A stretch of 64,000 nucleotides of DNA from Cyanobacteria bacterium FACHB-471 (GTDB lineage: Bacteria; Cyanobacteriota; Cyanobacteriia; Elainellales; Elainellaceae), in NCBI GenBank assembly GCA_014695345.1, contig JACJOC010000077.1:310001-374000 (forward strand). The letters are read 5' to 3'. Each line of letters opens with the position of its first letter. Positions within the stretch are counted from its first letter, which is position 1. Of the stretch, positions 1 to 64,000 are shown in pieces. The translations under genes and the position numbers were made by a program. Under the pieces are notes generated by a model, which was given only the letters and a program-made list of their open reading frames with translations, was not told where the DNA came from and searched no databases.

Positions 1-1272
1 GTGACAGAGCACGTTGGCGTAGTTGAGCCGCGCCATTGTGATTTCGGAGATGCACATTTCCAGGAAGGCGCTGAAGGTGGCGAAGATGCCCTGTTTGCCT
101 TGCTCCATGCCAAAGCCAGCCGCAGCAGCGAAGTTGCCTCGCTCCATGATGCCGGAACTGATGAAGATTTCGGGATATGCGTCGTGGATTGCTTTGAGTC
201 CGCAGGAGCCTTCCAGGTCACTGTCGATGCACAGCACTTTTTCTTTACGCTCTGCTTCGCTCATGCGGCTGAGGACGGAGACAACCGCTTCGCCAAAGAC
301 GTTGCGGTTTGAGCCTTGCTTGTCGCCAGACCCCAGGTAAGTGTAAGGATTTTTGGGCTTCTCAATGTTCTTGAGGTACTCGGCGGCTTCGGTTTGTCCG
401 CGAGACTCCAGGTAGGCGATCGCCAACTTCACCGGAATCACATCATGTCCATGGGTGGAACCTTCCAGCCCTTCAATGCCGACGCACATTTTGCGCTTGT
501 TGATCAGGGCAACCGGGCCATCGGTGGTGACAGCAGCACACATGCGGCGATACAGGTCGTCAATGTCTTCGGGGTCGCCTTCATTTACGTCTAAGCCATG
601 AGCTTCTAGCACTCTGCCAACGCTAAAGCCCTTCAAATATTCAGAAGGATGTCCGGCAATGGTGACATCGTTATCGTCAATCAGCAGCTTCACGTTCAGA
701 CCTTGGGCGACTGCGAGACGGGCGGCTTCTGCGTCGTTGCCTTCCTGCTGGGAACCGTCAGAGCCAAGGCAGAAAACGATTTTACCAGGATTGGCGATCG
801 CCACCCCATTCACATAGGGCCAAACATGTCCTAGCCGTCCACCGCTAAATTTGACACCGGGAGTCAACCCCAGCTCTGGGTGTCCAGGAAGTTCTGAATG
901 AGCGGCACGATATTGAGTTAGCCGCTCCACGTCCAGTTCCCCATGAATGACTGCCATCAAATATTGAGTGGCGACGCGGTGTCCTGCCTCATCAAAGAAA
1001 ACTGGCACAAACTTGTCTGGCGCTCCCCGGAAGAATGCATCCAAAATCACCACTTCCGGCACCGTGTCGTAAGGTCCGCCTGTGTGTCCGCCTACGCCTC
1101 TTGCTGCTCCAGTTGCGGTGAAGAATACGATCGCATCCCGGCAAAGCTCAATATTTGCTCTCAATGCATCCCGCTGTTCGCTGGTCAGGGTTGGATTAGT
1201 CGGGTCAAGGGCGATGGGTTGGTAGGCATCCAAATCAATCGGGAAGCTGGTTCTGGCTTTAGCAATAGTCAT
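1..1272 (-). CDS. transketolase-like ThDP-dependent enzyme (C-terminus beyond window)
   Basis: Read on the minus strand from ATG at 1272-1270, the frame stays open for 424 codons to the window edge, so the C-terminal part is missing. Residues 55-70 hold a GGHTGGP segment, 129-132 PGHP, and 170-180 GSDGSQQEGND, followed by IDDNDVTI near 198. This matches the GDG...N thiamine-diphosphate/Mg site and the GH and PGHP segments of transketolases. A second (pyrimidine-binding) domain starts near residue 325 (NRNVFGEAVV). It differs clearly from classical Calvin-cycle TktA, which usually starts with a SGHPG motif, so it is probably the paralogous transketolase-like family of cyanobacteria. Exact substrate unknown. 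No strong Shine-Dalgarno sequence is visible. Confidence 0.8.
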   Translation of the reverse strand, partial: MTIAKARTSFPIDLDAYQPIALDPTNPTLTSEQRDALRANIELCRDAIVFFTATGAARGVGGHTGGPYDTVPEVVILDAFFRGAPDKFVPVFFDEAGHRVATQYLMAVIHGELDVERLTQYRAAHSELPGHPELGLTPGVKFSGGRLGHVWPYVNGVAIANPGKIVFCLGSDGSQQEGNDAEAARLAVAQGLNVKLLIDDNDVTIAGHPSEYLKGFSVGRVLEAHGLDVNEGDPEDIDDLYRRMCAAVTTDGPVALINKRKMCVGIEGLEGSTHGHDVIPVKLAIAYLESRGQTEAAEYLKNIEKPKNPYTYLGSGDKQGSNRNVFGEAVVSVLSRMSEAERKEKVLCIDSDLEGSCGLKAIHDAYPEIFISSGIMERGNFAAAAGFGMEQGKQGIFATFSAFLEMCISEITMARLNYANVLCH

Positions 1273-1789
1273 GGCTGATTTTCTTTAAGTGGGCAGTTAT
1301 TTAAGGCGGACACTTCCAGAGACAAAACCATCATCACAGACGGTTTTTGGCGAACAGGAGAATTATTAGAGTAGAACTGCTGGCGATCGCTACGCCGCAT
1401 TACACACAGGATAGATCTCAATGGACGGAGAACTACAGAGAATGCCGTCTCGCTAATGTCCAATCTCCTGATCTTATAGCGCTCTGCGTGGGTCTTTGAG
1501 GTTTGGTTCCTGAGAAATTTTGCCTAGTAAGACACAAATTTTCAAGAAGCAAAATAACTCCTGTGCTCCTCAAAAGGCTTAGAAACGCCTGAGTCAGAGC
1601 AGAAATTTCTGTAAACAGCTATACCTGAGTATAAATGCTCATTACTCTTACGATCAAGATTGTTAATGAAAAGTAAAGTTTGGTAAATAATCTTTAATCA
1701 TCGCCTCAAGCGCTTCTCAAAAAATCCGTCTCAAAAAATCCGTAGTTTGCCACCTTGACGGAGAGTCACTATCCCAGATATGCTCTCAC
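1273..1789. other. intergenic, no gene seen
   Basis: AT-rich spacer upstream of the transketolase-like gene. It holds a HIP1 octamer near 1384, and only short reading frames without recognisable protein features. The promoter of the minus-strand gene must lie here, but no clear -10/-35 pair could be picked out. Confidence 0.5.
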
Positions 1790-2095
1790 GTTAAGGTTGT
1801 CATTTTTACTCAAAAGCAGCCCTACTACGCCCAAAAATCTAGCGCCGCCCAAGGTTGCTGCGAACAGCCTTGAGCGACTGACCCCCAAGCTGTGTGTACC
1901 AGTCTGGCGGCTAACGGTGAATTTTAACACTCCCTTAGCCACCCCGACTTGTCATGTCAAAACGTTGCTGATCCATCAGGACATGAAAGTGAAAATAAAC
2001 TCACTTTTTATCCTCTCGTTCATTGCAACGTGTGAATTAGTGCGGGGTGGCTAGGTTTTTGGGGTTTCCTCAAAAACCCTAAGGAGTTACAACTT
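1790..2095 (+). promoter_or_regulatory. candidate structured 5' leader RNA of the 2096 gene
   Basis: A GC-richer stretch than the preceding spacer, with several complementary segments. An outer helix pairs 1936-1946 with 2043-2053 (11 perfect pairs, extendable through a G-U). Inside it, 1952-1958 pairs with 1980-1986 and 1986-1992 with 2001-2007. The loop segment 1962-1968 is complementary to 2025-2031, which would form a pseudoknot. Upstream, about 1849-1873 can form a short hairpin. A last hairpin (ggtttttg/caaaaacc, 2055-2079) sits just before the AAGGAG ribosome site. No known riboswitch class was recognised; the structure is inferred by eye. Confidence 0.4.
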
Positions 2096-2338
2096 ATGTC
2101 TCAATGTTTCCTGGAATCTCCCAACGTACCCACTGTTGAGAGAGAAGTTTCTGCACTTCAAAATAGTGAGCGCGATCGCCTACGAATCCTCATTATCGGT
2201 TCTCGTGATGGTGTGATAGAAACGATTCACGACCTCTATCACCGTGGCTTTGCCGAAGTGAGTGCCTGGAGTCCCTTGTTACCTGCACCGAGTTCTGGTG
2301 AAGTGATGAGTATCTTGACTCGCGATCGGAGAAGGTAA
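2096..2338 (+). CDS. small conserved cyanobacterial protein of unknown function
   Basis: An 80-residue protein starting at ATG 2096, with AAGGAG about 8 bases upstream. The core ILIIGSRDGVIETIHDLYHRGFAE, about residues 31-54, followed by WSPLLPAP and GEVMSIL, is a pattern I recognise from many short cyanobacterial hypothetical proteins. Some of these carry a misleading ABC-transporter label in databases. The first 25 residues are variable and polar; there is no signal peptide or membrane segment. A long, structured-looking leader precedes it, so regulation at the RNA level is possible. Function unknown. Confidence 0.75.
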   Translation: MSQCFLESPNVPTVEREVSALQNSERDRLRILIIGSRDGVIETIHDLYHRGFAEVSAWSPLLPAPSSGEVMSILTRDRRR

Positions 2339-2405
2339 GAGAAGGGAGGGGGCGATTGTCTGGAAGAGGGGCGATCGCTCTCTCACCAAAACTTCGGGTA
2401 TTAGG

Positions 2406-3227
2406 TTGAAAAGCATAAGGCCTAGAAAAGTGAGAAAAAATGTTTACTACAGTAAGATTGCCGATATTTATGATCGAACTCGTTGGCTGACAGAGCCAAT
2501 CGCTGAGGAAGTTGCAGATTTTATTCTTACCCTAGTCAAGGCAACTCCTGAAACCACTTTCTTAGAACCTGGTATAGGAACTGGGCTAAACGTTCTTCCT
2601 TTAGTAAAACGCGGCTATTCTGTGACTGGCATTGATGTCTCTCAGGAAATGCTTAACCAATTTCGTCAAAAGCTGCCTAAAATTCCCCGGAATCTAAAAC
2701 TGATTCATGGAGATGCTTCACAATTACCTTTTTCAGACAGCAGCTTTGACGTTGTGCTAACTGTTCACATGCTTCACTCTGTTGCCAATTTGAGAATATT
2801 TTTAGATGAGATCGATCGTGTTCTAAAACCAAAAGGTTTCTATCTTAATGCTCAATGGATTACTCCACCTGCACGACTGGAGTTTGAGCAGTATTTCAGA
2901 ACCATCTTATCCAAGTATCAAGAGCCACAACCCTCACAACAGTCACGAAAAGTAATTAACGAAATTAACATAGAGGAGTATTTACGTAATCAAGGATATC
3001 AGTGTAATTATTTGATAGCTAAGGATTGGACAGTAAGCAACCAGGTTCAGGAATTACTCAGCTTCTACAGGCTACGGGCATATGGGTTGTGCTGGCTTGT
3101 TCCAGATGAAGCCTTTCATCTTGCACTAGAGGAGTTCGAAGTATTTTGCCAGAACCATTATGGTTCATTGGATGCGGAGTTATCATCTCAAGCACGCTTT
3201 GAAATATGGGCATACACCGCAAGCTAA
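2406..3227 (+). CDS. class I SAM-dependent methyltransferase
   Basis: 273 residues from TTG 2406; GTG 2430 is an alternative start. Motif I is LEPGIGTGLN (about residues 53-62), followed by the acidic end of beta-2 (GIDVSQEML, about 77-85), motif II GDASQLPF and a post-II segment VVLTVHMLHSV. This is the Methyltransf_11/25 fold that transfers methyl from S-adenosylmethionine. The C-terminal 120 residues carry no recognisable domain and may bind the substrate, which cannot be named. The gene is AT-richer than its neighbours and stands alone, which suggests an accessory gene. There is no Shine-Dalgarno sequence of note. Confidence 0.8.
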   Translation: MKSIRPRKVRKNVYYSKIADIYDRTRWLTEPIAEEVADFILTLVKATPETTFLEPGIGTGLNVLPLVKRGYSVTGIDVSQEMLNQFRQKLPKIPRNLKLIHGDASQLPFSDSSFDVVLTVHMLHSVANLRIFLDEIDRVLKPKGFYLNAQWITPPARLEFEQYFRTILSKYQEPQPSQQSRKVINEINIEEYLRNQGYQCNYLIAKDWTVSNQVQELLSFYRLRAYGLCWLVPDEAFHLALEEFEVFCQNHYGSLDAELSSQARFEIWAYTAS

Positions 3228-3354
3228 CACTTCACGGCAGTGGACGGTCGAAAGTCGCTTGTGCTTAGTTCCAGATTATTCAGCACTGAAGATTGGCTCT
3301 CGTCGAGGTCAGTCGCTGATAAAATGTTAGAAGGCAACGCGCGATGGAGGACGG
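3228..3354. other. GC-rich spacer before the GFA gene, possible gene-cassette border
   Basis: The stop codon of the methyltransferase is followed at once by a CTAACACTTC...GGCAGTGGACGG stretch, and a GTTAGAAGGC stretch lies near 3327. These loosely recall post-stop repeats and recombination-site sequences seen around small mobile gene cassettes. The match to the attC core consensus is imperfect, so this is only noted as a composition change and possible insertion border. Confidence 0.25.
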
Positions 3355-3753
3355 ATGAGGAACGTGCAGTATCACGGAGGATGTCTCTGTGGAGCGGTCC
3401 GCCTGGAAATTGCTGCCGAACCGTTTCGGGTGGGCATTTGTCATTGTCTAGACTGCCGCAAGCACCACGGGGCAATATTCCATACTTTTGCGGTGTTTCC
3501 TGCCGATGCGGTCAGCATCACTGGCACGACGGCCGACTATCGCGGACGCTATTTCTGCCCAGTTTGCGGCTCCTCGGTCTTCAGTTGCTCGGACGACGAA
3601 ATCGAAATTCCTGCCGGTACTTTGGATACGCCGAACCAGGTGACACCCACCTATGAACTCTGGATTTGTCGTCGGGAGAATTGGCTGCCTCCGTTCGACG
3701 TCGCACGCCGATATGAGCGCGATCGAGAAGGGACGGCACGCACCGAACCATAA
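3355..3753 (+). CDS. GFA-family zinc protein (Gfa/CENP-V fold)
   Basis: 132 residues from ATG 3355, with GGAGG 5 bases upstream. Zinc ligands match the family: GGCLCGAVR (Cys 10 and 12), CHCLDCRKHHG (about 29-39) and CPVCGSSVF (about 69-77). The family was named for glutathione-dependent formaldehyde-activating enzyme, but most members, probably including this one, are small Zn proteins without a proven reaction. The gene is visibly GC-richer (many CG dinucleotides) than the methyltransferase before it and the unknown gene after it, which suggests lateral acquisition. No operon partner. Confidence 0.85.
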   Translation: MRNVQYHGGCLCGAVRLEIAAEPFRVGICHCLDCRKHHGAIFHTFAVFPADAVSITGTTADYRGRYFCPVCGSSVFSCSDDEIEIPAGTLDTPNQVTPTYELWICRRENWLPPFDVARRYERDREGTARTEP

Positions 3754-3853
3754 CCGAAACTCAGCCTGACTTCATTGTGTGTGTTACCCACATCTAACAG
3801 CTTCGAGAGTTCTTCGAAGAGGTGCTTCCTGGACCCGAGCCGGGGTCAAGCTA

Positions 3854-4402
3854 TCAACCAATGTAAGGATAAATAGGTTCTTCTGACTGTAGAAGCAAGC
3901 TCCAATAATGGATCGCATACTTCTCACACCTAGCTAAGTTTCTCTGGTGGTGACCTAGACCTATTTGAAATGAGTAATAAGCTAGTTTGGCTTCACCTAA
4001 GACGGATAACTTACTATATTTATGTTGCTTCAGGATATAGCTCAATGCTGCAATAATCTTTTTATGTCTAGAAAGCATCCACCATTGAACTTGATACTCT
4101 GCTGTTTCAATGGGCAAATTTAGTAGTTTTACTGCTTCGGCTAATTGAAGCTGAACCTCAGAGTAGTACTTTAATTCCTTTTCTGGATCACCAGCAAATC
4201 TTGCAATCTGAGCATCATCAGAGATTCGATAAGCCTCAGAGATAAAGCGACCAACTTGATTACTCAAGGATTCAGAATAGCCTAAAAGCTGATAGATCTT
4301 ACTCGCCGTATTAGTTAACTCATCAAACTCTTCTGCATCATGTAGCCAATAGATTCTAGCTTGCAGTCTTCCCAAAGTATCAGCTAGCTGTGTACTTATC
4401 AT
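3854..4402 (-). CDS. unknown helical protein, downstream of the STAND/WD40 gene
   Basis: 182 residues from ATG 4402. I do not recognise a family. The sequence is rich in Leu, Tyr, Gln and Ala with no signal peptide or long hydrophobic segment, and reads as all-helical (for example RLQARIYWLHDAEEFDEL near the N-terminus and KYYSEVQLQLAEAVKLL in the middle). The two Trp of QWWMLSRHKK are central. It lies 84 bases downstream of the 1702-residue WD40 gene on the same strand and could be co-transcribed with it. Codon use is AT-richer than in the WD40 gene. A role in the same module is only a guess from position. Confidence 0.6.
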   Translation of the reverse strand: MISTQLADTLGRLQARIYWLHDAEEFDELTNTASKIYQLLGYSESLSNQVGRFISEAYRISDDAQIARFAGDPEKELKYYSEVQLQLAEAVKLLNLPIETAEYQVQWWMLSRHKKIIAALSYILKQHKYSKLSVLGEAKLAYYSFQIGLGHHQRNLARCEKYAIHYWSLLLQSEEPIYPYIG

Positions 4403-4486
4403 AGAAACCTAAATAACATAGAACTAAAATAGCTGGACGAGCAACTGTGTTGCGATCGCCCAATTAAAGCCCACTCAACTCTAAAG

Positions 4487-7400
4487 TTAAAGTGAGCGAT
4501 CGCAAACATCTCGATCTTCCTCATTCACTTCAGGACTGTGAGCTAAGTAGTCCTGAAGCCATACGCATCCCTGCTTTAGCAATTCGTGTAAGTCCCAATT
4601 CCACAGAATGATGGTGTGGTCATCGCTGCCAGAAACAATGGTTTTGCCATCAGGGCTAAAGCTAACACTGTTGACTCCGCCGCGATGTGCTTGAAAAGTT
4701 TGTAGCTCTTTGCCTTCAAGGTTCCAAAGCTTCACAGTGTAATCTGCACTGCCAGAGGCAATCGTTTTACCATCAGGACTGAAACTGACGCTTCTCACCC
4801 ACAGTTGATGTCCTCGAAGAGTTTGCAGCACTTTACCGTCAAGGCTCCAAAGCTTCACGGTGCGGTCAGCGCTACCGGAGGCAATGGTCTTACCATCAGG
4901 GCTGAAACTCACGCTCCTAACCCAGTCCTGGTGTCCTTGAAAAGTATGTAATACCTCTCCATCAAGGCTCCAAAGTTTTATGGTGTGGTCAGCACTGCCG
5001 GAAGCAAGAGTCTTACCATCAGGGCTAAAACAAACGCTTCTGACTCTATCTTGATGTCCTTGAAAAGTATGTAATACCTCTCCATCAAGGCTCCAAAGTT
5101 TTATGGTGTGGTCAGCACTACCAGAAGCAATGGTCTTACCATCGGGGCTAAAACAAACACTTAAGATCATGCCAAGATGTCCCTGGAAAGTTTTTAGCTC
5201 TGTTCCATCAAGGCTCCAAAGTTTCACAGCGTAGTCGGCACCACCAGAGGCAATGGTCTGACCGTCAGGGCTAAAACATACACTCCAAACCCAATCATCG
5301 TGTCCTTGCAAGGTTTGCAGTGGACTGCCGTCACGATTCCAAAGCCTGATGGTGTGGTCAACGCTGCTAGAAGCAATCATTGTGCCATCAGGACTGAAAC
5401 AAACACTTCTGACCTTGTCGCGATGTCCCTTCAAAGTCTGTAGTTTTTCTTGCTCCAGGCTCCAAAATTTTACGGTGTAGTCAGCACTACCAGAAGCGAT
5501 CGCCTTACCGTCAGGGCTGAAACTTACACTTCTAACTCTGTCGGTGTGTCCTTCAAAGGTTTGCAATTCCTCTCCATTCAGGCTCCATAACTTGACGGTA
5601 TGGTCATCACTGCCAGTGGCGATAGTCTGTCCGTCAGGGCTGAAACTTACACTTCTGACCCACAGTTGATGCCCCTGAATAGTTTGTAATTCTTCTCCGT
5701 CAAGGCTCCACAGTTTGACCGTATGGTCGGCACTGGCAGAGGCAATGGTCTTACCATCAGGGCTAAAACTCACACTCCAAACCCGACCGTGGTGTCCTTG
5801 AAGGGTTTTCAGTTCTCCATTAAGGTTCCACAGTCTGACCGTATGGTCAGCGCTGCCAGAGGCAATCACTTTGCCGTCGGGACTAAAGCTGACACTTGCC
5901 ACCATCTTTTCGTGTCCCTGGAAGGTTTGTAATTCCGCTCCGTCCAGGTTCCACAGTTTGACGGTGTGGTCAGCACTGGCAGAGGCAAGGGTCTTGCCAT
6001 CGGGACTGAAACTTACACTTAAAACGATGTCTTGATGTCCGTGCAAGGTTTGCAGTTCTTTGCCCGTGACTGTCCAAAGTTTGATGGTGTGGTCAGCACT
6101 GGTAGAGGCAAGGGTCTTGCCATCGGGACTGAAACTCACACTTAAAACGATGTCTTGATGTCCGTGCAAGGTTTGCAGTTCTTTGCCCGTGACTGTCCAA
6201 AGTTTGATGGTATGGTCAGCACTGGCAGAGGCAAGGGTCTTGCCATCAGGACTGAAACTCACGCTCCAGATCCAGTCATCATGTTTGAATTGATTGCGCG
6301 ATCGCACTCCATAAACAGTTTGCCAAAGCCGACTCATCATTCTAGTTTGCAGCTCGACGGGTGCTGCTATCTCCTGAAGTTTGAGACAAGCTTTAACGCT
6401 GGCGAGTAAAGCTGCCAAATCATCATAGGAGAGCAACAGCGCTTGAGAAGCGGCTCCCAGTGCCTCAATTTCGGCAATTTCGGCGCGCTGACGTTCTTGC
6501 TGCTCCTTCAAAAGTGCCTGTTCCTTGTCGCGCAGGGCTTCCCTGAGTTGTTCTTCGCTGAGGCGGCGTTTTTCTCGTTCGGCTTCGAGTTCGGCTAGGA
6601 GTCCGTGTTCCTGCTGCTGACGAATGTAGCTGACGAGGTAATCGTGGACAAGCTGGTAGCGATCGCCCGGCAACTCAGGCACGTTTAGCACCAGCCCGGA
6701 GCCGACCATGATTTCCAGTACTAGATCAAGTTGTTTAGGGGGAATAGTGATACCCGTAAGTTCCAGTTCTTCTAAGAGTTCCAGGCGAGTTTTGAAGGGA
6801 CGAGTGCCGTTTTCGTCGGTGAGGAGAAAGAGGACGAGTTGGGCGATCGCTTCATTGGGTTTACCGCAGTCGCGAATGATTTCCTGTAGGTAGCGCTGTA
6901 CCAGCGTTTGCTTGGGATGTTCGCCTAGCTGCTGATATTCAACCAGCGTATCTATTCGGTCTTCTTGAAGCTGTGCGCCAACGATTTGTAGCTCGATTGG
7001 GCGAATGCCGCCCAATGCACCCGTCAGGTCTTTGACCAGAGCATCCACCAGGTCTGGGTCTAGGTAGAATTGCGATCGCGCGGTTAAATTCTCGATCACG
7101 GCCCTGGCATCGGCAGGTGAAAAGTCGCCCAAAGGATAGCGGATCTCGCGACTGAGAATGTCATGGTTGATCACTTCCAGGTCTGCGACGCGATCAATTT
7201 CTAACAGGTAGTGCAGGTAGTCTTCTCGCAGAGACAGGATGACCTTGACATAGGGGATGTTGAGGCAGTCACGCAAAAACAGGTAGAAAGATTTGCGCTG
7301 GAGCGGGTCAGGGCGAACAAAGAAGAATTCCTCGAACTGATCAAAGATCAGGACGGTGAAAAGGTTGCGATTCTGATTTTGGCGGAGTTGAGTCAGGAGC

Positions 7401-9595
7401 CAGAGGAGGCTATCTTGCTCGTTGCCGACGGTCTCCGAATCATTTCCGACCACTTCCGAATCATTTCCGCCTGTGTCTGAATCGTTGCCGACTGCTGCTG
7501 AATCGTTCCTGACCCCCGCTGAATCATTGCCAACCACTTCTGAATCGTTCCCGACCGTCGCTGAATCGTTCCCGACTGCCTCTGAACCGTTGCCGACCAC
7601 TTCTGAATCGTTGCTGAGCGCTTCCCGGCTATAACCGATCGCCTCCAACCCCTCTCTCAGGTATCGTTCTAAAGTTTCTTCCCAACCTGTGTAGACCGAT
7701 AGCAGCAGAGGAAGGACGCGACGGGCTTCGATGGTACGACGTTGCAGGGTGGGAAACAGTCCGGCAGTGACGATGGAGCTTTTGCCTACACCGGAAGGTC
7801 CGTGAATCACGGTGAGTTTGTCTTTTGGGGTGCTGATGCGGGCAACCAGACGGTCAACATCTTGTTGACGACTGGAGGCAGCAATCTCCTGAGCCACGAT
7901 CGCCTCTGGAGAGGAAGGGGCAACTTCAAGGGGAATGGGCGATTGCTGCGGCTCTAGCCGACCCGCTCCAGCGAAGGCACGAAAGCCATATTGTTGCTCT
8001 ACACGCCGCTGTGCTTGCTTGATCCGAAAGGCTTCCAGGTAATTTCCTTTGACAAAGTAAAGATCTCGCAATTCCTGCAAAATATGAATATAAAGAACGG
8101 GATCATGCTGCGGATCGCTGGCAGTCTGGGCTGATTTGAGCGAGGCGATCGCCCCATTAATGTCACCCAGGTGAGATTGCGATCGCCCCAACAGCAGCAA
8201 ATACCAGCTCCGTTGATAGCGTTCTGCCAGGGCAAGGCTGTCTTCTATCACTGGTGGTGTGTTTGCTGGTTGTGACTGTGTCTCAGTCACCGTTGAGGAT
8301 GTTGCAGGCAGGAGAGTAGGTGCAACTTCCGTCTCCTCTGGGGTTGCTTCATCCAAAATTTCTAACGCTGCTTCGGCACACTCATGGGCTTCAGCCCAAT
8401 CTGAACGGGCTAACATCAATTCCGCCCAAAACCCGTGATCTCGCGCTAAACGCACCGGATCGCTATAGGTTTCGTGTAGCTCCATTGCTTCGCTGGTGAG
8501 GGTTTCCAGTTCCTCCCAATGGCGCAGCTTTTGCAGCGTTTCCTGCAAGGCAGTGATGAACTTAGCTACCAGTTCTAGCCGTCCTTCCTGCCGAAATAGG
8601 TCTAGGCACTGGCTGAAATATTCCTTAGCGCGACGGCACGACGCTTCATAGGTCGCCCGCTGCAAAACCGCATAGCTGCGCCACCACAGCCCCAGGTGAA
8701 ACAGCAGAATTGCTTCTTTGAGAATGTAGGAAGTCGGAGTGTGGGGAATCAGCGATCGCAGCGGCACCGTTCCCAACTGCTCACCGTTTCCGTCGCTTTC
8801 AATATCGGTGATTGTGGTGCTGCCTTCCCGCCAAAAGGTGAGACTGTTTTCGTAATAGGTGCGGGCGGTTTCCATCTCGGCTCTGGCGTGGGCATCGCGT
8901 CCGCCGAGGAAGTCAAGACTGGCTTGCAGTTCAGGATCTAGGGTGCGACCGCTGTTGAGAATGTCGGCGATCGCAAATTCCAGTTCGGTTCGCAGGGGTG
9001 ATCCGCTTTGCAGATTTAGCGCTGCATTGGGCAAGAATCCTTCGGCCCCGGTACTCAGCAGCGTGATAAAAATCTGGTGGGCATGGTGACGCAGGGATGT
9101 CACCAGTTCCTCAATCGGAAACTGAAACCGAATCGGGGCAGCCGCCCAGCTTCTAAAGTCAGGCGCAGATTGGGCCAGTTGCCGCAGCACATGATCGTTG
9201 CCCCACAGCACCAGCGGGAAGGGCAATTTCTTACGAAATTCGTCTCGAATCAGGTTGGCAGAGCCAAACACCGCATCAAGCTGCTGCACTTTCTCCAGCC
9301 CTACTACCATCAGGGCAACGGGCAACTCACTGGGAGGGTTATCATTTAACGCTTGCAGATGCGCCTGAATGCAGGTAAATAAGGTCGGCGTAAATTCGGG
9401 CAGTTCCAGCGTTTGGATGTTGAGCGCGGAGGAGGTTTTGATGTGATGGAGGATTTGGTCACGCAGTCGCCTGTAGTTGCAGCGCACCAAGATCAAAGAG
9501 AATTGCCCCTGAGAGAGGGTGAGCGATCGCATTAACGCCTGGAGCGATCGCTCATTCAGTATCAGCGCCTCGTCCGATGGAACCACCTCAGCCAT
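4487..9595 (-). CDS. giant TPR / nSTAND NTPase / WD40 protein (1702 aa)
   Basis: Domains in order: residues 1-200 resemble a P-loop fold without a visible Walker A (possibly an inactive STAND domain); 230-560 TPR-like helices; about 575-960 an nSTAND ATPase with Walker A GPSGVGKS (about 599-606) and Walker B LIFDQFEEFF (about 750); a winged-helix-like part ending in YQLVHDYLVSYI; a charged coiled coil near 1000-1060; and about 1100-1675 fourteen WD40 repeats of 41 residues (SVSFSPDGK...ADHTVKLW), enough for two seven-bladed propellers. Such proteins are ATP-switched signalling scaffolds with the propeller as sensor; many belong to predicted conflict systems. An Asn/Asp/Ser-rich heptad array (about 658-727) interrupts the ATPase between Walker A and B. 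The ATPase gene at 9747 lies 151 bases upstream on the same strand. Confidence 0.9.
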   Translation of the reverse strand: MAEVVPSDEALILNERSLQALMRSLTLSQGQFSLILVRCNYRRLRDQILHHIKTSSALNIQTLELPEFTPTLFTCIQAHLQALNDNPPSELPVALMVVGLEKVQQLDAVFGSANLIRDEFRKKLPFPLVLWGNDHVLRQLAQSAPDFRSWAAAPIRFQFPIEELVTSLRHHAHQIFITLLSTGAEGFLPNAALNLQSGSPLRTELEFAIADILNSGRTLDPELQASLDFLGGRDAHARAEMETARTYYENSLTFWREGSTTITDIESDGNGEQLGTVPLRSLIPHTPTSYILKEAILLFHLGLWWRSYAVLQRATYEASCRRAKEYFSQCLDLFRQEGRLELVAKFITALQETLQKLRHWEELETLTSEAMELHETYSDPVRLARDHGFWAELMLARSDWAEAHECAEAALEILDEATPEETEVAPTLLPATSSTVTETQSQPANTPPVIEDSLALAERYQRSWYLLLLGRSQSHLGDINGAIASLKSAQTASDPQHDPVLYIHILQELRDLYFVKGNYLEAFRIKQAQRRVEQQYGFRAFAGAGRLEPQQSPIPLEVAPSSPEAIVAQEIAASSRQQDVDRLVARISTPKDKLTVIHGPSGVGKSSIVTAGLFPTLQRRTIEARRVLPLLLSVYTGWEETLERYLREGLEAIGYSREALSNDSEVVGNGSEAVGNDSATVGNDSEVVGNDSAGVRNDSAAVGNDSDTGGNDSEVVGNDSETVGNEQDSLLWLLTQLRQNQNRNLFTVLIFDQFEEFFFVRPDPLQRKSFYLFLRDCLNIPYVKVILSLREDYLHYLLEIDRVADLEVINHDILSREIRYPLGDFSPADARAVIENLTARSQFYLDPDLVDALVKDLTGALGGIRPIELQIVGAQLQEDRIDTLVEYQQLGEHPKQTLVQRYLQEIIRDCGKPNEAIAQLVLFLLTDENGTRPFKTRLELLEELELTGITIPPKQLDLVLEIMVGSGLVLNVPELPGDRYQLVHDYLVSYIRQQQEHGLLAELEAEREKRRLSEEQLREALRDKEQALLKEQQERQRAEIAEIEALGAASQALLLSYDDLAALLASVKACLKLQEIAAPVELQTRMMSRLWQTVYGVRSRNQFKHDDWIWSVSFSPDGKTLASASADHTIKLWTVTGKELQTLHGHQDIVLSVSFSPDGKTLASTSADHTIKLWTVTGKELQTLHGHQDIVLSVSFSPDGKTLASASADHTVKLWNLDGAELQTFQGHEKMVASVSFSPDGKVIASGSADHTVRLWNLNGELKTLQGHHGRVWSVSFSPDGKTIASASADHTVKLWSLDGEELQTIQGHQLWVRSVSFSPDGQTIATGSDDHTVKLWSLNGEELQTFEGHTDRVRSVSFSPDGKAIASGSADYTVKFWSLEQEKLQTLKGHRDKVRSVCFSPDGTMIASSSVDHTIRLWNRDGSPLQTLQGHDDWVWSVCFSPDGQTIASGGADYAVKLWSLDGTELKTFQGHLGMILSVCFSPDGKTIASGSADHTIKLWSLDGEVLHTFQGHQDRVRSVCFSPDGKTLASGSADHTIKLWSLDGEVLHTFQGHQDWVRSVSFSPDGKTIASGSADRTVKLWSLDGKVLQTLRGHQLWVRSVSFSPDGKTIASGSADYTVKLWNLEGKELQTFQAHRGGVNSVSFSPDGKTIVSGSDDHTIILWNWDLHELLKQGCVWLQDYLAHSPEVNEEDRDVCDRSL
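4560..6290 (-). repeat. tandem 123-bp WD40-coding repeats (about 14 units)
   Basis: Each unit codes one 41-residue WD40 repeat. Several neighbouring units are nearly identical at the DNA level, for example about 6005-6127 against 6128-6250, and about 4930-5050 against 5053-5173. Others are diverged. The pattern shows recent unit duplication or gene conversion in the propeller region. Confidence 0.9.
7417..7625 (-). repeat. 21-bp minisatellite coding (V/G)-GNDSE heptads inside the STAND ATPase
   Basis: About ten degenerate 21-bp units, read on the minus strand as heptads such as GNDSEVV, GNGSEAV, GNDSATV and GNDSETV. The array keeps the reading frame and is inserted between the Walker A and Walker B motifs of the 4487-9595 protein. 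It is too short in unit length, and has no spacers, to be a CRISPR array. Confidence 0.9.
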
Positions 9596-9620
9596 CTATA
9601 AAACTGCCTCCACAGAATTC

Positions 9621-9734
9621 GTAGGTTGGGTGAAGCAAAGCGTAACCCAACAGGGGTAGTAGATTGAGTTGAAATCCCGAAACCCAATAGTGTTGAAGGT
9701 TGCGCTGGGTTGCGCTGTGCTACACCCAACCTAC
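9621..9734. repeat. dispersed palindromic element GTAGGTTGGGTGAAGC...CACCCAACCTAC, copy A
   Basis: The left arm GTAGGTTGGGTGAAGCAAAG and the right arm ending CACCCAACCTAC are inverted; each arm also folds on itself (GTTGGGT/ACCCAAC). It sits between the ATPase gene and the STAND/WD40 gene. Related copies lie at 33505, 51290 and 59554. This type of intergenic inverted repeat is common in cyanobacterial genomes. Confidence 0.8.
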
Positions 9735-9746
9735 GGCTACTTTCCT

Positions 9747-11051
9747 TCAGGATAATTCCTCTAGCTCGGACAGAGCTGGATTCAAGTCAAACCAGCGCCC
9801 CTGTGGTCCACGATACTCAAACACAAACAAGCTCCGCAGCAAAGCCTGATATTCCGGCGCGTTGCCAATCGTCTTTTGTTGAGCAACCTGCCGCAGCAAC
9901 TCTTGCTGAGACGCATTCATCCGCAGCACCAGGTCATCTTGATAAGTTCTAATTACGCTTTCCAAAGTGCTGCGTGGGAACGGCGGGTCTTGCTGCTGCA
10001 GACAGCTATAGAGCAGCCCTAACAGATTTCGCACATGACCGCCGCTGATTCGGCAAAGGCGATCGAGCGTTTCAGGCTGGTCAAAAATCTCTGAAATCAG
10101 GTTGAGTCGCTGCACTGAATTCATTTCAGGAAAGGCTCTGGCTAAAACCAACTGTCGCAACAGCGCCATGCCTTCCAGGTTTTCGCGCCCGTCTCGATAC
10201 GTGACGGGCACCATCGGCAAAACCATTGGCGCAACGCCACCCCCCAGGCGATTCTTTAATGCTTCTCCTTCGCTAGAAAAGATCAGCGATAGGGGAATTG
10301 TGTAAACCACATGGCAGTTGAGATCCTGAAGCTGTTTCCCCCGATCGATAAACAGATATTCGGGCTGCGATCGCCCCGATGCTGCCAGCCGATTTTCAAC
10401 CCGATCCAGGTTATCGACGATCACCACCAGTCCGCGATAGCCTCGCCGCTCCAGCTCGACGGTTGCCCGTTGCAGCAGTTCTTGATTGATCGATTCCAGG
10501 ATGCTGCTGGTGCGAGTTTCTAAAAACTGTCGAAGCTGACTGCGAAACTGTGGACTGTTTTTGGTGCGGGCAACCACTTTGCCAATGCCGACGGAAAACT
10601 CTGCTTCAGAAAACTCAATCGGCGTTTGCAGCATCGTTCCAATCTCAGAAAAAAGCCGAGAGAAGTAACCCGGTTTGAGCCGTATGCCCATATTTTCTAA
10701 GCTGTGGCTAACCTGGCGGGCGATCGCCAGCAAAATGTCGGTCACATCCACATCGGCTACGTCTAAGTCCTGGTCTGCCTCAAAGTAAACAACATAAAAC
10801 CGTTGCTCTTCCAGTTCTGCCTTCAGCCGAAACAGTTCGGTAGACTTGCCGCAGCCAATGTGCCCGGTAAAAAGCTGGCAGGTTGGGTCGTTGGGAGAAA
10901 GCAGGGCGATCGTGCGCTCCAGTGCTTCGATAATTTTGCCGCCCCGCACGCCCGCAAAATCAATGTAATAAAGCTGGTCTTCAGGATTGCCAACCACCAG
11001 CGTGCGGCTGGGGTTACAGGCTCTAAAAAATCGGGCTAAGTCAAGCGCCAT
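9747..11051 (-). CDS. P-loop ATPase paired with the STAND/WD40 protein
   Basis: 434 residues from ATG 11051. Walker A is GHIGCGKST (about residues 63-71) and Walker B is LVVIVDNLDRV (about 205-215), followed by an arginine-containing sensor-like segment and, near the C-terminus, a winged-helix-like part. It resembles STAND/AAA ATPases that cyanobacteria encode next to large TPR-STAND-WD40 proteins. It has no signal peptide or membrane span. The same-strand partner at 9595 starts 151 bases downstream, with a palindromic repeat in the gap. The likely role is an ATP-dependent regulator or adaptor of that protein; the biochemical output is unknown. Confidence 0.8.
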   Translation of the reverse strand: MALDLARFFRACNPSRTLVVGNPEDQLYYIDFAGVRGGKIIEALERTIALLSPNDPTCQLFTGHIGCGKSTELFRLKAELEEQRFYVVYFEADQDLDVADVDVTDILLAIARQVSHSLENMGIRLKPGYFSRLFSEIGTMLQTPIEFSEAEFSVGIGKVVARTKNSPQFRSQLRQFLETRTSSILESINQELLQRATVELERRGYRGLVVIVDNLDRVENRLAASGRSQPEYLFIDRGKQLQDLNCHVVYTIPLSLIFSSEGEALKNRLGGGVAPMVLPMVPVTYRDGRENLEGMALLRQLVLARAFPEMNSVQRLNLISEIFDQPETLDRLCRISGGHVRNLLGLLYSCLQQQDPPFPRSTLESVIRTYQDDLVLRMNASQQELLRQVAQQKTIGNAPEYQALLRSLFVFEYRGPQGRWFDLNPALSELEELS

Positions 11052-11102
11052 CGCAATATACCGTTGCTTCCACTTGGATCTTGCATCAAGGTGAGTTTAA
11101 TG

Positions 11103-11140
11103 GCACGATTTCAGCCGCACACGTGCGGCTGAAATCGTGC
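11103..11140. repeat. perfect 18-bp inverted repeat in a divergent promoter region
   Basis: GCACGATTTCAGCCGCAC is followed by a 2-base centre and its exact reverse complement. It lies between the divergent ATPase gene (start 11051) and thyX (start 11257), so it is not placed as a terminator of either. It could be an operator, a cruciform or a mobile hairpin. Confidence 0.8.
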
Positions 11141-11256
11141 AAAGTTACCTCCGTTTGAGAATAAAAAACTTAAGGATGCCCGAATTGAGACAATCTAGGA
11201 TTATTCTAGAGAGCTTGATACTCTCTGCTGCTCATCTCTAAATTCTCCCAAGTCCT

Positions 11257-11979
11257 ATGGATCGCTTTACCGTTGCCGTAATCTCGCAAACTCCCAACCC
11301 CCAGCAGGTCATTTATGCTGCAATGCACCAGGACTACGCGGAGGGGTTTGTCTGTGATGAGCGCGATCGCTGGCCCAGTGAAGAAAAAGCCGGAGAAATC
11401 ATCGTCAAACAGCTTCTAGCAGGCAACCGAGGACACTATGGCCCGTTAGAGCATCCGCAAATCGTGCTCAACTGCGGCTGGTTTCCCCACAGCACCATGC
11501 AGCAAATCCGTACTCATCGCGTTGGAATCAGCTTTGATGTTCAATCCATGAGATATACCGGACAGCGAATTGTGGATGTGGTTGAGGGGAAGCAAGAGGT
11601 TGAGGATGTGTTTTACCTGCGTCCAATCGGGGCTTATAGCGATCGCCAGGGCAAGCGCTACGAATACACCCCAGAACAGCGACAGCAAGATTTGGACTGG
11701 TGTTTGGCAGCCTGCAAGCGCTACCAAGAACGAATCAATCAAGGCTTCTCAGAAGAACATGCGCGGGGGCTGATTCCCTTTGATGTGCGGCAGCATTGGG
11801 TGCTGTCGGCAAATGTGCGATCGCTCCTGCATCTATTAGATCTGCGCTGGAAAGCCGATGCTCAGTTTGAGGCGCAAAAACTGTGTGAATTGATCTGGGT
11901 GCCCTTCCAGGAATGGGCTCCGGCGATCGCTGACTGGTATGAAAGCAATCGCCTTAAGAAAGCCCGGTTAGCGCCTTGA
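11257..11979 (+). CDS. thyX: FAD-dependent thymidylate synthase ThyX
   Basis: 240 residues from ATG 11257. ThyX methylates dUMP to dTMP using methylene-tetrahydrofolate, with FAD and NAD(P)H as reductant. The family signature appears as THRVGISFDVQSMRY (about residues 86-100), close to the canonical RHRxxSxxxxSxRY, and GHYGPLEH (about 59-66) matches the conserved nucleotide-binding segment. Length is normal for cyanobacterial ThyX. The gene is convergent with ogt and the two 3' ends overlap by 12 bases (11968-11979). No thyA is visible in the window. Confidence 0.95.
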   Translation: MDRFTVAVISQTPNPQQVIYAAMHQDYAEGFVCDERDRWPSEEKAGEIIVKQLLAGNRGHYGPLEHPQIVLNCGWFPHSTMQQIRTHRVGISFDVQSMRYTGQRIVDVVEGKQEVEDVFYLRPIGAYSDRQGKRYEYTPEQRQQDLDWCLAACKRYQERINQGFSEEHARGLIPFDVRQHWVLSANVRSLLHLLDLRWKADAQFEAQKLCELIWVPFQEWAPAIADWYESNRLKKARLAP

Positions 11980-12492
11980 TTCGTTTCGAGATTCCAGAGC
12001 AACGCCCTCATGCTTCAGTAGCCAGCGTTTGCGCTCAAGCCCACCCGCGTAGCCCGTTAGGTTTGCTTTTGCCCCAATCACCCGATGGCAGGGCACCACG
12101 ATCGCCACTGGGTTGAGTGAATTTGCCATGCCAACAGCTCGGTAAGCCGTCGGTTTGCCTAATTTTGCGGCGAGTTCCCCATACGTGACAGTCGTTCCAA
12201 GCGGGATGGTTCGCAGTGCTGCCCAGACCTGCTGCTGAAAGGCTGTTCCGCCTGCGCTAACTGGAATGTGATCGAGACTGCTGTAGTCTCCTTCTAAATA
12301 AGCCTGAATTTTGCTGCTGATTCCGGCTGGATTTGCCATTTCCTTCAGGTGAAAGTGACCGTACCGCACCTGAAGCAGTTGGATCATGCGATGTTCGTAG
12401 TCGGCAAAGTCTAATGCACACAAATTCCCTCCATCCGAAACCAGCAAAATGGTTCCCAATGGGGAATTGATCTTGTCGATAAAGAGTTCCAT
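11968..12492 (-). CDS. ogt: methylated-DNA-protein-cysteine methyltransferase Ogt
   Basis: Suicide repair protein that takes O6-alkyl groups from guanine onto its own cysteine. The active-site motif VVPCHRVIG lies near residues 133-141 (counted from the chosen start), preceded by the helix-turn-helix segment YGELAAKLGKP and the AVGMANSLNP loop. Start 12492 (MELFIDKI) is chosen because it fits family N-termini and has AGGAG 8 bases upstream; ATG 12519 with GAGGAG is an alternative and would add nine residues. The gene follows the Ada-AlkA gene within a few bases on the same strand, forming an alkylation-repair operon. Confidence 0.92.
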   Translation of the reverse strand: MELFIDKINSPLGTILLVSDGGNLCALDFADYEHRMIQLLQVRYGHFHLKEMANPAGISSKIQAYLEGDYSSLDHIPVSAGGTAFQQQVWAALRTIPLGTTVTYGELAAKLGKPTAYRAVGMANSLNPVAIVVPCHRVIGAKANLTGYAGGLERKRWLLKHEGVALESRNESRR

Positions 12493-12525
12493 GCTGTTTT
12501 CTCCTGAAGTGAGATGCATCCGTTT

Positions 12526-13995
12526 CTACTCCTCTAACCCTTCTGACAACCACAGATACATGGCAGCATAAGCCCGCCAGGGTCGCCAAGACTGCGCCAT
12601 TTCTAGCAGTTGTGTTTTTGTAAGGGGATTGTTTGGGGAGAGCGATCGCCGCAACCCTAAATCCGTTGCCGGGAAAGCATCTGGTTCCCGTAATGCCCGC
12701 ATTGCAATATAGTGAGCCGTCCATTCTCCAATTCCCGGCAGCTCACAGAGCGTTTGAACGGCGCTTTCCAGGCTGGAAAAACTGCTTAAAACTTGCCCTT
12801 CCACAACCGCTGTTGCTAGAGATGAAATGGCTTTGGCACGGGCACGAGTTAACCCCAATTGAGTCAGGTCGGCGATCGCCAACACCTCTGGGCGAGGAAA
12901 TACCCGTTGCAGTGGCGTTTCGGTTGGAGTTTCCAAGTTCAGCGGCTCACCATAGACCTCCACCAGTCGCCCTGCCAGTTTCGTAGCAGCAGCAACGCTG
13001 ATTTGCTGTCCCAAAATCGCCCGCACCGCCAATTCAAAACTATCCCACGCGCCCGGAACGCGCAGTCCTTGCAATGCCAAAACTCGATCTCGAAGCAGTG
13101 GATCGCGTTCTAGATGAGCTGCAATTTCGGTGGCGTTAGCGTTCAGGTCAAAGACACGACGCAACCGTTCAACAATTGGGGCGATCGCCACCACTTTGGG
13201 AAACCGAATCTTAGATAGCAAATGATTTTGTCCTTCAACCGGACGCACTTCAACAATTCCGTGCAATCCATCTAGACAAATCGTGCGGCAATAAAAATCA
13301 AAACTGACTGCCTCCACTCCAGAAATGACTCTAGGTGCCAGGAAACGCACCAGAGCAGACCAGTGATAAGGCGGACTAAAAGGTAACTTCAGCGTAATTT
13401 CGGCTGGTTTAGGGTTGTTCTCTGGATCTTCAGCCACATGAATTCGTCGCAACTCACGAGGCGATCGCTGGTAAGTTTTTTGCATCACTTCGTTAAACCG
13501 TCGAATACTCATAAACCCTGCCGCCATTGCCACATCGGTCATGGACAGGGAAGTTTCGTCAATCAACTGCTTGGCAAACAAAATCCGGCGAGTTTGCGCC
13601 ACAGCCAGAGGGGGTGCGCCTAAGTGTTCTGTGAATAAGCGCCTGAGATGGCGATCGCCCATTCCCACCTGTTCCGCCAAGTCTGCTACCTTACCATCAT
13701 CTAAAGCGCCTTCTGCAATCAGGCTAAGCGCTCGTGAAACAACCGCAACCCCTTCAAACTGAGCAAACAATCCAGGGGAAATTTCTGGGCGACAGCGCAA
13801 ACAGGGACGAAACCCCTTCTCATGGGCAGCGGCAGCACACGACAAAAAAATGCAGTTTTCTCGTTTCGGCGTTGGAGCCGGACAGATCGGTCGGCAATAG
13901 ATTTTAGTCGTCAAAACTGCGGTAAAGAACCGCCCATCAAAACGGCGATCGCGGGCTTGTACAGCTCGGTAGCAGGTTTCATGATCGAGTTTCAT
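12526..13995 (-). CDS. Ada-AlkA fusion: regulatory Ada domain plus 3-methyladenine DNA glycosylase II
   Basis: 489 residues from ATG 13995; the frame extends to TTG 14067, but MKLDHETCY matches family N-termini. Residues 1-75 are the Ada zinc domain with Cys 34, 38, 65 and 68 in the same spacing as E. coli Ada Cys38/42/69/72, so Cys34 should accept methyl from phosphotriesters. Next come an AraC-type double helix-turn-helix (about 85-185), an AlkA N-terminal domain, and a HhH-GPD glycosylase (LCELPGIGEWTAHYIAMRAL) with the catalytic Asp in FPATDLGLRR. It probably both activates its own operon and excises alkylated bases. Ogt follows 33 bases downstream (12492). Confidence 0.92.
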   Translation of the reverse strand: MKLDHETCYRAVQARDRRFDGRFFTAVLTTKIYCRPICPAPTPKRENCIFLSCAAAAHEKGFRPCLRCRPEISPGLFAQFEGVAVVSRALSLIAEGALDDGKVADLAEQVGMGDRHLRRLFTEHLGAPPLAVAQTRRILFAKQLIDETSLSMTDVAMAAGFMSIRRFNEVMQKTYQRSPRELRRIHVAEDPENNPKPAEITLKLPFSPPYHWSALVRFLAPRVISGVEAVSFDFYCRTICLDGLHGIVEVRPVEGQNHLLSKIRFPKVVAIAPIVERLRRVFDLNANATEIAAHLERDPLLRDRVLALQGLRVPGAWDSFELAVRAILGQQISVAAATKLAGRLVEVYGEPLNLETPTETPLQRVFPRPEVLAIADLTQLGLTRARAKAISSLATAVVEGQVLSSFSSLESAVQTLCELPGIGEWTAHYIAMRALREPDAFPATDLGLRRSLSPNNPLTKTQLLEMAQSWRPWRAYAAMYLWLSEGLEE

Positions 13996-14264
13996 GGGCA
14001 CAGCATAGATCTGCCCCACAGGAAAATCTAGCCGTTTTCGGACATGGGTGTTGGGTGATTGCTCCAATCCCTAACCGCCCAACACCCTACCTATGTAGAT
14101 TTGATAAAAACTGCGTGTTCAAATTGTAAAAACCCATACTAAAGGGAACCTGTGCGCTACCTGACAGGTCAACTTAGCAAAACTGGGAACTGATTGGGGC
14201 GGGGCTGTTGAGCCGATCGTCGGTCGTCAGTTCTTGTCCATTCACCGTAATCACCTCAACTTTC

Positions 14265-15887
14265 ATGAACACAAACAAACAAAATATGACCAGCAGGAAA
14301 TCTGCTTCCTTCTGGAAAAAGGGTGCGATCGCTTTAATGGCTTCAACGTTAATCTTGGGCAGCTATTCCCAAGTTTTGGCAGACCCTGCGCCGCTGCAAA
14401 TCAGTCAGCGTCAGCAAGAATGGGACAGCGTCTTAAGGCTTGGAAGACTGGTCAATGCGCGTCAGCAGGTTACCTCTCTGGTGATGCAACTGGACGTTTT
14501 AGAAAAACCTGAAACCAGCTACGCAAACGCCGTTTACCAAATTTTTGCTCGTCAAGATGGTCGCTGGAGACTGATCTACAGCAGCACAGGTGCTCGTCTA
14601 ATTAACAACAACGGAGGACGAGTAACGCTAGAGCCAGAGGTGATTTCGCTGGACGACTTGCAAGATACACTGGACGACGATGACCTGGATGACGTAGAGC
14701 TACGGGCAGTCGCTCAACTGCGCTATGACGTGCGTGGCGGGCAGCGAAACCAAGAAGTGACCTGGGAGCATGTGCAACGTTATCGGGCGATCGCTCAAAC
14801 CACTACAACCCAGATCGCCAGTAGCCAGACCAGCACCACTCAGGTGACGAGCAGCCAGACGACTCAAACTAGCACTCAAACCTCTGTTCCTGTCACGGTA
14901 ACTGGCGCAGGGCAACCTAACAATACTCTGAACCCGCTGCGAGGACACTTTAGTCTGGCGGTTCTTCAATCTCAGCCTACTTTTGATAATGTCATTGTTC
15001 GCGTTTCGCTTAAGGCTCAGCGTCCTAATGCATTCTTGCAAGAGCGGTTTGTTGGTGATTTTCGCTATCGCATCAACCAACGAGCAAGATTTATTCGTGG
15101 ACTCAATCCAGGCGATCGCGTCGTCGTCCGCCTCTTTACCCCACAAAACGTCCTGATTGGCTACAGCGAGTTTGAGCTACTGGATGACAACGCTGCTGTA
15201 AACCTGATTTTGCCTAGCCAAAGCAGTTCCTACGGCACCGTTCGCACCGTTTACGGTGTTGATAGTGATGAAAACGGTGTCATTGACGCAAACCGCAATA
15301 CCTATAGCTACTACACCCAGGTGAGTGGTTCAAGCTATCGCGATAGCCGCGTCACTTTCCTCAGCAGTACCCGAAACATTAACACCAGCCTGTTCCAAAC
15401 CCAGAGCATTTCCACTTCTAGTAGCTCTGTTTACAGCAGTTCCTTTGAAAGCGGTATTTTCTCTCTGGTTGGTCGCACCATTCCTTGCTTCATCTCTGGG
15501 CTGGCTCCTGCCTTACTCGCCACTCCTGGAGAAATCGTTGAAATTAGTAACATCAGCACTAGCAGCATCTCCACCTACGAAGTCAGCCAATTAATCCTGG
15601 TCTATCAAGAAGTTGGCTTTACGGAAGGAACAATCATCGACATCGATGACTACGACGACTACGAGTACGACGATGACGATGATGATGACGACAACGACGG
15701 TGATGATGACGACGATGACGACTACGAATATGATGACGACGATGACGATGACGGCGGTCGCTCTCGTCGTCGCAACTGCAACCAGGGCATTGGCAACGGT
15801 TCCGAAGGATGTGACCCTGGCAACTCTCGTCCGCATGGCGGCAGCAATGACGAAAATGGACGCACTCCCGGTGGCAGACGGCGCTAA
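14265..15887 (+). CDS. secreted protein with Asp-rich tail and conserved Cys/Gly C-terminal motif
   Basis: 540 residues from ATG 14265; an earlier in-frame codon at 14208 would put 19 polar residues before the signal peptide. Residues 1-40 form a signal peptide (KKGAIALMASTLILGSYSQVLA, cleavage near ADP). The middle is Ser/Thr/Gln-rich and has no domain I can name. About residues 465-505 are almost pure Asp with a few Tyr, Glu and Gly, a likely calcium-binding stretch. The last 35 residues (CNQGIGNGSEGCDPGNSRP, then GGSNDENGRTPGG) form a C-terminal motif I recognise from other cyanobacterial exported proteins. A strong hairpin terminator follows. Function unknown. Confidence 0.8.
   Translation: MNTNKQNMTSRKSASFWKKGAIALMASTLILGSYSQVLADPAPLQISQRQQEWDSVLRLGRLVNARQQVTSLVMQLDVLEKPETSYANAVYQIFARQDGRWRLIYSSTGARLINNNGGRVTLEPEVISLDDLQDTLDDDDLDDVELRAVAQLRYDVRGGQRNQEVTWEHVQRYRAIAQTTTTQIASSQTSTTQVTSSQTTQTSTQTSVPVTVTGAGQPNNTLNPLRGHFSLAVLQSQPTFDNVIVRVSLKAQRPNAFLQERFVGDFRYRINQRARFIRGLNPGDRVVVRLFTPQNVLIGYSEFELLDDNAAVNLILPSQSSSYGTVRTVYGVDSDENGVIDANRNTYSYYTQVSGSSYRDSRVTFLSSTRNINTSLFQTQSISTSSSSVYSSSFESGIFSLVGRTIPCFISGLAPALLATPGEIVEISNISTSSISTYEVSQLILVYQEVGFTEGTIIDIDDYDDYEYDDDDDDDDNDGDDDDDDDYEYDDDDDDDGGRSRRRNCNQGIGNGSEGCDPGNSRPHGGSNDENGRTPGGRRR
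15647..15760 (+). repeat. GAT/GAC-rich low-complexity tract coding poly-Asp
   Basis: Nearly uninterrupted GAT and GAC codons with occasional TAC, GAG and GGT, in the frame of the 14265 gene. Mixed use of GAT and GAC suggests selection for Asp rather than simple slippage alone. Confidence 0.85.
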
Positions 15888-15899
15888 CGTTTAGAATCG

Positions 15900-15950
15900 G
15901 CGACAGATGAAAGGGCACCCCGCTAAGCGGGGTGCCCTTTCATCTGTCGC
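15900..15950. terminator. 24-bp perfect hairpin between convergent genes
   Basis: The arm at 15900-15923 pairs perfectly with 15927-15950 across a TAA loop, and CCGTTTTTAT follows on the plus side. It lies between the stop of the Asp-rich protein gene (15887) and the end of the caspase gene (15977), and works as a terminator at least for the plus strand. Confidence 0.8.
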
Positions 15951-15976
15951 CCGTTTTTATCAAAACGACATAACCA

Positions 15977-18900
15977 TTAGTCCTGATTAATCTCAAGCGT
16001 TGGGCAATTATCAGGAGCCAAGCGTAAATAACGAATGCATTCCTCATCGGTTAGCTGACGGAAACTGCGATCGCGGGCAAGCTCCAGCAGCATCTCCCAG
16101 GTCGCAGCCCATAAATTCACCTGCCCTTGCTCGGTTAATGTGGCAACATACTGACCATCTGGGCTAAAGAAAGCCCGACGAATCAGCTTTGGCTCAGCTC
16201 CCGTGTAGGTTGGGTGAAGCTGTGCCTTTTCTACACCCGTTTCTGCATCCCAGATGCGGGCAGTGCCATCTGCCCCGGCGGTAACGAGCGATCGCCCATC
16301 AGGACTAAACTGGGCATCTAAAACCAACCCTCGGTGCCCTGACAAAATTACCTTGAGCGCTCCCGTTTCTACATCCGTCACTCTAGCCGTGCTATCCCAA
16401 CTAGTCGTTACCACTTGTTGTCCATCCGGGCTAAAAGCGGCACTGCTAACTGCATCTTGATGAGACAGCACCTTGACTGTTTGCCCAGAAGCCACCTGCC
16501 AGATTCGTGCCGTTCGATCCAGGCTGGCAGTAATAATCTGCTGTCCATCAGGACTAAACTGCGCCTGCTGAATCATTGCTTCATGTCCATGCAAAGTCTG
16601 CAACAACTGCCCTGACTGCACATCCCAGAGGCGGGCAGCAAAATCATCTCCCAAGCCCAACAGCAGTCGACCGTCCGCACTAAAAACTAACTGATGAAAA
16701 ACTGCAGGAATATCTGAGTGCCGCAGGCTAGAGGTAGCGTTATCACGAACTTCTGCAACCTGTACGCTCTGAATCCGTTGTAATGGTTCTGCGATTTGGC
16801 TCGACTGGTTTCGACGAATTTCAACCCATCCATCACTGGTTGCAGTTGCAATCATTTGACCATTTTGGCTAAAAGCAACGCTGGTGAGCACAATTTTTCC
16901 AGTTGTCGTTGCAGCACCTGCGGGTTGTAGCTGTCCCATTCTTGCCCCAACTGCCGCAACAGGCGTTTCAGAAGCAGGCGCTTCTGCATTCGGCGAATTA
17001 GTCTGAGAACCCAACAGCGATCGCCATCCAGAAGCTGTCAACCGCTGCCAAAAGTTTTGTGGCTGAATAGAGGTATCGATTTGAGCCGTGCTAGCAGAAG
17101 GTAGCCCCTGATCTAGATCTACCGCCAGAGTAGGATTAGCAACCGAGTTTGGAATGACCTCCCAGCGTCGCAGTGCCCCATCCGCTGTAACTGTCATAAT
17201 GCCTGTCGGGACTGCTGAAGCGGTATTTGGCTGAATCTTAGGGTTAGAATTGCCTCCTATCAACATGGAGGATGGATTCAGGTTGATGCTGGGGACGCTA
17301 TCTGCTGTGGATGCACGTGCGCTCAAAGGTTCCGCTGGTTGAACAAAGGCTGCCCACTGGACTAGCGCATGAGGAATATGGAGCGTCGGCAACTCACCAC
17401 CCAACTCTGCTGACCACAAGCGCACCGTGCCCTCTTGACTAGCTGTAACGAGATAAGCACCGTCCGGGCTAAATTGCGCTGTAGTAATGGCAGCATGATT
17501 TCCGCGTAGTGTACCTGTTTGGCTCCCCGTTTGAGTGTCCCACAGGTAGATACTGTAGGAAACTTCCTGGTTAACCTGCGCTCGATTTGTGGTGATGATT
17601 TGGCGACTGTCAGGGCTAAATGCGATCGCCCCTATCCCTTCATCTTGATCCGTTTGGGCTACCCCTTGACCGGTGAGTCTGGACCGAAGCTGTCCAGAGC
17701 CGACTTCCCAAAGCCAAGTCTGGTGACTCGTGCTTGTTGTTGCCAGGAGTTGTTCATCCGGACTAAACAACACTTTTACAACGGGGGCAATCGGGTTGAT
17801 GCCTGGTGTGGGTTGGGTTGATGCTGACTGAGTGGTGCTGGGTGGTCGATCAACTGAGGTGTTTTGAGTCAGAGTGTGGCGCAGTTGTCCAGTAGCAATT
17901 TCCCAAAGTCTGACTTTGCCATCATCGCAGGCAGTGGCGATCCAGCGTCCCTTGGGGCTAAAGCTGGCGCTGTTTACTGCATCTGGATGCTGCAAGGATT
18001 TGATGAGTTTTGCGGTTAAGGGAGCGGTTGAGGATGCAGCCGTCAGTTGCCACAGATAAGCAAAGCCATCAGCCCCAGCCGAAAGTAGACGTTGCCCATC
18101 TGAGCTAAATTCCAGGCTGTTGACTACTCCTGGCTGAGTGAGACGAACCTGAAGCTGACCTGTTTTGGCTTGCCAAATGGAGATACTTCGATCAGTGCTG
18201 GCTGTGGCAATCCACTTTCCGTCAGGGCTAAAGCTCACTTGGGTGACGGCTTGAGTTGCTTCGATTTGTTGAGTCAAATTGCCAGATTCAACTGACCAAA
18301 TTTTGATTTGGGGTGAGTTTTGGGCGATCGCCACCACCTGTTTGTTGTCAGGGCTAAACGCAACAGTGGTCAAGTTTGGTGTGTCTGAAGTTGCAGCAGC
18401 ATCTGGCGAAGAAGAGTCAGACCAAGACAGAATCTTGAGCGGCTGAATGCTGTCAGTTTGAATAGTGTGAGAATGGACTGGCCAGAGGCGAATCGTGCCA
18501 TCAGCACTAGCGGTCGCTAGATAGTTTTGGTCAGAACTGAAAACAACCTGGTGAACCGCACCCTGATGCCCATGCAGTTCCAGTTGCAGTCGCAAATCTT
18601 GCAGGGCAGCCCGCAAACTAGATTGAGCTTCGTAGGTTTGTCCGCCCTGTTCTGCGGCTAAGCGACTGATCAGCAAAGCGGTCATAGGGTCGCTATCCGG
18701 CTCTTGCAAAATTGACTGGGCGATCGCCGCCCGTTCTCGCGATGTTGAAACCTGAAGCTGATAATCCTTTTCTGCCTGCGTCTGTACCGCTGTGCGGTAT
18801 TGGTTAAACGTTACCAATAAGGCAACCAGCAAGACTGACGGTACCGCAATTTGCAGCGATCTCAGTTCCTTTCTGGCTCGGTAGCTCTCCTCTTGGCTAA

Positions 18901-21133
18901 CGATGATGTAGCGCTGTGCCAAAGACGACAAATCATCCGAGTAGTGGCTGAGAAAATCTTCAGCATCAATTAATCGGCCACCGCGCAGCAAATATTCCAC
19001 TCCTTTGGGCTGTCCTGCATTGTTCCACTCCTGGGCAACCTGCTCAATCCGTCGCTGTCGTCGTAACACCTCCCGATTTTCGTCCAGCCAACTCCGCAGC
19101 AGTGTCCAGTTCCGAATCAGGGCTTCATGGGCGACATCAATCGTTTCCTGACAGAGCCAGGCTTGGGCAAAGCTGACCGTTGCCAGAGATTTTTCGCTAG
19201 CAGGATCATTCGCAGCGTCGTCCCCTTCAGCTGACTGCCAGCTCTCACTCTGGTTTGTCACCACGAGCTTTGCAGCAACTAACTTTTCTAGAGTCTGCTC
19301 GACCAATTCCCGTGAAAAGGCGGAATTTACCAATTCCGCTTTAAATACGCGCCGTCGGGTGTCCTCCGTTCCTTCTCCCAGTTGCGTTAGCGCCAAAAAA
19401 ATACGCTTGGCAACACCCTGCTCTTCTAGCGATAGTCCATAAAAAATTTCGGTTGCGCGTTTTTGCAGGGTTCCTCTTACACCGCCTAATTCTGTATAAG
19501 CATCCAGGGTAAGGTAGGCAGCGCCCCTGTCCGCGTCAATCTGCCGTCGCTGCCATAGCTCCAGTAAGGTATATTGCAGCAGCGGCAGTTCTCCGGGCGC
19601 ACCAATCACATCTAGCAGCATGGTGTAGACCAGATTTGGCTCACAGGTCAGCCCTACTTTTTGAGCAGGCTGCATGATGGTTGCCTTGATTTGCTCATAG
19701 CTCAGCGGTGTCACAATCACCATGTTTTGCTCAATTTGCTGAGCCAACTTCTCGTAAAGAGAACATTTGCCAAAAAAATCTGCCCGCAGCACAATCACGA
19801 TGCTGAGGCAGTCGCCCGCCACTTGTAGGGCTTGGGTGAGGCATTGAAAAAACTGGTGGCGCTCCTGCTCTGCCTGGGTTCCATGACTCAGGGTGAAGAC
19901 TTCCTCAAACTGGTCAATCACAAGCAACAGATGTGGACGTTTTTCAGCCCCAAAGGAGGAGGGGCGATCGCCCCCATTCCCCTGCTCGGTTAACAAGCTT
20001 GCCTGCACTAGCTGTGCCAGTCCGGCTCCGCCATCCTGCAAAAAGACCTCTGCTCGTCGAAGCTGCTCTGCTCGCTCCAAGTCAGAGACATTCAAATCTA
20101 CAAAAGCAGATGCCAAGCTCTTGAGCGGACGGTGAGTTGGCGTGAGCAGCTTAATTCGCCAGCGATCGCTCCCCGAAAACTTTTTTCCTTGCCGCAACTC
20201 CCAAAGCAGTCCCGCCCTGACTAGAGAAGACTTACCGCTGCCCGACGCACCGACTACAGCAACAAAGCGTCCTCTTCTCAACTCATCAAGCAGCTGATCG
20301 GTTAGATCCTCTCGCCCAAAAAAGTACTCAGCGTGGGCTTCATCAAAAAATTCCAGTCCTCGATAAGGGCAGATGTCGGTTGATTGCAGCGGCTTCTTTG
20401 CCGTTGCTGAACTCTCACCCCGCGTCAAAATAATTTCGCTGCCTGAATTCTCAAACAGCGGTTGCTGCAATTCTCCCTTGAGGGCATCGTTTACCCAGGT
20501 GGTCAGGGAATGATTCGTGATAATCCCTGTCTCGCTGCGTTGAGGGTCTAGTCCTGTCAACAGGGCTTGGGTAAAGACACTATAAGGACTGTCTAATGAC
20601 TCGTAGGCAGATTCGTATTCCCTGGATGCTGCCATGAAGAGTCGGTCTGTACCGGGACGCGCTCCTGGATCGGCTTCCAAAAAGTTGAGAAATTCGCCGC
20701 TGTGGCAGCAATCTAGCAAAATGATTCGCTGGCGTACTGGACTCTCTTGCAGCAGTCGTCGCAGCCAAAACAAAGATAAGCCGTAAAACCCGACATCAGG
20801 ATTGGAATCGCTGGGTGCCAGATAACCCTCTTGAATCCCGGCTTCTCGCTGAATGCCGTGTCCAGAAAAGTAAAATAGTGCTGTATGAGGGACGTTGCTA
20901 CCCTTTGGCTTAAACAGATTGACTAGGGCAGTCTCTAGATCACGTAGGGTGACTGGAGTTTTTAACCCGACTTGGGGCTGCCCTGAACTAATGATTTCTG
21001 GCAGCCGATGAATACGAAACTCGCCTTGAGTGTGCAATTGTTGGGCGATCGCCTCAGCATCCCGGGCTGGAGCTTGTAAGCCAGACAAATACTGATAGGT
21101 ATTAACTCCGACAACAAGTGCATCCCGTGACAT
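15977..21133 (-). CDS. caspase-like (orthocaspase) / nSTAND ATPase / WD40 protein (1718 aa)
   Basis: Residues 1-240 are a C14-type caspase domain with the catalytic dyad in FYFSGHG (His92) and LLDCCHSGE (Cys143). Residues 255-720 are an nSTAND module beginning CPYRGLEFF, with Walker A VGASGSGKSS near 290 and Walker B LLVIDQFEEVF near 400. A hydrophobic segment (VPSVLLVALLVTF, about 765-785) may anchor it in a membrane. About 855-1690 hold some 14-15 diverged WD40 repeats. Orthocaspases cleave after Arg/Lys; this layout suggests a protease released by a sensed signal through the propeller and ATP switch, as in predicted cell-death or conflict systems. The WD40 units are far less alike than those at 4560-6290, so this is an older array. 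Monocistronic as far as seen. Confidence 0.92.
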   Translation of the reverse strand: MSRDALVVGVNTYQYLSGLQAPARDAEAIAQQLHTQGEFRIHRLPEIISSGQPQVGLKTPVTLRDLETALVNLFKPKGSNVPHTALFYFSGHGIQREAGIQEGYLAPSDSNPDVGFYGLSLFWLRRLLQESPVRQRIILLDCCHSGEFLNFLEADPGARPGTDRLFMAASREYESAYESLDSPYSVFTQALLTGLDPQRSETGIITNHSLTTWVNDALKGELQQPLFENSGSEIILTRGESSATAKKPLQSTDICPYRGLEFFDEAHAEYFFGREDLTDQLLDELRRGRFVAVVGASGSGKSSLVRAGLLWELRQGKKFSGSDRWRIKLLTPTHRPLKSLASAFVDLNVSDLERAEQLRRAEVFLQDGGAGLAQLVQASLLTEQGNGGDRPSSFGAEKRPHLLLVIDQFEEVFTLSHGTQAEQERHQFFQCLTQALQVAGDCLSIVIVLRADFFGKCSLYEKLAQQIEQNMVIVTPLSYEQIKATIMQPAQKVGLTCEPNLVYTMLLDVIGAPGELPLLQYTLLELWQRRQIDADRGAAYLTLDAYTELGGVRGTLQKRATEIFYGLSLEEQGVAKRIFLALTQLGEGTEDTRRRVFKAELVNSAFSRELVEQTLEKLVAAKLVVTNQSESWQSAEGDDAANDPASEKSLATVSFAQAWLCQETIDVAHEALIRNWTLLRSWLDENREVLRRQRRIEQVAQEWNNAGQPKGVEYLLRGGRLIDAEDFLSHYSDDLSSLAQRYIIVSQEESYRARKELRSLQIAVPSVLLVALLVTFNQYRTAVQTQAEKDYQLQVSTSRERAAIAQSILQEPDSDPMTALLISRLAAEQGGQTYEAQSSLRAALQDLRLQLELHGHQGAVHQVVFSSDQNYLATASADGTIRLWPVHSHTIQTDSIQPLKILSWSDSSSPDAAATSDTPNLTTVAFSPDNKQVVAIAQNSPQIKIWSVESGNLTQQIEATQAVTQVSFSPDGKWIATASTDRSISIWQAKTGQLQVRLTQPGVVNSLEFSSDGQRLLSAGADGFAYLWQLTAASSTAPLTAKLIKSLQHPDAVNSASFSPKGRWIATACDDGKVRLWEIATGQLRHTLTQNTSVDRPPSTTQSASTQPTPGINPIAPVVKVLFSPDEQLLATTSTSHQTWLWEVGSGQLRSRLTGQGVAQTDQDEGIGAIAFSPDSRQIITTNRAQVNQEVSYSIYLWDTQTGSQTGTLRGNHAAITTAQFSPDGAYLVTASQEGTVRLWSAELGGELPTLHIPHALVQWAAFVQPAEPLSARASTADSVPSINLNPSSMLIGGNSNPKIQPNTASAVPTGIMTVTADGALRRWEVIPNSVANPTLAVDLDQGLPSASTAQIDTSIQPQNFWQRLTASGWRSLLGSQTNSPNAEAPASETPVAAVGARMGQLQPAGAATTTGKIVLTSVAFSQNGQMIATATSDGWVEIRRNQSSQIAEPLQRIQSVQVAEVRDNATSSLRHSDIPAVFHQLVFSADGRLLLGLGDDFAARLWDVQSGQLLQTLHGHEAMIQQAQFSPDGQQIITASLDRTARIWQVASGQTVKVLSHQDAVSSAAFSPDGQQVVTTSWDSTARVTDVETGALKVILSGHRGLVLDAQFSPDGRSLVTAGADGTARIWDAETGVEKAQLHPTYTGAEPKLIRRAFFSPDGQYVATLTEQGQVNLWAATWEMLLELARDRSFRQLTDEECIRYLRLAPDNCPTLEINQD

Positions 21134-21867
21134 TAATCTAGTTCCTTATAAAGCAGCGTAATTTTTCAATAGCTTTTGGAATGCCCTGGATGGCCAAGGG
21201 GCAACTTTTGCTAGACCTGATCCTTACAGGCAAGAATGCCCGTTCAGCAGAGAATAATCGCGAATTCGGTACTCTGCCATTTCTTCTGAAGGTCTTTCCG
21301 GTGCCTTACCTGCTGCATCACAGCCAAGCAGAACCAAGGAGCTTTGTCGAAGACTTCTAAGTTGAGCCGTTTGAGGTTTCTGAACCAGATTGTTAATTTG
21401 AATGAACCCGCACGTCTGAAAGTGGACAGTAAAGCTTATCTGAGCGATGGTCAAATAGTTAGATTTTCTAGTGATTTAAATCATCTCAAAAAAGAATTTT
21501 GCATCACTATGATGACTGTCTAGAAGAGACGATAGCGAACAGATTAATTCTTGTAAAAGGGGGTGAGAACCCTTGCTGGCAAATAATTGCTCACGCGTTG
21601 ATGAAATTTTAGTAAAGACGATTCTACTAAATTGGTTTTTATTAAATCTCTGAAAACAAACTTTTAATCTTTTGTTGTAATCTGCTTTCTGGACTAAAGA
21701 AATACCTGCATCAGTTACTAATTAGCTATAAAAAAGTTTATTGATTTAAGTAAAGAGGTGAGTAAGATCACTGATTTTAAGTGAAGATAGAAGGTCAATA
21801 CTGAGTTATAGACAGCTATAGATTGACATAGGCTCGGTTTTTCAAAGCCCACAGCGTTGGGATCGGT
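21134..21867. other. intergenic, no gene seen
   Basis: About 730 bases, AT-rich in the right half. Only short frames without family features are present. The promoter of the caspase gene (leftward) and that of the TPR gene (rightward) should lie here; no clear box could be chosen. Confidence 0.5.
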
Positions 21868-22272
21868 ATGGATTACCCTCTTCCTAATTTCGACAAAGTC
21901 TTAGCAGCTCAAACAGATAGCAGTGCGGTTTGGGTTGCTCGAGGTGATGCATTGGCTCGTTTAGGTCGCTATACAGAAGCGCTTGACAGTTTTGATGAAG
22001 CCCTAAAAATTGACCCAAACGACTGTGCGGCTTTAGTATTTCGCGGAGTTGTGCTGATTCATCTGGATCGCTACCAGGAGGCTCTGTCGAGCTGTGATAG
22101 AGCGCTAGAAGTTCAACCTACCCATTCAGAAGCCTGGATCTTTCGAGGGGCAGCGCTGCACCGTCTCGAACGCTATCAGGAAGCCTATGCCTGTTACGCC
22201 AAGGCGCTTGGAGTTGAGCGGCGATCGCTCTGGCAAAGAATAACTCAAGCCTTAAGAAAACTTTGCCCCTAG
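21868..22272 (+). CDS. small TPR-repeat protein
   Basis: 134 residues from ATG 21868. Three tetratricopeptide units are visible: AVWVARGDALARLGRYTEAL (about 17-36), then CAALVFRGVVLIHLDRYQEA, then EAWIFRGAALHRLERYQEAY, each followed by the second helix ending in LxxxPxx. TPRs form a superhelical scaffold for protein binding, and the partner is unknown. No signal peptide or membrane span. The C-terminus ends in a basic tail. It lies just upstream of hflX on the same strand, with about 84 bases between its stop and the start of hflX homology. Confidence 0.8.
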   Translation: MDYPLPNFDKVLAAQTDSSAVWVARGDALARLGRYTEALDSFDEALKIDPNDCAALVFRGVVLIHLDRYQEALSSCDRALEVQPTHSEAWIFRGAALHRLERYQEAYACYAKALGVERRSLWQRITQALRKLCP

Positions 22273-22356
22273 TTTCTGTCCTGATGATGCGTCAAGCTTT
22301 ACTCAGGTCGATAGAATAGATGCGTTGGGTTCAGCAATCAGTGGTCGGTTACGCCT

Positions 22357-24045
22357 ATCGAAACTATTTACGGTAATCTTCAAGGTCTCAAGCCGAGTCA
22401 GCTTAAGCAGCTTCAGCGGCTCTATCATCAGCGGCTACCGGGCGATCGCTTCACTACGCCTGAGTTTGCTCAACGTCTCGCTGCAATCAGCAATGATATC
22501 AAGCAGCCGATTTGTACCTACGTCAACCGCAGAGGTCAGGTGACTCGAGTTGGGGTAGGGACGGTCGGCAAAACTCAAATTCCACCGATGGAACTGCCAC
22601 GTTATGGAGCTGAGCGGCTTTCTGGAATTCGTTGCATCGCTACTCAGCTAAAGTCTGAGGTTCCTAGTGATGCAACTCTGACTGCAATGGCGCTTCAACG
22701 CCTAGATGCACTGGTTGTTCTAACACTTTCTGGTAGTGGCTTTGAGCGAAGAGGTGGTGGTGCAACAGGGTACGTTCAAGAAATATATTTAGCTCATTTG
22801 GTGCCCCATCCCGAAGTAAATTGGACTGTTTCTCCGCCTTTAAGCCTGGAGGTGCTGTCTCAGCAAGATTTTTTAGAATTAACCGAAAGTTTAGAAGAAG
22901 AGTTTCGGCGAGAATATGTTGCCCAGCAGGTTAGTCCTGACCAAGACCGAGTGTTGCTGGTTGGTGTGCTGACCAGTGAGCTCACTCCGCAGCGCTTTCA
23001 GGATGGCTTGGCAGAGATATCAAGGCTGGTTGAAACGGCTGGTGGTGAAGTTTTGCAGATTGTGCAACAGCGGCGATCGCGTCCTCATCCCCAAACCGTT
23101 GTAGGTGAAGGTAAAGTCCAAGAAATTGCCCTGACTGCCCAAACCGTAGGCGCAAACCTGATTGTGTTTGACCGTGACCTGTCTCCTGCCCAGGTTAGAA
23201 ACCTGGAAGTGCGGATCGGGGTGCGGGTTGTCGATCGCACCGAAGTAATTCTAGATATCTTTGCCCAGCGTGCCCAGTCTGGCGCAGGCAAACTTCAGGT
23301 CGAGTTGGCGCAGCTAGAGTACATGATGCCGCGACTAACAGGACGCGGACGAGCAATGTCTCGACTTGGCGGTGGCATTGGCACCCGAGGTCCAGGCGAA
23401 ACGAAATTAGAGACAGAACGACGGGCTATTCAGCGGCGCATTACCCGCTTACAGCAAGAAGTGAACCAGCTACAGGCACATCGCTCTCGCTTGCGCGGTC
23501 AGCGTCAGCACCAGGAAGTGCCCTCGGTTGCGATTGTTGGCTACACCAATGCTGGAAAATCTACTCTATTAAATGTGCTGACCAATGCTGAGGTTTATAC
23601 AGCAGATCAGCTCTTTGCAACGCTTGACCCCACGACACGGCGATTGGCGATTGCTGACCCCATCACTCACGAAACGCTCTCCATTGTCCTGACAGATACC
23701 GTTGGTTTCATCCATGAACTGCCCCCTTCACTCATGGATGCCTTTCGCGCCACTTTAGAGGAAGTCACCGAAGCGGATGCCTTGCTGCATGTAGTAGATC
23801 TTTCCCATCCAGCATGGCAGAGCCAAATTCGCTCAGTTATGACAATTTTATCTGACATGCCTGTAACGCCCGGTCCAATCCTGTTGGCGTTTAACAAGAT
23901 TGATCAAGTAGATGGGGACACGCTCACTCTGGCTCAGGAAGAATTTCCTCAGGCAGTGTTTATCTCGGCGGGCGATCGCCTCGGTTTAGAAACCTTGCGC
24001 CAACATCTTGCCCAACTCGTTCACTATGCGACCTCAGCCTCTTAG
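22357..24045 (+). CDS. hflX: GTPase HflX, conserved N-terminus lacks a normal start codon
   Basis: Ribosome-associated GTPase that splits stalled ribosomes. G1 is GYTNAGKST, G3 DTVGF, G4 NKID, with the HflX glycine-rich RGPGETKLE segment before the G domain. The earliest standard start in frame is GTG 22540 (501 residues). However, the frame upstream, from 22357, reads as IETIYGNLQGLKPSQ and onward for 61 residues, which matches the usual cyanobacterial HflX N-terminus (family: METI/MDTIYGNL). The codon at the expected Met position is ATC, and no ATG, GTG or TTG occurs in frame between 22357 and 22540. Either ATC is used, the start has mutated, or the sequence has an error. Confidence 0.9.
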   Translation: METIYGNLQGLKPSQLKQLQRLYHQRLPGDRFTTPEFAQRLAAISNDIKQPICTYVNRRGQVTRVGVGTVGKTQIPPMELPRYGAERLSGIRCIATQLKSEVPSDATLTAMALQRLDALVVLTLSGSGFERRGGGATGYVQEIYLAHLVPHPEVNWTVSPPLSLEVLSQQDFLELTESLEEEFRREYVAQQVSPDQDRVLLVGVLTSELTPQRFQDGLAEISRLVETAGGEVLQIVQQRRSRPHPQTVVGEGKVQEIALTAQTVGANLIVFDRDLSPAQVRNLEVRIGVRVVDRTEVILDIFAQRAQSGAGKLQVELAQLEYMMPRLTGRGRAMSRLGGGIGTRGPGETKLETERRAIQRRITRLQQEVNQLQAHRSRLRGQRQHQEVPSVAIVGYTNAGKSTLLNVLTNAEVYTADQLFATLDPTTRRLAIADPITHETLSIVLTDTVGFIHELPPSLMDAFRATLEEVTEADALLHVVDLSHPAWQSQIRSVMTILSDMPVTPGPILLAFNKIDQVDGDTLTLAQEEFPQAVFISAGDRLGLETLRQHLAQLVHYATSAS

Positions 24046-24158
24046 GTCATAACCCAGAGACTTAAATGGAAACGCGCTAAAACCGTGTTTTCATCCAAAA
24101 CGTTTTTGATTTTCATCTGGTCAGTCCTTAGCTGAATCGGTCAATTCAAAAGACAATC

Positions 24159-25088
24159 ATGGAATCCACATCCCAATCCCCCTTACCAAAAGAGATCCGG
24201 GTCAAAATCCTACTGGCTGGAGGACATGAATACACAGTAGCCCTTTCACCCGACGCACCCTTGCTACACAGCCTCATCTCAGCCCTTGTGTCTCGTGCTC
24301 ACGGACAAGAAACGGGTTCCAGAGGACTCTTCCAAATCCCGATTGAGCAAGGTCGTTCAGGGCTTTGCTTTGCCAGTGAACAGCTAGTCGGATTGGTGAC
24401 AGAACCACCCGTTTTCGTCCAGCAAAACCAAACTGCTCAACCCCAGACGGAACAACCTGTGCAATCTTGGGCAAATCTAGTTCAAAAGCCGACCTCTCCC
24501 AGCATTATCCCTTCAGAATACGTTCAAATTGATAACTTCTTAGGTACAGAAGAAACTAGCCGACTGCTAAATTTTGTTTTGAGCAAGGAAAAAGCCTTCG
24601 TTCCTACTAGCACTTCAACAAACGACATCAACTACCGGCGCTCTATGGCGCTTTATGATTTCCCAGAATTTTCCGAACTAATAGTAGAACGTATTCAGAA
24701 AGTGATTCCAGATGTGCTACACAAGCTAGGTTTACCCCTCTTTGCGGTTTCTCAGATAGAGGCTCAGCTCACTGCACACAACGACGGTAACTACTACAAA
24801 ATTCACAATGACAACGGCAGCACAGATACAGCAACACGAGAGTTAACCTACGTTTACTACTTCTATCAAACGCCAAAACCTTTTAGAGGTGGCGAGTTAC
24901 GAATCTACGACAGCAAGATTGAGAATGGTTTTTTTGTAGGAGCAGAAACCTTTAAGACTGTAGACCCCCGCAACAATAGCATCGTCTTTTTCTTGAGCCG
25001 CTGTTTGCATGAAGTATTATCCGTCCATTGCCCTTCTCAAGCATTTGCTGATAGCCGCTTCACTATTAATGGTTGGGTTCGACGTTAA
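24159..25088 (+). CDS. 2-oxoglutarate/Fe(II)-dependent oxygenase, prolyl-hydroxylase-like
   Basis: 309 residues from ATG 24159. The C-terminal 190 residues (from YVQIDNFLG, about 122) form a 2OG-Fe(II) double-stranded beta-helix: the metal ligands are His and Asp in YYKIHNDNGS and the distal His in RCLHEVLSV, and the 2OG-binding Arg is in DSRFTINGW. YVYYFYQTPKPFRGGELRIYD is the strand typical of P4H-type enzymes. The first 110 residues form a separate domain (KILLAGGHEYTVALSPDAPL), probably a substrate-recruiting part; a similar N-terminus occurs in other cyanobacterial proteins of this kind. The substrate is unknown. No operon partner. Confidence 0.85.
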   Translation: MESTSQSPLPKEIRVKILLAGGHEYTVALSPDAPLLHSLISALVSRAHGQETGSRGLFQIPIEQGRSGLCFASEQLVGLVTEPPVFVQQNQTAQPQTEQPVQSWANLVQKPTSPSIIPSEYVQIDNFLGTEETSRLLNFVLSKEKAFVPTSTSTNDINYRRSMALYDFPEFSELIVERIQKVIPDVLHKLGLPLFAVSQIEAQLTAHNDGNYYKIHNDNGSTDTATRELTYVYYFYQTPKPFRGGELRIYDSKIENGFFVGAETFKTVDPRNNSIVFFLSRCLHEVLSVHCPSQAFADSRFTINGWVRR

Positions 25089-25603
25089 CCTGGCTGCTCT
25101 GTCAGGGTGCTTAGTCATCACTTCATAAACTCAACCTCTCGCGAGCAATGTTTAGAAACTCAACATTATCAAAAGATCAAGTGATAGTACGTACCAGGGT
25201 AATCAAAGTCTTGGCGATCGCCCCTTAAGCACTAGCAAATTTAAGAGCGGATTCTACTGAGTGAATCAGCAAAGAATTTATTTAGGAGAGTTGTGAATAA
25301 GGCAGCATGTCACCACAGGATTTACCTGCTCTGTAGCTAAATCCTAGAATACTGTAGCTTTATCCGCCCTTCGTGAGTGGATAACCTAGCTGTTTGTACT
25401 GATTAAAATTTTAGATCGCAATTGGAAATAACCTATTTTGTGTTGAAAGAGAAGACCTGTAAAACTACTGAAAAATCCCAGCTTATGTGGGTTTACAGAG
25501 CTAAAAAACTAGTTGAAGATCGTGTGAAAGTCCTCAAAAATAGGATGTGAAAGTTTTGCCGAGGGCATGATGAAGATGTAACTTTAGATACGCCTAAACT
25601 TCG
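25089..25603. other. intergenic, no gene seen
   Basis: About 515 bases of AT-rich sequence before the PEP-CTERM protein gene. No conserved frame or clear hairpin noticed; the promoter for 25604 is expected in the right half. Confidence 0.5.
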
Positions 25604-26686
25604 ATGTCTAAACCTTCTTCGCGGCAAGTCCTTGGGTTATCTGTTTTATCAACTTTAGGACTGTACTCGCTCTTAGCTGCTTCTCCGGCTTCAGCTTTCG
25701 TACTTAACGGTGGTAACGTTACAGTGAGTGCCGACGATGCAAATCGCTCGTTTGACATCTTCTTTGATGGCAGCATTAACGAAAAATCTGTTTCTGGGCT
25801 TTCTTCCAAAGCGACCTTTACTTTTTTAGGTTTCTCCTCAGTTGGAAAAAACACTGAAGCAGCTTTCAAAATTTTGCTTAGTAATACCTCCAGCAATGGT
25901 ATTTCCTCCAGAAGTTCTGCTTTAGGCTTTGATGTGAATCAGACCTTACTTGGAGTTGGTCACTCTGACAATGCTGGTAGCACAAGAGTTTCTGGGCTTT
26001 TTAGTAACGATGGAGAAGGAGCATTTCCTAATCAATTTGGTGATCTTGATGTGTGTTTCACCAACGGTAATACTTGCCAGGGTGGTCAGAATGGCGGTGT
26101 GTACACAGGTTCATCTGATAGTTTCCTGCCTATCCTTGCTTTTTCAGGTAACGTCAATACCTTCACGTTGAGCAACTTTGGTGTCCGCTATCAAAGTATC
26201 AACGGCAATGGCTTTAACGATGACAGTGGAACAGGTCACGGATCTTTTCCCCCTCCGGTAGTAGTAGCGCCAACACCCACTCCAGCGTCTCCGATTGTAG
26301 TAGCACCCAGTCCCACACCCCCGGTTGTAGTAGCACCTACTCCAGTACTTCCGGTTGCAGTAGCACCTACTCCAGCGCCTCCAATTGTGGTTGAGCCTAC
26401 TCCAGCACTTCCAATTGTGGTTGAGCCTACTCCAGCACCCCCGGTTGCAGTAGCACCTACTCCAGTACCTCCAGTTGTGGTCGAGCCTACTCCAGCGCCT
26501 CCAATTGTGGTTGAGCCTACTCCAGCGCTTCCTGTACCTCCAGTTATGGTTGAGCCTACTCCTGTTTCTCCGGTTGCTGTAGAGCCAGCTTCAGATTCAA
26601 CTCCTCAGTCTGTACCTGAACCGGGTACTGTTGGAGGTTTAGTAATGACTGGTCTAGCATTGTTCCGCCAGAGAAGAAGCCGTTAA
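25604..26686 (+). CDS. PEP-CTERM-sorted exported protein with proline-rich repeats
   Basis: 360 residues from ATG 25604. Residues 1-31 form a signal peptide (VLGLSVLSTLGLYSLLAASPASA). A folded, Ser/Gly-rich part (about 32-215) follows, similar in style to cistern-family PEP-CTERM proteins. About 225-330 is a Pro/Val/Glu-rich tail built of ten-residue units (PPIVVEPTPA and variants). The C-terminal sorting signal is VPEPGTVGGLVMTGLALF then RQRRSR: the PEP motif, hydrophobic helix and basic end read by exosortase. The protein should be exported and processed at the outer surface; its role is unknown. Confidence 0.85.
   Translation: MSKPSSRQVLGLSVLSTLGLYSLLAASPASAFVLNGGNVTVSADDANRSFDIFFDGSINEKSVSGLSSKATFTFLGFSSVGKNTEAAFKILLSNTSSNGISSRSSALGFDVNQTLLGVGHSDNAGSTRVSGLFSNDGEGAFPNQFGDLDVCFTNGNTCQGGQNGGVYTGSSDSFLPILAFSGNVNTFTLSNFGVRYQSINGNGFNDDSGTGHGSFPPPVVVAPTPTPASPIVVAPSPTPPVVVAPTPVLPVAVAPTPAPPIVVEPTPALPIVVEPTPAPPVAVAPTPVPPVVVEPTPAPPIVVEPTPALPVPPVMVEPTPVSPVAVEPASDSTPQSVPEPGTVGGLVMTGLALFRQRRSR
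26256..26590 (+). repeat. 30-bp tandem repeats coding PP(V/I)VVEPTPA units
   Basis: About eleven degenerate 30-bp units, for example CCAATTGTGGTTGAGCCTAC followed by TCCAGCGCTT, in frame in the PEP-CTERM gene. The proline-rich linker length is therefore likely to vary between strains. Confidence 0.85.
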
Positions 26687-26721
26687 TGGTTTAGTCTGGC
26701 TGTAGTTGTAAAACGTTAAGG

Positions 26722-26758
26722 GAAAGATGGAGGCAGAAAAATCCTGCCTCCATCTTTC
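26722..26758. terminator. bidirectional hairpin between the PEP-CTERM gene and rsmH
   Basis: Arms 26722-26736 and 26744-26758 are perfect 15-base complements (GAAAGATGGAGGCAG), located just after one stop (26686) and before the other (26760) of convergent genes. A short T run follows on the plus side. Confidence 0.8.
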
Positions 26759-26759
26759 T

Positions 26760-27695
26760 TTATGCTTCTGTTAGTCGTTCTGCTAGCCTCAACTTAGCTG
26801 AGCGCGATCGCACATTTCGCTTCATCTCTTCTTCCTGCGGCACCATCGGCTTTTTAGTTAGGACTCGCAATAGCTCTGATTCCTTAAAGGAGTGTTTGAC
26901 GATGCGATCTTCCAGGCTGTGAAAGCTGATGATGCCGATTCGACCACCGGGTTTTAGCCAAAGAGGGGATATTTTCAAGAATTTTTCCAAAACAGCCAAT
27001 TCCTGATTTACAGCAATTCGCAGTGCCTGAAAAACACGAGTTGCTGGATGAATTCTGGCATATCGATACGACTTGGGTACACAGTAAAAAATCGTTTCGG
27101 CTAGCTCAGTTGTAGTTTTCAGTGGTCGCCGCTCAACGATGCGTCTGGCAATTCGTCGAGAAAGGCGTTCTTCGCCGTAGACATAAAAGATATCTGCTAA
27201 CTTTGCTTCATCCCAGTGATTAATCACTTCAGCCGCAGTTAGCGATTGCTGCTGATTCATTCGCATATCTAGCAGTGCTTCATGCCGAAAACTAAAGCCT
27301 CGCTCTGGAATATCGAATTGAGCCGAGCTAACTCCTAAGTCTGCAATGATGCCATCAAACTGTACGTCTCCTGGACTGTAGTCAGCAAAGTTGCCGTGCC
27401 AAAACTGCACTCGTTCTTTAAAGTCAGCTAGCTGAGCTTGAGCTGCTGCTAGTGCCTGCGTATCCTGGTCAATCGCTACCACACAACTTTCTGGAGCCGC
27501 TTCCAAAATTAGTTTGCTATGTCCACCCCCGCCAACCGTTGCATCTAGGTAAACGCCTGCTGTCCGTGTTAACACTCCCTCAATTAACTCTTGACTCAAA
27601 ACAGGAATATGAGCGAAGGGAATATCTCCCCTCTCGCTTACTTCAGGATCATTGGAGGAATCAGTAACAGAATCAGACACAGTACTTAACGGCAT
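26760..27695 (-). CDS. rsmH: 16S rRNA (cytosine-1402 N4)-methyltransferase RsmH
   Basis: 311 residues from ATG 27695. RsmH methylates N4 of C1402 in the ribosomal P site using S-adenosylmethionine. Characteristic segments: [27 protein letters not shown] (SAM site, about 52-65), [18 protein letters not shown], and the end motif [18 protein letters not shown]. The N-terminal 25 residues are a variable polar extension compared with E. coli RsmH. In many bacteria the gene sits in the mra/dcw cluster; here it stands alone, which is usual in cyanobacteria. Confidence 0.95.
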
Positions 27696-28107
27696 TCAAA
27701 ATTTAGCGGCATTCAAATATAGCAATACTATTGAGCTACGGTTTTGGGACCTAAACCTGACTTGCGTCCCACAACCGCAACCTCTTCGAAAACCAAGTAG
27801 GGTTTTCAGAGCATTTTCCAATGATACTGAATTGGCATCAACACGATATGCATTTCTTGCGAAGCTTCTGATGAAAGAGAGTGAGATGTGAAGTTCTGCC
27901 TCAAAAAAATCAAATTATCTAGAATTCTGCGTAAAATCACTGATTTTCAGTTAATTTCTTGAAGAGCTAGGGCATTCTGAAGGATGGGCATTCTTAGTAG
28001 AACATCCCCAAGAGACATCATTGCTAGGCTGCTAGCAGCGCATTTCTGACGCACGTTTCTGGCAACTTGTCTCTATTGACACCTCAACCCGCTAACTTAC
28101 CTGCATT
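27696..28107. other. intergenic, no gene seen
   Basis: About 410 bases between the divergent rsmH and the exported protein gene at 28108. No conserved frame or repeat recognised. Confidence 0.5.
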
Positions 28108-28677
28108 ATGCTGAAATTTCTGCGTCCTGCTCTCATCTTGTCTGCTGTGTTGCTTCCATTGCTAGGTGATAGCCATACTCCAAGTCTTGCTCAAGAGCGT
28201 CAAGGCTGTTTTATGGTCAACGATGTTGGACAGTTAGTTGACCTATCTGAAATTTGTCCTTCTGCTGCCCCTGTTCAAATTGCCGAACAGCAGCAAACTC
28301 TAGGTACCGGCGATATTCAAGTAACGCTGAGATGGACATCCACCGATGACCTGGATATGGCAGTGACTGACCCAGATGGACAGACGGTTACCTACTTTAA
28401 TCCTAGCGTGGCTTCTGGAGGGCAACTTGACGTAGATGCTAATGCTGGCTGTGGGGAAACAGTTTCATCCCCAATTGAAAATATTTTTTGGCCCCCTTCA
28501 CAGGCTCCTGAGGGAGACTACACGATTGAAGTTAACCTATACACTCGCTGTGGTACGACTTCAGGTCCGATTTCCTATACTTTGACATTGTTGGTTCAAG
28601 GAAATACTGAAACCTTTACAGGCACAGTGGATGACCAAAACCCAATTGCTACCCATCCGTTCTCTTTACCTCAGTAG
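28108..28677 (+). CDS. exported YfaP/DUF2135-like protein
   Basis: 189 residues from ATG 28108. The N-terminus is a signal peptide (LRPALILSAVLLPLLGDS, cleavage near residues 28-30). The mature part contains VTLRWTSTDDLDMAVTDPDG, a GGQLDVDANAGCGE segment and ENIFWPPSQAPEGDYTIEV, the pattern of the YfaP/DUF2135 family of periplasmic beta-sandwich proteins. Two or three Cys probably form disulfides. The biochemical role of the family is not established. The gene stands alone, with a hairpin about 110 bases downstream. Confidence 0.8.
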   Translation: MLKFLRPALILSAVLLPLLGDSHTPSLAQERQGCFMVNDVGQLVDLSEICPSAAPVQIAEQQQTLGTGDIQVTLRWTSTDDLDMAVTDPDGQTVTYFNPSVASGGQLDVDANAGCGETVSSPIENIFWPPSQAPEGDYTIEVNLYTRCGTTSGPISYTLTLLVQGNTETFTGTVDDQNPIATHPFSLPQ

Positions 28678-29033
28678 GCTAGCAGTGGGGCAGAGGCGCA
28701 GAAATCCTTGAGCAACTGCCGTCTGTGTATTTCCTGAGTTTTCTAAGCTTTTGTATTCTCAGGTGTATATTTTGGGACGTGTCCTTTGTGTGAAAGCTCC
28801 TGGCTTATAGGAGCTTTCACACAAAAATGTCTTGGTTGGGAACCAAGAAATGCTGTGCTAAGGCAGGTTTTTTCCTATTCTTGCTCAAAAGCTAATTCGA
28901 TAACTATAAGTGCGTTGTAAATGCGTATAAGCTATGTTATGTAAACACAATGGTTTTTCGAGATTAGTCTTCTGAGATTGCTAGAGGACATCTGAAACGG
29001 CACTGGATTGTCTATCTTCTGGGGGAACTGGGA
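28678..29033. other. intergenic with a 17-bp perfect hairpin
   Basis: Contains an inverted repeat, 28785-28801 against 28809-28825 (TTTGTGTGAAAGCTCCT and its complement, 7-base loop). No U-run follows, so it may be a cruciform or processing element rather than a plain terminator. No gene seen in the rest. Confidence 0.6.
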
Positions 29034-29822
29034 ATGCGTCAAATTTCGTTTATCGCTTCTATAGGGATGCTAGCCCTCTCGCTGGGAGGATGTGCCCTCT
29101 TTTCAGGTGGCAGCGACACGGCTGTTGAGCCATCTCCTGGCACTACGGTTGAAACGGTTGAACCTTCGCCTGGTGCTACTGCGACTCAACCTTTTTCTGA
29201 GCCACCCGTAGTTAATGGGCAGACCTCACCCACGGGTACGCTTCCACCAGATTTGATTGGTTCTACGGACTCAGATCAGCGAGTTCAAGGGATTCAAAGG
29301 AACCGTCCAGACCCGTTTGCTTTGCTGCCTACCAGTCCTGTGATTCAAACTCCTCCAGTTGTTGCTCAGGCTCCAACTACATCCTCCGGACAAACGGGCA
29401 CTCGGTTGCCCAACGTCCCGTCAGGTGGAGGCGGAGGTGGAGGTGGACAGTCATCCCGTCCCGGCAGTCTTGCACCCATTCCAAACTTAGTACCGCAGCG
29501 TCCTGCTCCTCCACCCCGCCCTCAAGCTGATCTTGCCAGATTGGTTAAGGTGACAGGCGTTGTGCAAATTGGCAATACAACTCACGCGATCATCAGTGCT
29601 CCTAATGAGCCAAGTAGCCGCTACGTCCGGGTTGGGCAACGGCTTTCTAATGGCCAGATTTTGGTTAAGCGGATTGAGGTGAATGCGGGATCTGAGCCTA
29701 TTGTTGTACTGGAACAGAACGGCATTGAGGTGGTTAGAGCTGTAGGAGAAGGTGGGGCACCTGCGCAACCAACTGCGTCAGCGATCGCTTCTCCTCAAGT
29801 GGTGGCTGTAGGGGTTGAATAA
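29034..29822 (+). CDS. lipoprotein with Pro/Gly-rich linker and PilP-like C-terminal domain
   Basis: 262 residues from ATG 29034. The N-terminus carries a lipobox (ALSLGGCALF, Cys about 19), so it is a lipoprotein. Residues 25-160 are a low-complexity Pro/Thr/Gly linker with a run of seven Gly. The C-terminal 75 residues (LVKVTGVVQIGNTTHAII, VRVGQRLSNGQILVKRI, PIVVLEQNGIEVVR) look like a small beta domain of the kind found in PilP-type pilus assembly lipoproteins and similar cyanobacterial proteins. Pilus involvement is inference only; no pil genes are adjacent. Confidence 0.7.
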   Translation: MRQISFIASIGMLALSLGGCALFSGGSDTAVEPSPGTTVETVEPSPGATATQPFSEPPVVNGQTSPTGTLPPDLIGSTDSDQRVQGIQRNRPDPFALLPTSPVIQTPPVVAQAPTTSSGQTGTRLPNVPSGGGGGGGGQSSRPGSLAPIPNLVPQRPAPPPRPQADLARLVKVTGVVQIGNTTHAIISAPNEPSSRYVRVGQRLSNGQILVKRIEVNAGSEPIVVLEQNGIEVVRAVGEGGAPAQPTASAIASPQVVAVGVE

Positions 29823-29901
29823 TTGTGACAAACTGAGTGTAGGGTTGAGGCTTCGCTAGAGTGAAGAGAAATCTATTTGAATCTGCCGCTGGAGGCTCGT
29901 T

Positions 29902-30552
29902 ATGGCGATCGCTAGTTCCCCCAATGCTAGCCGTTCACCCTTTGATTTCTCGCCAGAGGCGACTCAAGATAGTGCCCTGCTTCATCAGTTAGGTTTCATT
30001 CCAGGGTTAAAAGAAATTTTGATGGTGCGTCAGGTTCACGCTTTGGAACACGCGACCATCTGGCTTTTAAGCAGCAATCTACCAGATGATACTGTTGCTC
30101 CCCCAACTCTGATTGCAGGGAGCAACAGCTCTTTGGGTGGTATGTCTACTGATCAGGGTTTTTATGTCTACGGTACGGTTACCTCAATGCAGCTACGGCG
30201 AGCTGCCCACTCCGCCTTGCTGCGACTCGTCAATGGTGAGTGGGATTTAGCCGTACATCCTCGCTGTGGCACGAATTTGTCGGTAGGAATGGTGATGGCT
30301 GCTGGGTTAGTGCTTGGAGTGCCCTTGGTGCTGCCACGCAATCCACTGGAGCAATTTTTAGGAATGGGGTTGGCCGCAACGGCTGCCACGCATCTTGCTC
30401 CTGAGATTGGTAATCTGGCTCAACGATATGTTACGACTGCGATTCCGTTCAATCTGGCGATTGAGACTGTTAACTCGTTGGGCGATCGCCAGGGTCGTCC
30501 AGTTCACTTTGTGCAGGTGCGATGGGTTGAGCAACCGTTGAACTCAAACTGA
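29902..30552 (+). CDS. DUF6391-family protein
   Basis: 216 residues from ATG 29902. The segment MVRQVHALEHATIWLLS (about 40-56) with its HALEH core and the downstream VHPRCGTNLSVGMVMAAGLVLGVPLVLP are those of a cyanobacterial family labelled DUF6391. HxxEH may bind a metal, but no activity is known. A hydrophobic stretch around 130-150 and a second one near 160-175 suggest membrane association. It lies 79 bases downstream of the lipoprotein gene on the same strand and may be co-transcribed. Confidence 0.75.
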   Translation: MAIASSPNASRSPFDFSPEATQDSALLHQLGFIPGLKEILMVRQVHALEHATIWLLSSNLPDDTVAPPTLIAGSNSSLGGMSTDQGFYVYGTVTSMQLRRAAHSALLRLVNGEWDLAVHPRCGTNLSVGMVMAAGLVLGVPLVLPRNPLEQFLGMGLAATAATHLAPEIGNLAQRYVTTAIPFNLAIETVNSLGDRQGRPVHFVQVRWVEQPLNSN

Positions 30553-30724
30553 TCGGGCAGGGACAAGTAATGAAAAGCTTTGATTCATTTCTTGCTCTAA
30601 CTTTGTAGGACTATAGGCACAGCAATAAAACTTAAAGACTGAAACACCCTGAAAGTCCTGCCAGAGTAGTACTCTGAAAGACAATTACTGTATGAGTTAA
30701 ATAATCACCCGAAAGGAAAAGCTC

Positions 30725-31108
30725 ATGGTACAACGTGGTTCTACAGTCCGAATCCTTCGCAAAGAATCCTACTGGTACAAAGATGTAGGTACGGTTGCGT
30801 CTATCGACCAAAGCGGCATCAAGTATCCCGTCATTGTTCGCTTTAATAAAGTTAATTATGCTGGGGTCAACACCAACAACTTCAGCATGGATGAAGTTAT
30901 TGAAGTACAGGGTGCGGCTAAGCAGAAGGTTTCTAAGACTCCATCTCCTGATGCGGCTTCTGGTGGTAAGCAAACCACTGCTGATCCTAGAACTCGGAGA
31001 ACAGGACAAGGGGCAGGACAGTCCACGAAAGGAGCAGCAGCAGAGGCTCCTGGAACGGATCAGCCTGACAAGGAAGGTGCTCCCAACCAAGGTACAGAAT
31101 CTCGTTAA
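30725..31108 (+). CDS. psaE: photosystem I subunit PsaE with a long hydrophilic C-terminal extension
   Basis: 127 residues from ATG 30725, with AAAGGA upstream. Residues 1-70 are a normal PsaE SH3-like domain ([47 protein letters not shown]), the stromal subunit that helps dock ferredoxin/flavodoxin and supports cyclic electron flow. Typical PsaE ends at 65-75 residues. Here about 55 further residues follow, rich in Ala, Gly, Gln, Thr and charged residues (for example [20 protein letters not shown]) with no hydrophobic core, so probably disordered. The reading frame is unbroken and the stop is clear. Confidence 0.93.
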
Positions 31109-31131
31109 AAATTGCGAAATGAATTAACCTC

Positions 31132-31240
31132 GAATGCCTTCAGGCGAGAGTGTAGGGAACCTATGCACTTGTCCGAAGGCATTCAAGTTTTCAAGGTGTA
31201 AGCTTGAATGCACTCGAAAGCATTCGATTTTAATAGAATG
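31132..31240. terminator. hairpins downstream of psaE
   Basis: GAATGCCTTC (31132-31141) pairs with GAAGGCATTC (31175-31184). A second, shorter hairpin (GAATGC/GCATTC, about 31206-31225) is followed by GATTTTAAT. Together they are a plausible terminator or 3'-stabilising structure for psaE. Confidence 0.5.
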
Positions 31241-31275
31241 AATTTACTGGAGTGTGTTGCAGGCTGGGTTGAATT

Positions 31276-32139
31276 GTGCCCGAATTACCTGAAGTTGAAA
31301 CGGTTCGACGAGGCTTAAATCAGCGAACTTTGAATCAAGAAATTGTGGGTGGAGATGTGTTGTTGTCACGCACGATCGCCCATCCGCCTTCACCGATCGC
31401 CTTTTTAGCAGGTTTGCAGGGAACGGCGATCGCTCAGTGGCATCGGCGCGGCAAATATTTGCTGGCAGAGCTATATCAAATTTCCTCCCCCCCAGGGCAA
31501 GCTCAATCCGCAGGGTGGCTGGGGGTTCATCTGCGGATGACGGGACAACTGCTGTGGCTCCATCAGGAGGAGCCATTGCAAAAGCACTGTCGAGTCCGTC
31601 TGTTTTTGGCTGGGCAGCAAGAACTGCGGTTTGTAGATCAGCGAACCTTTGGGCAAATGTGGTGGGTGCCGTCCGGTACCCAGCCTGAAGTGGTGATGAC
31701 AGGGCTGCAACGATTGGGTCCAGAACCCTTATCGGCAGACTTTTCGGCTGAGTATTTGGCGACACGATTGCGCGACCGCCACCGCCCCATCAAGAATGCG
31801 CTGCTCGATCAGATGTTAGTCGCTGGAATTGGCAACATTTACGCCGATGAGGCCCTCTTTCTGAGCAAGATCAAACCTAAAACTCTTTGTTCTGCGCTCA
31901 AGCCGCGTCAAGTGACAGCCCTCTATGCGGCCATTGTGCGCGTTCTTCAGGACAGCATTGATGCGAGAGGAACAAGCTTTAGCAATTTTCGAGATGTGGA
32001 AGGCGTTAACGGTAACTATGGCGGCGTTGCTTGGGTGTATGACCGTAAGGGAGAACCCTGCCGCACTTGTGACACTCCAATCGACCGGTTGAAGCTAGCG
32101 GGGCGATCGGCGCATTTTTGCCCCAAGTGTCAGCGCTAA
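31276..32139 (+). CDS. mutM: formamidopyrimidine-DNA glycosylase (Fpg/MutM)
   Basis: 287 residues from GTG 31276. After removal of Met the N-terminus PELPEVETVRRGL carries the catalytic Pro and Glu of the family. It removes 8-oxoguanine and ring-opened purines and nicks the abasic site. The helix-two-turn-helix (IKNALLDQMLVAGIGNIYADE) and a C-terminal zinc finger (CRTCDTPIDRLKLAGRSAHF then CPKC) are intact. Length is normal. It is followed 59 bases later by ndhO on the same strand, an adjacency seen with psaE in several cyanobacteria. A photosynthetic cell needs this repair because of oxidative damage. Confidence 0.95.
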   Translation: MPELPEVETVRRGLNQRTLNQEIVGGDVLLSRTIAHPPSPIAFLAGLQGTAIAQWHRRGKYLLAELYQISSPPGQAQSAGWLGVHLRMTGQLLWLHQEEPLQKHCRVRLFLAGQQELRFVDQRTFGQMWWVPSGTQPEVVMTGLQRLGPEPLSADFSAEYLATRLRDRHRPIKNALLDQMLVAGIGNIYADEALFLSKIKPKTLCSALKPRQVTALYAAIVRVLQDSIDARGTSFSNFRDVEGVNGNYGGVAWVYDRKGEPCRTCDTPIDRLKLAGRSAHFCPKCQR

Positions 32140-32198
32140 GATTGGCTAATCAGCACATACAATGTGAAAGAGCGCAAGATTACTAAATAACGTGAGTT

Positions 32199-32414
32199 AT
32201 GGCAGTTAAAAAGGGCGATCTGGTTCGGGCTGTGCGGGAAAAATTGGAAAATAGTCTGGAAGCACAAGCCAGCGATACACGATTTCCACCCTATCTCTTT
32301 GAGACCAAGGGAGAAGTCGTAGACTCGAAGGGAGATTATGTGCTGGTTAAGTTTGGGCATGTGCCTACGCCAAATATGTGGCTAAAAGCTGACCAAGTAG
32401 AAAAATTTGAATAG
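32199..32414 (+). CDS. ndhO: NAD(P)H-quinone oxidoreductase subunit O (NdhO)
   Basis: 71 residues from ATG 32199. The sequence [20 protein letters not shown], then [14 protein letters not shown] and [16 protein letters not shown], matches NdhO, a small stromal/cytoplasmic subunit of the cyanobacterial and chloroplast NDH-1 complex found only in oxygenic phototrophs. It influences complex stability and cyclic electron flow. Length is typical (about 70). No other ndh gene is in the window, as usual for ndhO. Confidence 0.95.
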
Positions 32415-32522
32415 CTCCTGTCTCTAGATAGTCTGTGTCTCTGATTGGTCCCTGACTATCTAGTCATCTTCTAGTCATCTTATTGATTTGCGATCGCTTT
32501 GCCGTGTCGCCTTTTTTTGATC

Positions 32523-33494
32523 ATGAATTTTCCTGATGCGATCGCCTCCACTTCTACCCGTGTCTCAGTGATCGGAGCGGGGAATGTAGGCAGTACTCTG
32601 GCTCAACGGATTGCTGAGAAAAATTTGGCAGATGTTGTGCTGCTCGATGTCATAGCAGGCAGACCTCAAGGCGTAGCGCTGGACCTGATGGAAGCTAGAG
32701 GCATTGAAGGTCACGATCGCCAGATTGTGGGCACAGTGGACTATGCCGACACCGCAGGCTCTAACATTGTCGTGGTCACTGCTGGGTTGCCTCGCAAACC
32801 GGGCATGAATCGGGATGACCTGATGCGAACTAACGCTGAAATTGTGGTGGAGGCAACGAAGCAGGCGATCGCCCATTCACCCAACGCCATTCTGGTTCTT
32901 GTCACAAATCCATTAGACGTAATGACTTATCTGGCGTGGAAAGCCAGTGGTCTACCCTTCTCTCGGGTCATGGGTATGGCAGGAATTCTGGATTCTGCTC
33001 GTTTTCAGACCTTCATTGCCCTGGAGTTAGGTATTTCTCCAGCGGATGTTAGCGCGATGGTGTTAGGCAGTCACGGTGACTTGATGGTGCCCCTGCCCCG
33101 CTACTCCACTGTCAGCGGCATTCCAATTACAGAGCTATTAGATGCCGCAACAATCGAACGCTTGATTGAGCGAACCCGTAACGGTGGGGCAGAAATTGTA
33201 GAACTTATGCAAACTGGAGGCGCATATTACGCTCCGGCTTCTTCAACCTGTCGCATGATCGAAGCAATATTGCTCAATCAGTCTCGCCTGTTGCCCGTTG
33301 CATCGTATTTGCAGGGCGAATATGGGTTAGAAGACATTTTCATTGGCGTGCCTGCTCGGTTGGGCAGTGGTGGCGTTGAAAGTGTTTTAGAACTGGACTT
33401 GACGGATGCTGAACGGACTGCCCTATATAGTTCTGCTGAATCAGTTCGTCAAAAGACCCATCATGCATTAGAGATGCTGAAGGGTTCAGTCTAG
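32523..33494 (+). CDS. mdh: malate dehydrogenase
   Basis: 323 residues from ATG 32523; TTG 32499 would add eight residues. NAD-binding [14 protein letters not shown] (about 14-27), Asp at the end of beta-2 (VVLLDVI), substrate-loop Arg in [12 protein letters not shown], and catalytic Asp/His in [11 protein letters not shown] and [12 protein letters not shown]. The RKPGMxR loop identifies malate rather than lactate dehydrogenase of the LDH-like type. It interconverts malate and oxaloacetate with NAD in the cytoplasm. The gene stands alone; half of a dispersed palindromic repeat follows directly (33505-33535). Confidence 0.95.
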
Positions 33495-33504
33495 TTGCGA
33501 ACAA

Positions 33505-33535
33505 GTTGGGTTTCGCTTTGCTCCACCCAACCTAC
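33505..33535. repeat. dispersed palindromic element, half copy B
   Basis: GTTGGGTTTCGCTTTGCTCC ending in ACCCAACCTAC, matching the right half of the copies at 9621 and 51290. It lies just after the mdh stop codon, between convergent genes. Confidence 0.75.
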
Positions 33536-33553
33536 AGATTCGAGCTACAGATT

Positions 33554-34099
33554 TTAGGGACGGACGGCCATGACTTCGATTTCGACTAGCCAGCCTGGAT
33601 CAACCAGTCCAGCTACCTGCATCGTCGAGCGAGAGGGGAGGTTGGGCTGCTCCTCAGTGCCAAAAAACTGGGTGTAGCCTTCCATGAATCCAGCAAAATC
33701 CATTGCGCCGCCATTACTGGGATCACCGACCAGGAAAGCCTGCATTTTGACCACATCTCCCATTGTCATATCCATACTTTGAAGAATTGCCTGGATCTTT
33801 TCGAGGACCCCAATAGTTTGAGTTTTGGTATCGCCATAGGCGGCGATGGAGCTTTCTGGGGCAGTTTCATCAAGGACGGGTGGCACCTGTCCACTTAAGT
33901 GAACGAGTGCTGCATTGGGTGGCGTTTCGACGGCAAGAGCGATGGGGAAGGTGGAGTTGGGAATGGAATAGCGAACTACTTCCTGAGCCAGCGTGCGGTG
34001 AGGGGTGAGGAGGAGGAGGGCGATCGCCACTCCAACCACCACCAATGGCATAAAAGCAACCTTGCTCCACGATCTCAGCACTGATTTGAACTTTTTCAT
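33554..34099 (-). CDS. exported RidA/YjgF-family protein
   Basis: 181 residues from ATG 34099, with GAGG 8 bases upstream; longer starts at 34105 and 34129 exist. Residues 10-40 form a signal peptide or anchor (FMPLVVVGVAIALLLLTP, then TLAQ). The mature part is a RidA domain (LVHLSGQVPPVLD, QTIGVLEKIQAILQSMDMTM, GDVVKMQAFLVGDP, PSRSTMQVAGL). RidA proteins hydrolyse reactive enamines/imines; the Arg of the PxRSTMQV segment matches the active-site Arg of the Rid group. An exported RidA is uncommon. The neighbouring exported amine/amino-acid oxidase (34276-35886, same strand) would generate imines, so a coupled periplasmic pathway is plausible. Confidence 0.88.
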   Translation of the reverse strand: MKKFKSVLRSWSKVAFMPLVVVGVAIALLLLTPHRTLAQEVVRYSIPNSTFPIALAVETPPNAALVHLSGQVPPVLDETAPESSIAAYGDTKTQTIGVLEKIQAILQSMDMTMGDVVKMQAFLVGDPSNGGAMDFAGFMEGYTQFFGTEEQPNLPSRSTMQVAGLVDPGWLVEIEVMAVRP

Positions 34100-34275
34100 T
34101 TCCATAGCCTCATGTAGAGACGCGATCAAGAGCGTCTTTGCAGAATATAAATTGCCACAACAAATGCCTTAGGGGAGATTCTGTTTCGTCAAAGTAGCAG
34201 GAGCCATCTCACCCATTGGCATCACAAGGCAGAGCCTTGCCACAAGAATTTTCCTGAACCAGTCAGAAATTTCGC

Positions 34276-35886
34276 TTATGCTGCCAGCGTTTGGGCAGAA
34301 ATTGCCTGAACGGCTTGATGAGCAGAGAGGACTGCTCCCTCCTGCCATCCGGTCAGGTAACTGAGGTGCTCCCCAGCTAGGTAGATTGGACCATCGGGCT
34401 GATTGAGCAGGGGGTAGGCAGTTTCTAGTCCGGCTTCTTCCCATTCAATCCAGCCGCCTCGACTATAGGGAATTTTGTCCCAAGCAATGCTGACTCCTTT
34501 ATCAAATGAAACCTCACTGCCATAGCCAGGATGAATGGTTTCGCCGTCTTCGATCGCTTTGCGGAGCCGTTCCTCATGGGACATCGCTCCGATTCGCTCA
34601 CCAATGTCGTTGTCCCAAATGTAGGCACCCACAATGACTCCTTTTTCTTGCTGGAAGCCGGTTGCCGGATACCAGATTTGAGTTATGTCTCGCTCTGTCC
34701 AGGAAATGCCGCCGTAGATACCGTAGTCTTCTTCCCAAAAGCGGCGATCGGCTTGGAAACCAATTTTCATCGCCTTGGCGTAGGAAGCGGCTCCTATGGC
34801 GATCGCCTCCTTAAAGGCTGGCGAAAAGTCTGCCTCAACGTCATTCAACACGGAGAGCGGGAAAGTGCAGATGACGTAATTCGCGTCTAATGCTCCTTGG
34901 CTACCTGAAGCTTTGTCCGTATAGACAATTCGCACCCCTTCAGCCGTTTTGCGAATTTCGCTCACTTCAGTGCCGTAAGTAATCAAATTACTCACCTGCC
35001 GCTCAAAACCTTTAGCAATTTGATCCATTCCACCTACGGGTTGCAGCATGGTTGCCGCTTGGTGATAGCCCTCACCAAATTGCATCTTGTATTCCCAGAA
35101 GGAGGACTTTAGCAATTCTGATAGGTCAAGTGGCTCGTATTGCTCACCTGCGGTTAACCCGGCTCCTGGTCGCGTACTGTATCCTGCTCGGCTAGACCCC
35201 TTGTAAAGATAATCTGCATCCAGTCCACCAAAGCTCGAAATCATTTCCAGAATTCGTTCCCGGTCTTCGGTTGAAATTTCCTGATCTAACGCATTTCGGC
35301 TTACGGCTTTAGCCAAGAGTTCTGCAATGTAGCCCCGGCTGTCATTGACGACTCGACGATTGAGAACGGGTTCTCCACCAAACGCCTGATCGTCTTGAAA
35401 GTAAGCTGCCCGATTTTCGTTGACAATGACTTCTAGCGGTACGCCAAATTCTTTGCAGTATCCCAACAAGCCTGTGTGGTGATAGGGAATCCGAGCCGGT
35501 CCAGGATTAATGTATAGGTGATCGGCCGCATCAAAGGTGCAGGTTTGGCTGCTATCGGTTTCTGCAATCGTGTCGCCGCCACGAATCGTCCAAATTCGAC
35601 CACCGGGGCGATCGCGGGCTTCCAAAATGGTGCACTCATAGCCTGCTTTAAAGAGTTCATAAGCGGCTGTCATACCCGCAATTCCGGCTCCCAAAATGGC
35701 AACTTTAGTTCCACTTCCTGAACCGCTGGGTAAGTTTGGACGCTCAGCCGCTTTAGCAGGAGAACGTATCAATCCCATTGCTTTCATCGTGGTGAAAACA
35801 GCCGCAGCTCCACCTGCTCTTCCTACTAATTTCAGAAATTTACGGCGCGTCGGAGAAATTTTTCTCCGAGTTGAATGCTGATTCAT
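34276..35886 (-). CDS. Tat-exported flavin amine/L-amino-acid oxidase
   Basis: 536 residues from ATG 35886. The N-terminus carries a twin-Arg motif (TRRKFLKLVG) and a hydrophobic stretch, so the folded flavoprotein is probably Tat-exported. FAD binding: VAILGAGIAGMTAAYELFKA (about 62-81) and ARDRPGGRIWTIRGG. The C-terminal FAD segment is GPIYLAGEHLSYLTGWQEGA. The family (Amino_oxidase, FAD-dependent) oxidises L-amino acids or amines to imines with release of H2O2. The next gene on the same strand is an exported RidA imine hydrolase, which fits amino-acid oxidation. Substrate preference cannot be read here. Confidence 0.92.
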   Translation of the reverse strand: MNQHSTRRKISPTRRKFLKLVGRAGGAAAVFTTMKAMGLIRSPAKAAERPNLPSGSGSGTKVAILGAGIAGMTAAYELFKAGYECTILEARDRPGGRIWTIRGGDTIAETDSSQTCTFDAADHLYINPGPARIPYHHTGLLGYCKEFGVPLEVIVNENRAAYFQDDQAFGGEPVLNRRVVNDSRGYIAELLAKAVSRNALDQEISTEDRERILEMISSFGGLDADYLYKGSSRAGYSTRPGAGLTAGEQYEPLDLSELLKSSFWEYKMQFGEGYHQAATMLQPVGGMDQIAKGFERQVSNLITYGTEVSEIRKTAEGVRIVYTDKASGSQGALDANYVICTFPLSVLNDVEADFSPAFKEAIAIGAASYAKAMKIGFQADRRFWEEDYGIYGGISWTERDITQIWYPATGFQQEKGVIVGAYIWDNDIGERIGAMSHEERLRKAIEDGETIHPGYGSEVSFDKGVSIAWDKIPYSRGGWIEWEEAGLETAYPLLNQPDGPIYLAGEHLSYLTGWQEGAVLSAHQAVQAISAQTLAA

Positions 35887-36307
35887 GGATTTTTCTACGC
35901 TCTAGAAATTTTCCGTACAGCTGCTTTCAAATAAGTACAGTATTTCTATAACCCAACTAAAATCCTTTAGCAGTAAAGTGCCAATACCAATTCTCCTCAA
36001 GGCTGGATATTTTGGAGCGTGCCCCGCGTATGCGGGGCACGCTCCAAAATATCCAGCTTCATGTAGAAACGGTATAAAACAAAGCTTTTAATGGGAAAAT
36101 CGTCCTGGTTTTAGAAACTGTACTAGTTCAAAAACAGTTGTTTCTCTGCTTACGGAATAAGAGGCTAACTTCTATTTTTTTGTTACGATGTATCGCCGAA
36201 TGCTTTTTTGAAAGGCTGTAATTTACATTTACAGAAACATCTATAGCTGAGAAATTTACGCTGTACAAACAGCGTTTCTCCTGACAAGCATTTTCTCAAG
36301 CAACGAA
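35887..36307. other. intergenic between bioD and the oxidase gene
   Basis: About 420 AT-rich bases. Besides the long inverted repeat at 36002-36057, no gene or family was recognised. Confidence 0.5.
36002..36057. repeat. 26-bp perfect inverted repeat
   Basis: Arm 36002-36027 (GCTGGATATTTTGGAGCGTG then CCCCGC) is exactly complementary to 36032-36057, with a 4-base loop. It lies downstream of the minus-strand bioD and upstream of the minus-strand oxidase gene. A terminator role for bioD is possible, but no U-run follows. Confidence 0.85.
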
Positions 36308-37018
36308 TTAGAGATTAGCCATACCTGGCGAGTAACTCATAACGGGCATAAATCTTTCCAGGTTTAGGTTAGAAGCAACCTGAGCAAGCTTATGCAGATC
36401 GGTGGGGTCATCTAGATGAGGAATGCAGCCCAGCACTGGTTTTTGGGTAAGTGACTGAATCAGTTTGGTGGGTGCCCAATTGGCAATTTCTTCGTCGGTA
36501 CAAGGTTTAACGCAGTTGAGAATGATGCCTTTGAGGTGTACCCGAGACTGTTGAGCAAGAGCAGCGTTAGCGACAGCTTGAGAAATCGCCCCTAACCTCA
36601 CAGGCACCACCAGCACCGTTGGCAGTCGCCAATCCCACGCTAAATCAGCCACAGTGGTTTCATGGGTAACCGGTGAACCCAACCCACCTAAAGATTCAAC
36701 CAGGACAAAGTCTCGCTCTTGCTGCAGGGTTTGAAACTGCTGCCAGACCTTTTCAAGCTGAATTTTGCGACCTTCGCGATCGGCAGCGATTGGGGGTGCT
36801 AAAGGGGCTTCAAAGTAGAGTGGCGTAATTTCGTCGGCAGACTGCTGCAGGGTAAACAGGTGAGTATAAAGTTCGCGATCGCCCTTCCCCGATTGAAGCG
36901 GCTTCATAATACCGAGCCGCTGTGAGCTGCAATAGGTTTGCCAGTAAGCTGCCAAAGCGCTCGTTAAAACAGTTTTTCCGGCATCCGTATCGGTGCCTGC
37001 AATCAAGAGGGCGTTCAA
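36308..37018 (-). CDS. bioD: dethiobiotin synthetase BioD
   Basis: 236 residues from ATG 37018. BioD closes the ureido ring of dethiobiotin from diaminopelargonate, CO2 and ATP. The P-loop is [20 protein letters not shown] (GTDTxxGKT), with the conserved MKPLQSG and [13 protein letters not shown] segments. Length is typical. It lies 68 bases after the end of the Ser/Thr kinase gene (37087) on the same strand and could be transcribed with it, although no functional link is evident. No other bio genes are in the window. Confidence 0.92.
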
Positions 37019-37086
37019 GCGTCACTCCACTTTTAGTTAACAATTCACAATCAGGAACTATACCCTTCTGGTGCTTCAACAGAAGC

Positions 37087-38991
37087 CTATTCTGGTGGCG
37101 GTTCCGTGGGAGCCGTCGCACTAACGCCTAACGTAAAGTCGGTCTCGTCGGTGGATATTACTTCTACAATGTAATCGCCACCGTCCGGCACCTGGAAACC
37201 CCAGAAAACTACATTCGAGGCATCAGGCACCGGTTCACCATTGGGGAAAAGGATATTGAGGGTAGCCGCGCCGTCTATGATCTCGGCGGAAAAGACTTGC
37301 CCTTCCTGTACGTTGACCAGGTAGCGTTTGGTAAGGCGATCGCTCACCGTATCGCTGACTTCTACACCCTCTGAGCCCGCCGGAAAACTCAAGCGTTGTG
37401 TATCGACCTGAGGCTCGACTGGAGTTGGGCTAGGGCTGGGTGTTGGAGTTTCAGTTGGGGTCGGGGTTGGTTCTGGCTCCGGTTCTGGAGCCGCTTCCAG
37501 GCTGAGGTCTAGTCTATAGTCACTTTCCTCGACTCCTCGGACAGGCCTTAGCTCAAGATAGTATTCACCCGTGAAATCAAGTACTCCCTGCCACTGCTGG
37601 ACTCGCTCAGCGTTGCCCTCCACCAAGTCTCCATTGGGGGCAAAGACGCTGAGCAATACTCCCTCACCGTCAATTGCAGCAGACAGAGTTTGCGCTTGCT
37701 CGGCAGACACAATGTAAGTTACAACCTCATTTTCTCTCAGTGTTCCCTCAACGCTGGTCGCATCTCCTGGCGCAAGGTTCAGCCGCTGACTGTATTCAAC
37801 GGGTTCGTCAGTTGGAGTTGGGGTTGCTGTTTCAGTTGGGGTCGGCGTTGCAACGGGTGTGTTGTCAGACCCATTGCGGATCGCGCTAACCACCGCAAAG
37901 GTGGTTATCAACGTGACAATTGCCAGTCCGGTGACAATTCCAGCTACCGCCCAAGGATTGTCCCAGACAGAGGTTTCTGTCTGAGTCGGAATGACTGGCC
38001 CTGCAGCCCGACGGGGTGCATTGGAGCTATGGGCTGTTGGTTCTGGGCGGCGACCTACTGCCACGGTTTGCATTCGAGAAGTAGGGTTGGCTGCCTGAGT
38101 TGCTGAGGTTGGGGTCGGTGGGGGTGGGGGTGGGGGTGTAACGACCGAAGGGTTAGCTAATGCCTGGAGCGCTTGCGCTACCTCACTGACAGATTGGTAG
38201 CGATCGCCCGGACGATAGCTCAGCATTCGATTCAACACTTGAGCAAAACCAGGATTTACCTTTGCCCACTGCTGCCAGTACCAGGTAAGGCTGCGATCGT
38301 CATACAATTCCTGGGGCTCTTTGCCCGTCAGCAGCACTACAGCACTAACCGCCAACGCATAGAGATCGCTATTAGGGTAAGCCCGTCCTGACTGAATTTG
38401 CTCACTTGGCGCGTACCCAATCTTGCCAACGGTCGTCGGTTGATGCTCTGTTTCTGCTGGTTGAACGCGAGTGACAATTTCTTTGACTACACCAAAGTCA
38501 ATCAGCACAGGCAAATGATCCTGCTGCCTGAGAATGATGTTGTCAGGCGCAATATCTCGATGAATAATTCCTTTGCTGTGAATGTGCGCCAACACGGGCA
38601 AAAGCTGCTGCATCAGTTGCAGCACCTCGGCTTCTGTAAACGCTTTACCTTGCGCCTTCCGCTCGTTGAGTAGGGTACGGTAGGTCTTGCCTTCAACGTA
38701 GTCTTGTACGAGGAATAAACGCTGATTTTCCTCAAAGGTGGCACGAAACTGCGGAATTTGAGGATGCTGAATCTGATAAAGAATCGCGGCTTCCCGCTGA
38801 AACAGTTCCTTCGATTTATCTAAAACGTAAGCGCCACTCTGCGATGGGATGAACTCCTTCAGCGCACAGCGCTCGTTAAATCGTCCTAAATCTTCTGCCA
38901 GATAGGTACGACCAAACCCGCCTTGCCCCAAAATGCTCGACAAGCGGTAGCGATTTTGTAAAACAGTCCCGGTGGGAATGGGTGGTTGCAT
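37087..38991 (-). CDS. membrane Ser/Thr protein kinase with two PPC-like extracytoplasmic domains
   Basis: 634 residues from ATG 38991. The kinase domain is about residues 1-275: glycine loop GQGGFGRTYLAED, Lys in CALKEF, catalytic HRDIAPDN, and DFGVVKEI. A Pro/Thr-rich linker follows, then a transmembrane helix (WAVAGIVTGLAIVTLITTF, about 345-365). After a Pro/Thr/Glu spacer come two beta domains (about 405-500 and 530-625) resembling bacterial pre-peptidase C-terminal (PPC) domains, separated by another Thr/Pro-rich linker. This is a receptor-like kinase with its sensing part outside. Pre-DFG and activation-loop sequences look complete, so it should be active. Ligand unknown. Confidence 0.92.
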   Translation of the reverse strand: MQPPIPTGTVLQNRYRLSSILGQGGFGRTYLAEDLGRFNERCALKEFIPSQSGAYVLDKSKELFQREAAILYQIQHPQIPQFRATFEENQRLFLVQDYVEGKTYRTLLNERKAQGKAFTEAEVLQLMQQLLPVLAHIHSKGIIHRDIAPDNIILRQQDHLPVLIDFGVVKEIVTRVQPAETEHQPTTVGKIGYAPSEQIQSGRAYPNSDLYALAVSAVVLLTGKEPQELYDDRSLTWYWQQWAKVNPGFAQVLNRMLSYRPGDRYQSVSEVAQALQALANPSVVTPPPPPPPTPTSATQAANPTSRMQTVAVGRRPEPTAHSSNAPRRAAGPVIPTQTETSVWDNPWAVAGIVTGLAIVTLITTFAVVSAIRNGSDNTPVATPTPTETATPTPTDEPVEYSQRLNLAPGDATSVEGTLRENEVVTYIVSAEQAQTLSAAIDGEGVLLSVFAPNGDLVEGNAERVQQWQGVLDFTGEYYLELRPVRGVEESDYRLDLSLEAAPEPEPEPTPTPTETPTPSPSPTPVEPQVDTQRLSFPAGSEGVEVSDTVSDRLTKRYLVNVQEGQVFSAEIIDGAATLNILFPNGEPVPDASNVVFWGFQVPDGGDYIVEVISTDETDFTLGVSATAPTEPPPE

Positions 38992-39177
38992 GACAGATGA
39001 TTCACTGAGATCTCACAAACAAATAGGAACACGCTCCGCCAAGTTAAAAGTGCGGATGCTCATTGCTCCAAGATCTTGAGCGTATCGCACCAACAGCAAT
39101 TCGCCAACTGACTTGCTGAGTAGTTTGAGCAACGCCAGCCCGATCGCCTTGCGAACACCTCATCATACCAGGGAAGG

Positions 39178-40383
39178 TCACGCCCCTCGCTGCAACCCGT
39201 TCAGGCGAAACAGCAAAAATTGGGTGAACTGATCCGAGTTGAAGTTGTCATCACTCACCAGCAGCAAACTTTGACTGCCATCTGGTAACTGCGGCCCCAG
39301 CACCATACCTTCTAGGTTGTCCAGGGGAATGCCTAAATCTGCCAGGTCGAGCAACAGCCGCTTGCGAATGGGTTCGATGCCGCTCAAGTCTCTACCTAAC
39401 CTGGGAATGCCGGATGTATCTGTGGCTCCGCCTGTAGCTAGCTCAAAAATGCGGGCACCCGCTCCGGCAACGCTAAAAGAGTGTTCCATGCTCAGGAAAT
39501 GACCGCCTTGGTCTAGCACGAGTAACTCAGTCAAACCATTCACCGTGAGCAGTGGTGGCGAATCATTGGGATAAAGATATTCCGCGATCAGCACAGGTAG
39601 CTCGTTGCCAATGAGATAGTGCAGAAAGCGACTGTAGTTGGGTCGTTCTGACGCTTCTGTCTCGTCTGAGTTGACGGGTTGGCGGTCTTGTTCCAGCTCT
39701 GCCTCGGTTGCAGCAAATAGGCGAAACGGTTCTAGCCAGGTCGTGCTAAAGCCTCCAGGATTGAGCGTTAGGGCTTCAAACCCAAGGTTATTTTGCACGC
39801 CTTGGGGCTGATCCTCCACAGTTTTAGGGAGATAGCGTTCTGGAATCGGCAATCGCTGCTGCCATGCGCCTGTCGCCAAGTCGAACTCGTCTATAAATGG
39901 AGGAATGCCATCAGAGGCAACGCCTTCACTGGAGATGAAGACCGTTTGGCGGGGAGAGAGGGCAAGCCCTTCAGGGTCGATGGTGCCTTGGGCAAAGGGT
40001 TCTCCGTTTTCTCCAAGTAAGGTGGTTACTTTCTCGATTTCAACTCCAGCGATCGCCACCTCCCCAGACTCATTACTCAAATTGAGCTTGAGCGTGTAAA
40101 AGCGAGCCGGGGCAAATTCACTGCGATCGTCTGAGAGAACGTAGAAGCGATCGCCCTGCCTGTCATAGGTAAGTGCTGAAAGCCCACGCACAGGTGTCTC
40201 TTGAAACACCGTATCGGTCGGCAATCGATATTCACCTAAGAAATCAAGGGAAAGGTCTAAAAAGAGTCGCTCCTCGGCACTGACCTGAGGCAAAGTACAG
40301 CCTGCAAGGAGCAGTACTGTAAAACTGAGAAGTAGAACTCTTAGAAAAGGGAAAAACCGTTTCAACACTTTAGAAATACCCAA
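39178..40383 (-). CDS. lipoprotein of the phytase-like esterase family
   Basis: 401 residues from ATG 40383. A lipobox (LLLAGCTLP, Cys about 29) makes it a lipoprotein. The body has the pattern of the phytase-like/esterase-like beta-propeller family: GLSALTYDRQGDRFYVLSDD near residues 66-85, FALSPRQ-like FIDPEGLAL segment, GFEALTLNPGG and DNLEGMVLGPQL, and a near-terminal LLLVSDDNFNSDQFTQFLLF. The family may release phosphate from organic phosphates, but activity of this one is unproven. It stands between two minus-strand genes with short gaps. Confidence 0.85.
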   Translation of the reverse strand: MGISKVLKRFFPFLRVLLLSFTVLLLAGCTLPQVSAEERLFLDLSLDFLGEYRLPTDTVFQETPVRGLSALTYDRQGDRFYVLSDDRSEFAPARFYTLKLNLSNESGEVAIAGVEIEKVTTLLGENGEPFAQGTIDPEGLALSPRQTVFISSEGVASDGIPPFIDEFDLATGAWQQRLPIPERYLPKTVEDQPQGVQNNLGFEALTLNPGGFSTTWLEPFRLFAATEAELEQDRQPVNSDETEASERPNYSRFLHYLIGNELPVLIAEYLYPNDSPPLLTVNGLTELLVLDQGGHFLSMEHSFSVAGAGARIFELATGGATDTSGIPRLGRDLSGIEPIRKRLLLDLADLGIPLDNLEGMVLGPQLPDGSQSLLLVSDDNFNSDQFTQFLLFRLNGLQRGA

Positions 40384-40699
40384 ATGCCCCGCCGGAATGC
40401 ACTGTCTGTATCTTAGCGAAACAGTGTTTTAGCGGAGGGGCGATCGCCTTCCCAACCGAGTCAGGGGTAAAGCGATTTACCATCCTAACCAACCCAAACT
40501 TGACTTCCAAGAAACTCATCTAATCTTCATAGGAAGCCATGCTGTATCTACTTTCCAACAAGACTAAGTGAAGTCGCTAGCTCGAAACTTGAAGCTTCAG
40601 TAAAAGGTGAGTGAGCATGATCCGAGATATTTCCTGTTTGAGTGCGCTGATCGTTAAGCCCCCTGATTAATCTCACACCCCTGAGCAAGGAACCCAGAT
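40384..40699. other. intergenic, no gene seen
   Basis: About 315 bases between divergent genes. A HIP1 octamer lies near 40440. Promoters for the lipoprotein gene and the protease gene are expected here; none is clear by eye. Confidence 0.5.
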
Positions 40700-42559
40700 A
40701 TGAAGCCTCTCACTCAGATTTCATCGGCAACAATCGTTACGACTACTTTGCTCGGTGGCCTGTGCATGGGTACGCAGGCAGCGACGCTGATAGGAGAATA
40801 CCTCTCAAAATCTGGCAGCAAAGTCAGTTCAAGCCTGATTTCACTTTCAGCAAATTCAGGAAATAATACAGGGTTGTTCCCAGGAACTTGGGCAAATAAT
40901 TCTCTACTACAAACTTATGGCGGTCATGTGGTGATTGATGCGATCGCCTCTGACAACACCGATGTCCTCTACGAAGATTTGCTTGGACTGGGACTCCAAA
41001 ACGGCTCCAAATATGGCTCCCTTGTCTCTGGTTTGCTGCCGCTTGACGCAATTTCCTCAATGGACAGCTTGAGTAGCTTAAAATTTGCCCGACCCACACA
41101 GTTTCTATCTAACGTAGGGGTAACGACAAGTCAGGCTGATAGATCAATGCGGGCTGATATTGCTCGCTCGACCTTTGGGGTTGATGGAACAGGTGTGACA
41201 GTAGGTGCGCTGTCTGATAGTTACAACAACTTAGATGGTGAAGCCGCTGACATTGCTAGTGGCGATCTGCCGTCCAATGTGAACGTGCTTTTAGACCTTC
41301 CTAGTGGTGGCAGCGATGAAGGGCGTGCAATGCTGCAACTGATTCATGATATCGCTCCTGGTGCAGATCTAGCGTTTTACACTGCATTCCTGGGGGGGCA
41401 AGCAGACTTTGCAAATGGCATTCTTGAGCTGGCCGCAAGCGGATCTGATGTGATTGTGGATGACGTCATTAACCTGGCTGAACCAATGTTTCAGGATGGC
41501 ATCATTGCCCAAGCAGTTGACCAAGTCGTAGCTGATGGTATACCGTACTTCTCCTCGGCAGGCAACAACGATCGCAATGCCTACGAAAGCACCTTCAGAA
41601 ACAGCAGTGTGCTTGATCCCATCTTTGGAGGTGAACTGCATGACTTTGACCCTAGCGCAGGTGTAGATCCGTTTCAAAGCATTTCGGTTCCAGTTGGCGG
41701 AGAACTCTTTATTTCCTTCCAGTGGGATTCCCCCTTTTTCTCGGTCAGCGGCGGTGAAGGCTCTCCGAACGATCTCGACATCTTTCTGTTCGATGATTTC
41801 GGCAATCTACTGGCTTTGGGGGCAGACGCAAATGAAGGCGGCGACGCGGTAGAAATCCTGAGTTTCTTTAATGACGGCTCGTTTGGCACAGACCAATTTA
41901 ACCTGGCAATCTCTAACTTTTCTGGTCCCGATGCTGGATTCATGAAATATGTTGTATTCGGTAACGCCAGCATCAGCGAGTACGACACCAATAGTGGCAC
42001 TGTATATGGTCATGCGAATGCTGAAGGTGCTGAGGCGGTTGGAGCGTCCTTCTACGCCGACACACCTGAATTTGGGACAAATCCACCTATGTTGGAGTTC
42101 TTCTCTTCTGCCGGGTCAACTCCAATCTTGTTTGATGAGAATGGCGATCGCCTCTCCACTCCCGAAATTCGACTCAAACCTGACATCGTTGCTCCTGATG
42201 GCACCAATACCACTTTCTTTATTCCCGGTTTAGACGTTGAAGGGGACGGCTTCCCCAACTTCTTTGGCACCTCGGCCGCGGCTCCCCATGCGGCGGCAGT
42301 CGCAGCCTTGACGCTGGAAGCGGCACCCGGTACAAGTCCTGAAGTGATTTACGAGACGCTGGAAGAAACGGCGATCGACATGAACGCTCCCGGATTCGAT
42401 TTTGACAGCGGTTTTGGGCTGATTCAAGCAGATCGGGCAGTAGGAGCCTTGATTAGCACGCCTCCTGAAGAGGTACCTGAGCCTGCATCGGTCTTTGGGT
42501 TACTGGCAGTGATTGTGGGTGCAGGTTCACGTTTGAAGCGTAAACCGAAAGCTGCATAG
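40700..42559 (+). CDS. PEP-CTERM subtilase-like serine peptidase
   Basis: 619 residues from ATG 40700. An N-terminal signal peptide (TTLLGGLCMGTQAATL) is followed by a prosegment and an S8-like catalytic fold: Asp in VGALSDSYNN (about 173-182), oxyanion Asn in PYFSSAGNND, and Ser in FGTSAAAPHAAAVAALTL (about 523-540). At the place of the usual His motif (HGTHVAG) the sequence reads DEGRAMLQLIHD, so His is replaced by Glu, giving a Ser-Glu-Asp arrangement reminiscent of sedolisins. The C-terminus ends in VPEPASVFGLLAVIVGAG and a basic tail, the exosortase signal. Export to the cell surface is expected. Confidence 0.88.
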   Translation: MKPLTQISSATIVTTTLLGGLCMGTQAATLIGEYLSKSGSKVSSSLISLSANSGNNTGLFPGTWANNSLLQTYGGHVVIDAIASDNTDVLYEDLLGLGLQNGSKYGSLVSGLLPLDAISSMDSLSSLKFARPTQFLSNVGVTTSQADRSMRADIARSTFGVDGTGVTVGALSDSYNNLDGEAADIASGDLPSNVNVLLDLPSGGSDEGRAMLQLIHDIAPGADLAFYTAFLGGQADFANGILELAASGSDVIVDDVINLAEPMFQDGIIAQAVDQVVADGIPYFSSAGNNDRNAYESTFRNSSVLDPIFGGELHDFDPSAGVDPFQSISVPVGGELFISFQWDSPFFSVSGGEGSPNDLDIFLFDDFGNLLALGADANEGGDAVEILSFFNDGSFGTDQFNLAISNFSGPDAGFMKYVVFGNASISEYDTNSGTVYGHANAEGAEAVGASFYADTPEFGTNPPMLEFFSSAGSTPILFDENGDRLSTPEIRLKPDIVAPDGTNTTFFIPGLDVEGDGFPNFFGTSAAAPHAAAVAALTLEAAPGTSPEVIYETLEETAIDMNAPGFDFDSGFGLIQADRAVGALISTPPEEVPEPASVFGLLAVIVGAGSRLKRKPKAA

Positions 42560-42571
42560 AACAATTAAAAA

Positions 42572-42596
42572 AAGGTAGGACTTCAAGTCCTACCTT
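42572..42596. terminator. terminator hairpin between the protease gene and ctaE
   Basis: AAGGTAGGACT and its complement are separated by TCA. On the minus strand a run of seven T follows, so it should end the ctaC-D-E transcript, and it can also act for the plus-strand protease gene. Confidence 0.85.
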
Positions 42597-42623
42597 CCCT
42601 ACTGCTTAGTTTTGGTTGCGTTG

Positions 42624-43247
42624 CTAGAGAATGTAAAGCAAGAAGAACAGCACAATCCAGATCACGTCTACAAAGTGCCAGTAGATTTCTGCTGCTTCTA
42701 CGCCGAAGTGGTGTTCGCCGGAGTAGTGTTCCTTATTGCGCGATCGCCATAGCACTGCCAAAATCAAGCACAGTCCCAGGAATACGTGCAAACCGTGAAA
42801 GCCAGTCAACACATAAAAAGTGCTGGCGTACAGGTTTGTCTTTAAGCCAAATTCCAGGTTGTTGTACTCATAAACCTGACCTGCCAGGAAGATTGCGCCC
42901 ATTACCGCAGTCGCCAGGAACCAGGTACGTAAGCCCTTGACGTTATTCTTCTTGACTGCCACATCCGCTTGGTGAATCACAAAGCTGCTAGAAATCAGAA
43001 TTAGCGTGTTGATTCCTGGTACAAGCAGTTCGCGCTCAGGAGTGCCTTCAGGTGGCCAAACAGGCGCGACCACGCGGAAGGTCAGGTACGCCAGAAACAG
43101 ACCTGCGAAGATCATGCTCTCAGCACCCAGGAAGACGAGCAGTCCAAACAGACGATGGTCTGGATGTTCCTCGTGGTGAGCGGCTGCCTCAGTTTCGTGA
43201 TGATAGTTGAGTGCAGTCTTAGCGGGATCAATCGTTGAACCTTGCAT
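42624..43247 (-). CDS. ctaE: cytochrome c oxidase subunit III
   Basis: 207 residues from ATG 43247. Five hydrophobic segments are visible, including LFGLLVFLGAESMIFAGLFL near the start and ending WHFVDVIWIVLFFLLYIL at the C-terminus. GFHGLHVFLGL and YWHFVDVIW are family signatures. Subunit III stabilises the aa3-type oxidase in the thylakoid or plasma membrane. It is the last gene of the ctaC-D-E operon; the gap to ctaD is 102 bases. Confidence 0.95.
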   Translation of the reverse strand: MQGSTIDPAKTALNYHHETEAAAHHEEHPDHRLFGLLVFLGAESMIFAGLFLAYLTFRVVAPVWPPEGTPERELLVPGINTLILISSSFVIHQADVAVKKNNVKGLRTWFLATAVMGAIFLAGQVYEYNNLEFGLKTNLYASTFYVLTGFHGLHVFLGLCLILAVLWRSRNKEHYSGEHHFGVEAAEIYWHFVDVIWIVLFFLLYIL

Positions 43248-43349
43248 AAGTTTCTGATACCTACGAATGCGACTTTTGAAATTTAAGTGAGATGGACAGT
43301 GCCCACCGGACTGGGAGCAGGTAGGTTGGCACCGCCCACCATGCGCTGA

Positions 43350-45068
43350 TTAAGGCTCTGGACTGCCAGCCCTCGCTTCTTCAGGAGGAATGAAGCCCGG
43401 AGGTGCCTCCATATTTGATTGAGATTCCTCTGGCTCCATTTCAGGATTGCGGTTACCTGAACCGTAGTCGTATGGACCACTGGTGAGTACAGGCAATTCC
43501 TCAAAATTTTCGATCGCAGGAGGTGAGGTCGTCATCCACTCAAAGGTCAATGCCCGCCAGGGGTTGTTTCCTGCCTTTTTGCCGCTAATCCAGCTCCAGC
43601 CTGCATTCGCCAGGAAGGGTAGGGTTGAAACCGCAAGAATGTAGGAGCCAATCGTACAGACCAGGTTGAGCGTTGCGAACTTAGGATCGTAGAGCGCAAT
43701 CCGGCGGTTCATTCCCAGTAAGCCCAGTTCGTGCATCGGCATGAAGGTCAGGTTCATGCCAATAAAGGTGAGGATGAAGTGAACGATGCCCAGCGGCTCG
43801 TTCAGCATCCGTCCAGTCATCTTGGGGAACCAGTGATAAATCGCCGCATAGATGCCAAACACGCTGCCGCCAAACAGGACGTAGTGCAGGTGAGCCACGA
43901 TGAAGTAGGTGTCGTGAACGTGAATGTCAAAGGGTACCGCTGCGACCATTACGCCGCTGATACCGCCAATCACGAACATCGAAATAAAGCCCATCGCAAA
44001 CAGCATGGCGCTGTTGAGTTGGATCTTGCCGCCCCAAATCGTGGCTAACCAGCCAAAGACTTTAATCCCTGTTGGGACAGCGATCACCATTGTGGTGATC
44101 ATGAAAAACATGCGTAACCAGGCAGGAGTGCCGCTGGTGAACATGTGGTGGGCCCAAACGATTAGACCCAAGAAGCTGATTGCGAGGCTAGAGTAGGCGA
44201 TCGCCCGATAGCCAAAGATTGGCTTGCGTGAGTGAACCGGGAGAATATCTGAAATTGCGCCAAACAGCGGCAAAATCATGATGTAAACCGCCGGATGCGA
44301 GTAAAACCAGAACATGTGCTGGTAAACAATCGGGTCGCCGCCGCCTGTGGGGTTGAAGAATGCGGTCCCAGCTAACAGGTCAAACGCCAGCAGAATCAAC
44401 GCTCCTGCTAACACAGGCGTACCAATCAAAATCAGCGCTGAAGCTGCCAGCATAGACCAGCAGAACAGGGGCATATCGTTAATCCCCATGCTGGGCACGC
44501 GCATCCGCAAGATGGTCACAAAGAAATTGATTGCGCCCAAGATCGAGGAAGTTCCTAAGACCAGCAGGGTAAAGATCCAAATTCCCTCACCCACCTTGCC
44601 CGTCATTAGGCTCAACGGCGGGTAGGAAGTCCAGCCTGCTTGAGGCGCTTCTAAGAAAAAGCTGGCAATCAGTACCAGACCTGCTGGAGGCACCATCCAG
44701 AAAGCAAGGGCATTCATCTTCGGGAAGGCCATATCCCGCGCCCCTACCATCAGCGGAATCAGGTAGTTCGCCAATCCTGAACCTGCCGGGATGATCCAAA
44801 GGAAGATCATCACCGTGCCGTGAACGGTTAGCAGGTTGTTGTAAAGTTCTGGGCTAACCAAATCTGACTCTGGTGTTGCTAGCTCGGTGCGGATGGCGGT
44901 CGCCAGAACGCCGCCAATCATATAGAAAATGAAAGAGGTAATCAGGTATTGAATCCCGATTACTTTGTGGTCAGTGTTAAACGTAAAGTAGTCTTGCCAC
45001 TTGCGTTTCCCCGGAATCGCGCCTTCGGTTGTGGGGGTAGTAGTGGATTGCCATTCTGCTTGTGTCAT
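43350..45068 (-). CDS. ctaD: cytochrome c oxidase subunit I
   Basis: 572 residues from ATG 45068. Twelve membrane helices. Heme and copper ligands are present: His in LLTVHGTVMIFLWIIP, the His-Tyr crosslink in WFYSHPAVYIMILP, the His pair in WAHHMFTSG, and the heme a/a3 His in FIVAHLHYVLFG. It reduces O2 to water at the heme a3-CuB centre and pumps protons. The C-terminal 60 residues are Pro/Glu-rich and extend past the membrane part. It lies between ctaC (40 bases upstream) and ctaE. Confidence 0.97.
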   Translation of the reverse strand: MTQAEWQSTTTPTTEGAIPGKRKWQDYFTFNTDHKVIGIQYLITSFIFYMIGGVLATAIRTELATPESDLVSPELYNNLLTVHGTVMIFLWIIPAGSGLANYLIPLMVGARDMAFPKMNALAFWMVPPAGLVLIASFFLEAPQAGWTSYPPLSLMTGKVGEGIWIFTLLVLGTSSILGAINFFVTILRMRVPSMGINDMPLFCWSMLAASALILIGTPVLAGALILLAFDLLAGTAFFNPTGGGDPIVYQHMFWFYSHPAVYIMILPLFGAISDILPVHSRKPIFGYRAIAYSSLAISFLGLIVWAHHMFTSGTPAWLRMFFMITTMVIAVPTGIKVFGWLATIWGGKIQLNSAMLFAMGFISMFVIGGISGVMVAAVPFDIHVHDTYFIVAHLHYVLFGGSVFGIYAAIYHWFPKMTGRMLNEPLGIVHFILTFIGMNLTFMPMHELGLLGMNRRIALYDPKFATLNLVCTIGSYILAVSTLPFLANAGWSWISGKKAGNNPWRALTFEWMTTSPPAIENFEELPVLTSGPYDYGSGNRNPEMEPEESQSNMEAPPGFIPPEEARAGSPEP

Positions 45069-45108
45069 AGCTGGCTGTTGTGACTCTTGGCTGTTGAAAC
45101 TCTTATAA

Positions 45109-46128
45109 CTAACGATTCATCGAGATGTGCTGGGGATGGAGTTGCTCTAATGCGGTGGCAGCATCAATTCCCATTTGATCTACAAAGGGTGCTAAGAACT
45201 CAGCATCAGAGAGGTCTTCGGAGGGAGCGATCGCTTTCATTGCAACAGCCTGATTTGGATCGTTCAAACTGGCGATTTGCTCCTGAATCCAGCCGTCATA
45301 TTCTTCCTGGGTCTGGACAAACAGCTTCGTGTTCATCGCGCCATGATAAGCACCACACAGTTCTGCACAAATCACCGGGTAGGTGCCCGTGTGCCGGGGG
45401 ACAAACCGCAGTTCCGTGTCTCGACCGGGAATGGCATCCTGCTTCAACCGAAATTCGGGTAGCCAGAAGGCGTGGAGCACGTCCTGCGCTTTGATGTTAA
45501 GCTGCACCTCTTTATCCACGGGAATGTGCATCTCGCCTGAGGTGATGCCACTGTCTGGGTAAGTAAAGATCCAGGCATACTGCAACCCCATCACATCAAT
45601 ATTGACATCAGCGGGTCTGCCTTCGTCTTTGGGAAAGGCTCCAACCCCAAGTGCCAAATGGTTGTGGATGTGGCGGGGTTTGGGCTGGTTGGATGGGTCA
45701 ATTAACCCAGTAGCCGATTCGCCAGGCAGCATTGCAATCTGAGCAATGCCAGGGTCGGTCGCCGCCTGTGGGTCAAATCCGCCCATCGCTTTGTAAATGT
45801 CGAAGCTGTAAACCCCAATGATTAGCACAATCACTGCTGGAATTGCCGTCCAGACAATTTCCAGCGGAATGTTGCCGTGAATCGGTGGCCCGTCAGTATT
45901 GTCGCCAGGACGACGGCGGAATCGAATTATAGAGATAATTAGTACGCCTTGCACCAGGACGAACAGCCCAATTGAGACTGTCATCATGGAGTTAAACAGC
46001 CCATCCACCAAATTAGCCTCATCGGAGGCAGCTTCGGGCAGTAAACCGTGGTTTTGACCATACCAAAGACTCACCAGCGTTAGGATAATGCCAGCCAGTA
46101 GGGTAAGAATGTTGCTTGGAATTTTCAC
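45109..46128 (-). CDS. ctaC: cytochrome c oxidase subunit II
   Basis: 339 residues from ATG 46128. Two N-terminal membrane helices (ILTLLAGIILTLVSLWYG; MTVSIGLFVLVQGVLIISII) precede a periplasmic cupredoxin domain whose CuA ligands are seen in HAFWLPEFR and CAELCGAYHGAM (Cys, Glu, Cys, His, Met). It accepts electrons from cytochrome c or plastocyanin. A Gly/Pro-poor insert (about 115-165) is present compared with short bacterial forms. First gene of the ctaC-D-E operon; ctaA and ctaB lie divergently across a 390-base region. Confidence 0.96.
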   Translation of the reverse strand: MKIPSNILTLLAGIILTLVSLWYGQNHGLLPEAASDEANLVDGLFNSMMTVSIGLFVLVQGVLIISIIRFRRRPGDNTDGPPIHGNIPLEIVWTAIPAVIVLIIGVYSFDIYKAMGGFDPQAATDPGIAQIAMLPGESATGLIDPSNQPKPRHIHNHLALGVGAFPKDEGRPADVNIDVMGLQYAWIFTYPDSGITSGEMHIPVDKEVQLNIKAQDVLHAFWLPEFRLKQDAIPGRDTELRFVPRHTGTYPVICAELCGAYHGAMNTKLFVQTQEEYDGWIQEQIASLNDPNQAVAMKAIAPSEDLSDAEFLAPFVDQMGIDAATALEQLHPQHISMNR

Positions 46129-46519
46129 GGTAAGTTTGATTCAGCTCATTCAGCTTTAGTTCCGTTCAACTACCACGTTAAAGCAGGAATTGATAACGAC
46201 ACGGAATTCATATCTATCCTTAACGCTTTTTTTGGGATCTCAGCAGCCCTTGTGTAGCAAACACTACAAGGTGAAATAACAATATTAAATCTTGTGAAAG
46301 ATTTGGGCGAAAGCTAACTTTAAGCTGCAATTTTTTAATTCCTTTAGTTAAGAATTTTTCAACCACAATCCGAAGAAAATCCTAAAGCTTTTCACGCCTG
46401 GGCATTGCGTCGCTAAGCTGGTGAATGAAGCTGTTGTAGACAGTGGAAAAAGTAAATACTCAGGTTTTTGTCAACTTTGGTATTGAATGATTCTCAATTT
46501 GATTACGGAGGCATAGCTG
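46129..46519. other. divergent promoter region of ctaC and ctaA
   Basis: About 390 AT-rich bases. No gene seen. A GGAGG ribosome site precedes ctaA (near 46508). Both promoters must lie here; no repeat or operator was clear. Confidence 0.5.
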
Positions 46520-47515
46520 ATGACTAACGTTCACGCTCAAACGCATCAGAGTATGCCAGCTTCCGTTCCTTCTTCTCAAGTTAGACCTCCGCTTCAGCCT
46601 CAAGACCAGATTCGACGGCTCGTGTGGAAGATAGCGATCGCCACGTTCTTGTTAATGGCGATCGGCAGTGCCACCCGCGTCATGAACGCAGGGCTAGCCT
46701 GCCCCGACTGGCCACTCTGCTATGGAACCCTGATTCCCAGACAGCAGATGAACTTGCAGGTGTTTCTGGAGTGGTTTCACCGTCTGGATGCTGCTCTGAT
46801 TGGGCTGCTGGCGATCGCCCTCGTTGCTCTAAGCGTGTGGCATCGTCGGGACTTGCCCCGTTGGACACCCTGGGCAGCCTTGTTTGCCCTCAGCCTGATC
46901 GTGTTTCAAGGGGCTTTGGGCGGTCTTACTGTCACCGAACTGCTGCGATTTGATATCGTCACTGCCCATTTGGGGACAGCGCTGTTGTTCTTCACTACCC
47001 TGCTGCTTATGGGTGTGGCGCTGCTGCCCTATCAGGGGACAGGTAATGTCGGCAAGTTGCCCTGGGTTAGCTTGACGGCTGCAATTTTGGTTTATCTGCA
47101 AAGCCTTTCCGGTGCGCTAGTTGGCTCTCGTTGGGCAGTACACCAGTGTTTGGCTGGTTCCCAACTTTGCGGGGTAATGAACACTCACTTGTTTGGTGTG
47201 GTTCCCGCAAGCCTGATGACCTTAGCGGTCGTTGTTTTAGCTTGGCGCACTCCGGCTCTCCATCCTGCCCTGTGCCGACTGGCTTACGTTGCTGGAGGAT
47301 TTCTGTTGCTCCAGGTGGCATTAGGATTTGCGACCTTCCACTTCCACTTGCAGGTTGAGCCACTTACTATTGCCCACCAAGCAATCGGAGCCGCTCTGCT
47401 GGGTACGTTGGTTTGCTTTACCGCATTGGGACTGCGCGATCGCCAATTCACCAAAACTATTGCTTCCGCTCCCTCATCCCCAATCCCCAACTCCCAATCT
47501 CCTCTCGCCACCTGA
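46520..47515 (+). CDS. ctaA: heme A synthase (CtaA/Cox15)
   Basis: 331 residues from ATG 46520. It oxidises the C8 methyl group of heme O to a formyl group, giving heme A for the oxidase. Eight hydrophobic segments with conserved [18 protein letters not shown] (heme ligand region and Cys), [24 protein letters not shown] and [10 protein letters not shown]. The Cys pair in [11 protein letters not shown] is typical of cyanobacterial and Bacillus-type forms. The last 20 residues are Ser/Pro-rich. ctaB follows 37 bases downstream on the same strand. Confidence 0.95.
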
Positions 47516-47552
47516 TCTTGGCTTCTGCTTACAAATTCTAGGAACTCAACTA

Positions 47553-48545
47553 ATGCATGAAACCGTTTGGAATGATGCCCCTCGCCACCATCACAATGTT
47601 TGGCAGGTGATTCAAAGCTATTGGCAGCTAACCAAGCCCCGCATCATCATCTTGCTGCTGATCACCACCGCAGGCAGCATGTGGATTGCTGCTGAAGGCA
47701 AAGTCGATCCGCTGCTGCTGCTGGTGACGCTACTTAGTGGAGCGCTGGCGGCGGCTTCTGCGAATACGATTAACTGTCTGTACGATCGCGACATTGACTA
47801 TGAAATGGAGCGAACCCGCCATCGTCCGCTTCCCTCTGGACGAATTCAGCCAAGGGATGCGCTGCTATTTGCGATCGCCCTTGCCGTCCTTTCCTTTACC
47901 TTACTTGCCGTCTTTGCCAACCTGCTGAGCGCATTGCTAGCCATGTCGGGCATTGCCACTTACGTTGTCGTCTACACTCACTGGCTAAAGCGCCATAGCA
48001 CCCAAAACATTGTGATTGGCGGTGCGGCTGGCGCAATTCCACCCTTAGTAGGTTGGGCTGCGGTGACGGGTGAGCTGAGTTGGGCTGCTTGGGTATTTTT
48101 TGCGATCGTCTTTTTCTGGACACCGCCTCACTTTTGGGCGCTGGCGATGATGATTCGCGAAGATTACGCCAAGGTGAAAGTGCCAATGCTGCCTGTAATT
48201 GTTGGCGATGCCCCGACGGCGCGCCAGATCTGGATCTACACGCTGCTGTTGATTCCGGTGACGCTGCTGTTGGTCTATCCGCTGCATGTGATGGGTGCGG
48301 TTTACACCGCTGTGGCCCTACTGTTGGGTGGTGTTTTTGTGGCGAAAGCGTGGTCTTTGTTGCAATCGCCTTCTGATCAACAACTAGCGCGATCGCTGTT
48401 CAAGTACTCCATCCTTTACATGATGTTGCTTTGCGCAGGTATGGCAGTCGATAGCCTTCCCATTACACATCAGCTTACGGGCGCTCTAACCGAGAACCTG
48501 AATTCGCTGGTCAGCACTTTAGCAATGGGGTTGAGTGGGGGTTGA
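47553..48545 (+). CDS. ctaB: protoheme IX farnesyltransferase (heme O synthase)
   Basis: 330 residues from ATG 47553; a longer frame starts inside ctaA but is out of the family. It attaches a farnesyl group to heme B. The Asp-rich UbiA prenyltransferase motif NxxxDRDxDxxMxRTxxRP appears near residues 75-95, and the second segment near 205-215 is present ([13 protein letters not shown]). Seven or eight hydrophobic segments. Works with ctaA to supply heme A to the ctaC-D-E oxidase across the divergent region. Confidence 0.95.
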
Positions 48546-48604
48546 ACGGGGTGTTGAAAGGTTAGTTACTACACTAAGATTTTGTACTCCATTGTTCGTA
48601 TTTC

Positions 48605-49639
48605 ATGGTGAAGGGTGATATGTCCTCCGCAGTCTTAATCGAAAAGCTCCAAAAGCGCTATGGCAGCGTCGAAGCAGTCAAAGATGTTTCGCTCCAGGTT
48701 GAGCCTGGAGAAATCTTTGGGCTGCTTGGACCGAACGGAGCAGGCAAAACGACGACTTTGCGTTGTCTCTGTACGCTAGCCACTCCCGATGCTGGGAGCC
48801 TAGAGGTGTCAGGCGTTTCAGTGTTAGATAACCCCAAGACGGCGCGACAACTGCTGGGTTATGTGGCGCAGGAAGTTGCCCTCGACAAGGTGTTGACCGG
48901 TCGAGAGTTGCTTCAGCTCCAAGCGGCGCTTTATCACCTACCACGCGGCACTGCCAAAGAGCGGATTGACCAGATGCTTTCACTGCTGGGCTTAGCAGAT
49001 TGGGCAGACAAAAAAACTGGAACCTATTCAGGTGGTTTAAAGAAGCGGTTGGATCTGGCGGCAGGGCTACTGCACCAGCCTGATGTTTTAGTGCTGGACG
49101 AACCAACAGTCGGGCTGGATATCGAAAGTCGCGTGGCCGTGTGGGACTTTTTGCGCCAGCTTCGCAGCAATGGCACGACTGTTTTAATCACCAGTCACTA
49201 TCTGGAAGAGGTGGATGCACTGGCAGATCGCGTCGCGATCATCGACAAGGGTGTAGTCATCGCCACGGGTACACCGTCTGAGTTGAAAGATAGGGTGGGG
49301 GGCGATCGCGTCACCCTTCGTATCCGAGAGTTTACTCCACCTGAGGAAGCCGAAGCCGCTAAAACAATGCTGAAAGATCTTCCCTTCGTGCAAGAGGTGA
49401 TCATCAACGAAGCTCAGGGCAACTCACTCAATCTAGTTGTCGATCCGCAAAGCGAAGCTCTGATCACCATTCAGCAAGCACTCAAAGAAGCTGGACTGCC
49501 AACGTTTGGCATTTCTCAAGCTCGTCCTAGCCTGGATGACGTTTACCTTGCCGCGACCGGAAAAACGCTGCTCGATGCCGAACTTGCTGCCGCCGGAACC
49601 CGCGATCCGAAGGCAGAACGCAAACAAAATATGCGGTAG
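48605..49639 (+). CDS. ABC transporter ATPase, DrrA-like
   Basis: 344 residues from ATG 48605 (ATG 48620 is also possible). Walker A is GLLGPNGAGKTTTLR, the ABC signature is YSGGLKKRLDLAAG, and Walker B is VLVLDEPTVGLD. The C-terminal 100 residues are the DUF4162-type extension of the daunorubicin-resistance ATPase group. It follows ctaB by 59 bases, and in other cyanobacteria I recall an ABC-2 permease gene after it. Here no permease gene follows; cydA begins 48 bases after its stop. The exported substrate is unknown. Confidence 0.92.
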   Translation: MVKGDMSSAVLIEKLQKRYGSVEAVKDVSLQVEPGEIFGLLGPNGAGKTTTLRCLCTLATPDAGSLEVSGVSVLDNPKTARQLLGYVAQEVALDKVLTGRELLQLQAALYHLPRGTAKERIDQMLSLLGLADWADKKTGTYSGGLKKRLDLAAGLLHQPDVLVLDEPTVGLDIESRVAVWDFLRQLRSNGTTVLITSHYLEEVDALADRVAIIDKGVVIATGTPSELKDRVGGDRVTLRIREFTPPEEAEAAKTMLKDLPFVQEVIINEAQGNSLNLVVDPQSEALITIQQALKEAGLPTFGISQARPSLDDVYLAATGKTLLDAELAAAGTRDPKAERKQNMR

Positions 49640-49687
49640 AAATTCTACTTCTCACAGATCGCTTCTCATACGCAGAAGGAAACCATT

Positions 49688-51133
49688 ATGGACGTTTTGT
49701 CGGATACAGTAGCGCTATCGCGGATGCAGTTTGCGCTCACTGCACTGTTTCACATGCTCTGGCCCACGATGACTACGGGAGTTGGGATCTATCTCGTCAT
49801 TGTGGAAGGACTATGGTTGAAAACCCGCAATCCCGACTATTATCTCCATGCTCGCTTTTGGTCAAAGCTGTATGTGTTGAACTTTGGCATTGGCGTGGCT
49901 ACGGGCATTCCGATGGAGTTTCAGTTTGGCACTAACTGGGCTCCCTTCTCAGAAGCGGTCGGCAATTTCTTTGGCAGTGTGATTGGCTTTGAGGCATCCT
50001 GGGCATTCATGCTGGAGGCGGCTTTTCTCGGCATCATGCTGTTTGGCTGGGAGCGGGTGAATGCGCCAATTCACTATATGTCCACAATTCTGGTGGCGGT
50101 GGGGGCGAATTTGTCAACGCTGTGGATTTTGACGGCAAACTCCTGGATGCAGTCCCCAGCAGGTGGGGAAATGATTGACGGTAAGTTTGTCGTGCATGAC
50201 TACTTTCAGGCGATCGCCAACCCTTTCATGAAGAACAGCGTCCTGCACATGTTCTTCGCCACCACAGAAACCTCTCTCTTTGTAATCGGTGGCATTAGCG
50301 CCTGGTACATCCTCAAAAATCGCCACTCAGAATTCTTCTCAAAATCCTTCAAAGTCGTGCTGGCAACGGCGATCGCCGTCGCCCCCATTCAGATCTACAT
50401 GGGACACCTCAGCGGCGAACAGGTCTATCACTACCAGCCCTCAAAACTAGCCGCAATGGAAGCCCAGTGGGAAACGACTCCCGCCGGGCAGCCTGCTGAC
50501 TGGAGTGTGATTGCCATTCCCAATGACAGCGCCGAAAAGAACGATTGGGAAATCACCGTTCCCAATGCCCTCGGCTACATTCTAGAGTTCAAGCAAAACC
50601 TCACCGAACCTGTAATTGGACTGAGGGACTTTGAGCCAGAAAACCGCCCTCACATGGTTGGGCTAATTTACTATTCCTTCCGCATCATGATTGCGATCGG
50701 CTTTTTCCTCGCTTTTTTGATGCTGTGGAGTACGCTTTACTGGCTACTGGGCAGATTCTCAGCCGAAAACATTGCTCAGCAAAAATGGTTAATGCGAACC
50801 TGGATTTTTGCTGCGCCTTTGGGATTCATTGCGATCGACTCCGGTTGGATTGTTCGCTGTGTTGGACGGCAGCCCTGGACGCTCTACGAACAGATTCGTA
50901 CCGTCGATTCAGCTTCTCATGTGCCTGCTAGTAATGTTCTGGTTTCACTCACTGCCTTTGCCCTCGTTTACTCACTGCTGTTTGTCGCCACGCTCTACTT
51001 TGGCAGTCGGATTATTCGCAAAGGGCCAAATCTTGACCTTCCCATACCCGGCACTGAAGTCACTAAACCTGCTGTAAAAACAGAGCCCGGTGAGTTTGTA
51101 CCCGACGAACGCCCTGTTGAAGCTCAGCAGTAG
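49688..51133 (+). CDS. cydA: cytochrome bd-type quinol oxidase subunit I (CydA/CioA)
   Basis: 481 residues from ATG 49688. Nine hydrophobic segments. Likely heme ligands and catalytic parts are visible: FHMLWPTMTTGVG, the GTNW segment, FMKNSVLHMFFATTE, YMGHLSGEQVYHYQPSKLA, and VGRQPWTLYEQIRT (the conserved GRQPW). The short Q-loop is typical of CIO-type enzymes. Subunit I oxidises quinol and carries the hemes. cydB, normally adjacent, is missing: the next 470 bases contain no frame for it. The gene follows the ABC ATPase closely. Confidence 0.93.
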   Translation: MDVLSDTVALSRMQFALTALFHMLWPTMTTGVGIYLVIVEGLWLKTRNPDYYLHARFWSKLYVLNFGIGVATGIPMEFQFGTNWAPFSEAVGNFFGSVIGFEASWAFMLEAAFLGIMLFGWERVNAPIHYMSTILVAVGANLSTLWILTANSWMQSPAGGEMIDGKFVVHDYFQAIANPFMKNSVLHMFFATTETSLFVIGGISAWYILKNRHSEFFSKSFKVVLATAIAVAPIQIYMGHLSGEQVYHYQPSKLAAMEAQWETTPAGQPADWSVIAIPNDSAEKNDWEITVPNALGYILEFKQNLTEPVIGLRDFEPENRPHMVGLIYYSFRIMIAIGFFLAFLMLWSTLYWLLGRFSAENIAQQKWLMRTWIFAAPLGFIAIDSGWIVRCVGRQPWTLYEQIRTVDSASHVPASNVLVSLTAFALVYSLLFVATLYFGSRIIRKGPNLDLPIPGTEVTKPAVKTEPGEFVPDERPVEAQQ

Positions 51134-51160
51134 GTGAATGAGTCTTGCTGGTCGAAGAAG

Positions 51161-51196
51161 TTTTCGAGCGTGAAAGTAAACTTTCACGCTCGAAAA
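51161..51196. terminator. 17-bp hairpin after cydA
   Basis: TTTTCGAGCGTGAAAGT and its exact complement are separated by AA, directly after the cydA stop (51133). No clear U-run, so it may be a weak terminator or a cruciform. Confidence 0.6.
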
Positions 51197-51289
51197 TTAT
51201 CCTCAAAATTAGCCACCTCTATGAGTTGATTTCCTGCACGAATCATTTTTTGAAGCGTGAATGGCTGATTGACTGACAAATCTTCTGAT

Positions 51290-51366
51290 GTAGGTTAGGT
51301 GGAGCAAAGCGGAACCCAACTCCTGCCTTGATTTTGTTGGGTTCCGCGATGCTTCACCCAACCTAC
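51290..51366. repeat. dispersed palindromic element, copy C
   Basis: GTAGGTTAGGTGGAGCAAAG... CACCCAACCTAC, with AACCCAAC and GTTGGGTTCCGC inside. Same family as the copies at 9621, 33505 and 59554. Confidence 0.8.
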
Positions 51367-51618
51367 GGAATATCAATTTCGCCGCACCAACATTCACGCT
51401 GGACATCTAGCAATTAACGGGTAACTCAGGAAAAACTCATTCGGGTTGAAACGACTACGGATAAATTAAATAAAGAATGAGGTTAAGCCTGATAGGTATA
51501 GCGCTACGCGCATACTTTAGGAAACGTTTTGGTGTAAAAATTCCCGCGTAGTGAGTAGGTTCACACTTTCTCGCCCAGATTCCAACTTTGACAGTTTACT
51601 CGCTAGCCTTTGGGTAGC

Positions 51619-53078
51619 ATGGACATCAAAACAGTGAGGCAGCGTTTATCGAATCTCAAAAAGGGTTGGCGAGGAATTGACCCATTTTCGCTTCAGTTTC
51701 GTTTGACGGTTGGCGCTACGTTAGTCTCAATTTTGGGTATCGGCAGTGTGGGAATGTGGACAACCTGGAAGACGCAGCAGATTCTTGTGGGTAGCTACAA
51801 GCAAAGTATCCAGGCTATCAGCGATCGCTTTTCGCAAGATGTTGAACTGTATAGCGACATACTGCCTATGTCAGAAGCGTTGCAGCGCGCAGTGGATGCT
51901 CGCACGCTACCTAATCTGATGGTTGTGGTGACTGATGATGCAGGTCAGATGATCGTTCAAACCACGGATATGCGGCAGCGCGAAGATATTTCGACGGTGA
52001 TTGCTACCCTTCCCGCAGTTCCCGAACCTGCAATCTACGAAGCCAGCGATCGCTACATCATTCTCTCCAAAGTGCCGCTGGTTACAGAGAGCAATAACTT
52101 AGGCACCCTGTACGTCGCACAGGATATTACCACCGCTCACACAATGTTTTGGGCTGTGATCCGCAATTTAGCAATTGGTAGCCTGCTGGCGATGGTGGCG
52201 ATCGCTATTGGCATTGCGCTGTATGTGAAGCGATCGCTACAGCCGTTGCGTCAAATGAATCAGCTTACAACCACACTGTCAGTCGAGGACTTAGACAAAG
52301 CTCAAACTCAACTTCGCTATGCCCCTACCGAAGTGAGAGAGTTAGTGCAAACCTGCAAGCAAATGCTAGCAAAGCTCTCCGAATCCTTAGAGCAACAGCG
52401 ACGATTTGTCAGCGATGTTTCACACGAACTCCGCACTCCGCTCACGGTGGTTCATGGCTACATTCAAAGCACTTGCGCCGTAGCACCAACCTGACCGAAC
52501 CGCAGCAAGAAGCACTGGAAATTGCCGCTCTAGAAACCGATCGCACGATTCGACTGCTGCAAGATTTGCTAGACCTGGCACGGGCAGATGCTGGGTACAT
52601 GCACTTCAACCTGGAAAGTTTTGCCCTGACTGAAGTGATTGAAGAACTGCTCGGCATGGCCTCAAAATTCAGCGATCGGGATATTCAAATTGAAGCAGCT
52701 CAAGAAAAAATTGTGGTTGAAGCAGACCGCAACCGCCTTAAGCAAGTGTTGCTCAACCTGCTCGATAATGCCTTGAAATACTCTGAACCTGACCAACCTA
52801 TTGTCCTTAAGCTCAACCAGGTGGGTGGGCAGGCAGTGATTCAGGTATGCGATCGCGGCCATGGCATTCCCCTCCAGCATCAGTCCCGAATCTTCGATCG
52901 CTTCTATCGAATAGACGAAGCCCGTGCCCGCACAACGGGTGGCTGCGGTTTGGGGCTATCCATCGTTAAAACCCTGGTTGAAGGCATGGGTGGTAGTGTC
53001 ACCTTGCGCTCAAAGCTAAACGAAGGCAGTATCTTTGTTGTCACCTTGCCCTTATCTAACTCCTTAGATCTAATTTGA
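51619..53078 (+). pseudogene. sensor histidine kinase broken by a one-base frameshift
   Basis: From ATG 51619 the frame codes a membrane sensor (helices near residues 30-50 and 190-212, HAMP linker) and the H-box SDVSHELRTPLTVVHGY, then stops at 52494. The next frame, from 52473, continues with the N-box LLNLLDNALKYSE, G1 CDRGHGI and G2 GGCGLGLSIV to 53078. Adding one base after ACT at 52471-52473 restores one 486-residue kinase. So one base was lost near 52473, a real mutation or an assembly error. The response regulator at 53237 is its probable partner. Confidence 0.9.
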
Positions 53079-53236
53079 AGGTTTATTCTTATCTGCTTTC
53101 CGCACAAAAATAGACCTTGTAGTCAGCTTTAAGGTACGCCCTAACTTCAACCCTTCACGGATTCCCTGACTTTATAATGCCTCTCACTCCGTAGAACTCC
53201 ATCCATAGAACTCTATAGAACTATGACAGCAGAACT

Positions 53237-53926
53237 ATGACAGCTCATATCCTAGTAGTTGAAGATGAAATTAACCTGGCGCGATTCATCGAGCTAGAAC
53301 TGAGCTACGAAGGCTACCGCATCACCGTGGCTCATGACGGTTTAACTGGATTGACCAAAGCGCGAGATATTGGGCCTGATTTGATCATCCTCGACTGGAT
53401 GCTGCCTGGACTGAGCGGTCTAGAAATTTGTCGGCGGATTCGGGCAACGGGCGGCAGAGCGCCCGTGATTATCCTCACTGCCAAGGATGAGATTAACGAT
53501 CGCGTTGCAGGCTTAGATGCTGGAGCCGATGACTATGTGGTGAAGCCGTTTAGCATTGAAGAACTGTTGGCTCGGGTGAGAGCATTTTTACGCCGCAGTC
53601 AGGATACGGAGGCAGACGTGCTGAGCTTTACAGATTTGCTGCTCAATCGTCAAACCCGAGAAGTGTTTCGTGGCGATCGCCTGATCGAGCTAACCGCCAA
53701 AGAATTTGACCTGCTGGAATATCTGCTAGCTCACTCGCGCCAGGTGATTACGCGCGATCGCATTCTAGAAAAAGTTTGGGGTTATGACTTTATGGGCGAC
53801 TCCAACATTATTGAAGTCTACATCCGCTACCTGCGTCTCAAACTGGAAGCCGATGGTGAAAAACGACTGATTCAAACTGTGCGCGGTGTAGGCTATGTAC
53901 TGCGCGAAACCGGATCGGGTGTATGA
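53237..53926 (+). CDS. OmpR-family response regulator
   Basis: 229 residues from ATG 53237. The receiver domain (1-120) has the phospho-acceptor Asp in [13 protein letters not shown] (about residue 51), acidic pair VVEDEIN at the start and Lys in DDYVVKPFS. The C-terminal winged helix includes [17 protein letters not shown] and [20 protein letters not shown]. It is a DNA-binding regulator, probably the output of the adjacent kinase. A five-codon minicistron upstream (ATG 53223) ends in TGA overlapping this start (ATGA), which could couple translation. Confidence 0.95.
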
Positions 53927-54059
53927 GTTTTGCCAGTCAGTTTTGCCAGCCAATTTATCTAAGTAAACCAGCTATGTTTCTGTCGATACATTCTCACCAA
54001 CCCTCTCTCTTTATTTTGATAAGCTGGGGTGGCTAATCCAGAGAAAACCCTTCTAAGTT

Positions 54060-54971
54060 ATGCACAGGTTACTATCAGGATCGCTGAGCGTTGATCATTT
54101 AACCGTTGAAATTGCCGAATTGCCAAAACCGCTACAGGGCTGCAAGCTGGTTCAACTTTCAGATTTGCACTACGATGGCTTGCGACTCTCTGAGCAACTA
54201 CTAGCAGAAGCGATCGCTGCCGCCAATGCCGTTCAACCTGATCTGATTGTGCTGACGGGTGACTATGTAACCGATGACCCAGCCCCAGCTCGTACCCTCG
54301 CCTCGCGTTTAAAGCAGCTCCGCAGCAGCGCTGGCACCTATGCGGTGTTGGGTAACCATGATATTTTTCCTGCGGGTTCGCAAACAGAAATTACTACCGC
54401 ATTTGTCGAAGCCGGAATTCAAGTTTTGTGGAATCAGATCGGCTATCCGTTTGGGTCAGAGTTACCGCTGGTCGGGCTTGCCGACTTGTGGTCGAGAGAA
54501 TTTGACCCTGCCCCTGTGATGAATCGGTTGGACCCAGCTACCCCTCGAATTGTTTTGTCTCACAATCCAGATAGCACCGTTCATCTCCAGCCTTGGCGAG
54601 TAGACCTCCAGCTTTCGGGACATACGCACGGCGGGCAGGTTGTCATTCCGGGGTTAGGGCCACTTCCCACTTGGTATCAAGCTGTGCGGCGACACGTCCC
54701 CAGACGACTGCGCCGCTGGATTCCGTACATGCGAGAAGATTGCTACAAAGTCGTGCGTCACTGGGAATGGGCCCAGGGCTTTCACCAAGTCGGCTCCAAT
54801 TATTTATATGTGAACCGGGGCTTAGGCACCTACCTACCTGGACGGCTGTTTTGTCGCCCAGAGGTGACCGTAATTACGCTTGCAGAAAAGGCGATCGCAC
54901 TGAATGAGCCAGATTCCAGTACAGCTAACAGACCGCTAAACTCGAAGGGAAGGCTTTCTCCTACTGCCTAA
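54060..54971 (+). CDS. metallophosphoesterase (YkuE-like)
   Basis: 303 residues from ATG 54060. Calcineurin-like motifs: DLHYDG, GDYVTDD, GNHDIF, and LSGHTHGGQ near residues 186-194, which hold the two metal ions. The N-terminal segment lacks a signal peptide. The family contains membrane-associated phosphohydrolases such as YkuE, whose substrates are mostly unknown. It follows the response regulator on the same strand by 133 bases; no clear operon. Confidence 0.88.
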   Translation: MHRLLSGSLSVDHLTVEIAELPKPLQGCKLVQLSDLHYDGLRLSEQLLAEAIAAANAVQPDLIVLTGDYVTDDPAPARTLASRLKQLRSSAGTYAVLGNHDIFPAGSQTEITTAFVEAGIQVLWNQIGYPFGSELPLVGLADLWSREFDPAPVMNRLDPATPRIVLSHNPDSTVHLQPWRVDLQLSGHTHGGQVVIPGLGPLPTWYQAVRRHVPRRLRRWIPYMREDCYKVVRHWEWAQGFHQVGSNYLYVNRGLGTYLPGRLFCRPEVTVITLAEKAIALNEPDSSTANRPLNSKGRLSPTA

Positions 54972-55013
54972 TTCCTAACCCAGTAAAGTCAACCCAGCTT
55001 CGGGATTAGCTTG

Positions 55014-55358
55014 ATGCAACCCACTTCTACAACACCCTCTTTATCGGTATCGCCGTCAACAGACTTGATTACGATTGGCTTTCACGCCCTCTCCGATCCG
55101 TTGCGGATGAAGGTGTTAGATTTGCTCCGAGAGCAAGAGCTTTGTGTTTGCGAACTGTGTGACTTCATTGGGGTCAGCCAGTCCAAACTGTCTTTTCACC
55201 TGAAGACGCTCAAAGAAGCTGCCCTCGTGCGAACCCGTCAGGAAGGGCGCTGGATTTACTACAGCCTCAACCTGCCGCAATTTGTGGTTTTAGAGCAGTA
55301 CTTGTCAGAATACCGCCGTTTTAGCCAAATTTTACCTGCCCGCTCCTGCGATCGCTAA
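55014..55358 (+). CDS. ArsR-family transcription regulator
   Basis: 114 residues from ATG 55014 (a TTG lies directly before). Winged helix-turn-helix with ELCVCELCDFIGVSQSKLSF, the position of the metal-binding alpha-3 site of ArsR/SmtB members, and FHLKTLKEAALVRTRQEGRW as the recognition part. The CVCELC sequence offers three Cys, which suggests metal or redox sensing (arsenite-like). No arsenic-resistance gene is adjacent, so the regulon is unknown. A hairpin at 55371-55396 follows. Confidence 0.88.
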   Translation: MQPTSTTPSLSVSPSTDLITIGFHALSDPLRMKVLDLLREQELCVCELCDFIGVSQSKLSFHLKTLKEAALVRTRQEGRWIYYSLNLPQFVVLEQYLSEYRRFSQILPARSCDR

Positions 55359-55370
55359 CCAGCAAAGGGA

Positions 55371-55396
55371 TAGGGGCGAACGGCTGTTCGCCCCTA
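55371..55396. terminator. hairpin between arsR-type gene and peroxiredoxin
   Basis: TAGGGGCGAAC pairs with GTTCGCCCCTA around a GGCT loop, located between the convergent ends of the regulator (55358) and peroxiredoxin (55426) genes. Confidence 0.75.
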
Positions 55397-55425
55397 CAGG
55401 CAGATTGGTCAAACTTAGCTCAAAC

Positions 55426-55863
55426 TTAGACTGCTAGCTCAGCCAAAATGTCAGTAGCGTGGCTGTCTGTTTTGACGGTGCTGTAGACCTTGGCAATTTT
55501 ACCGTCGCCACCAATGACATAGGTAACGCGCTTGGAATAGCCGCCGCCATCCACGTCATAGGCTTTCGTGATTGCGCCATCCACATCAGCTAAGAGCGGG
55601 AACGGAAGGCTATATTTTTCCGTGAACTTCTGGTGGGACGCTTCATCATCCATGCTCACCCCAAACACGGTAATGTCTTTGCCCTGGTAATCGGCGTAGT
55701 AGTCCCGGAAGCCACAGGCCTCTTTAGTGCAACCTGGCGTGTCGTCCTTGGGATAGAAATACAGAATGACGGTTTTGCCAGCGTAGTCGGAGAGTGAAAC
55801 CGTATTGCCGTTGGTGTCTTTGACGGTAAAGGCGGGAGCCGTTGTGCCAACTGATAAAGGCAT
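55426..55863 (-). CDS. thiol peroxidase of the BCP/PrxQ group
   Basis: 145 residues from ATG 55863; an earlier ATG at 55887 would add eight residues, but MPLSVGTTAPAF is the family start. The active-site segment is YFYPKDDTPGCTKEACGFRD: the peroxidatic Cys in PGCT and the resolving Cys five residues later (TKEAC) are both present, as in PrxQ. It reduces hydrogen peroxide and organic peroxides with thioredoxin. Cytoplasmic in this form; no signal peptide. Confidence 0.9.
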   Translation of the reverse strand: MPLSVGTTAPAFTVKDTNGNTVSLSDYAGKTVILYFYPKDDTPGCTKEACGFRDYYADYQGKDITVFGVSMDDEASHQKFTEKYSLPFPLLADVDGAITKAYDVDGGGYSKRVTYVIGGDGKIAKVYSTVKTDSHATDILAELAV

Positions 55864-56148
55864 GGGTTCTATTTCCTGCTTTTGCATTGTTCGTTACAGA
55901 TTGTAACTGCAATTTTGGTGTGGCGATCGCCCCTCTTGCGTAAAGATGTGCGACAACTGCTTGATATCAGCAGCCAATATTCTGTATTTTTGTAGTAACT
56001 GATACAGAATATTTTCTGTTTATATCAACTTAGCCACAGTTCTATTTCCGAAACGATCTTGAGGAATTGCTGACGGCGAGATGACTTTGAAGCACAAGGT
56101 CGCTTATTTTTCCTGATTGGCTTATTTTTCCTGATTGAGAGACACGAT

Positions 56149-56427
56149 ATGAAGTTAGACTTTTGCCCAGTAGAATACGACACCCAGTCCCGCTGGTGTA
56201 ATCTTCCCAAAATCGCCTGCGACTGGCAAACAGTTCCGCATCCAGAAGTTCCCCAGACCGAGTTTCAAGCCTCTACCTGGGTGCAGCTATTAGAACTTCC
56301 TAACCCCTTTAGCTTTGATGAGGCGCTTTTGCTTTGTCAGCAATCGGGCGATCGTTGGCTAGCTTGGGTTCCCGATCACGGCGAAGTCTTGCTGCATGAG
56401 AACCAGTTTTGCGCTACTTGGAACTGA
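56149..56427 (+). CDS. conserved cyanobacterial small protein
   Basis: 92 residues from ATG 56149. The central segment FSFDEALLLCQQSGDRWLAW, then VPDHGEVLLH, is a pattern I recall from short cyanobacterial hypothetical proteins. Trp-rich (six Trp) and acidic, no signal peptide or membrane segment. The gene is convergent with the guanidine transporter ATPase gene. Function unknown. Confidence 0.7.
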   Translation: MKLDFCPVEYDTQSRWCNLPKIACDWQTVPHPEVPQTEFQASTWVQLLELPNPFSFDEALLLCQQSGDRWLAWVPDHGEVLLHENQFCATWN

Positions 56428-56452
56428 TTGGAACCGATTGGAGCGGATAGGA

Positions 56453-57232
56453 CTATCCTCCTGCTACCATTGCCTCGACCGCTTCGCCGCGCAGCAGCCC
56501 CATGATTTCTTCCTTATAGTCCTGAAATTTGGGCTGGCGCTTGATGTGGTAGTCTCGCTGACTCGGCAAGTCCAGCACAACCTCACGCAAAATAGTGCCG
56601 GGGCGTGAAGTCAAAACGTAGATGCGTTGCGATAGAAAAACGGCCTCTTCAACATCGTGAGTAATCATGAAAATGCTGGTGCGGGTACGCTCCCACACTT
56701 GAAGCAAAAATTGCTGCATCGTTTCTTTGGTTTGCACGTCCAGCGCTCCAAAGGGTTCGTCCATCAGCAAAATTTTGGGCTGAGAGGCAAGAGCGCGGGC
56801 AATCGCCACCCGCTGCTTCATGCCGCCAGATAGCTCCTTGGGTAAGGCGTTAGCAAATTGCGATAGTCCTACCACGTCCAGATAATAGGACACGCGCTGT
56901 TTGCATTCCTTCTCAGACATGCCCTGCAACTTCAGCCCAAAGCCAACATTCTTGGCAACGGTCATCCAGGGATAAAGCGTGTAATTCTGAAATACCATGC
57001 CTCGATCTGCGCCTGGACCTGTCACCCGTACTCCGTCTACCCGCACCTCGCCCGCTGTTGGCGTTTCCAACCCAGCAATCAGACGCAGCAGGGTAGATTT
57101 ACCAGAACCCGACGCACCCACCGCGCAAACAAATTCGCCCTCCTCAATGTGCAAATTAATGTCTTTGAGGGCAACAATCGGACTATTTCGAGTCTTAAAC
57201 TGTTTGTGGAGTTGAGCAACTTCAAGGTACAT
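56453..57232 (-). CDS. ABC transporter ATPase of the guanidine import system
   Basis: 259 residues from ATG 57232. Walker A is VGASGSGKSTLLR, the ABC signature is ELSGGMKQRVAIARAL, Walker B is ILLMDEPFGALD. It belongs to the nitrate/sulfonate/taurine (SsuB/TauB-like) group. It ends the minus-strand set gdmH-hypA-hypB-substrate-binding protein-permease-ATPase. The order matches the sll1077-sll1082 set of Synechocystis, a guanidine-linked operon. The gap to the permease is 172 bases. Confidence 0.88.
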   Translation of the reverse strand: MYLEVAQLHKQFKTRNSPIVALKDINLHIEEGEFVCAVGASGSGKSTLLRLIAGLETPTAGEVRVDGVRVTGPGADRGMVFQNYTLYPWMTVAKNVGFGLKLQGMSEKECKQRVSYYLDVVGLSQFANALPKELSGGMKQRVAIARALASQPKILLMDEPFGALDVQTKETMQQFLLQVWERTRTSIFMITHDVEEAVFLSQRIYVLTSRPGTILREVVLDLPSQRDYHIKRQPKFQDYKEEIMGLLRGEAVEAMVAGG

Positions 57233-57404
57233 AGCTGTGAGTGAGGTAAGTGTGAGTAGCAGAAACCCGTTAGCAGTTAAAAATTAGAAGTTAGAAATTG
57301 AAGCAGATGTAGGGGTGCAGCATTCGGCAGATAGCCCTTCAAATAAACTAAGAATTCTCGCCCGAATGCTACGCCCTCATAGGGGAATAAGCTTTTCAAG
57401 CCTT

Positions 57405-58262
57405 TCACGTTGCCCAGCGTCCGGTGAGTTTTAATAGCAGCCGAAACAGCAAGTCGATTGCCAGACCAATCAAACCAATCACAATTAACCCAGCAAAAAT
57501 TTCATCCGTTCTCAGAAACCGCTGAGCAATACTAATTCGCTTGCCTAACCCTTCAGTTGCAGCAACGAGTTCTGCCACAATCACCAAGTTCCAGGATGAA
57601 GCCATGTTGACGCGATAGGCATCAATAATGCTGGGATAGATGTAGGGCAAAATTACCTGAAGTAAAACCTGTAAGCGTTTCCCTCCCAAGGTGTAAGTTG
57701 TTTCGATTAATTCTTTGGGAACAAACTTAACGGCATCCATAATCATTAGCGTGTTGAAGAATAGGGTGCCGATGAAAATCAACAGAATTTTGGGAACTTC
57801 GCCCAAACCAAAATAAAGAATTAGGAGGGGAATAAAGGCAGGGGCTGGCATATAGCGAATGATGCCAATGATGGGTTCCAGAAGCGATCGCCAACTCGCA
57901 AACGAACCCATTAATACACCCAAAGGGACAGCAATAATCGCTGCTAAAAAGAAACCGCTAAAGACCCGAAACATGCTGTAGGCGATGTCTGTGGGCAGTA
58001 TTCCCTCCGTCCAAAGGCGTTGCAGTGCTGCTAGAGTTCGTAATGGAGTTGGCAGAAAGATTGCATACACTTCATAGTTTGCAGCGATGTATTCAGAAAC
58101 CATCCACCAAAGGGCGATCGGTACAGTGATCGACAAAACGATCAGCGTCCAGGACAAGTTCTTAGGAATATCTTCCGCAATTCGCCAAAACACAGTAGGC
58201 GGCAACATTCTGGGCGCATCAGAAACATTTTCGTTCCCTATAAACTCGCTAGATTGGCTCAT
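57405..58262 (-). CDS. ABC transporter permease of the guanidine import system
   Basis: 285 residues from ATG 58262. Six hydrophobic segments in the BPD_transp_1 style; the EAA-type loop is around ELIETTYTLGGKRLQVLLQV (about 188-207). The family is the nitrate/taurine/sulfonate permease type, and the transported compound is inferred from the neighbouring guanidine hydrolase and riboswitch. Between the substrate-binding-protein gene (136 bases) and the ATPase gene. Confidence 0.9.
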   Translation of the reverse strand: MSQSSEFIGNENVSDAPRMLPPTVFWRIAEDIPKNLSWTLIVLSITVPIALWWMVSEYIAANYEVYAIFLPTPLRTLAALQRLWTEGILPTDIAYSMFRVFSGFFLAAIIAVPLGVLMGSFASWRSLLEPIIGIIRYMPAPAFIPLLILYFGLGEVPKILLIFIGTLFFNTLMIMDAVKFVPKELIETTYTLGGKRLQVLLQVILPYIYPSIIDAYRVNMASSWNLVIVAELVAATEGLGKRISIAQRFLRTDEIFAGLIVIGLIGLAIDLLFRLLLKLTGRWAT

Positions 58263-58398
58263 TTGCTTTGCCTCAAAACTGCCTTAAATTGCCTGTGCTT
58301 TTGCAAGCAACATGACCTACCTAAACCATCAAATGACGGGTAGGAGGTAAGAGGTTGCCTAAACCCAATTCCTACCTGCTACCTAACCTTCCAATTCT

Positions 58399-59436
58399 TT
58401 ATCCCTTCCCTGCCTGTTCTGCGTAAGCTTTGATAAACCGATCGTCAAAGATGTTACTCACGTCAGGAGCTTCTTGAACCAACTCGCTTTCTACCAGGAA
58501 TTGGCTAATTTGTTCAGCAGCATAGGGCAAAGAAGACATATCTGAACCTGCTTCAAAAGCCTTGAGGTTGTCCTCAATACTGAAGATGGTTGTGCCCTGG
58601 TCGTATTCTTTGTACTCATCAACAGTCACGCCTGCCCGCTTCGACATGGTGTCGAATGCCTTGTCCTGATTTCCTTCGATGAATTCCAGCGTGGCAAACC
58701 AGGTATTGACTAGAGCCTGAACGTCTTCAGGACGCTCATCAATCATTTGACGGGTCACAACTAGGTGATCGGGAATTGAACCTGGATAATCTGCTGAAGT
58801 AAACAGTGGTTTGCTTCCCGGACGTTCTAGAGCCTGAGTGGTGAATGGGGCAAACACTCCAACTGCGTCTAACTGACCTGCCGCAAAAGCCGCCGCTGCT
58901 GCCCCAGTCTCTAAAGGCTGAAAATCGATATCAGCCTGAGTCATTCCCGCCTCTTGCAAGCCTAACAACAGCAGGAAATGGTCAACCGTGCCCTCTTCTG
59001 CTGCAACTCGTTTGCCCCGCAGATCCTCAACAGAGTTAATTTCCTCGCTGGCAATAATCATGTCGTTGCCAGTCGAGTTGTCGTTGACTAGAACAATCAC
59101 CTGATCTGAGCCAGCAGCCACGGAGCTAATCGTGTCATTGAGCGTTTGAGTATTTGCGTCAAGCTGTCCAGAGGCCAGGGCATTAATTGAATCGAGATAG
59201 CCATCAAACCATGTCAGTTCAACGTTGACATTGTTTTGCTCAAACAAGCCTTCCTCGTCAGCCACCTGCCAAGGAATCCAACCGGGCCAAGCGCTGAAGC
59301 CCATAACGACAGGCTCGGCAGCAGTATCCGTACCAGGGGTTGCAGAATCCGTGCCAGGATTGGGTGCACAGCTTACTACAACGACTAAACCAAACAGAAA
59401 AGCAACTCCCCAAGATAACAGCTTGCGAATTCTCAA
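58399..59436 (-). CDS. substrate-binding lipoprotein of the guanidine import system
   Basis: 345 residues from ATG 59436. A lipobox (VVVVSCAPN, Cys about 23) anchors it. The fold is of the NMT1/THI5 or SsuA/TauA type: GFSAWPGWIPWQVADEEGLF near 46-65, VELTWFDGYLDSINALASGQ and GSKPLFTSADYPGSIPDHLV. It should bind the cationic substrate outside the cytoplasmic membrane for the permease and ATPase. A 202-base gap with a palindromic repeat (copy D) separates it from hypB. Confidence 0.9.
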   Translation of the reverse strand: MRIRKLLSWGVAFLFGLVVVVSCAPNPGTDSATPGTDTAAEPVVMGFSAWPGWIPWQVADEEGLFEQNNVNVELTWFDGYLDSINALASGQLDANTQTLNDTISSVAAGSDQVIVLVNDNSTGNDMIIASEEINSVEDLRGKRVAAEEGTVDHFLLLLGLQEAGMTQADIDFQPLETGAAAAAFAAGQLDAVGVFAPFTTQALERPGSKPLFTSADYPGSIPDHLVVTRQMIDERPEDVQALVNTWFATLEFIEGNQDKAFDTMSKRAGVTVDEYKEYDQGTTIFSIEDNLKAFEAGSDMSSLPYAAEQISQFLVESELVQEAPDVSNIFDDRFIKAYAEQAGKG

Positions 59437-59553
59437 TTCAGGCTCCTTTAGAACAGGTTGGTTAGTGAATGAATAGCGATAACTTTGCTGATAGCTCTAA
59501 TAAACTTGAACTATTTTCAGTTGGAGATTCACCCAATGTAGATTCACCAAACT

Positions 59554-59641
59554 GTAGGCTGGGTAGAGTTTAAGAAACCCAACAGTCTTTGAATCAAGCA
59601 AGGATTTAGATCTGTTGGGTTTCTTGCTTCAACCCAACCTA
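59554..59641. repeat. dispersed palindromic element, copy D
   Basis: GTAGGCTGGGTAGAG...AACCCAAC ... GTTGGGTT...AACCCAACCTA. The right end overlaps the hypB stop codon (TAG on the minus strand, 59641-59639), so the element abuts or supplies the end of hypB. Confidence 0.75.
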
Positions 59642-60349
59642 TACAGGTGTCAAGTTTTGCGTTTTAGAAGTCGTTTGAGCCGAAGGAACTTGTGACTGTA
59701 GCCAGTCAAACCAAATGGCTAATCCTTCTCCGGTTTTTGCAGAAACGGGAATAATTGTTGCATTTGGATTCATCTGACGGACGTTGGAAATGATTCGGTC
59801 TATGTCAATCTCTAAATAAGGGGCTAAGTCCATTTTGGTAATGAGTAAGCAATCTGCTTCTTGAAACATCACCGGATATTTCAGCGGTTTGTCTTCTCCT
59901 TCAGTAATGCTTAAAAGGGCAACCTTGGCATGTTCTCCGACTTCAAATTCAGCAGGACAAACCAGGTTTCCAACATTTTCAACTAACACCAAATCAAAAT
60001 CAGAAGGGTTGTATTGATGCTCTAGCTGATGCAGTCCACCCGCTACCATTTTGGAATCCAGATGGCAGGAACGTCCAGTGTTGATTGCGATCACAGGAAC
60101 GTTATATTGGCGCAGGCGATCGGCATCTAATTCTGTTGTCATATCGCCTTCAATTACGGCGATTTTTAGCTTTTGGTTTAAAGCTGACAGGGTTTTTTCT
60201 AGTAGCACGGTTTTACCTGCACCGGGACTGCTCATGATGTTGAGGCAGGTGATTCCCCATGCGTCAAAGTGAGCACGATTGTGGTCGGCTCCTTCCTGGT
60301 TTGCGTGGAGCAGATTAATTCCCAGGGCAGCGTCAAAGGTTTGATGCAT
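59639..60349 (-). CDS. hypB: Ni-chaperone GTPase HypB of the guanidine hydrolase set
   Basis: 236 residues from ATG 60349; the frame extends to 60388, but the MHQTF start fits the family and overlaps the hypA end by 17 bases. G1 is [12 protein letters not shown], Walker [13 protein letters not shown] with the metal-site Cys, NKMD-like [11 protein letters not shown] (G4). No His-rich nickel-store stretch at the N-terminus. HypB with HypA loads nickel; here, next to gdmH, it should mature the guanidine hydrolase, not a hydrogenase, and no hydrogenase gene is in the window. Confidence 0.93.
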
Positions 60350-60713
60350 AACTTTCCGCAGAGTCAGAACAGTATTCGATTCGGTCAATTTTTAGCTCTC
60401 GCCCTGAGCGAATGTCTTCCAGGGGCGATCGACATTCAGAGCAAGCATATTGAACGCCGATTTCAGGGCGATATTCCTGCTGGCAATGGTGACAAAAGGC
60501 AATCAAGGGCGTTTCTTGAATGACCAGTTTGGCGGCTTCTAGAAACGTGTTTCGGGTTTGCACTTCAAAGGCAAACTGCAAGCTAACAGGTTCCACACAG
60601 GTAAACTGACCGACAGTAAGATGCACATGAGAAATTTGGGGGCGTTCTGGCTGCGCTTCCCACCAATCTCGCACTGTTAAAATCAGTGCCTTTGTCATAT
60701 CCGTTTCATGCAT
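60333..60713 (-). CDS. hypA: Ni-chaperone HypA of the guanidine hydrolase set
   Basis: 126 residues from ATG 60713. The first two residues Met-His (with Glu3) carry the Ni-binding His of the family, and the zinc site is CHHC (about 74-77) and CSEC (about 91-94). It transfers nickel with HypB. It lies 39 bases after gdmH and its stop overlaps the hypB start. The C-terminal 30 residues are a longer tail than in E. coli HypA. Confidence 0.93.
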
Positions 60714-60752
60714 AGCAAAAAGTCCAAAATTTGCCTCTCGTTCTCCATTCCT

Positions 60753-61952
60753 CTAGCTCCACTCAACAAGTTCGGGTTGAGCTTCGGGATGAATGTAGGC
60801 AGGTTTTTGCGATCGCGGCAGTTGTCCTGACAGCACCAGATGCGCCATCGTGTCGCAGATGACCCGTGTTGCCATTAATGAAGTAATATCGCTGATGTCG
60901 TAGGGAGGTGAGACTTCAACCACTTCCAGCCCACAAACTGGAGCTTTTTCGACAATCTTGCCAAGCAGGTAGAGTGCTTCGCGGGGCATCAGTCCACCGG
61001 GCTCTGGCCAACCTGTGCCAGGGACAAAGCCTGCGTCAATGCAGTCAATGTCGAAGCTGATATAGACGCAATCGGTGCCATCTAGGGCGCGTTCTAGAGC
61101 AAAGTCAACCGCAGCATCCAAGCCCCGTTCAACGATGTCAGTAACGGTGAGGATGTTAGTGGCGCGATCGCGACATACTTTCACACCCTGACGCGGTACC
61201 TGCCAACCGCCGATACCAAGCTGCACCAGATTTTTGGCAGGAGCATTTTTCATATTGGTGGCGTGAAACCAGGGGCAGGTGTGCATCCGCTCGTCTAAGT
61301 CGGTTTCCTGAGTATCCACGTGGCGATCGAAGTGAATGATCCCTACTTTTTTGTCACCTAGATGCCGACAAACCCCGCGTACAGTCGGAAAGCCAATCGA
61401 GTGGTCTCCACCCAGAATGATTGGAAATGCACCAGAACTGAAGACGTGAGCGACTCCTTTGGAAATTTGGTCAAACGACTTCTCGTTATTGGCTGGAATG
61501 GTAAAAATATCGCCAACATCGCAAAGCGTAATTTGTTCGCGTAGGTCGATGCCTAGCTCAAAGTTGTAGGGAGTGTAAAGCGCAGAAATGCGGCGAATTC
61601 CCTGTGGTCCAAAGCGGGTGCCAGGACGGTAAGTCGTGCCCGAATCGTGCGGCACACCGATGATCGCCACATCATATTCCCCGACCTTTCGTACGTCTTC
61701 TACGTAGGGCGCTTTCAGAAAGGTATTGATACCTGCATAGTGAGGCAGTTCGCCGCGAGAAAAGGTGGGAATGGAGCGATCGCGAATGCTTTCAGCCGCT
61801 TCTAGCCCAAACTCTAGCCCTCTAGCGACTTCTTGCTGCCACCCAGTCATGGGCAAATGAGTTTCCCGTTCTAGAGCATATTGAGCCTCTGTTTGAGGTT
61901 GATGTCCGTTAGATGGATTTTGAAAGAGAGGATCATCAGTCATGTAAGTCAC
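60753..61952 (-). CDS. gdmH: Ni-dependent guanidine hydrolase (arginase/agmatinase fold)
   Basis: 399 residues from ATG 61952 (ATG 61943 also possible). The ureohydrolase metal ligands are seen: GGDHS (His), IHFDRHVDT (Asp-His-Asp) and SFDIDCIDAGF (Asp-Asp). In agmatinases the second motif is usually DAHxD; the DRHVD form together with HypA/HypB and a guanidine-I riboswitch marks the cyanobacterial guanidine hydrolase group (Synechocystis Sll1077-type), often mislabelled speB. It cleaves guanidine to urea and ammonia. The N-terminal 60 residues extend past the short arginases. First gene of the operon; a riboswitch lies in its leader. Confidence 0.92.
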   Translation of the reverse strand: MTYMTDDPLFQNPSNGHQPQTEAQYALERETHLPMTGWQQEVARGLEFGLEAAESIRDRSIPTFSRGELPHYAGINTFLKAPYVEDVRKVGEYDVAIIGVPHDSGTTYRPGTRFGPQGIRRISALYTPYNFELGIDLREQITLCDVGDIFTIPANNEKSFDQISKGVAHVFSSGAFPIILGGDHSIGFPTVRGVCRHLGDKKVGIIHFDRHVDTQETDLDERMHTCPWFHATNMKNAPAKNLVQLGIGGWQVPRQGVKVCRDRATNILTVTDIVERGLDAAVDFALERALDGTDCVYISFDIDCIDAGFVPGTGWPEPGGLMPREALYLLGKIVEKAPVCGLEVVEVSPPYDISDITSLMATRVICDTMAHLVLSGQLPRSQKPAYIHPEAQPELVEWS

Positions 61953-62030
61953 CCAGAAATCGTTGAATTATGCTAATTCTTTGACTGACCTGGGAAACTC
62001 GCTTGAGTTCAATTGAACTGCAAAGCAAAG

Positions 62031-62070
62031 CCCAGGAGACAGTCTCAGCCATCAGACTGCTTCTCCCGGG
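62031..62070 (-). terminator. expression-platform terminator of the guanidine-I riboswitch
   Basis: On the minus strand CCCGGGAGA pairs with TCTCCTGGG (one G-U), closing an inner CAGTCT/AGACTG hairpin. A GCTTTGCTTTG tail follows. The first arm is also the conserved last segment of the aptamer, so aptamer folding and this hairpin exclude each other: guanidine should favour read-through. Confidence 0.75.
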
Positions 62071-62190
62071 CTTTTATCCCGCCGTGTGGCTAGCTCACCT
62101 TCCATCTAAATGGCTGCAATGGCTAGCTGGCTTCTCTCGGACCAGACACTCAAATCGTAGGACCTGAACCGGAACCCTAGAAGCGACCTA
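62060..62190 (-). promoter_or_regulatory. guanidine-I (ykkC-yxkD) riboswitch aptamer
   Basis: Read on the minus strand, the conserved blocks occur in order: TTCTAGGGTTCCGG (62180 region), CTGGTCCGAGAGAAGCC, ACACGGCGGGA and TAAAAGCCCGGGAGAA. These are the signature segments of the guanidine-I class. It lies about 110 bases before gdmH, whose product destroys the ligand. The terminator platform follows it. Confidence 0.93.
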
Positions 62191-62605
62191 ATTGTTTCTA
62201 CTAGCTTCAGCAGAGGGAACCTTAGTAAAGAACCCGTCAAAATTCGGTTTCCAAACCAGACCGCCTCTGTTCAAGATTCGAAGCAAAGTGGCTCGAACGC
62301 CCAATAGAGTGTTGCTATCCCTTCGCTGACAAACCTTGCAGATGCTTAGTAAAAGAGTTACCAATGGAACTAAATAAAAAATGTCATAGATGCTACTAAA
62401 GAACGTCAGGATCGATCAAATCTCTTAATTTTTGTCTTCCCCTGACGGCTTCCGACTTACTCATAAACTGCTGCTAAAGCCTGATGGCGTGCGATCGCCC
62501 AAAAAAAACAGCATAAGATAGACAAGAATGTAAATTTTTAGCTTTGCTTAGCCTTGCGCTGCTTTCTTTTGACCAGCCTCACCTAACCAGCCTCAACAGT
62601 TGCTA
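62191..62605. other. intergenic with the promoter of the guanidine operon
   Basis: About 415 AT-rich bases between the riboswitch and the divergent 62606 gene. No gene seen. Promoters for both directions lie here; no certain box was picked. Confidence 0.5.
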
Positions 62606-63025
62606 ATGACCCCAATTCAATCCAGCAGTGCCCCGTCGATTCGATACCCCCGTCGCGCAGTTGAGCGGGCAGAGCGGGCGGTGCGGTGTGCGCCCTTTCA
62701 ACTCCATCTGTTCGCTACGATGCGTCAGGAGAGTGTTGGGTTAAAGGCGATCGCCGGACAATCCGGCATCCAAAACCGCTATACCCGTCGCTCCCTGCCC
62801 GAATTAGTGGCAGAAAATGATTTACTTTGGCTGATTCAAACTGGATTGCTGCGAAGAGAGGTAGACGGACAGGGCTTAACAGACAGCTTTCGACTGACGC
62901 CACTGGGTCGGCAACTGGTTGAAAAGTGGCAGCACAAGGGTGAACATCTACCTGCACCGAGCCTACTCGATCGCTTACAGAATGCTTGGAATCGTTGGGT
63001 TCGCCTACCAGACTGGATACGATAG
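62606..63025 (+). CDS. Npun_F0494-family protein
   Basis: 139 residues from ATG 62606; TTG 62600 is just upstream. The sequence RAVERAERAVRCAPFQLHLF, MRQESVGLKAIAGQSGIQN, LLWLIQTGLLRREVDGQG and SFRLTPLGRQLVEKW is that of a cyanobacterial family known by the Nostoc locus Npun_F0494. The second half resembles a winged-helix (GLTDSFRLTPLG), so DNA binding is possible. Function unknown. The gene lies before cobQ on the same strand. Confidence 0.85.
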   Translation: MTPIQSSSAPSIRYPRRAVERAERAVRCAPFQLHLFATMRQESVGLKAIAGQSGIQNRYTRRSLPELVAENDLLWLIQTGLLRREVDGQGLTDSFRLTPLGRQLVEKWQHKGEHLPAPSLLDRLQNAWNRWVRLPDWIR

Positions 63026-63108
63026 CTGCCCCAAATCGCTTAAGTATTTCCGAACCAGTTCAACTGGCTCGAAACTGGCTCAAACCTGGCTCAAAAAAAT
63101 ATCTCGAA

Positions 63109-63114
63109 TATAAT
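63109..63114 (+). promoter_or_regulatory. candidate -10 box of cobQ
   Basis: TATAAT, 107 bases before the cobQ ATG, with no good -35 at the normal distance. Directly upstream, three imperfect copies of ACTGGCTCAA occur (63063-63095). No cobalamin riboswitch features were recognised in the leader. Confidence 0.35.
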
Positions 63115-63220
63115 GACTGGTCGAGGGATTGCGTAAAGCGTCCAAACGTTCATTTTCATATCAGCCATCCCCTCGTTCGGCAAATCTGCCCGATCGCCAG
63201 GGATTTCTCGGAGGTTTTGC

Positions 63221-64000
63221 ATGAAAGCCATCATGGTTGTCGGGACAACGTCCCATGCTGGGAAATCGCTCCTAACTGCGGCGCTATGTCGAATTTTGTG
63301 TCGCCGAGGTTGGCGAGTTGCTCCATTCAAAGGCCAGAATATGGCGCTCAATGCTTACGTCACTGCAAGCGGTGGCGAAATTGGTCATGCTCAAGCAGTG
63401 CAAGCATGGGCTGCTGGGGTTACTCCTCGGGTGGAGATGAACCCAATTTTGCTCAAGCCTCAGGGCGACATGACTTCTCAGGTCGTGCTGAAGGGCAGAG
63501 TCGTAGGCAGGGTCGGTGCGGCTGATTATTATGAACAGTACTTTGAACCGGGCTGGCAGGCGATCGAAGAATCCCTGGCGCGCCTGGGAGAAGAGTTTGA
63601 CCTGGTCATCTGTGAAGGGGCCGGTAGCCCTGCCGAAATTAACCTGAAGCATCGTGACCTGACCAACATGCGTGTGGCTCGTCATCTCGATGCGCCTACT
63701 CTACTCATTGCTGACATTGAGCGTGGCGGCGTTTTTGCTCATATCGTCGGTACCCTGGAGCTGCTGGAGCCAGAAGAGCGATCGCTGGTCAAAGGAATTA
63801 TCATCAACAAGTTTCGAGGACAGCGATCGCTCCTGCAATCGGGCATTACCTGGTTAGAAGAGCGTACCGGAGTTCCTGTTGTGGGGGTCGTTCCCTGGCT
63901 CGATCATGCCTTTCCGGCAGAAGACTCCCTTTCCCTGCTTGAGCGGAATGCTAGTCCTGCTAGCAGCGAAATCAACATTGCGGTGATTCGGCTGCCCCGA
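63221..64000 (+). CDS. cobQ: cobyric acid synthase CobQ (C-terminus beyond window)
   Basis: From ATG 63221 (GGAGG nine bases upstream) 260 codons run to the window edge. The N-terminal part is a dethiobiotin-synthetase-like amidotransferase: MVVGTTSHAGKSLLTAALCR (P-loop), PFKGQNMALNA, VICEGAGSPAEINL and ADIERGGVFAHIVGT. CobQ amidates four side chains of adenosylcobyrinate a,c-diamide in B12 synthesis, using glutamine and ATP. The C-terminal glutaminase half is not in the window. Confidence 0.95.
   Translation, partial: MKAIMVVGTTSHAGKSLLTAALCRILCRRGWRVAPFKGQNMALNAYVTASGGEIGHAQAVQAWAAGVTPRVEMNPILLKPQGDMTSQVVLKGRVVGRVGAADYYEQYFEPGWQAIEESLARLGEEFDLVICEGAGSPAEINLKHRDLTNMRVARHLDAPTLLIADIERGGVFAHIVGTLELLEPEERSLVKGIIINKFRGQRSLLQSGITWLEERTGVPVVGVVPWLDHAFPAEDSLSLLERNASPASSEINIAVIRLPR

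Follow-up and report, generated by a model that had tools for sequence, protein, structure and literature searches.

A guanidine-assimilation operon of known type, predicted in Cyanobacteria bacterium FACHB-471

Described guanidine systems and the locus

In Synechocystis sp. PCC 6803 the gene sll1077 and its neighbours are described in PMC8390497 as operons that are enhanced in guanidine-producing strains; the sll1077-sll1082 region combines a riboswitch, gdmH, hypA, hypB and three importer gene types (sll1080-sll1082). Marine picocyanobacteria share the ykkC riboswitch, speB2/gdmH, hypA/B and a TauABC-like importer, and in most Synechococcus/Cyanobium genomes with the cluster a gene for a putative Rieske protein comes after it (PMC10119275). 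Nitrospira inopinata, too, has an enzyme of the GdmH type, in which Thr105/Trp313 are present, together with a guanidine-I riboswitch, but its operon (PMC11410670) carries an APC permease instead of an ABC importer, and the nickel chaperones are not nearby. Metformin hydrolase MefH and dimethylguanidine hydrolase DmgH are likewise nickel-dependent ureohydrolases accompanied by hypA and hypB; they differ in being two-subunit enzymes with other substrates (PMC11399263), and score at most 145.8 bits against the GdmH considered here. The guanidine carboxylase pathway, another form of assimilation under the guanidine-I riboswitch that occurs in the same cyanobacterial family, differs in using a carboxylase with two UAAP/carboxyguanidine deiminase-type subunits.

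We analysed a stretch of 64,000 nt from Cyanobacteria bacterium FACHB-471 (the window). An earlier note on this DNA had placed gdmH, hypA, hypB and a three-gene ABC importer behind a riboswitch. All six genes were located at the claimed site. They lie on the minus strand, gdmH first, followed by hypA, hypB and the genes for the substrate-binding protein, the permease and the ATPase, and all matched family models; the riboswitch is indeed present upstream of gdmH, but it sits just outside the interval 56453-61952 that had been given for the whole module. The features are as follows.

62061..62191, minus strand: guanidine-I riboswitch aptamer (RF00442, 62191-62061; 77.3 bits against a gathering score of 63, E 5e-12, full model 1-107)
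62027..62074, minus strand: hairpin, probable terminator/expression platform without a clean U-tract (folding energy)
60753..61943, minus strand: gdmH, predicted guanidine hydrolase (396 aa from ATG; 782.6 bits to PDB 7esr; residues; tree)
60333..60713, minus strand: hypA, predicted nickel metallochaperone (TIGR00100, 117.1 bits, cut-off 88.1)
59639..60388, minus strand: hypB, predicted nickel-insertion GTPase (TIGR00073, 308.9 bits, cut-off 121.2)
58399..59436, minus strand: ABC importer substrate-binding lipoprotein (SsuA_fam TIGR01728, 225.9 bits, cut-off 163.5)
57405..58262, minus strand: ABC importer permease (BPD_transp_1 PF00528, 88.7 bits)
56453..57232, minus strand: ABC importer ATPase (ABC_tran PF00005, 121.6 bits)

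For gdmH the ATG at 61943 is the more likely start, a GTG at 61952 being also possible. The hypB gene more likely begins at Met14 of its listed frame (60349), judging from relatives L031 and L081; from this position it overlaps the end of hypA. Since gaps of 136-202 nt separate hypB, the binding protein, the permease and the ATPase, a single transcript of the cluster is only putative.

We regard the locus as, almost certainly, a cyanobacterial guanidine-assimilation operon with riboswitch-controlled import and hydrolysis by a nickel enzyme, the urease being encoded elsewhere. The likeness of its gene order to Synechocystis sll1077-sll1082, remarked on earlier, was borne out: the genes form the same set as in the operon of PMC8390497, and no difference in gene content was seen in a comparison made through the PDB chain and the papers only. 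Where most Synechococcus/Cyanobium genomes with the marine cluster have the putative Rieske gene after it, the window ATPase adjoins an unassigned 92-aa frame and a gene for a PrxQ-type peroxiredoxin. No guanidine carboxylase set was found at the window locus. A search for a novel twist in the operon found none, with gene order, residues and riboswitch being as published. The operon type is thus already known from Synechocystis and marine picocyanobacteria, and the window copy is an ordinary one; it adds no new mechanism, while correcting for one more cyanobacterium the likely labels agmatinase, hydrogenase maturation and sulfonate transporter.

The ureohydrolase and its probable nickel chaperones

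The gdmH product matches the arginase family (PF00491) with 262.4 bits. Among PDB chains it scores 782.6 bits with the Synechocystis guanidinase and 598.3 with that of Nitrospira, against 171.3 for the next ureohydrolase. All six ligands of the binuclear metal centre are present (H181, D206, H208, D210, D298 and D300), as are H221, E343 and the specificity residues T104 and W312, which correspond to T97/W305 in Synechocystis and T105/W313 in Nitrospira (PMC11410670). This Thr/Trp pair is kept in all 80 fetched relatives; both residues are missing from the two ureohydrolase paralogs of the same genome, and among the five other (non-guanidinase) PDB rows Trp is missing from every one and Thr is present in two.

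A phylogeny with verified guanidine hydrolases had been proposed in the earlier note as a check. The tree contained 13 of the 80 related loci, PDB rows that were aligned stretches only, and no arginase or metformin-hydrolase row. GdmH grouped with both verified guanidine hydrolases with support of 100/99, leaving outside two agmatinases, a guanidinobutyrase, a guanidinopropionase, a proclavaminate amidinohydrolase and both paralogs from the genome. The position among agmatinases that the earlier note would have taken as a refutation was thus not observed; arginases were compared by PDB scores only, and chains bearing that name reached at most 95.5 bits. These data support identification of the window enzyme as a GdmH-type guanidine hydrolase. 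It would then be expected to act on guanidine and, by analogy with its relatives, to depend on nickel and to allow growth on guanidine.

HypA starts with MHE and carries a pair of CxxC motifs, at positions 74 and 91. HypB of the window is the only HypB over the cut-off in the whole genome (99.87% complete), where searches for NiFe hydrogenase (PF00374) and for HypD (PF01924) gave no match; both searches were positive in the control, Synechococcus elongatus. Beyond HypA and HypB, this test of the hydrogenase-maturation set covered NiFe hydrogenase and HypD. The earlier remark that the window holds no hydrogenase gene can accordingly be extended, for NiFe hydrogenase, to the genome. With neither NiFe hydrogenase nor HypD and with a single HypB, the two genes are most simply read as serving GdmH, to which their products would deliver nickel. 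In a family of 36 genomes, of which 27 reach a completeness of 90% or more with contamination no higher than 5%, HypB over the cut-off was found in 22/22 genomes with GdmH versus 3/14 without, and all three of the latter have a hydrogenase match (Fisher p 6e-7 for the HypB-GdmH association, uncorrected for kinship). The locus offers a clean natural case of HypA and HypB with no NiFe hydrogenase to serve.

Alternative readings of the enzyme, the chaperones and the importer

The danger of mislabelling that the earlier note had pointed out, for gdmH as agmatinase and for hypA/hypB as hydrogenase genes, is real. The nearest NCBIfam models to GdmH are agmatinase models (PRK02190, 207.2 bits; TIGR01230, 170.9 bits), as would be expected if the enzyme were an agmatinase or another guanidino-acid ureohydrolase in an operon for arginine or polyamine breakdown. 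Yet both scores fall under the curated cut-offs (302 and 174.3, respectively), the tree splits the two agmatinases from GdmH, W312 is present while absent from the five non-guanidinase PDB rows and both paralogs, and the gene sits behind a guanidine riboswitch; we hold such an enzyme to be very improbable here. Hardly more credit can be given to the idea that hypA and hypB are hydrogenase maturation genes located here by chance. Their products do pass hydrogenase-maturation models, and a NiFe hydrogenase match over the cut-off exists in 6 of the 22 GdmH genomes of the family, two of which (G066 and G247) have one HypB only; on the other hand, the window genome has no NiFe hydrogenase or HypD match, the other four genomes (G039, G138, G159 and G173) have two HypBs over the cut-off, and in three of these four (not G039) one HypB lies on the hydrogenase contig.

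For the importer, no NCBIfam or Pfam family model that it matched is named for guanidine transport. By family name its best matches are transporters of aliphatic sulfonate, urea and taurine, and the nearest solved proteins bind sulfonate, nitrate and taurine, which would suit a mere neighbour of gdmH moving a different compound of nitrogen or sulfur, be it taurine, sulfonate, urea or nitrate. We consider this unlikely in view of the genomic company kept by its relatives. The binding protein shares 59-63% identity with five binding proteins whose genes come straight after a guanidine riboswitch, and importers of the same kind occupy that position, with no gdmH between, in L037, L081, L127, L133 and L136. 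Close relatives stand alone behind the riboswitch in L127 and L136, and in L133 a relative lies between the riboswitch and an apparent guanidine-carboxylase set. Among the 64 relatives whose downstream sequence extends for 5.5 kb or more, 22 do not have the six-gene order, showing that importer and enzyme are separable modules. From this association and these relatives we infer that the importer carries guanidine.

The readings of the operon as agmatinase, hydrogenase maturation and sulfonate transport were rejected on, respectively, the tree and cut-offs, the lack of a hydrogenase and the riboswitch-linked importer relatives.

Riboswitch, proposed pathway and further candidates

The guanidine-I aptamer is the sole Rfam match in the 64-kb window at gathering thresholds; upstream of gdmH, 10 of the 80 related loci have no riboswitch match. 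The 5' strand of the leader hairpin is common to the hairpin and aptamer helix P3. Its folding energy is -31.9 kcal/mol versus a mean of -18.59 (sd 2.91) for shuffled sequences, and when the leader is folded with no ligand, the structure of lowest energy contains the hairpin and not P3. The hairpin, which competes with P3, lacks a canonical U-tract. A terminator scan returned 6 sites versus 7.3 expected by chance, none at the hairpin; promoter and terminator scans were both at chance level.

From the sequence and published knowledge of this riboswitch class, the following course may be proposed. With guanidine absent, the 3' strand of P3 would pair downstream, forming the long hairpin and stopping transcription; bound guanidine would hold P3 together and let transcription proceed. 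The ABC importer would take up guanidine, HypA and HypB would load nickel into GdmH, and GdmH would convert guanidine to urea and ammonium, with urease freeing the remaining nitrogen. Urease alpha, beta and gamma are encoded with UreG in one cluster outside the window, so that the pathway can be completed.

Elsewhere in the same genome, outside the window, an altered guanidine-I-type aptamer (C36) precedes a gene for a metallo-beta-lactamase-fold hydrolase; this gene and one for cyanuric acid hydrolase are divergently oriented. This aptamer deviates at 5 of the 44 invariant columns, counted by eye, of a 16-sequence alignment, and may thus be decayed rather than retargeted. With an E threshold of 1e-20, 15 of the 388 genomes searched contain the hydrolase or a homolog, at 16 loci in all. 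As a guanidine-I match was seen at only two of the 16, among which some have little upstream sequence, a guanidine-related role of the hydrolase is weakly supported. A literature search linking guanidine, riboswitch and cyanuric acid hydrolase found nothing.

A sodium:solute-symporter family protein was observed at such loci in six relatives, all outside the window. Five of them have it within the gdmH cluster or close by, and in two (one of those five, and one with gdmH on another contig) it follows its own guanidine-I riboswitch. Two of the six loci, L027 and L044, have no riboswitch match. The symporter was sought only in loci mostly picked for gdmH or riboswitch, and its link with guanidine is partly due to this selection. 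The main text of PMC11410670 makes no mention of 'symporter'. We put forward tentatively, and with somewhat less than even confidence, that the cyanobacterial guanidine-I regulon exceeds the published genes, the symporter replacing the ABC guanidine importer in some lineages and the C36 aptamer perhaps sensing guanidine or a related nitrogen-rich compound. If the symporter does import guanidine, it would represent a second route of guanidine uptake in cyanobacteria.

Operon and its hydrolase

The operon in the window is a further example of a system already known. In the sll1077 operon the partners are hypA, hypB and sll1080-sll1082, as described in PMC8390497, and PMC10119275 reports this cluster from marine picocyanobacteria too, together with its riboswitch, hypA/B and the importer genes. 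An earlier note had read 56453-61952 as a complete guanidine sense-import-hydrolysis module; we found all six genes where it placed them, with the riboswitch falling just beyond that interval:

62191-62061, minus strand: Guanidine-I riboswitch (77.3 bits)
61943-60753, minus strand: gdmH, the first gene after the riboswitch
60713-60333, minus strand: hypA
likely 60349-59639, minus strand: hypB
59436-58399, minus strand: binding lipoprotein
58262-57405, minus strand: permease
57232-56453, minus strand: ATPase

The genome (7.15 Mb in 118 contigs, 99.87% complete) holds the window at G000:C94:310001-374000. The nearest named gdmH, from Leptolyngbyaceae cyanobacterium RM1_406_9, is 97% identical; therefore the host is a filamentous-type cyanobacterium.

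Among solved structures GdmH matched the Synechocystis guanidinase 7ESR/7OI1 (named 'Probable agmatinase 2' in the structure database) with 782.6 bits and the Nitrospira guanidinase 9FEK with 598.3 bits; the next match was proclavaminate amidinohydrolase with 171.3 bits. We built a ureohydrolase tree of 23 rows: the window enzyme, two paralogs from the same genome, seven PDB rows and 13 of the 80 gdmH loci fetched as relatives. The guanidinases formed one 16-row group (support 100/99) in this tree, which has a number of long outgroup branches and a bootstrap that had not fully settled. The DRHVD motif named in the earlier note is common to the window enzyme and both verified guanidinases, the other rows having DAHxD; DRHAD replaces it in one of the 13 gdmH rows.

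The specificity residues given in PMC11410670 are Thr97/Trp305 in Synechocystis and Thr105/Trp313 in Nitrospira. Their counterparts in the alignment, T104/W312, are present in the window enzyme, and both residues occur in 80/80 relatives, one of which has a metal-ligand His replaced by Asp. The Trp is found in none of the five non-guanidinase PDB rows and the Thr in two (3nip, 4dz4), while the two paralogs (on contig C82 and on C94 near 262 kb) carry Ser and Thr at these positions. GdmH is widespread, with ureohydrolase matches at E 0.001 in 307 of 388 genomes of the class, paralogs included; among the best 150 matches listed the last had E 1.7e-222.

Riboswitch and transport

In the ligand-free fold of the leader a 48-nt hairpin is made with the aptamer P3 strand. 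Such a P3-sharing hairpin would fit the ON switch described for the guanidine-I class in PMC11410670, though the tail after the hairpin has no clean U-run. With a search model made from 16 aptamers, counting matches within 700 nt upstream of gdmH, we obtained a match at 70 of the 80 loci; six of the 70 had fed the model and hence match by construction. No match in that range was seen at L027, L032, L040, L043, L044, L045, L064, L066, L067 and L083.

Gene order was counted at the 64 loci whose sequence extends 5.5 kb or more past gdmH, using bit-score thresholds set for this analysis. hypA was present at 63 of these and hypB at 62, and all six genes stood in the window order at 42. At L127, L136 and L133 the importer immediately follows a riboswitch and is separate from gdmH; at L037, L081 and, weakly, L045 (39.3 bits) it has a second riboswitch of its own. 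Identity to the window binding protein is 59-63% for the first five of these loci and 59% for L045; for the binding protein of the C82 cluster it is 37%. These placements and identities give good indirect evidence that the substrate is guanidine.

A symporter of the sodium:solute family accompanies gdmH at five of the 80 loci. In L059 and L074 it comes after hypB (the L059 protein matches PF00474 with 124.7 bits, over cut-off), and in L027, L031 and L044 it is encoded near gdmH on the other strand. It has its own riboswitch in L031; no riboswitch match was found at L027 and L044. At another locus, L128, a symporter (TIGR00813, 126.6 bits, below the cut-off of 184) lies behind a riboswitch, the gdmH of that genome (G159) being on another contig. 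The nearest solved relatives are choline transporters. This symporter is a candidate alternative guanidine importer; in the literature searched nothing published on such a role was found. After hypB at L019:12522-15223 there is a different ABC transporter set, its binding protein 27% identical to that of the window, possibly a third importer type.

HypB, GdmH and hydrogenase

We searched the genome for the NiFe hydrogenase large subunit (PF00374) and for HypD and found no match to either; the same searches were positive in the control, Synechococcus elongatus. The window HypB is the sole one over cut-off in the genome; the next-best match, on C19, is UreG of a urease cluster, and a weaker one lies on C73.

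A full GdmH match was obtained in 22 of the 36 family genomes (in two pieces in G220; a 56-residue fragment in G214 was left out of the count). HypB exceeded the cut-off in 25 of the 36: all 22 with GdmH, plus G099, G109 and G207, each with a NiFe hydrogenase match. The occurrence of HypB thus goes with GdmH as well as with hydrogenase (co-occurrence with GdmH, Fisher p 6e-7, uncorrected for kinship). Sixteen of the 22 GdmH genomes lack a hydrogenase match over cut-off, G180 among them having a weaker one. The six with such a match have two HypBs (G039, G138, G159, G173) or one (G066, and G247, whose hydrogenase match is a 27-bit fragment).

Related loci in this genome and its relatives

Guanidine-carboxylase-like operons stand behind a riboswitch in G089, G109, G200, G207, G254 and G273 (loci L129, L131, L132, L133, L134, L135); family models were run on L129 of G200. 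The absence of GdmH from all six suggests that the GdmH and carboxylase pathways may replace each other in the family, the carboxylase side being drawn from these six genomes.

The urease cluster on C19 (locus L094), which could complete the pathway, encodes UreG and the gamma, beta and alpha subunits; UreD, UreE and UreF are putative, guessed from place and size, with no NCBIfam model match at E 1e-20. C104 (L095) carries another urease alpha, beside which no beta or gamma subunit was seen by eye in the ORF listing. On C82 (L096:3730-10370) a ureohydrolase nearest guanidinopropionase and guanidinobutyrase has as neighbours a creatininase, the binding protein compared above, a Rieske protein and an amidohydrolase; this looks like another guanidino-compound utilisation cluster.

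Outside the window but in this genome, a second guanidine-I-like aptamer was seen at C36:12259-12388 (L092:1501-1630; 46.5 bits, below the gathering score), changed at five of 44 invariant columns. It precedes a metallo-beta-lactamase-fold hydrolase (PF00753), and opposite it lies a gene for cyanuric acid hydrolase (469.7 bits vs a cut-off of 360). In G089, of another genus, a hydrolase 86% identical to that on C36 has an intact full-strength riboswitch (73.3 bits) and is followed by a BMP-type-like binding protein (64.5 bits, far below the model cut-off). The C36 contig ends just after the hydrolase; the pair of hydrolase and BMP-like protein recurs in six of the 14 neighbourhoods examined (L130, L160, L161, L163, L164, L167).
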